A DNA stretch of 20,206 bases from a virus. This document shows positions 1-20,206 of this stretch, piece by piece. Under the pieces are notes generated by a model. That model was not told where the DNA came from. It searched no databases and worked only from the letters and a program-made list of their open reading frames with translations. The position numbers and the translations under genes were made by a program. Location of the stretch: the IMG/VR virus record IMGVR_UViG_3300021964_000734, positions 1 to 20,206 of that record. The stretch is one strand, 5' to 3'. The stretch's first letter is position 1. Every line of letters begins with the position of its first letter.

Positions 1-231
1 ATACTGGAGGAACTTAACTCAAAGGATATAGATAAATGGTATCTAGAATGTGTTAAATCTAATAAATGGAAAAGATGGCAAACTGATAATTTTAATATCG
101 ACAATAAAGAGCAAGTAATTAAAGTATGCGGGCACTATACCAGACAGAGGGTAAAACTCCCGGATTTTGATCAAAAAATTAAAAGCAGATTAAAAGTAAA
201 ATTAGAAGAGCTTTATGAAGCAACAATTTAA
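1..231 (+). CDS. C-terminal part of an unidentified protein (5' end outside window)
   Basis: Reading frame 1 is open from the first base to a TAA at 229-231, giving the last 76 residues of a protein whose start lies upstream. The segment is rich in lysine and tryptophan (WYLECVKSNKWKRW near its start) and ends in a charged, probably helical stretch (KIKSRLKVKLEELYEATI). I do not recognise the family. Its last 17 bases overlap the start of the HAD gene, so the two are probably translationally coupled. Codon use matches the neighbours. Confidence 0.7.
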   Translation: MLEELNSKDIDKWYLECVKSNKWKRWQTDNFNIDNKEQVIKVCGHYTRQRVKLPDFDQKIKSRLKVKLEELYEATI

Positions 232-592
232 ACTTATAGCAGTGGATTTAGATGATACCTTATGTTATAGACCAGAAGGTATCGAACATTTAGGAAGGAA
301 CAAATATGAGCATTGTAAACCTATCCCAGATAATATTGAATTAGTTAATAAACTATATGATAGTGGTCACGAAATTTTTATTTACACTGCTCGTGGTATG
401 TTTACCTATAATATGGATGTTGCAAAAGTATATGCTAATTTATACCAACACACAGTAAGTCAGCTAGAAAAGTGGGGTGTTAAGTACAACAGATTAGTTA
501 TGGGCAAACAGCCTTTTGATTACTTACTAGACGATAAGGGTATATCTTTACGAGAAAAACATGTACTTGAAAGATTGTTAGCAGCAAAATAA
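215..592 (+). CDS. Small HAD-superfamily phosphatase
   Basis: A 125-residue protein with the full set of HAD hydrolase motifs. Motif I is DLDDT at residues 11-15 (nucleophile Asp11, acid/base Asp13). Motif II is Thr58 in IFIYTARG. Motif III is Lys98 in MGKQPFD, and motif IV is the Asp pair 106-107 in LLDDKG. It lacks a large cap domain, and the GK...DDK ending resembles the short HAD proteins often annotated as capsule or sugar-phosphate phosphatases. The expected reaction is Mg-dependent hydrolysis of a small phosphomonoester; the substrate cannot be told from sequence. The ATG overlaps the end of the upstream gene by 17 bases. It may act on a sugar or nucleotide phosphate, possibly linked to the nucleotidylyltransferases near the other end of the window, but that link is speculative. 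Confidence 0.85.
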   Translation: MKQQFKLIAVDLDDTLCYRPEGIEHLGRNKYEHCKPIPDNIELVNKLYDSGHEIFIYTARGMFTYNMDVAKVYANLYQHTVSQLEKWGVKYNRLVMGKQPFDYLLDDKGISLREKHVLERLLAAK

Positions 593-612
593 TTCGTATA
601 TTACTATATTAA
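593..612 (+). promoter_or_regulatory. Candidate promoter, variant of the TCTTATATTA motif
   Basis: TTCGTATATTA at 593-603, followed at once by CTATATTAA at 604-612, lies in the 40-base gap before the 85-residue gene. It differs by one base from TTCTTATATTA found before the polymerase and ssDNA-binding genes. Function is inferred from position and similarity only. Confidence 0.3.
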
Positions 613-632
613 CATAAAATATAAATAATAAA

Positions 633-890
633 ATGGCAAAAACTAATAAGCAACCAAAAACTATTACTAAAGAAGAGCTAGCTAAATTTAATAATTTTAT
701 CAATAATCGGAAAGATCTTCTAAGTAACTTAGGAGCTGCAGAACTCCAACTTATAACTATTAAAAGAAAAAAAGACCAGCTATTTACTTCCTTACAGAAT
801 TTAGATATATTAGAAAGAGATTTTAATCAAGAACTCACTGACAAATACGGGAATGTCACTGTAAATACAATCACAGGAGAAATTAGTTAA
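633..890 (+). CDS. Small charged coiled-coil protein, function unknown
   Basis: An 85-residue protein. After a basic N-terminus (MAKTNKQPK), residues about 13-70 are rich in Leu, Glu and Lys with heptad-like spacing (LLSNLGAAELQLITIKRKKDQL), suggesting a helical hairpin or coiled coil. The C-terminus ends in NTITGEIS, a short polar tail. There is no signal peptide or membrane segment. It sits directly upstream of the tail sheath gene, and its ATG follows an A/T-only leader without a Shine-Dalgarno sequence. It could be a small virion or assembly protein; I do not recognise the family. Confidence 0.7.
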   Translation: MAKTNKQPKTITKEELAKFNNFINNRKDLLSNLGAAELQLITIKRKKDQLFTSLQNLDILERDFNQELTDKYGNVTVNTITGEIS

Positions 891-977
891 AAATACAAAT
901 CGTTTTGACTCTCTGTATACTATTTATTTAAGTAGGTGACTACACTACATATATAGTAGGTTTAGAATAACTCACGA

Positions 978-985
978 TATTTATA
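978..985 (+). promoter_or_regulatory. Candidate late promoter element TATTTATA before the tail sheath gene
   Basis: TATTTATA at 978-985, extended as TATTTATATAAAA, lies 22 bases before the sheath ATG. The same octamer recurs before four other structural genes at a similar distance. A near copy (TATTTATT) is at 921-928 in the same gap. The octamer is the reverse complement of the T4 late promoter core TATAAATA, but here it lies on the coding strand. The promoter role is inference. Confidence 0.45.
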
Positions 986-1007
986 TAAAACACTTAAATA
1001 CTTTAAC

Positions 1008-2783
1008 ATGGCAGAGACTATAATTTCACCTGGTATCCTTACGAGAGAGAACGATATTTCATTCGTTTCTCCTGCTGCACAAGCAGTAGGCGCAGCTTTT
1101 ATCGGACCAACGGTTACCGGGCCAATCGAACAACCAACAATAGTTACTTCGTTTGGTGAATATACTAGAAAATTCGGAAGAACTTTCACCTCAGGGTCTA
1201 CTAGTGTTGAATATTTTACTTCTCTAGCAGTAAAAAACTATTTCGATCAAGGCGGCTCTACTGCACTGATTACACGAGTTGTATCCGGTTCTGCAGGATG
1301 GACAGCTTCTTCAGCTACCCCTATATCAGGATCAGGAGCTTATAACGAAACTGCCGTAATAGAAATAGAGACATTAGGTAAAGGTATTCAATACAACAAC
1401 GTTGCTGGTAGCAGCTACGAAGACTCAGACGAACTTAGTAATGGTTCACTTAAAAGCGGATCAACTGATAATATAAGATGGGAAATTACTAACGTAGATA
1501 CTAGCAAAGGTACATTCTCTCTACTTGTACGTAGAGGAGATGACAATCACAAGAGTAAAATTATTCTTGAAACGTTCAGTAACCTAAGTTTAGATCCTAA
1601 TGAAGATAATTATATCGAAAAACAAATCGGTACAGTTAATACTTCTAAAACTTCAGACGGAACCAACACTTACCTTACTTCAAATGGAGAATATCCAAAC
1701 CGCTCTAATTACATTAGAGTATCAGCAGTAAACAAAAAGACTAATGCTTACTTAGGTACAGACGGTATTACAATTAATACTGACGCATCAGACAATAGCT
1801 ATACTGCATCTATTCCAACAGCTCAATCAGGAGCATTTGCAGGAGCTACAGGAACTAATGTAGTAGATGGAGCTACCTACTTTAAGGATGTTACTAACAG
1901 TGTAGGAGGAATACAAGGATTGATAGGAGCTGATTATAATGACGCTATTTCAATCTTAGAAAACAAAGACGAATACAGCTTTAATATTATTTCAGCACCA
2001 GGATTAATTCATTCTTTTGCCGATAACGGAGCAACACAGGTAGGCAGTATAATCTCACTAGCAGAGACTAGAGGAGACTGTATTGCAGTAGTAGATTTAG
2101 TTCCCCACGGAACATCTGCTGTAACGACAGTAACTGCTGAAGCATCGGAAGTTAATTCTTCTTATGCAGCAACCTACTGGCCTTGGGTTCAAGTAGGGAG
2201 TGCGACAGGGAAAAACGTATATGTACCTGCATCAGTAACTATTCCAGGAGTATATACATTTACAGATGGAGCTTCTGCACCATGGTTTGCACCAGCAGGA
2301 TTAGTTAGAGGAGGTATTCCTTCAGTATTACAAGCAGAAAGAAAATTAACAAGATCTGAAAGAGATACTCTTTATTCTAGTAATGTTAACCCAATCGCTA
2401 CTTTCCCTGGACAAGGTATAGCAGTATTTGGTCAGAAAACACTACAGAAAAAAGCTTCTGCTTTAGATAGAGTAAATGTACGTAGATTATTGATCGAACT
2501 CAAAAAATTCGTTGGAGATCAAGCTAACACATTAGTATTCGACCAAAATACTATTACAACTAGAAATAAATTCTTATCTGCTGTTAATCCATACTTAGAT
2601 TCAGTTGTACAAAGACAAGGATTATATGCATTTAGAGTTGTAATGGATGATACTAACAACACAGCTGATGTAATCGACAGAAATCAATTGATTGGCCAGA
2701 TCTTTATACAGCCTTCTAAAACTGCCGAGTTTATAGTTCTAGACTTTACTTTAGAACCAACAGGAGCAACTTTTGGAGGATAA
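1008..2783 (+). CDS. gp18: Tail sheath protein (T4 gp18 family)
   Basis: A 591-residue protein that forms the contractile outer sheath of the tail. The N-terminus (PGILTRENDISF, then AAFIGPTVTGPIEQP) is typical of phage sheaths, as is the following FGEYTRKFG segment. Residues about 80-320 form a variable, Ser/Thr/Gly-rich insertion, as expected for surface-exposed domains. The C-terminal third carries conserved sheath features: NPIATFPGQGIAVFGQKTL, then DRVNVRRLLIELKK, FVGDQANTLVFDQN, and a final LDFTLEPTGATF. Length is close to T4 gp18 (about 660). The ATG has no Shine-Dalgarno but is preceded by the TATTTATA motif. The tail tube gene follows after 34 bases, the usual sheath-tube order. The annotation is secure. 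Confidence 0.97.
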   Translation: MAETIISPGILTRENDISFVSPAAQAVGAAFIGPTVTGPIEQPTIVTSFGEYTRKFGRTFTSGSTSVEYFTSLAVKNYFDQGGSTALITRVVSGSAGWTASSATPISGSGAYNETAVIEIETLGKGIQYNNVAGSSYEDSDELSNGSLKSGSTDNIRWEITNVDTSKGTFSLLVRRGDDNHKSKIILETFSNLSLDPNEDNYIEKQIGTVNTSKTSDGTNTYLTSNGEYPNRSNYIRVSAVNKKTNAYLGTDGITINTDASDNSYTASIPTAQSGAFAGATGTNVVDGATYFKDVTNSVGGIQGLIGADYNDAISILENKDEYSFNIISAPGLIHSFADNGATQVGSIISLAETRGDCIAVVDLVPHGTSAVTTVTAEASEVNSSYAATYWPWVQVGSATGKNVYVPASVTIPGVYTFTDGASAPWFAPAGLVRGGIPSVLQAERKLTRSERDTLYSSNVNPIATFPGQGIAVFGQKTLQKKASALDRVNVRRLLIELKKFVGDQANTLVFDQNTITTRNKFLSAVNPYLDSVVQRQGLYAFRVVMDDTNNTADVIDRNQLIGQIFIQPSKTAEFIVLDFTLEPTGATFGG

Positions 2784-2796
2784 TTTTATTAACCAA

Positions 2797-2804
2797 TATT
2801 TATA
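2797..2804 (+). promoter_or_regulatory. Candidate late promoter element TATTTATA before the tail tube gene
   Basis: TATTTATA at 2797-2804 (context AATATTTATAATAAAG) sits 13 bases before the tube ATG, in a gap of only 34 bases. It is one of five such copies before structural genes. It could give the tube gene its own strong late transcript in addition to read-through from the sheath gene. Confidence 0.45.
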
Positions 2805-2817
2805 ATAAAGAAACAAA

Positions 2818-3303
2818 ATGGCAATACTAGATACTAACGAAATAATGTTTAGAGCTTTCGAACCGAAAGTACAAAACAGATTTTACATGGTAATAGACGG
2901 AATAGAATCGTTCATGGTAAAGAACGTAGCTGCTCCTAACTTTACCGACAATGCAATAAAATTAGACCACATTAATTCATACAGAAAGATTCGTGGAAAA
3001 AGAGAGTGGGGAGAAATGACAATGACATTATATGATCCAATCACTCCTTCAGGAGCACAGCAAGTAATGGAATGGGCTCGTCTATCTTATGAGTCTGTGA
3101 CAGGTAGAGCTGGTTATTCTGACTTCTATAAAAAAGATATAACCTTAAACCTTTTAGGACCTGTAGGAGACATAGTTTCTGAATGGATAATTAAAGGAGC
3201 TTTCATTACCAACTTTAATCAAGGATCATTTGATTGGGCTACTGATGAAACTGCAGAACTTGCAATTACTGTGAATATGGATTATTGCATTTTAAATTAT
3301 TAA
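2818..3303 (+). CDS. gp19: Tail tube protein (T4 gp19 family)
   Basis: A 161-residue protein, essentially the length of T4 gp19 (163), that polymerises into the inner tail tube through which DNA passes. Typical features are an N-terminal FEPKVQNRFYMVIDGIESF strand pair, a VKNVAAPNF segment, the central HINSYRKIRGKREWGEMTMTLYDP and a C-terminal WIIKGAFITNFNQGSFDW strand that pairs neighbouring subunits. It lies immediately after the sheath gene and is followed by a strong terminator, so sheath and tube form an isolated, probably highly expressed unit. Confidence 0.97.
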   Translation: MAILDTNEIMFRAFEPKVQNRFYMVIDGIESFMVKNVAAPNFTDNAIKLDHINSYRKIRGKREWGEMTMTLYDPITPSGAQQVMEWARLSYESVTGRAGYSDFYKKDITLNLLGPVGDIVSEWIIKGAFITNFNQGSFDWATDETAELAITVNMDYCILNY

Positions 3304-3324
3304 AAAATTACCCGACAAGTACTT

Positions 3325-3351
3325 AAGACCCACCTTATTGGTGGGTTTTTT
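3325..3351 (+). terminator. Intrinsic terminator after the tail tube gene
   Basis: A perfect seven-pair stem (ACCCACC at 3328-3334, GGTGGGT at 3340-3346) encloses a five-base loop (TTATT) and runs into a T6 tract at 3346-3351. A-T and G-T pairs can extend the stem to about 3325. It starts 22 bases after the tube stop codon and is by far the most GC-rich hairpin seen between genes here. It separates sheath and tube from the next transcription unit, which has its own promoter-like motif at 3378. Confidence 0.9.
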
Positions 3352-3377
3352 GTTGTTTATAAATTTTTTTATTCGTA

Positions 3378-3385
3378 TATTTATA
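3378..3385 (+). promoter_or_regulatory. Candidate late promoter element TATTTATA before the gp26-like gene
   Basis: TATTTATA at 3378-3385 (context TTCGTATATTTATATAC) lies 27 bases before the ATG and 27 bases after the terminator T tract, exactly where a new transcription unit would need a promoter. This placement is the best single argument that the motif is a promoter. Confidence 0.5.
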
Positions 3386-3412
3386 TACAAACAAGTTTTA
3401 AATTAATTATTT

Positions 3413-4162
3413 ATGGATTCAAATTTTAAAGTTCCTACTGAAACAGTAGAACTTCCATCAAAAGGATTACTCTATCCTGTTGATTCTCCTCTTTCTAGCG
3501 GTAAAGTAGAAATGAAGTATATGACTGCTAAAGAAGAAGATATTTTATCTAATATTAACTTTATCCGAAAAGGTACTGCTATAGATAAACTTATGCAATC
3601 TCTTTTAGTTGATAAAAAAATAGATTATAAACAGTTATTGGTTGGAGATAAAAATGCAATTATGGTTGCAGCTAGAATTTTATCTTACGGACAAGAGTAT
3701 ACCTTTACTTTTGACGATCAACAGTATACAGTAGATTTATCTAAAGCTAATAATAGTGAGTTAGACGAAAAGTTAATTAAAGATGGAAAAAATGAATTTC
3801 CATTTACTTTTTCTAGAAGCGGAAACGAAATTACTTTTAAATTTCTTACTCACGGAGACGAAGTAAATATAGAAAAAGAAGTAGAAGGTAGAAAAAAAAT
3901 TAATAAAGATAGCAATACTGCTGGGTCAACTAGATTAAAGTATCTTATTACTTCCATTAATGGTCAAACTGATTCTAAAACTATTAGAGATTTCGTAGAT
4001 AACTATTTATTAGCATCTGAAGCAAGAGAATTAAGACTTCATTACCAAACTATATGCCCAGATATTGACCTTAAATTTAACGTCGAAAATGACGACGGCA
4101 GTGAGGAGGCTGTCGATGTACCTGTAGGGATAAACTTTTTTTGGCCTGACGTCCGAATATAG
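3413..4162 (+). CDS. gp26: gp26/PF12322-type baseplate hub or tail assembly chaperone protein
   Basis: A 249-residue protein. The N-terminal pattern (PTETVELPSKGLLYP, then VEMKYMTAKEEDILSN) matches the T4 gp26-type family (Pfam T4_baseplate, PF12322), which acts in baseplate hub or tail assembly. The middle is highly charged (THGDEVNIEKEVEGRKK at about 146-162) and probably helical. The C-terminus ends with NFFWPDVRI. The gene lies directly before the tape measure gene, the slot that tail assembly chaperones occupy in most long-tailed phages. The last nine codons overlap, in a different frame, a second open frame that has no start codon (see 4134-4388), so a fraction of ribosomes probably makes a longer fusion. 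Family assignment is from pattern recall, not a search. Confidence 0.8.
   Translation: MDSNFKVPTETVELPSKGLLYPVDSPLSSGKVEMKYMTAKEEDILSNINFIRKGTAIDKLMQSLLVDKKIDYKQLLVGDKNAIMVAARILSYGQEYTFTFDDQQYTVDLSKANNSELDEKLIKDGKNEFPFTFSRSGNEITFKFLTHGDEVNIEKEVEGRKKINKDSNTAGSTRLKYLITSINGQTDSKTIRDFVDNYLLASEARELRLHYQTICPDIDLKFNVENDDGSEEAVDVPVGINFFWPDVRI
4134..4160 (+). other. Probable programmed frameshift window (T7 run) between two tail assembly frames
   Basis: The upstream frame ends at TAG 4160-4162. The downstream frame is blocked by TAA at 4131-4133 and opens at 4134, so the crossover must occur within these 27 bases. They contain seven consecutive T at 4136-4142, read as AAC TTT TTT TGG in the upstream frame. 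A +1 step (or a -2 slip) after the two Phe codons gives Asn-Phe-Phe-Gly-Leu-Thr and joins the frames. A one-base homopolymer error in the sequence would look the same, so raw reads or related phages should decide. Confidence 0.55.
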
Positions 4163-4388
4163 AGCTAATCTTTTTAAACAAATACATCAAATAGTTTTTC
4201 ACGGTAACGGCGGATTTGATTACCAGACGGTTTATAATATGCCTATCTGGTTGAGAAGATATTCATACCATGAAATATATGAATATCATCAAGAACAAAG
4301 TAAAAAAAGTGAGAGTAAAACTACAATAGGTGATAAAGTAATGGGCCCAGCCATTAAACCTGACTATACTACTAAGGCTTCTAAATAA
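4134..4388 (+). CDS. Downstream frame of the gp26-like gene, probably expressed by frameshift (gene 51 position)
   Basis: An open frame of 84 residues from 4134 to TAA 4386-4388. It has no ATG, GTG or TTG until ATG 4239, which falls inside what looks like its most conserved part. The sequence GLTSEYRANLF, then HGNGGFDY and VYNMPIWLRRYSYHEIYEYH reads as a compact folded domain followed by a polar Lys/Ser tail. It fills the 265 bases between the gp26-like gene and the tape measure gene that otherwise lack a gene. In T4, genes 26 and 51 are adjacent here, but this product is much shorter than T4 gp51, so homology is not claimed. The likely product is a fusion of about 324 residues: 243 from the upstream frame plus 81 from this one. 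An independent short protein from 4239 (49 residues) is less likely. Confidence 0.65.
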   Translation, partial: TFFGLTSEYRANLFKQIHQIVFHGNGGFDYQTVYNMPIWLRRYSYHEIYEYHQEQSKKSESKTTIGDKVMGPAIKPDYTTKASK

Positions 4389-4404
4389 TTATAGGAGCCT
4401 TTAC

Positions 4405-4412
4405 TATTTATA
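4405..4412 (+). promoter_or_regulatory. Candidate late promoter element TATTTATA before the tape measure gene
   Basis: TATTTATA at 4405-4412 (context ACTATTTATAATAAAATC) lies 15 bases before the tape measure ATG in a 39-base gap. The flanks match the copies at 2797 (ATAATAAAG) and 7202 (CTATTTATAA). Confidence 0.45.
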
Positions 4413-4427
4413 ATAAAATCTTTTTTC

Positions 4428-7193
4428 ATGGCAACGGATCCAGCAAACGATATTAAACTCCAAAAGGAAAGAGCAGCGCAGTTAAATAAAATTAACATGC
4501 TCGGCCAAGAGTTTAATAGTATCATGAAAGATGCTTCTATTAATATGAAGCAACAGCTCAAAGATGCTGGAGCAACTACAGCTGAAATTCAAGATATGAA
4601 TAAAGGATTTGGGACGTTTAATACGCTTGCCAGATCAGCAGCTAAATTATCTAAAGCCGATTTATCAAATAGAAGAACTAGAAACAAACTTCAAAGTCAA
4701 GCTAATAAAGCAGCTGATGAAGCAGTACAGATAGCAGCTAAAATACAAAAATATGCAGATACTGCTAAAAAATTAGAAGATAAAGCTGCTGCTGCATCAG
4801 GAGAGAAAAAAGCTGCATTAGAAGCTCAAGCTAAAAAAAATAGAGAATTAGTTACCTCTGGGCAAAGACAGTTAGATATTGCGGATGACTTGCAGAAACA
4901 GATGCAAGGAATGCTTGATCTTTCCACTAAGATTACAAAAGCAGGTAGATTCTTTTCTTTCTTTTCAGACTTAGTCGGGGACGTTCCTGTGCTCGGCACT
5001 GTATTTAATAACTTAACTAAAGCAGCTGAATTATTTGACTCTTCAATGGCTGCTGGAGAAAGTACAATAAAAGCTACTTTAAGAGGATTAGGAGAATTTG
5101 TTAAATTAGGAGCCAAAGCTCTTGCTGCATTTGCTGTATCTTCTGCTATTAAAGGTATGAACATACTAGATCAGGCTGTAGTCTCGATTAACAGAAATCT
5201 AGTAATGGCAGGTAAATCTGCTTCTATTTCACTAGGTAATATTAGAGCAGCTGCTGCAAGAACTGGTATGACTTTAGAAAAGTTATTACCTATTAATCAA
5301 GCTTTAAATGAAACATTCGGTACTTCTGCAGTATTTTCAAAAGATACTTTAACTGCTCAATCATTACTTGTAAATAAATTAGGATTATCAGCTGAAGAAG
5401 GAGCTAAACTTTTTAAAGAAACTGCAGGTTCTAAAGAAAATGTAGGAGAGTTTGTAAGAAGTGCAGCTGATCTAGTTACTAATTTTAATAAAACTAACGA
5501 TTCAGTTATTAGTATTAAAACTATACTCCAAGACGTTAGTCATGCTTCTGCTACTACTTCAATTAATACTGCTAAATTTCCAGGAGGAATCCGAACCGCT
5601 GCTTTAGAAGCTAGAAGATTAGGTACTTCTTTAGAAAAAACTAACAGTTTAATGGAAGGATTCTTAGATTTTGAATCTTCTATTCAAGCTGAAATGGATG
5701 CTGAATTATTTACAGGTAGGCAACTTAATTTAGAAAGAGTTAGAGCAGCAGCTTTATCTGGCGATCAAGCAGAACTTGCTAAACAAATTAGATTAGAAGC
5801 TGGTTCCTTTTCCGACTTTCAAAATCTTAATCTATTACAGCAACAAAAATTAGCTGCCGCTTTCAACATGTCTGCTGATGATTTAGGTACTATGCTTAAG
5901 AATCAAAAAGCAATGAAGGAAGCATCTAAAGAAAATGCTAAAGAAGGAGGTGAACAAGCAAAATCTGGAGAAGAACTTATTAATAAATTACAGAGTCAAG
6001 TAACGCTAGGAGAAGGCTTTGCATCAGCTATGGAACGAATCCAGCTAGCGTTTGGAAATATAATCACTAAATTTGCTCCTGAAATAATAAATTTTCTTTC
6101 TTTTGCTGCTAGCAAAACCGAACAAATGGTAGGTTATCTTTCATCAGAAGCAGGTCAAGCGAGTTTAGAAAAAATAAAAAGCGGCATACAGTCGGTAGGT
6201 ACGTTTCTAAAGGATGATGTAATTCCTGCATTGGAAAAAACTTTTAAATGGTTAGGAGAAAATACTATGGGTGCTGAAAACTGGAAAATAGTTTTATCAG
6301 CCATTGCAGGTTTTAAATTTTTAGGACTTATATCAGGATTAAGTACTATATTCAAAACAGTAAAAAGTATAGGAAATCTTTTTGGGCTTAAAAGCGCTAT
6401 TGGTCAAGCATTTACAAAAGATGGACTATTTGGTAGCGGTGGTAGAATAGCTCAAGCATTTAAACCAGGCGGTACTATTATGTCAGGAATTAGCAATTTT
6501 TCTAAAACTATCGGTAGTACGTTTAAAGGCTTACCAGGCATGGATAAATTAGGTGGTATGTTCTCTGGTGCCAAAAATTTTGTTAGTGAAGGATTCAAGA
6601 AATTAAATCCTATGGAAGCCATTAAAACAGCATTAGGAAAAGCAGGTGGAATAGGAAAAGTACTTGGTAAAATAGCTAAGTTTCCATTACTAGCTACTGC
6701 TTTAGAAGGGGCTTTTGCATATAATGATATACAAGGTCTTTTAAACTCAGGATTAACTGGAAAAGAACTAGATGCTGCTATAGGAGAAAGAGCATACGGT
6801 GCTATAGGAACAGTTTTAGGTTCATTAGGAGGATCAGCATTAGGATCTATCTTTCCAGGAGCAGGTACTATGATAGGAGGAATATTAGGAGCAATGGGAG
6901 GTCCAAGTGTAGCGAGAGGTATAGCGTCCATGGCTGACCCTGATTACTCAAAATTTGGTGGTGTAGTATCTGAGTTACCATTTTTTAAGGATGGAATTGA
7001 AGTAGAAGATTTTGTTATTAAACCTATGGCTGCCGATACAATCACTATGGCAGGTGGTACTAAACTTGGAGGAAACGTAGAATCATTATTAGAAGAACTT
7101 ATTTCCTTAACAAAAGAAGGTAAAATAATTAAAATGGATACTGCTACTGTTGGAAGAAGCTTACAGCTTAATGCTAGTAAGATGAGTTATTAA
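4428..7193 (+). CDS. Tail tape measure protein
   Basis: A 921-residue protein and the longest gene in the window. Residues about 5-170 are Ala/Lys/Glu-rich and probably a long coiled coil. Residues 280-500 hold a region typical of T4-like tape measures: NETFGTSAVFSKDTLTA near 294, then ELFTGRQLNLERVRAAALSG at 426-445. Several hydrophobic or glycine-rich stretches follow (about 620-645, 650-760 and the Gly-rich 790-832). The C-terminal segment (FFKDGIEVEDFVIKP, ending MDTATVGRSLQLN) is also typical. The protein sets tail length and is threaded into the tube during assembly. At roughly 0.15 nm per residue, a general rule, this would give a tail near 140 nm. Position after the chaperone-type genes supports the call. 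Confidence 0.93.
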   Translation: MATDPANDIKLQKERAAQLNKINMLGQEFNSIMKDASINMKQQLKDAGATTAEIQDMNKGFGTFNTLARSAAKLSKADLSNRRTRNKLQSQANKAADEAVQIAAKIQKYADTAKKLEDKAAAASGEKKAALEAQAKKNRELVTSGQRQLDIADDLQKQMQGMLDLSTKITKAGRFFSFFSDLVGDVPVLGTVFNNLTKAAELFDSSMAAGESTIKATLRGLGEFVKLGAKALAAFAVSSAIKGMNILDQAVVSINRNLVMAGKSASISLGNIRAAAARTGMTLEKLLPINQALNETFGTSAVFSKDTLTAQSLLVNKLGLSAEEGAKLFKETAGSKENVGEFVRSAADLVTNFNKTNDSVISIKTILQDVSHASATTSINTAKFPGGIRTAALEARRLGTSLEKTNSLMEGFLDFESSIQAEMDAELFTGRQLNLERVRAAALSGDQAELAKQIRLEAGSFSDFQNLNLLQQQKLAAAFNMSADDLGTMLKNQKAMKEASKENAKEGGEQAKSGEELINKLQSQVTLGEGFASAMERIQLAFGNIITKFAPEIINFLSFAASKTEQMVGYLSSEAGQASLEKIKSGIQSVGTFLKDDVIPALEKTFKWLGENTMGAENWKIVLSAIAGFKFLGLISGLSTIFKTVKSIGNLFGLKSAIGQAFTKDGLFGSGGRIAQAFKPGGTIMSGISNFSKTIGSTFKGLPGMDKLGGMFSGAKNFVSEGFKKLNPMEAIKTALGKAGGIGKVLGKIAKFPLLATALEGAFAYNDIQGLLNSGLTGKELDAAIGERAYGAIGTVLGSLGGSALGSIFPGAGTMIGGILGAMGGPSVARGIASMADPDYSKFGGVVSELPFFKDGIEVEDFVIKPMAADTITMAGGTKLGGNVESLLEELISLTKEGKIIKMDTATVGRSLQLNASKMSY

Positions 7194-7201
7194 TTTAAAA
7201 C

Positions 7202-7209
7202 TATTTATA
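7202..7209 (+). promoter_or_regulatory. Candidate late promoter element TATTTATA before the 66-residue gene
   Basis: TATTTATA at 7202-7209 (context AACTATTTATAAACAAAAC) lies 16 bases before the ATG, just after the tape measure stop codon. It would drive the whole baseplate block, whose later genes have gaps of at most two bases and show no further copy. Confidence 0.45.
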
Positions 7210-7225
7210 AACAAAACTTAATATT

Positions 7226-7426
7226 ATGTCAATTTTAAACAATCAAACATTCAATACAGTATTAGGATTAAGAGACACACAACCTTTATCTAAAGGAGGA
7301 AGAGATATAGCTTCTCAAACTCACATTAAAGGAGCAGGTTCAGATATTTCTTTACCCTCTAAGTCTTCTACTTTAGATTTAGATGGACAAACTCCTTCTA
7401 AATATACTGATAATTTACCTAAATAA
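7226..7426 (+). CDS. Small protein of unknown function, first gene of the baseplate block
   Basis: A 66-residue, polar, Ser/Gly/Thr-rich protein without cysteine, membrane segment or signal peptide. It begins MSILNNQTFNTVLGLRDTQP and continues SKGGRDIASQTHIKGAGSD, which looks extended rather than globular. It has its own promoter-like motif and is followed after two bases by the next ATG, so the two are likely co-translated. It may be a small structural peptide that decorates the baseplate or tube; I do not recognise it. Confidence 0.7.
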   Translation: MSILNNQTFNTVLGLRDTQPLSKGGRDIASQTHIKGAGSDISLPSKSSTLDLDGQTPSKYTDNLPK

Positions 7427-7428
7427 TA

Positions 7429-8979
7429 ATGCCATTAATCAATAGCTTAAAAAGTACTACTCTAAAGAGCTTACGGTACACCGGGTTAGGACCAGCTGTA
7501 CAGAAAGATATAAACAACCCACCAGTTTATAATTCTGTTAGTAAAGAGGTTGAAGCCCGAGGTGACGATGCAGCTCGTATAGGTCGTGCGATAGTACTAG
7601 GTAGTCCTAAATTTACTACTAACCTAGCACAGTTAAATGCTATTGATCAACAAAGAAGCAGGAAACCAGTTCAAAGACCGGCCGACGATGTACCTAGAGG
7701 TCAAGGAGGTAATAATTTAGGAAAGTTTTTCGCTGCAGTAGGTAGTGCTATAAGAGATGTAAGTAACACAATAACAGATGGGTTAGCACAGTCAGCAGTA
7801 CAGACTCCATCTATAGTAGCATCTACGCTTGCTCAAGTAGCAGCAGAAGCAGGTACTCATTTTGTATATGGTTTTGGAGCTAAAGGTAAGTATATTCCTG
7901 GCAGTGCTAATCCTCATGTGTTAGCTAAACTTCAAGGAAGAATACCTATACCCTCTGGCTTTGACGAAGATAGAAGTGAACTAAAAGAAGCTTGGTCTTC
8001 TTTGACTCCAAAACCTGGAGCCGAACACCCATTAGCAGATGGTAATCTTCTTTTAAATAGAGAATTAAAAAATCCATCTAAGATTTCGGCTTACGATTTT
8101 GTAAAAAGTAAATCTAATGATACTATAGGAGATGGTGTAATAAAAGATTTTACTAAAGTTGAAGAAACACCTACAGGCAAAGCTCCTTTAAAAATAAGTA
8201 ATGAAGTAAAAAAAGAAACTCGAATAGGATTATCAACCAACAGAAAATTAGGAAGGTATACTGATAAGTACATAGATAATAAAACTGAATTTAGCGATCA
8301 AAGAAATTTACTTGAACCTACTCAATCTCCTATACCTGCAATAAAAGATCATATAAAGTTTAAATTTGGTATTATTAACCCGGACGAAAACTTAAATGTT
8401 AATTTATATTTTAGAGCATTTTTATCTTCTTTTTCAGACTCTTATTCTGCAACTTGGAATAGTAAAAAATATTTAGGTAGAGCAGAAGACTTTTATACTT
8501 ATGGAGGATTTGGACGTAGTATAAATATAGGATTTAAAGCAGCAGCTTTTTCAAGACAAGAACTAAAACCTATCTATAAAAAATTAGTAATGCTTGCTTC
8601 TACTACAGCACCTACCTATTCAAGTGATAACGGGTTTATGAGAGGTACATTAATTACTTCTACAGTAGGAGATTATATAGTAGACCAACCCGGATTTCTC
8701 AGCGCAGTTGACTATTCATGGCAAACCGATTATCCGTGGGAAGTAGGTTTAGGAGGTAATGAAGAATATGATGTACAGCAGTTACCTCATGTTCTTGACT
8801 GTACGATTGCATTTACTCCTATTCATAGATTCTCTGTACAGACTGGACAACAGCATTATATAACTAATCCGGACCCTAACGGTGCTCCTTTTTTATCTGG
8901 TCAACCAATAACTTTACAGGACGGTTTTGGAGCATTAGCAGGACTGAATGAAGATGAACCAGAAGAATTTGAATTATAA
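7429..8979 (+). CDS. Baseplate/tail structural protein with a tube-like C-terminal domain
   Basis: A 516-residue protein. The first 300 residues are low in hydrophobicity and contain an AGTHFVYGFGAKGKYIPG segment near 141. The C-terminal domain, about 301-470, has alternating beta-rich blocks: IKFKFGIINP, then YFRAFLSSFSDSYSATW, YLGRAEDFYTYGGFGRSINI, and LPHVLDCTIAFTPIHRF. Such blocks are typical of proteins that start or cap the tail tube on the baseplate (T4 gp48 and gp54 are functional counterparts), and of tube-fold proteins generally. It sits after the tape measure and just before the LysM-like wedge gene, which fits. Exact equivalence to gp48 or gp54 is not established. Its stop overlaps the next start by one base (TAATG). 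Confidence 0.65.
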   Translation: MPLINSLKSTTLKSLRYTGLGPAVQKDINNPPVYNSVSKEVEARGDDAARIGRAIVLGSPKFTTNLAQLNAIDQQRSRKPVQRPADDVPRGQGGNNLGKFFAAVGSAIRDVSNTITDGLAQSAVQTPSIVASTLAQVAAEAGTHFVYGFGAKGKYIPGSANPHVLAKLQGRIPIPSGFDEDRSELKEAWSSLTPKPGAEHPLADGNLLLNRELKNPSKISAYDFVKSKSNDTIGDGVIKDFTKVEETPTGKAPLKISNEVKKETRIGLSTNRKLGRYTDKYIDNKTEFSDQRNLLEPTQSPIPAIKDHIKFKFGIINPDENLNVNLYFRAFLSSFSDSYSATWNSKKYLGRAEDFYTYGGFGRSINIGFKAAAFSRQELKPIYKKLVMLASTTAPTYSSDNGFMRGTLITSTVGDYIVDQPGFLSAVDYSWQTDYPWEVGLGGNEEYDVQQLPHVLDCTIAFTPIHRFSVQTGQQHYITNPDPNGAPFLSGQPITLQDGFGALAGLNEDEPEEFEL

Positions 8980-9284
8980 TGTTTAGACGATATAATAATA
9001 TAAAAAAATTAGTTTCCTCCGAAGGAAAAAATTACTATCTTAATCCAATATATCCAGATATACCAGATAGTGAAGAGGATATATATGTTATAAGTACTGG
9101 CGGAGATAGATTTGATACTCTTGCACTGCAGTTTTATGGCGATTCTTCACTCTGGTGGGTAATAGCTTCTGCTAATACGTCCGTAAGAGATAATCTAGTA
9201 GTAAAACCAGGCGTACAGTTGAGGATACCTTTGAGTAAATCTAGGGTTTTAGACTTGTACAGAGCCGCAAACAGCAATAGATAA
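8979..9284 (+). CDS. gp53: LysM-like baseplate wedge protein (gp53-type)
   Basis: A 101-residue protein. Residues 30-85 form a LysM-like module with its diagnostic phrases: STGGDRFDTLALQFYGD, LWWVIASAN, and VVKPGVQLRIP. Small phage proteins with this signature form part of the baseplate wedge or the hub-sheath connection (T4 gp53, or gpX in P2-like phages). The N-terminus (FRRYNNIKKL) is basic. Start and stop both overlap the neighbours by one base as TAATG, so this gene is in the middle of a translationally coupled baseplate cassette. The LysM-like call is firm; equivalence to gp53 rather than another LysM wedge protein is less so. Confidence 0.8.
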   Translation: MFRRYNNIKKLVSSEGKNYYLNPIYPDIPDSEEDIYVISTGGDRFDTLALQFYGDSSLWWVIASANTSVRDNLVVKPGVQLRIPLSKSRVLDLYRAANSNR

Positions 9285-11464
9285 TGAGCAAACCACCTTT
9301 AATAGGTGCTCCTTTTATATCAGGAGTTCGCCAACAGTTGGCAGTGCGAAAAAAGAAAAGACTCTCTCAGAATTTATCTGATAAAGATCTCATAGTTCAG
9401 CACGGAAATACTAGTTGGGTTAGAGTATCCTCTGGTGTATTAGTTGAAGGTGATAGAGAACTAGCTAAAAATAATGTTTTACAAGGCGGTATACTTTCAA
9501 AATTAAATCAAGGCTTTAATCAATCTGGTAATGATTCATCATACTTTAAAGAAGAAGCTTCAGGATTTAGACCTATGCCCGGTATAGAACAAGTTAATAT
9601 TACATCTCAAGGAGTTCAAGGAGCATTAAATAAAGCTGAAGTCACTTTTAAAGTTAACAGTCTTTCTCAACTTAATGTTCTTGAAAAACTTTACCTTAGA
9701 CCAGGATATCACGTATTGATTGAATATGGTCATAGTGTATATTATGATAATAATGAGAATGTAATATCAAATATTCCCTCGGTAGTAGATTTTTTTAATG
9801 CAAATAATGTCGAATCAGTAAATAAAAAAATAAAGGAATTAAGGCAGGAAAGTAATTATAACTATGATGCTGCTTTAGGTACAGTAGTAAATTTTCAATA
9901 TTCATACAACAATGAAGGAGGATACGATTGTAGTTTTTATATTACTAGCAAAGGAGAAATATTAGAAGGATTAAAAGCAACTGGAGCAGGGGATGTAAAT
10001 AATATCAAAAAAAACTCAAAAAGTCTTACTACACAAATTTCTGCTTTAGAGTCATTGTTATCAGATAAAAAATCTGAACCCTCTAATCAAGACTCTGCCT
10101 CTGAAATATTTACTGTTTTAAATTACATATATAAAGTAGCTGGTGCAAGAGAAACTATGCTGAAAGCTATACATGATGAATTTCCCCAGTTAGATTTTGA
10201 AGATGCTGATCAACCTTATTATTTACACGATGTAAGTACAGATGTTCCAAATAGAGCAAAAAAACTTTATATAACGTTTAGTACGTTTTTAAAAATAATA
10301 AATAATACTGTAAATTTATATATAGATGATAGTACTGAATTAGTTAAATTTGGATTTAATAGTAAAGGTAAAGATACTATTAACAGTCAGTTCCTTAGTT
10401 ATAATAACCATTTTTCTAGCGACCCTCATGTCTGTTTATTAAGAAAAAAACCTGCAGATAAAAGATTATTTTTTGGAGAAGGCGACCCAGGATTCCCAGC
10501 AGCATCAGGGAAAGGTAATCAAATTTATACCGACATATTTTTAGATGTTTCTTTTCTAATAAGTACTTTAGATAAATTAACTGATCAACCTCCTGAAGAT
10601 CAAACTGTAATAGACTATTTAAAAATGGTTATGACAGAAGTAGAAAGAGCATTAGGACGTGTAAATTATTTCGACTTTTATTATAGAGAGCAACCAGATG
10701 ACGATGATACACCTACAGTTTTTATAGTAGATCATAATTTTAGTTCTTTAGATAACACTAGAAAAATACAAAAAAATATTTTACCTAGTATAGGAAAAGG
10801 TTCTTTGGTTACTAATCTAAATATTACATCTAAAATAGATAAGAAAATGACTAGTCAATTGTCTATAGCTGCATCTAGCACTAACACTAATATTAACAGT
10901 ATGCTTCAAGCAGTAAATAACAGTTTTAATAAAGGAGTTTCTGATAGATTTGCAAAAAAAATTAAACCTGGTACTGGTGAAAATACATCTACTGATTCTA
11001 CTGAAAATAGCAAATCATATAAAGATAAATTTTTACCAACTATTTTAAATGCAGTAGAAACGTTCGTAGGAGGAAGAACATTTGCAGTATCTGATGGTGA
11101 AAGCTTAGCTGAGCCTCATAGACAAATTGCTACGAGTGATATAGTAAAGTCAACCAATCCTGTTCCTGGGTTAATGCCTTTCGAATTTGACTTACAGTTA
11201 CAAGGTATATCAGGTTTAGTAATTTATCAAGGATTCGTATTGGATAAAGGTATATTACCTATAAATTATGATGAAGGGGTATATTTTATGATTAATAGTA
11301 TTAGTCATAATATACAGAATAACGAGTGGACTACTGATATATCTGGTAGATTATCACTGCTTAACCGTGACCCAGATAAACCTATTAAACAATTCAATGA
11401 TATTAAAGTTAACAAAAAAATTCAAGATAAAATAGATAACTTTGTAGATAAATCAGCCGTTTAG
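9284..11464 (+). CDS. Baseplate hub-like structural protein
   Basis: A 726-residue protein. The N-terminal part has WVRVSSGVLVEG (about 45-56) and a long conserved-looking block at 95-153 (FRPMPGIEQVNITSQG, then AEVTFKVNSLSQL, YLRPGYHVLIEYGHSVYY) that suggests beta-barrel domains. Residues 240-260 are Ser/Lys-rich. The C-terminal block (LMPFEFDLQLQGISGLVIYQ, then LPINYDEGVYFMINSISHNI and NEWTTDISGRLSLL) resembles the last barrel of contractile-tail hub proteins such as gp27/gpD. I infer that it forms the central hub or an inner baseplate ring. It contains no lysozyme motif. It follows the LysM-like gene with a one-base overlap. The exact T4 counterpart is uncertain. Confidence 0.6.
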   Translation: MSKPPLIGAPFISGVRQQLAVRKKKRLSQNLSDKDLIVQHGNTSWVRVSSGVLVEGDRELAKNNVLQGGILSKLNQGFNQSGNDSSYFKEEASGFRPMPGIEQVNITSQGVQGALNKAEVTFKVNSLSQLNVLEKLYLRPGYHVLIEYGHSVYYDNNENVISNIPSVVDFFNANNVESVNKKIKELRQESNYNYDAALGTVVNFQYSYNNEGGYDCSFYITSKGEILEGLKATGAGDVNNIKKNSKSLTTQISALESLLSDKKSEPSNQDSASEIFTVLNYIYKVAGARETMLKAIHDEFPQLDFEDADQPYYLHDVSTDVPNRAKKLYITFSTFLKIINNTVNLYIDDSTELVKFGFNSKGKDTINSQFLSYNNHFSSDPHVCLLRKKPADKRLFFGEGDPGFPAASGKGNQIYTDIFLDVSFLISTLDKLTDQPPEDQTVIDYLKMVMTEVERALGRVNYFDFYYREQPDDDDTPTVFIVDHNFSSLDNTRKIQKNILPSIGKGSLVTNLNITSKIDKKMTSQLSIAASSTNTNINSMLQAVNNSFNKGVSDRFAKKIKPGTGENTSTDSTENSKSYKDKFLPTILNAVETFVGGRTFAVSDGESLAEPHRQIATSDIVKSTNPVPGLMPFEFDLQLQGISGLVIYQGFVLDKGILPINYDEGVYFMINSISHNIQNNEWTTDISGRLSLLNRDPDKPIKQFNDIKVNKKIQDKIDNFVDKSAV

Positions 11465-11465
11465 T

Positions 11466-13130
11466 ATGTATTCACCAAAATCCATGATTAAAAAATTAAA
11501 GTCGAATGTTAGTCTTAACTTCGATCTTGATAAGATTATAGATAAACTACTCAACGAAGTATTTGGTGTAGTAGATAAAAGCTTAGGAACCGATAGCAAA
11601 AAATCTGGCGTACCTGGAATTACTTTAGGTACTAGAGATATTGAATTATTTCAAACTAGAAATTTAGAAGTCTTTGCAATGACTAAAGAAGATTTCGATA
11701 AAGGAAATTTCGATAACGCTGTATTTGTTGCCAAAGAAGTACCAGTAGAAGAAGATTCAGAACCTGTTATAGTTAGATTCAGACCTAGACCTTTACTAGC
11801 AGATTATCAATTAGGTACTATCGATAGATATGTTTTATTTGATATAAGAAACAAAAGTATTATAGAAGTAAGTCAAGATGATTATGTTCAATATAGAAGT
11901 CTTAGGTATAAAAGATCGTTTGTACTTTCTTGGTATATTTTTGGAAAAGCAGACGATTATCAAATAGGTAAATATGTATACCCTGGAGTAAGAAATAACA
12001 ACATAGATGTTTTAGCACAAGCTGAAACATTAATACCAGGAATAACGGATTACTTTGAAGATAAGACAGAATTTCTTTTAGAAAGCTTAGATGATTACTC
12101 CGGCGATCCAGAAATTGTAAACCTACCAGAACCTGAAGATCCAATCCCAGTAGAACAAGCAGAGGAATTGGAAGATTTAGGATTCGGCCCAGATACTTTA
12201 AACTTGCCTCAACTTCCAAAAATAGATTTAGATTTTGCAGAAGATTTAGCTGGGGATTTTACAGCTGCAGATGAGCTTCTTGGAAATGTTTCAGCCTCGA
12301 TAGAAGACATTATTGCTTCCCAAGATCAAGTAACTGCCGAACAAGAAAATTTGTTAAATGAACAAGAAAACAGATTAAGACAGCTAGAGGAAGACCAGAA
12401 GAAGCAGGAGCGTAAAAATGCATTTCTCGAAATTATTAATGACATGACTATTAACGAGGGAAAATGGGCTCAAAATATAATTGAAATAAGCACAAAAGCC
12501 AGAAATAAAAAGAAAAAAAGAAGATTAGACCAAGAAAGAGACGAAGAAAAAGCAGTACTACTATTTAGTAGTCTTTTAAATAAAACTAAGTGGAAAGATG
12601 ATAAAGGAGTACCTTATGAATTTACACCCGAAGAAGCTGCAGAATGGGGTAACGAATCTAAAGTAAATACTCGTATGAGATTGCGGGTAAATGAAAGACA
12701 ATTATATACTAATTGGACTAGGGATAATAAAAAGTTTTACGGTAAAACAGTTTTATATACTATCACCGCTGCTAAGAAGTCTAAGAGCGAACAAATCCCT
12801 GATCCTACTTTAAACTATAATCTACTTAAACTTAAGCCTTCTGAAGCTCGACTTGCTCTTACTTTACTCTCTGCTAGAGATAGAAGAAGACCAAATTTAA
12901 GATCAATAATCCAGAATATTTGGAAAGAGCAGAAAAAAGTATATAGGGACAAAACTGGCAAAGATCCTGATGAACCTACTACTATACGTAACACGGTACA
13001 GGATAGGTATAATGAGTATAAAAGACAAACACAGCAAACAGGAAGGTACAGTAAAAGACGTGGGCAGAGAAATCCTATTCAAAATACTGGAAGTGTAAGC
13101 AGAAACCGACGAAGAAGAAATGCACTTTAA
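11466..13130 (+). CDS. Unknown structural-block protein: acidic middle, coiled coil, strongly basic tail
   Basis: A 554-residue protein, last gene of the structural block, starting one base after the hub-like gene stops. Residues 1-190 look folded (ELFQTRNLEVFAMTKEDF, RYVLFDIRNKSIIEVSQDD, SFVLSWYIFGKADDYQ). Residues about 195-275 are acidic and Pro-rich (VNLPEPEDPIPVEQAEELED). Residues about 285-320 are a Gln/Glu coiled coil (EQENLLNEQENRLRQLEEDQ). The remainder is Lys/Arg-rich, with KARNKKKKRRLDQERDEEK, a WTRDNKKFYGKTVLY segment, and a final RRRRNAL. Position makes a baseplate-associated or assembly role plausible. The basic tail could bind DNA or an acidic partner. I do not recognise the family. 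Confidence 0.75.
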   Translation: MYSPKSMIKKLKSNVSLNFDLDKIIDKLLNEVFGVVDKSLGTDSKKSGVPGITLGTRDIELFQTRNLEVFAMTKEDFDKGNFDNAVFVAKEVPVEEDSEPVIVRFRPRPLLADYQLGTIDRYVLFDIRNKSIIEVSQDDYVQYRSLRYKRSFVLSWYIFGKADDYQIGKYVYPGVRNNNIDVLAQAETLIPGITDYFEDKTEFLLESLDDYSGDPEIVNLPEPEDPIPVEQAEELEDLGFGPDTLNLPQLPKIDLDFAEDLAGDFTAADELLGNVSASIEDIIASQDQVTAEQENLLNEQENRLRQLEEDQKKQERKNAFLEIINDMTINEGKWAQNIIEISTKARNKKKKRRLDQERDEEKAVLLFSSLLNKTKWKDDKGVPYEFTPEEAAEWGNESKVNTRMRLRVNERQLYTNWTRDNKKFYGKTVLYTITAAKKSKSEQIPDPTLNYNLLKLKPSEARLALTLLSARDRRRPNLRSIIQNIWKEQKKVYRDKTGKDPDEPTTIRNTVQDRYNEYKRQTQQTGRYSKRRGQRNPIQNTGSVSRNRRRRNAL

Positions 13131-13151
13131 AGTTTGGTAATCTAAAATATA

Positions 13152-13162
13152 TTCTTATATTA
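13152..13162 (+). promoter_or_regulatory. Candidate early/middle promoter element TTCTTATATTA before the polymerase gene
   Basis: TTCTTATATTA at 13152-13162 lies 18 bases before the GTG start, in the 50-base gap between structural and replication blocks. The wider context (AAAATATATTCTTATATTA) closely matches the copy before the ssDNA-binding gene (AAAATATTCTTCTTATATTA). No TATTTATA copy is present here, which fits a change of promoter class. Confidence 0.45.
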
Positions 13163-13180
13163 TTAAAAAAGGTTATATAA

Positions 13181-14506
13181 GTGTTTTATATAGTAGAGCA
13201 AGAAAGCAAACTTGAAAGTTTACAGCGATTAGCAAAAGTAGGTCTGTATGTTGATGTTATTTCGTCTAACGATTTTTACCATCCTAAACTTACTTCAACT
13301 GTTGCTGTTTACATTAGACCAATAAAGTCTAAGCATGGATACATAATCCCAATCAGACATGACGAAGGATTCAATGTTGATAAAGAGCGTGTCTACCGTA
13401 TCCTTCTTAATACTGGTAAACTATATACAAGGAATAAGAAAGAACTTCTCTATCACTTTAACTTACAGTCTGCCATAGATCTATCGTTACTCTACTCTAT
13501 GGTGAAATATGATAGACTTGATTACAGTAAGGAAATTAATACCCTTAATTATTTCTACAACAAATATAAAGATATACCTAATATAAACCAATTAATACCT
13601 ATTTCAAAACTTTATGAGTCTTGTGATAAAGTTTACAATCAAATTAAAGAAATTATTGATTATAAAATTCCTTCTAGTTTTGACTTTTATAACAAAACTG
13701 CAACTAACGTTTTTTTCTTATTAGAACAGTCAGGTTTAGGAATTCATTACGAAGCTTTTAATAAAATGTTTAATCCAAGAAATCCTCTGTATAACACAGT
13801 CGATAATATAGTACTAACTTCATACAACTTATACAATGTTACATCCAGACCTACTAATGCTTTTAATAGCGTTAATTTCGCTGCAATACCAAAATCTCAA
13901 GAACATCGAAAGTGTTTCAAACCTCAAAACGACTACTTTGTTGAGTTTGATTTTGACGGTTATCACCTTCGTTTACTTTGCGATGAGATTAATTATGCGT
14001 TGACTGACGAATCTGCCCATAAACAACTTGCAAGACAGTATTTCAATAAGTCTGATATAAATGAAGACGAATATCAACAAGCAAAACAAATTAACTTTCA
14101 TGCAATTTATGGAAAAATACCCGAAAAGTGGGCTCACCTTGAAATCTTTACAAGAATTGATGATTATATCAAAAGCTTATGGGAACGATACGAGGAGGAC
14201 GGAGAAGTCTCAGCACCAATTAGTGGAAAACCTTTTACGAACAACTTAAAAGACATGAATCCTCAAAAATTAATGAATTATATCATGCAATCGTTAGAGA
14301 CTTCAAGAAATATTCTTATATTAAAGAATGTTCTAAGGTATTTACAGAATAAAAAGACTAACGTAGTTTTATATACTTACGATGCATTTTTATTTGACTT
14401 TAGTAAAGAGGATGGTAAAGAAACATTAGAAGATATTAAAAAGATCCTAGAGGAAGGCACAAAATACCCAGTAAAATTTAAATACTCAAAAGATCTTTGT
14501 TTATAA
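13181..14506 (+). CDS. Compact, divergent family-A DNA polymerase
   Basis: A 441-residue protein with a GTG start, the first in-frame start after the promoter-like motif. The family-A order is visible. SRPTNAFNSVNFAAIPKS (222-239) precedes motif A, FDFDGYHLR (256-264), with the metal-binding Asp257. Motif B is AKQINFHAIYG (301-311), with Lys302, Phe306 and Tyr310. MQ at 369-370 corresponds to the conserved O-helix-partner glutamine. Motif C is YTYDAFLFDF (398-407), with Asp401. Compared with E. coli Pol I, Glu710 is His262, Arg754 is Tyr298, His881 is Tyr400 and Glu883 is Ala402. The N-terminal 120 residues resemble a 3'-5' exonuclease fold but show DVI where DxE is expected. The likely role is phage DNA synthesis or repair. 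The residue mapping is a hand alignment. Confidence 0.8.
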   Translation: MFYIVEQESKLESLQRLAKVGLYVDVISSNDFYHPKLTSTVAVYIRPIKSKHGYIIPIRHDEGFNVDKERVYRILLNTGKLYTRNKKELLYHFNLQSAIDLSLLYSMVKYDRLDYSKEINTLNYFYNKYKDIPNINQLIPISKLYESCDKVYNQIKEIIDYKIPSSFDFYNKTATNVFFLLEQSGLGIHYEAFNKMFNPRNPLYNTVDNIVLTSYNLYNVTSRPTNAFNSVNFAAIPKSQEHRKCFKPQNDYFVEFDFDGYHLRLLCDEINYALTDESAHKQLARQYFNKSDINEDEYQQAKQINFHAIYGKIPEKWAHLEIFTRIDDYIKSLWERYEEDGEVSAPISGKPFTNNLKDMNPQKLMNYIMQSLETSRNILILKNVLRYLQNKKTNVVLYTYDAFLFDFSKEDGKETLEDIKKILEEGTKYPVKFKYSKDLCL

Positions 14507-14525
14507 ACATGAAAGATATTTATAT

Positions 14526-14984
14526 ATGACGCAGGAGGCTGTTTTAAAGGAGTTCGATTACGATATCGACCCTATACATTTAAACGAAGATATGAGTAAT
14601 AAATTATTTTGTACTTTCGCCTCAGAAGAAACTCTTGAAGGAGTTTTAACTGAAGTTAAAGAGAAGTATAAGATCATATATAATAAAATTTTTGTCCTTT
14701 ATTCTAAAAGTCAGGAAGAGTATATATGTACTTATAATGTAGATTTTGGTAATATAGGTTCTTTTTTAGATAATACTATATTAGTTCATCGTAAAAAAGA
14801 ATCTAATACACTGTATACAATAAATGCACTTAATACACTCATAAAGGAATTAAATGGGGGAGTATTAGATACATCCTATAGAATAAACTGGCCAGATTAT
14901 AGAAACTGTATTCTTCTGACTAAAGGTCACGAACTCAAAAGAATTAATACAAAACTTTATAAAATTATAGAGTTGGAGAATTAA
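14526..14984 (+). CDS. Unknown protein between polymerase and ssDNA-binding genes
   Basis: A 152-residue soluble alpha/beta-type protein. It has an acidic start (EFDYDIDPIHLNEDM), a central stretch EKYKIIYNKIFVLYSKSQEE, and a block that looks conserved (ILVHRKKESNTLYTINALNT, LIKELNGGVLDTSYRINWPD). It ends with a basic helix (RINTKLYKIIELEN). I have the impression of related hypothetical proteins in other large phages, but cannot assign a function. Lying between the polymerase and gp32-type genes suggests a replication or late-transcription accessory role (T4 has 59 and 33 next to 32), which is inference only. The ATG has no Shine-Dalgarno; a TATTTATA octamer ends one base before it and is probably coincidental at that spacing. 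Confidence 0.7.
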   Translation: MTQEAVLKEFDYDIDPIHLNEDMSNKLFCTFASEETLEGVLTEVKEKYKIIYNKIFVLYSKSQEEYICTYNVDFGNIGSFLDNTILVHRKKESNTLYTINALNTLIKELNGGVLDTSYRINWPDYRNCILLTKGHELKRINTKLYKIIELEN

Positions 14985-14991
14985 AATATTC

Positions 14992-15002
14992 TTCTTATAT
15001 TA
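14992..15002 (+). promoter_or_regulatory. Candidate early/middle promoter element TTCTTATATTA before the ssDNA-binding gene
   Basis: TTCTTATATTA at 14992-15002 lies 32 bases before the ATG, in a 50-base gap that is purely A/T-rich. It is identical over 11 bases to the copy before the polymerase. The downstream genes to 19571 follow with no gap, so this could drive the whole recombination and replication cluster. Confidence 0.45.
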
Positions 15003-15034
15003 ATAAATAAACGTTACATTTTAAAATTAGTTAT

Positions 15035-15832
15035 ATGGATTTAAATGCTATTAAAGCAAAGCTAGATACGTTAAATAATAACGGTCAGCAAAAAGAAAAA
15101 ACAGATTACTCTACTATTTTTTGGAAGCCTCAAGAAGGTAAACAGACGATTCGTATCGTACCGTCTGCCTATGATCCTGCATTTCCGTTTAAGGAATTAA
15201 AGTTCCACTACGGAGTAGGAAAATACCCGATGGTAGCTTTATCAAACTTTGGTAAGCAAGACCCAATCGAGGAGTTCGTAAAAGAACTAAGAAAGACCAA
15301 CGATAAAGATAACTGGTCTCTTTCAGGTAAACTTAACCCTAAAACTCGTATTTTTGCTCCTGTAGTTGTAAGAGGAGAAGAAGATAAGGGAGTTAGACTA
15401 TGGGGATTTGGTATTACTATCTATAAAGCTTTACTTGCTTTAGCAGAAGATGAAGATGTAGGAGACTTCACAGATGTAATTAACGGATGGGATATGGTAG
15501 TAGAACAGAGACCAGGAAATCCTTACCCTGAAACTACCGTAAGAATCAAACCTAAACAAACTCCTCTTTCTGATAATAACGACTTAGTTGATAAGTGGTT
15601 GAAAGAACAACCTAATCCTGTAGAAGTACATAATGAATATGATTATGACTTTATTAAGAAACAACTTCAAAACTACCTAAACCCAGGCTCAGCTGAAGAA
15701 AATACTCCTGCAGCAGGATCTGAGATTATGCCAGAAAGCACAAGTCCTCAAAAGACTGACTTTACCCTGGAAACAGCTACAGCTAATAACCAAGACACAG
15801 TTAGTAAATTTGATGACTTATTTAGTGAATAA
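15035..15832 (+). CDS. gp32: Single-stranded DNA-binding protein (T4 gp32 type)
   Basis: A 265-residue protein with gp32-like organisation. The short basic N-terminus (MDLNAIKAKLDTLNN) is expected to mediate cooperativity. A core OB-fold-like region carries TIFWKPQEGKQTIRIVP, FKELKFHYGVGKYPMVALSN, KTRIFAPVVVRGEEDKGVRLW and GWDMVVEQRPG. After residue 215 comes a low-complexity linker, ending in an acidic tip (SKFDDLFSE) of the kind that recruits partner proteins. T4 gp32 holds a zinc ion with one His and three Cys; this protein has no cysteine at all, so the zinc site is lost. It is followed at once by uvsX with a one-base overlap, consistent with a partnership in recombination-dependent replication. 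Confidence 0.9.
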   Translation: MDLNAIKAKLDTLNNNGQQKEKTDYSTIFWKPQEGKQTIRIVPSAYDPAFPFKELKFHYGVGKYPMVALSNFGKQDPIEEFVKELRKTNDKDNWSLSGKLNPKTRIFAPVVVRGEEDKGVRLWGFGITIYKALLALAEDEDVGDFTDVINGWDMVVEQRPGNPYPETTVRIKPKQTPLSDNNDLVDKWLKEQPNPVEVHNEYDYDFIKKQLQNYLNPGSAEENTPAAGSEIMPESTSPQKTDFTLETATANNQDTVSKFDDLFSE

Positions 15833-16902
15833 TGGCAAAGAAAAAAGAAACTCAAGAAAAAGCAGCCGCTGCAGTACGTAAGTCGTTTAATTTAGGTAAT
15901 TTTAAGAAGAAAAAAGGCTTCTCTAATGCTTCTGTGAAGTTTAAAGAGCAAGGATGGATTCCTTTATCTAAAGCTTTTCAAGACATTACTTCCCTTCCCG
16001 GTATTCCTACCGGACATATCACTCTCTTGCGTGGACATAGTGATACGGGCAAAACAACTGCCTTAATAGAAGCAGCAGTCAATGCACAAAAGATGGGTAT
16101 ATTACCTGTTTTTATTGTAACTGAGATGAAATGGTCTTGGGAACATGCTAAAGAGATGGGACTTGAGTTTGAGGAAGTAAAAGACGAAAATGGTACTGTT
16201 ATTGATTATGAAGGTCATTTCTTATATGCTGACAGAGGTCAACTCAATACTATTGAAGAAGTAGCAGTTTATATTGCCGATCTTATGGATGAGCAGGCAA
16301 AAGGTAATCTACCCTATGATATGTGCTTCTTCTGGGATAGTATAGGCTCAGTACCATGTGATCTTTCGGTGCGTTCTAATAAGAATAATAACGAATGGAA
16401 CGCAGGAGCTATGTCTACTCAGTTTGGTAATAATCTTAATCAGAAGATCTTATTATCACGTAAAGAGAACTCTCCCTATACTAATACTTTGGTAGCTATC
16501 AATAAGGTTTGGACTATGAAACCAGAATCACCGATGGGTCAACCTAAGTTGCAGAATAAAGGCGGAATGTCGATGTGGTATGATGCAACTCTTGTTATTA
16601 CTTTTGGTAATATTACGAACCCAGGTACATCTAAGATAAAAGCTATCAAAGCAGGTATGCAGGTAGAGTTTGCCAAGCGTACCAACGTTCAGGTAGAAAA
16701 GAACCATATCGGTGGAGTGCAGTCAAGAGGTAGAATTGTAATGACCCCTCATGGTTTTATAGCTGACGATAAAAGGGAAATTGATAAGTATAAAGATGCT
16801 CATAAAGACCACTGGTTAAAGTTAGTAGGTTCAGTAGATTTCGATCTTATAGAAGAAGGAGATCTTGAAGAAACTCCTATTACTCCTAATATATTGGATT
16901 AA
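15832..16902 (+). CDS. uvsX: UvsX/RecA-type recombinase
   Basis: A 356-residue RecA-fold ATPase. A basic N-terminal tail (KSFNLGNFKKKKGF) precedes the core. Walker A is GHSDTGKTT at 68-76; Walker B is MCFFWDSIG at 164-172, with Asp169. TEMKWSWEHAKEMG near 97 and INKVWTMKPESPMGQP near 223 are in the positions of the catalytic glutamate and the DNA-binding L1/L2 region. GGMSMWYDATLVITF and GIVQ-like GGVQSRGRIV follow. The C-terminus is acidic (EEGDLEETPITPNILD). Size and layout match phage UvsX (T4: 391 residues) better than bacterial RecA. It should form filaments on gp32-coated ssDNA and promote strand exchange. Overlaps with both neighbours indicate coupled translation. Confidence 0.94.
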   Translation: MAKKKETQEKAAAAVRKSFNLGNFKKKKGFSNASVKFKEQGWIPLSKAFQDITSLPGIPTGHITLLRGHSDTGKTTALIEAAVNAQKMGILPVFIVTEMKWSWEHAKEMGLEFEEVKDENGTVIDYEGHFLYADRGQLNTIEEVAVYIADLMDEQAKGNLPYDMCFFWDSIGSVPCDLSVRSNKNNNEWNAGAMSTQFGNNLNQKILLSRKENSPYTNTLVAINKVWTMKPESPMGQPKLQNKGGMSMWYDATLVITFGNITNPGTSKIKAIKAGMQVEFAKRTNVQVEKNHIGGVQSRGRIVMTPHGFIADDKREIDKYKDAHKDHWLKLVGSVDFDLIEEGDLEETPITPNILD

Positions 16903-17405
16903 TGTACACTAAGCTCCAAATGGTAGATTCATCTACTATATTTGATATTTTACTATCAGAACATAATTGGAGACAAAGTGAAACTTTAAACCGTTCCTCG
17001 GGTAAGGTTATTGTTAATAAATCTGCTAGAAGTAGTCAACAGTATAACCTTAATCTACACCCTGAGTTATTTAAACAGATACAGGAAAGCATTCAGGATA
17101 TTACATCTTTACCTATACGCACTTTGCTTCTTTTAAAGTACGAAGTAGGCGATCATTTTGCATATCATTATGATACTAATGGGCGGAGAAAACATACCAT
17201 AAGTATTGGGGTAAACCCCCAAGATTATACCGGTGGTGAGTTAGTGTTAAGACAGAATAAAACTGAACACTCTTTTAGACTTAAAACCGGTGAAGGTATA
17301 ATTTTTGATTCTGCCATAGAACACAAAGTAAATAAAGTCTTATCTGGAGTTAGGTATAGTATCATTGGATGGACTGACCAAGGTCATATAAAAGATAAAA
17401 TATAA
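16902..17405 (+). CDS. 2-oxoglutarate/Fe(II)-dependent oxygenase (prolyl-4-hydroxylase-like)
   Basis: A 167-residue double-stranded beta-helix enzyme. The iron-binding facial triad is visible as His89 and Asp91 in FAYHYDTNG and His141 in SAIEHKVNKV. Arg151 in GVRYSIIGW is the expected 2-oxoglutarate carboxylate anchor. TLLLLKYEVGDHFAYHYD and YTGGELVLRQN are typical of the P4Hc/PiuC-like group. The reaction would be hydroxylation of a protein, nucleobase or small molecule with decarboxylation of 2-oxoglutarate; the substrate is not predictable. Such enzymes are common in marine T4-like phages. The gene overlaps uvsX by one base and the exonuclease gene by one base, so it is made together with DNA-metabolism proteins. 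Confidence 0.9.
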   Translation: MYTKLQMVDSSTIFDILLSEHNWRQSETLNRSSGKVIVNKSARSSQQYNLNLHPELFKQIQESIQDITSLPIRTLLLLKYEVGDHFAYHYDTNGRRKHTISIGVNPQDYTGGELVLRQNKTEHSFRLKTGEGIIFDSAIEHKVNKVLSGVRYSIIGWTDQGHIKDKI

Positions 17406-18418
17406 TGGCGTACGACGACATATTAAGTAAATTAAAGGAGACCCCTCCTCGAGCTTTGAATGATCATATTATGATTATAGATGCTATGAATATGCTAATT
17501 CGTAGCTTTTCATTGCTCAAAGCGATGAACCCATCAGGCTCCCACGTTGGTGGCCTGGTAGGGTTTCTTCGTTCTTTAGGGTACGTTACTCGTATATTTG
17601 ATCCAACTAGAGTAATAATAGTATGGGACGGTAAAGGAGGTTCCGCTAATAGAAAAAATATTGATCCTAATTATAAAGCACAACGTGCTACTAGTAGAAT
17701 TACTCACTGGGGTCTGTACGATACTAAAGAAGAGGAAACAGAAGCTCTTATAGGTCAGTTATATAGAACCCAAGATTACTTAGATTGCCTACCAGTACAG
17801 CAAATGATGGCTGAAAAGTTAGAAGCAGATGATATAATGGCTTATCTAGCAAAACGAGCGTCTAATGCCGGAAAGAAAGTTACTATAGTATCTTCAGATA
17901 AAGACTTTTTACAATTAATTGACAATAATATTGAAGTATACGCTCCAGTGAAGAAAAAAACTTTCAATAAAGATAATATTTTTAATGAATTAAAAGTACT
18001 TCCTACAAATTACAATATTGTAAAAGCACTTCTCGGTGATAATTCAGATAATCTCCAAGGGGTTAAGGGATTAGGAATTAAGACTATAGTATCTCAATTT
18101 CCTAAATTACTTACAGAGAAAACTGATTTAGATTATGTCTATAAAATTGCAGAAAAAAATCTAGACGGTAAAAAGATTTTTGCAAAGATTATTCATAACT
18201 GGTCTAAAGTAGAAACTAATTTTGAGCTGATGGATCTTCATAATACTTCTTTAGACAGTAAAGAAAAGTCCTATGTAGAATCAATATTAAAGGAACCAGT
18301 ACCAGATTTACAAACAGGAGCTTTTTTGCATCTTTTAGATCAAGATAAGATTGAAGGTATTACTAAAAATACCGAAGGATGGTTAGAAAACTTCAGAGGT
18401 TTAACTACAGTATTATGA
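17405..18418 (+). CDS. rnh: 5'-3' exonuclease / flap nuclease (T4 RNase H type)
   Basis: A 337-residue FEN-like nuclease that removes RNA primers and 5' flaps. Metal-binding acidic residues appear in the family order: Asp26 (IIDAMNM), Asp75 (VWDGKG), Glu140 and Asp142/143 (EADDI), Asp165 and Asp167 (SSDKDF), and Asp212 and Asp215 (GDNSDN). A helix-hairpin-helix follows directly (VKGLGIKTI, 220-228). A Lys/Arg-containing segment (NRKNIDPNYKAQR, 82-94) matches the flexible arch. Length is close to T4 RNase H (305). This activity is present as a separate protein while the family-A polymerase lacks a 5' nuclease domain, so the two are complementary. Start overlaps the oxygenase stop (TAATG) and the stop overlaps the next start (ATGA). 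Confidence 0.93.
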   Translation: MAYDDILSKLKETPPRALNDHIMIIDAMNMLIRSFSLLKAMNPSGSHVGGLVGFLRSLGYVTRIFDPTRVIIVWDGKGGSANRKNIDPNYKAQRATSRITHWGLYDTKEEETEALIGQLYRTQDYLDCLPVQQMMAEKLEADDIMAYLAKRASNAGKKVTIVSSDKDFLQLIDNNIEVYAPVKKKTFNKDNIFNELKVLPTNYNIVKALLGDNSDNLQGVKGLGIKTIVSQFPKLLTEKTDLDYVYKIAEKNLDGKKIFAKIIHNWSKVETNFELMDLHNTSLDSKEKSYVESILKEPVPDLQTGAFLHLLDQDKIEGITKNTEGWLENFRGLTTVL

Positions 18419-18771
18419 ATTTAAAAGATTTTCTTATTGGAGCTGGCTTATTTTTTATAGCTCAATCATTATCATGGTTTCAAACTAACGGACAGTTTTT
18501 AAATCAATGGGTTAAAGATAATCCTATTATAGTTGCCGGTTTATTTGGTATACCGGTAGGTATGGCATATATTTACGGCACTACTTATGTAGTCCAAGCA
18601 TTTAATGGTCAGTTATGGCCTTCAAGACTAACAGGTTTTGCTACCGGTATTTTTAGTTTTACTATATTGACCTATGCTTTTATGAGAGAAGGTGTAAATA
18701 TTAAAACCGGTACTATTCTAATATTAGCATTTGTTATAGTAATTTTACAAGTTTTTTGGAAATATGATTAA
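18415..18771 (+). CDS. Small integral membrane protein, function unknown
   Basis: A 118-residue protein with about four hydrophobic segments: 5-22 (DFLIGAGLFFIAQSLSWF), about 38-60 (IIVAGLFGIPVGMAYIYG), about 76-92 (GFATGIFSFTILTYAF) and 100-116 (GTILILAFVIVILQVFW). I chose ATG 18415 because it overlaps the exonuclease stop as ATGA, the coupling used throughout this cluster; an upstream in-frame start at 18379 would add 12 polar residues inside the exonuclease gene. It ends with the charged KYD. It could anchor a replication or nucleotide-sugar complex to the membrane or be holin-like, but no lysis gene is nearby. I do not recognise the family. Confidence 0.75.
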   Translation: MNLKDFLIGAGLFFIAQSLSWFQTNGQFLNQWVKDNPIIVAGLFGIPVGMAYIYGTTYVVQAFNGQLWPSRLTGFATGIFSFTILTYAFMREGVNIKTGTILILAFVIVILQVFWKYD

Positions 18772-19177
18772 AGGAGTAATAGCAGGTAACTTCGATGTTA
18801 TACATCCTGGTTACGTAAAGATGTTCAGAGAAATGGGATTATACTGTGATACATTAGTTGTATTACTTCACACTGATCCTTCAATTGAAAGACCTCATAA
18901 ACTAAAACCTATACTTACAGTAGAAGAGCGTAAAGAGATGCTTATGCAAATTAGACCCGTAAAGGATGTAATAAGGTATACATATGAAGAGCAGCTGTAT
19001 GATTTACTTAAATTAGGTGAATTTAATATTAGGTTCATAGGAGAAGATTATATAGGAAAACCTTTCACTGGGGATGACTTAGAAATCCCTGTCCATTATA
19101 TTAAGAGAGATCATGGTTGGTCCACAACACTATACAAAAAATTAATTGCAGAAAGTTATGAACGCAGTAATAGTTAG
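18764..19177 (+). CDS. Cytidylyltransferase-like nucleotidyltransferase (TagD-type)
   Basis: A 137-residue protein of the HxGH nucleotidylyltransferase superfamily, similar in length and layout to glycerol-3-phosphate cytidylyltransferase TagD (129). Motifs: GNFDVIHPGYVKMF (8-21), the usual HxGH position; LTVEERKEMLMQIRPV (51-66); FIGEDYIGKPF (91-101), matching the GDDWxGKF-like loop; and RDHGWSTTLYK (115-125), matching the ISTT-like signature. The second His of HxGH is Tyr17 here, which may lower or redirect activity. The reaction would couple a phosphorylated alcohol or sugar to CTP (or ATP). It overlaps the membrane protein gene by eight bases and the next nucleotidyltransferase by 20 bases. 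Confidence 0.85.
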   Translation: MIKGVIAGNFDVIHPGYVKMFREMGLYCDTLVVLLHTDPSIERPHKLKPILTVEERKEMLMQIRPVKDVIRYTYEEQLYDLLKLGEFNIRFIGEDYIGKPFTGDDLEIPVHYIKRDHGWSTTLYKKLIAESYERSNS

Positions 19178-19571
19178 TGGGTACTTTAACCCACTTCATA
19201 AAGGCCATTTAGAACTTTTTGAAAATGCTAGAGTGCATGGTTCTGAGTTATGGGTAATAATTAATAGTGATTTTCAACGTGAGTTAAAAGGAAGCAAAGC
19301 GTTTATGGATGAAAAAGAACGTTTAAAAATTGTAAGAGCGATTAAAGTAGTGGATAAAGCATTTATCTCAATTGATAGAGATTCAACTCAATGCAAAACT
19401 CTAAGTGCTATCAATAATTTTTTCTCTTACGACTATTATTTATCATTTGCTAATGGTGGCGATCAAACTAATGAATCTATACCAGAAGCAAAAATCTGTA
19501 ATGAATTAGGAATCAAACTTATTGATGGATTAGGAGATAAAATACAGAGTTCTTCTTGGTTATTAAAGTAA
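19158..19571 (+). CDS. Second nucleotidylyltransferase (HKGH motif)
   Basis: A 137-residue protein of the same superfamily as its upstream neighbour, with an intact HxGH: YFNPLHKGHLELFE, His14 and His17. MDEKERLKIVRAIKVVDKAF (50-69) is the typical helix and strand after the nucleotide site. SFANGGDQTNESIPE (96-110) and KIQSSSWLLK (128-137) resemble the GGD and ISSS-type signatures of adenylyl/cytidylyl transferases such as the HldE C-terminal domain. The expected reaction is activation of a sugar or alcohol phosphate with ATP or CTP. The start at ATG 19158 is preferred over an in-frame TTG 12 bases earlier. The two transferases are clearly diverged, not a recent duplication. Confidence 0.85.
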   Translation: MNAVIVSGYFNPLHKGHLELFENARVHGSELWVIINSDFQRELKGSKAFMDEKERLKIVRAIKVVDKAFISIDRDSTQCKTLSAINNFFSYDYYLSFANGGDQTNESIPEAKICNELGIKLIDGLGDKIQSSSWLLK

Positions 19572-19574
19572 TAA

Positions 19575-19585
19575 ATCTTATATTA
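19575..19585 (+). promoter_or_regulatory. Candidate early/middle promoter element ATCTTATATTA before the helicase gene
   Basis: ATCTTATATTA at 19575-19585 lies 21 bases before the helicase ATG in a 35-base gap. It shares TCTTATATTA exactly with the copies at 13152 and 14992. Its core can be read as the inverted repeat TCTTA-TAT-TAAGA. Confidence 0.45.
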
Positions 19586-19606
19586 AGATATAATAATAGG
19601 TTATAA

Positions 19607-20206
19607 ATGACATTAAAAAGTTTACAACAATACGGAAAAGGATTCCAACTAAAAGTCTTAGGATCGTTACTTACAGATAAAACTTTTTTACTTAATGTAA
19701 GAGACGTTTTACACGATCATTATTTTGATGCAGATTCACATAAATGGATTATTAAACAAATTTGTGAATATTTTGATAAGTACCATACTAACATTACAAT
19801 GGACGTTCTTAAAGTAGAACTTCAAAAATTAGAGAATGAAGTACTTCAGGTTGCATTAAAAGAAGAACTTAGAAACTCATACGAGGCTTCTCAAGATGAT
19901 TTAGATTACGTACAGGAGGAGTTTCAAACCTTTTGTAAAAATCAAGAAATGAAAAACGCTATACTGAACTCAGCTGACCTTCTTAAAGAAGGAGATTTCG
20001 ATGGTATTAGAGACCAAGTTGAAAAAGCTATGAAAGCCGGTATGGATAAAAATATTGGACATGAATATAATAAAGATGTTGAAACTAGGTATAGAACTGA
20101 TTACCGTCCTACTATTCCTTCTCCTTGGCCTATTTTTAATGATGGTATTCAAGGTGGGTTCGGTCCTGGTGACCTTGCTATTGTTTTCGGTAATCCTGGT
20201 GGCGGT
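19607..20206 (+). CDS. gp41: Replicative DNA helicase, N-terminal part (T4 gp41/DnaB type)
   Basis: An open frame from ATG 19607 to the window edge gives the first 200 residues. Residues 1-150 form a helical N-terminal domain (VLGSLLTDKTFLLNVRDVL, then HKWIIKQICEYFDKYHTNI), as in DnaB-like helicases that bind primase. The linker SPWPIFNDGIQGGFGPGDLA leads to IVFGNPGGG, the beginning of the Walker A loop, at residues 195-200. The window ends just before the expected Gly-Lys-Ser/Thr. It should unwind DNA at the fork. It follows the nucleotidyltransferase after 35 bases and has its own promoter-like motif. The catalytic domain is outside the window. Confidence 0.88.
   Translation, partial: MTLKSLQQYGKGFQLKVLGSLLTDKTFLLNVRDVLHDHYFDADSHKWIIKQICEYFDKYHTNITMDVLKVELQKLENEVLQVALKEELRNSYEASQDDLDYVQEEFQTFCKNQEMKNAILNSADLLKEGDFDGIRDQVEKAMKAGMDKNIGHEYNKDVETRYRTDYRPTIPSPWPIFNDGIQGGFGPGDLAIVFGNPGGG

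Follow-up and report, generated by a model that had tools for sequence, protein, structure and literature searches.

Between the tail tube and tape measure genes of a viral genome fragment (IMG/VR record IMGVR_UViG_3300021964_000734, positions 1 to 20,206; this whole stretch of 20,206 nt is called the window here), a reading frame without a start codon at its head overlaps the end of the gene before it. The question raised by this locus is whether the frame is translated and, if so, how ribosomes come to enter it. The original prediction was a programmed frameshift in a tail assembly chaperone (TAC) gene placed between tube and tape measure, and the gene order, the frame offset, the slip site and the selection described below all support it. 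A chaperone gene of the G/GT type is recognized by that position, by a start-less second frame overlapping the end of the first, by a shift-prone conserved sequence in the overlap and by protein-level selection on the second frame. Across tailed phages, TAC genes shift by -1, -2 or +1, with T4 as an apparent exception (Atkins et al. 2016 review, PMC5009743).

At the window locus, the first frame (TAC-N) closes with TAG at 4160-4162, and the second, preceded by TAA at 4131-4133 and open from 4134, closes with TAA at 4386-4388 and has its first ATG, GTG or TTG at 4239 (Table 1). A start-less frame thus overlaps the end of the first one, offset from it by +1 (or -2), and a run of TTTTTTT at 4136-4142 lies inside the overlap. 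Reading through as AAC TTT TTT (T) GGC CTG, a +1 join of both frames gives exactly 324 residues (TAC-NC). The positions given at the outset for the first gene (3413-4162), the T7 run, both TAA codons, the first start and the 324-residue join were all reproduced, as was the existence of the overlap; its length, put at 27 bases, is instead 29 nt when 4134-4162 is counted whole, TAG included, and 26 nt with the TAG left off. The window has a single copy of the 15-mer CTTTYTTTGGCCTGA, against 0 expected from shuffles. A canonical -1 shift was rejected, the offset in the window lineage being +1.

Table 1. Features of the proposed chaperone locus, in positions of the window.
Feature	Position	Strand	Evidence
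Tail tube protein (gp19-like), upstream neighbour	2818..3303	+	PF06841 E=2.3e-7; phrog_4542 E=2.9e-24
Terminator-like hairpin between tail tube and TAC genes	3325..3349	+	
TAC-N, putative gp26/gp51-like tail assembly chaperone, short form, zero frame, 249 aa	3413..4162	+	phrog_150 match
GGAGG (in AGGAGG, 4104-4109)	4105..4109	+	29 nt before P-site codon; conserved at synonymous sites
Start-less +1 frame; TAC-C is the residues from 4143 on (GLTSEYR...), predicted to be fused to TAC-N as TAC-NC	4134..4388	+	dN/dS; gp51-tail profile match
Near-invariant block CTTTTTTTGGCCTGAC	4135..4150	+	column conservation in 64 dereplicated relatives; slip variants in 141
Proposed +1 shift heptamer TTT-TGG-C	4139..4145	+	slip variants in 141 dereplicated sequences
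Terminator-like hairpin over TAC-C end, before tape measure gene	4374..4401	+	
Tape measure protein, downstream neighbour	4428..7193	+	alignment with the tape measure annotated in phage immuto (555 aa, 24% identical, E=1e-25)

The gene lies between tail tube and tape measure, as G/GT-type chaperones do, and the same order of tube, TAC and tape measure is found in Flavobacterium phage immuto and Microcystis phage Mel-JY01. Since terminator-like hairpins flank the gene, the second of them seemingly retained in immuto (AAAGCTTCTAGATAATAGGAGCTTT), TAC may form a transcription unit of its own. The sequence TATTTATA stands on the plus strand at window positions 978, 2797, 3378, 4405 and 7202, each time 20-35 nt ahead of a gene start (tail sheath, tail tube, TAC, tape measure and the gene after these); with this regular placement it is a possible late promoter element, its total count (8 against 5.5 expected) being not above chance.

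Elsewhere in the window we noted a short family A DNA polymerase-like protein (13181-14506, 441 aa, GTG start) in which only the polymerase part was matched (PF00476, E=5.9e-9), a 2OG-Fe(II) oxygenase gene (16902-17405, PF13640) between RecA/UvsX-like and 5'-3' exonuclease genes, and an overlapping cytidylyltransferase-like pair (18764-19177 and 19146-19571, both PF01467), i.e., tandem nucleotidyltransferases of which the second has TTG as its first possible start.

Judged from one window alone, a T7 run could be a homopolymer sequencing or assembly error, or the gene could be broken. A first set was collected by protein homology (80 relatives from an IMG/VR scan, to which a phage collection added immuto, Mel-JY01 and LR756508, an uncultured 484-kb phage), and the +1 offset is present in every locus where both parts could be placed; in all loci with both parts, LR756508 excepted, the junction reads YTT-TGG-CC. 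In a second, wider scan the second frame stands at +1 in 94 of 96. Collection by the YTT-TGG-C motif itself, with near copies removed at a 97% cut, gave 141 dereplicated sequences, and within this motif-defined set 127 sites read TTT-TGG-C and 14 CTT-TGG-C, one of the latter (L215) being without the +1 offset. Other +1 sites are TTT-CTA in LR756508, TTT-TTC-C in a Winogradskyella MAG contig and TTT-CGT-C in Streptococcus phage GXN1, and L220 likewise has a +1 site other than YTT-TGG-C. Relatives free of the T7 run, with CTTTCTTT or TTCTTTT in its place, retain the +1 offset; the sites TTTCTTTGG and TTCTTTTGG contain no long T run, and in some relatives no run at the site exceeds 4 T. An offset that about 140 dereplicated relatives, drawn from many metagenomes, have in common with the isolates immuto and Mel-JY01, together with purifying selection on the second frame (see below), makes an error or a broken gene exceedingly improbable, and the T7-free relatives already refute the error reading, which the original prediction had itself proposed to check.

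As the T7-free sites keep the offset, polymerase slippage on the homopolymer does not explain the pattern either. Transcriptional slippage is possible on T/A runs, but a run of seven bases is short for it, and the arrangement persists in relatives with TTTCTTT or TTCTTTT, so that we regard it as very unlikely.

Column conservation across 64 dereplicated relatives further singles out the site: the block CTTTYTTTGGCCTGAC is nearly invariant with the flanking third positions free, and the variable third position passes from codon position 3 of the zero frame to position 3 of the +1 frame exactly at the slip site. Invariance after the slip is in part expected because of dual coding, the same bases giving W-P-D in one frame and G-L-T in the other. 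The P-site Phe codon, however, is TTT in 127/127, which goes beyond that expectation because at the other Phe positions of these genes TTC is used 15% of the time. The alignment of orthologues, with its constant offset and conserved slip site, hence bears out the T run as the place of slippage and +1 as its direction, and a conserved, shift-prone sequence of the G/GT kind is found in the overlap. In four relatives (L042, L051, L079 and L082) a second CTTTTTTTCCC, resembling the slip site, occurs about 60-70 nt upstream in the same gene.

The same frame would be reached by a -2 slip, at the cost of one extra Phe (NFFF-GLT), and such a -2 shift has been documented for the TAC gene of phage Mu (PMC5009743). 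Nevertheless, sites of the forms TTT-CTT-TGG and TTC-TTT-TGG re-pair worse for -2 than for +1, and each variant encountered (CTTTCTTT, TTCTTTT, TTT-CTA, TTT-TTC-C and TTT-CGT-C) has a P-site codon well able to re-pair one base forward; a -2 step is therefore unlikely, and +1 is the step that we retain.

That the start-less frame codes for protein is plain from the substitution pattern. Over the stretch from the site to the first Met, in 53 sequences, the +1 frame has dN 0.196 and dS 1.70 (dN/dS about 0.12) and contains no stop in any of the 53, whereas the other two frames are interrupted in 47 and in 53 of the 53, respectively, and show no excess of synonymous change. The frame is under purifying selection, and selection at the protein level, as on the second frame of G/GT-type chaperones, is thus present; the protein alignment of the relatives begins with the residue immediately past the slip (GLT..).

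A coding second frame might still belong to a separate protein with an independent start, by a non-standard codon or by reinitiation and perhaps aided by a GGAGG that is conserved upstream of the slip site. About half of the relatives do carry an ATG, GTG or TTG further upstream in the +1 frame, and codons alone thus exclude independent initiation only in the remainder; in two relatives, L209 and L215, TAC-C is a gene of its own with an ATG start. But the second frame offers no ATG, GTG or TTG ahead of codon +10 in 63 of the 141, and it opens just 3 codons before GGC in 17 of the 141. Moreover, the genes here do not use Shine-Dalgarno (SD) initiation, which speaks against a GGAGG-aided start, and an independent start leaves the invariant slip block unexplained; it is on the start-free set and on this block that the case against separate initiation is built. 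A proper start in relatives, named beforehand as an outcome that would tell against the shift, is accordingly found wanting in nearly half of them, with none usable, and does occur in L209 and L215, both without the +1 offset and with a longer N-terminus on TAC-C. We consider a separately started TAC-C quite unlikely, and the +1 join to TAC-N is kept in what follows.

As to the identity of the products, TAC-N matches phrog_150, a family labelled 'baseplate hub' (E=9.1e-11), and so do T4 gp26 and gp51 (E=6.7e-71 and 2.6e-84). By these matches gp26 and gp51 are paralogues and belong to the family of TAC-N, with gp51 the longer at its C-terminus, and the relation to gp26 foreseen for the first frame is borne out by the family common to all three. 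The tail of gp51, together with other T4-like C-terminal pieces, aligns with TAC-C (hhalign E=2.5e-4 in a single comparison, with a shared MP...R motif), and the TAC-C profile also matches the TAC-C domains of phages with -1 shifts. The second frame had been taken for a separate product in the slot of gene 51; it is only a C-terminal domain, and gp51 itself is a gp26 paralogue that carries this domain. Direct hhalign comparison of the first fused profile with the single T4 gp26, gp51 and gp28 sequences gave no match, and the link from TAC-N to gp26/gp51 therefore came via PHROGs and predicted folds.

Modelled separately from TAC-C, TAC-N gave an AF2 model with pLDDT 90.5, which matches the predicted structures of a hub subunit of phage SP-15 and of T4-like hub assembly proteins. 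Sequence searches of solved structures found no relative. Structural matches of TAC-N to solved structures were weak (Foldseek E 0.9); three PDB chains exceeded Z 3.5, among them the top two, YqbN (Z 5.9), which we take to be an XkdN-type tail assembly chaperone, and the HK97 TAC (Z 5.6), a Z below 8 being not decisive. TAC-C alone gave a three-helix model of low confidence (pLDDT 72). Because the fold match is weak, the assignment of the short TAC-N and the long TAC-NC as presumed tail assembly chaperones of T4-like phages is drawn mainly from synteny, family membership and published TAC work.

The gene order, the frames, the conserved site, the selection on the start-less frame and the homology to gp26/gp51 and to other TAC-C domains, all read from sequence, together argue that one gene very probably yields both chaperone forms through a programmed +1 ribosomal shift at TTT-TGG-C; on this footing we infer that ribosomes shift here, that the step is +1 and not -2, how efficient it is, and that the products act as chaperones. 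Most ribosomes would make only TAC-N, terminating at 4160, and a minority would pause at AAC-TTT-TTT-TGG-C, where tRNA-Phe occupies the P site while TGG, the codon for Trp, awaits decoding in the A site. The P-site TTT at 4139-4141 would then re-pair on TTT at 4140-4142, bringing GGC (4143-4145) into the A site (in some relatives CTT would slip onto TTT, as at the RF2 site), and reading would resume with GGC-CTG in the +1 frame to complete TAC-NC. If lambda gpG/gpGT is a guide, the tape measure protein, encoded by the neighbouring gene, may be bound by many TAC-N and few TAC-NC molecules, the TAC-C domain recruiting tail tube subunits and the rate of shifting setting the ratio of the two forms.

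The RF2 (prfB) gene shifts +1 at CUU-UGA-C and Ty1 at CUU-AGG-C. The site for influenza PA-X is UCC-UUU-CGU, i.e., UUU-CGU-C (PMC3498833), the very sequence found in GXN1. The window site, YUU-UGG-C in general form, resembles all of these in a P-site YUU that can re-pair one base forward before a slow A-site codon, but it differs from RF2 in that its A site holds a sense codon (TGG) instead of a stop, the RF2-type SD about 3 nt upstream of the slip site is absent and the GGAGG lies 29 nt upstream; the RF2 shift serves autoregulation, whereas a structural ratio is proposed here. With lambda gpG/gpGT and the wider G-T frameshift (Levin 1993; Xu 2004) the locus has the order of tube, chaperone and tape measure in common, although lambda shifts -1 and the window lineage +1, and the fold likeness of TAC-N to the HK97 TAC is weak. 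Closer in direction, by the description in PMC5009743, is the haloarchaeal virus HSTV-2, a myovirus with a likely +1 TAC shift and an archaeal host.

The GGAGG deserves separate attention. Its Glu codon is GAG in 94 sequences and GAA in 2, against 5-24% GAG in six other conserved Glu columns, a bias which points to selection on the nucleic acid and not on the protein. At 29 nt it is too far away to act as the RF2 and dnaX stimulators do; a small intervening hairpin could shorten this distance, and such a hairpin between GGAGG and the slip site is weakly indicated (pairing excess slight, mean 0.04; mean MFE z -0.94), while consensus folds around the slip site contained no conserved RNA structure. 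No clear SD precedes the listed starts of the window, and 0 of 83 TAC-N starts has one. The missing SD initiation fits Bacteroidota hosts, because their ribosomes sequester the anti-SD (PMC9976891). The MAG matches are to Winogradskyella and Flavobacteriales and the host of immuto is Flavobacterium, and the phage probably infects Flavobacteria-type bacteria (Bacteroidota).

In a survey of the wider group, by phrog_150 search of whole phage records followed by reading of the junctions, we found four routes to the long form. A -1 shift at T TTT TTY occurs in Synechococcus S-PM2 and Syn9, Prochlorococcus P-SSM2, Pelagibacter HTVC008M, Sinorhizobium phiM12, Pseudomonas pf16, Vibrio KVP40 and the contig L199; this site of the Kyanoviridae, HTVC008M, phiM12, pf16 and KVP40 stands against YTT-TGG-C in the window lineage. 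A +1 shift is found in the window lineage, immuto, Mel-JY01, LR756508 and the Winogradskyella and Flavobacteriales MAG contigs and, judged by the start-less frame, in two phages of Gram-positive hosts, Streptococcus GXN1 and Listeria LIS04. Two genes are used by T4 and apparently by Campylobacter CP220; the T4 gp26/gp51 system is like the window's in phrog_150 family, genome slot and short and long forms, but has two paralogous genes in place of one gene with a +1 site. Only a single phrog_150 gene is present in the whole genomes of immuto and Mel-JY01 and in the 20-kb window (an incomplete genome), so the T4-type arrangement was not seen there. In the fourth route the gene is split, with the TAC-C ATG a few bases past the TAC-N stop, in L209 (from 3218 on) and L215 (from 3215 on); neither keeps the +1 offset, and in L215 a ribosome stepping +1 would run into a stop ten codons on. 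The tree groups the +1 rows, with the split pair inside them (100/99 support for the pair), while the -1 phages and T4 lie across a weakly supported root, and the long T4, CP220 and L199 branches are placed uncertainly. On these sequences, the split pair appears to represent a loss of frameshifting that took place in nature, within the +1 clade, and the window lineage appears to shift in the direction opposite to that of most T4-like relatives examined. A bolder, two-part proposal, possible but on balance doubtful, is that in these Bacteroidota phages the GGAGG 29 nt upstream tunes the +1 shift, perhaps brought near by a hairpin and so a stimulator of an undescribed type, and that one homologous Phe-Phe site has flipped between -1 and +1 during T4-like evolution.

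Vladimirov, Gautam and Davidson reportedly identified the TACs of T4-like phages in 2022 (said to be in Virology 566:9), with frameshifting in several groups and with T4 using genes 26 and 51. A passage of PMC12846349 cites these authors (Virology 2022) for -1 signals of poly-T type within the TAC-N genes of T4-like phages. The extension of the frameshift scheme to T4-like tails, offered as new in the original prediction, had thus, by these accounts, already been proposed in 2022, and cyanophages, KVP40, phiM12 and pf16 use a -1 shift. Whatever the 2022 Virology paper covers on +1 shifts aside, the +1 variant of this lineage, its invariant heptamer and its split derivatives are undescribed as far as we have checked.

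The frameshift reading corrects annotations, e.g., in the deposited immuto genome, where all that marks the second frame is a 36-aa hypothetical protein from an internal ATG. It also brings to light YTT-TGG-C, a very clean +1 site. The probable hosts of these phages hide the anti-SD, a setting in which recoding signals have been little studied. More broadly, the T4-like phages offer a natural series in which the same gene would give the same two products via -1 shift, +1 shift, duplication or splitting, and which lets one ask how a recoding signal reverses its direction and how it is lost.
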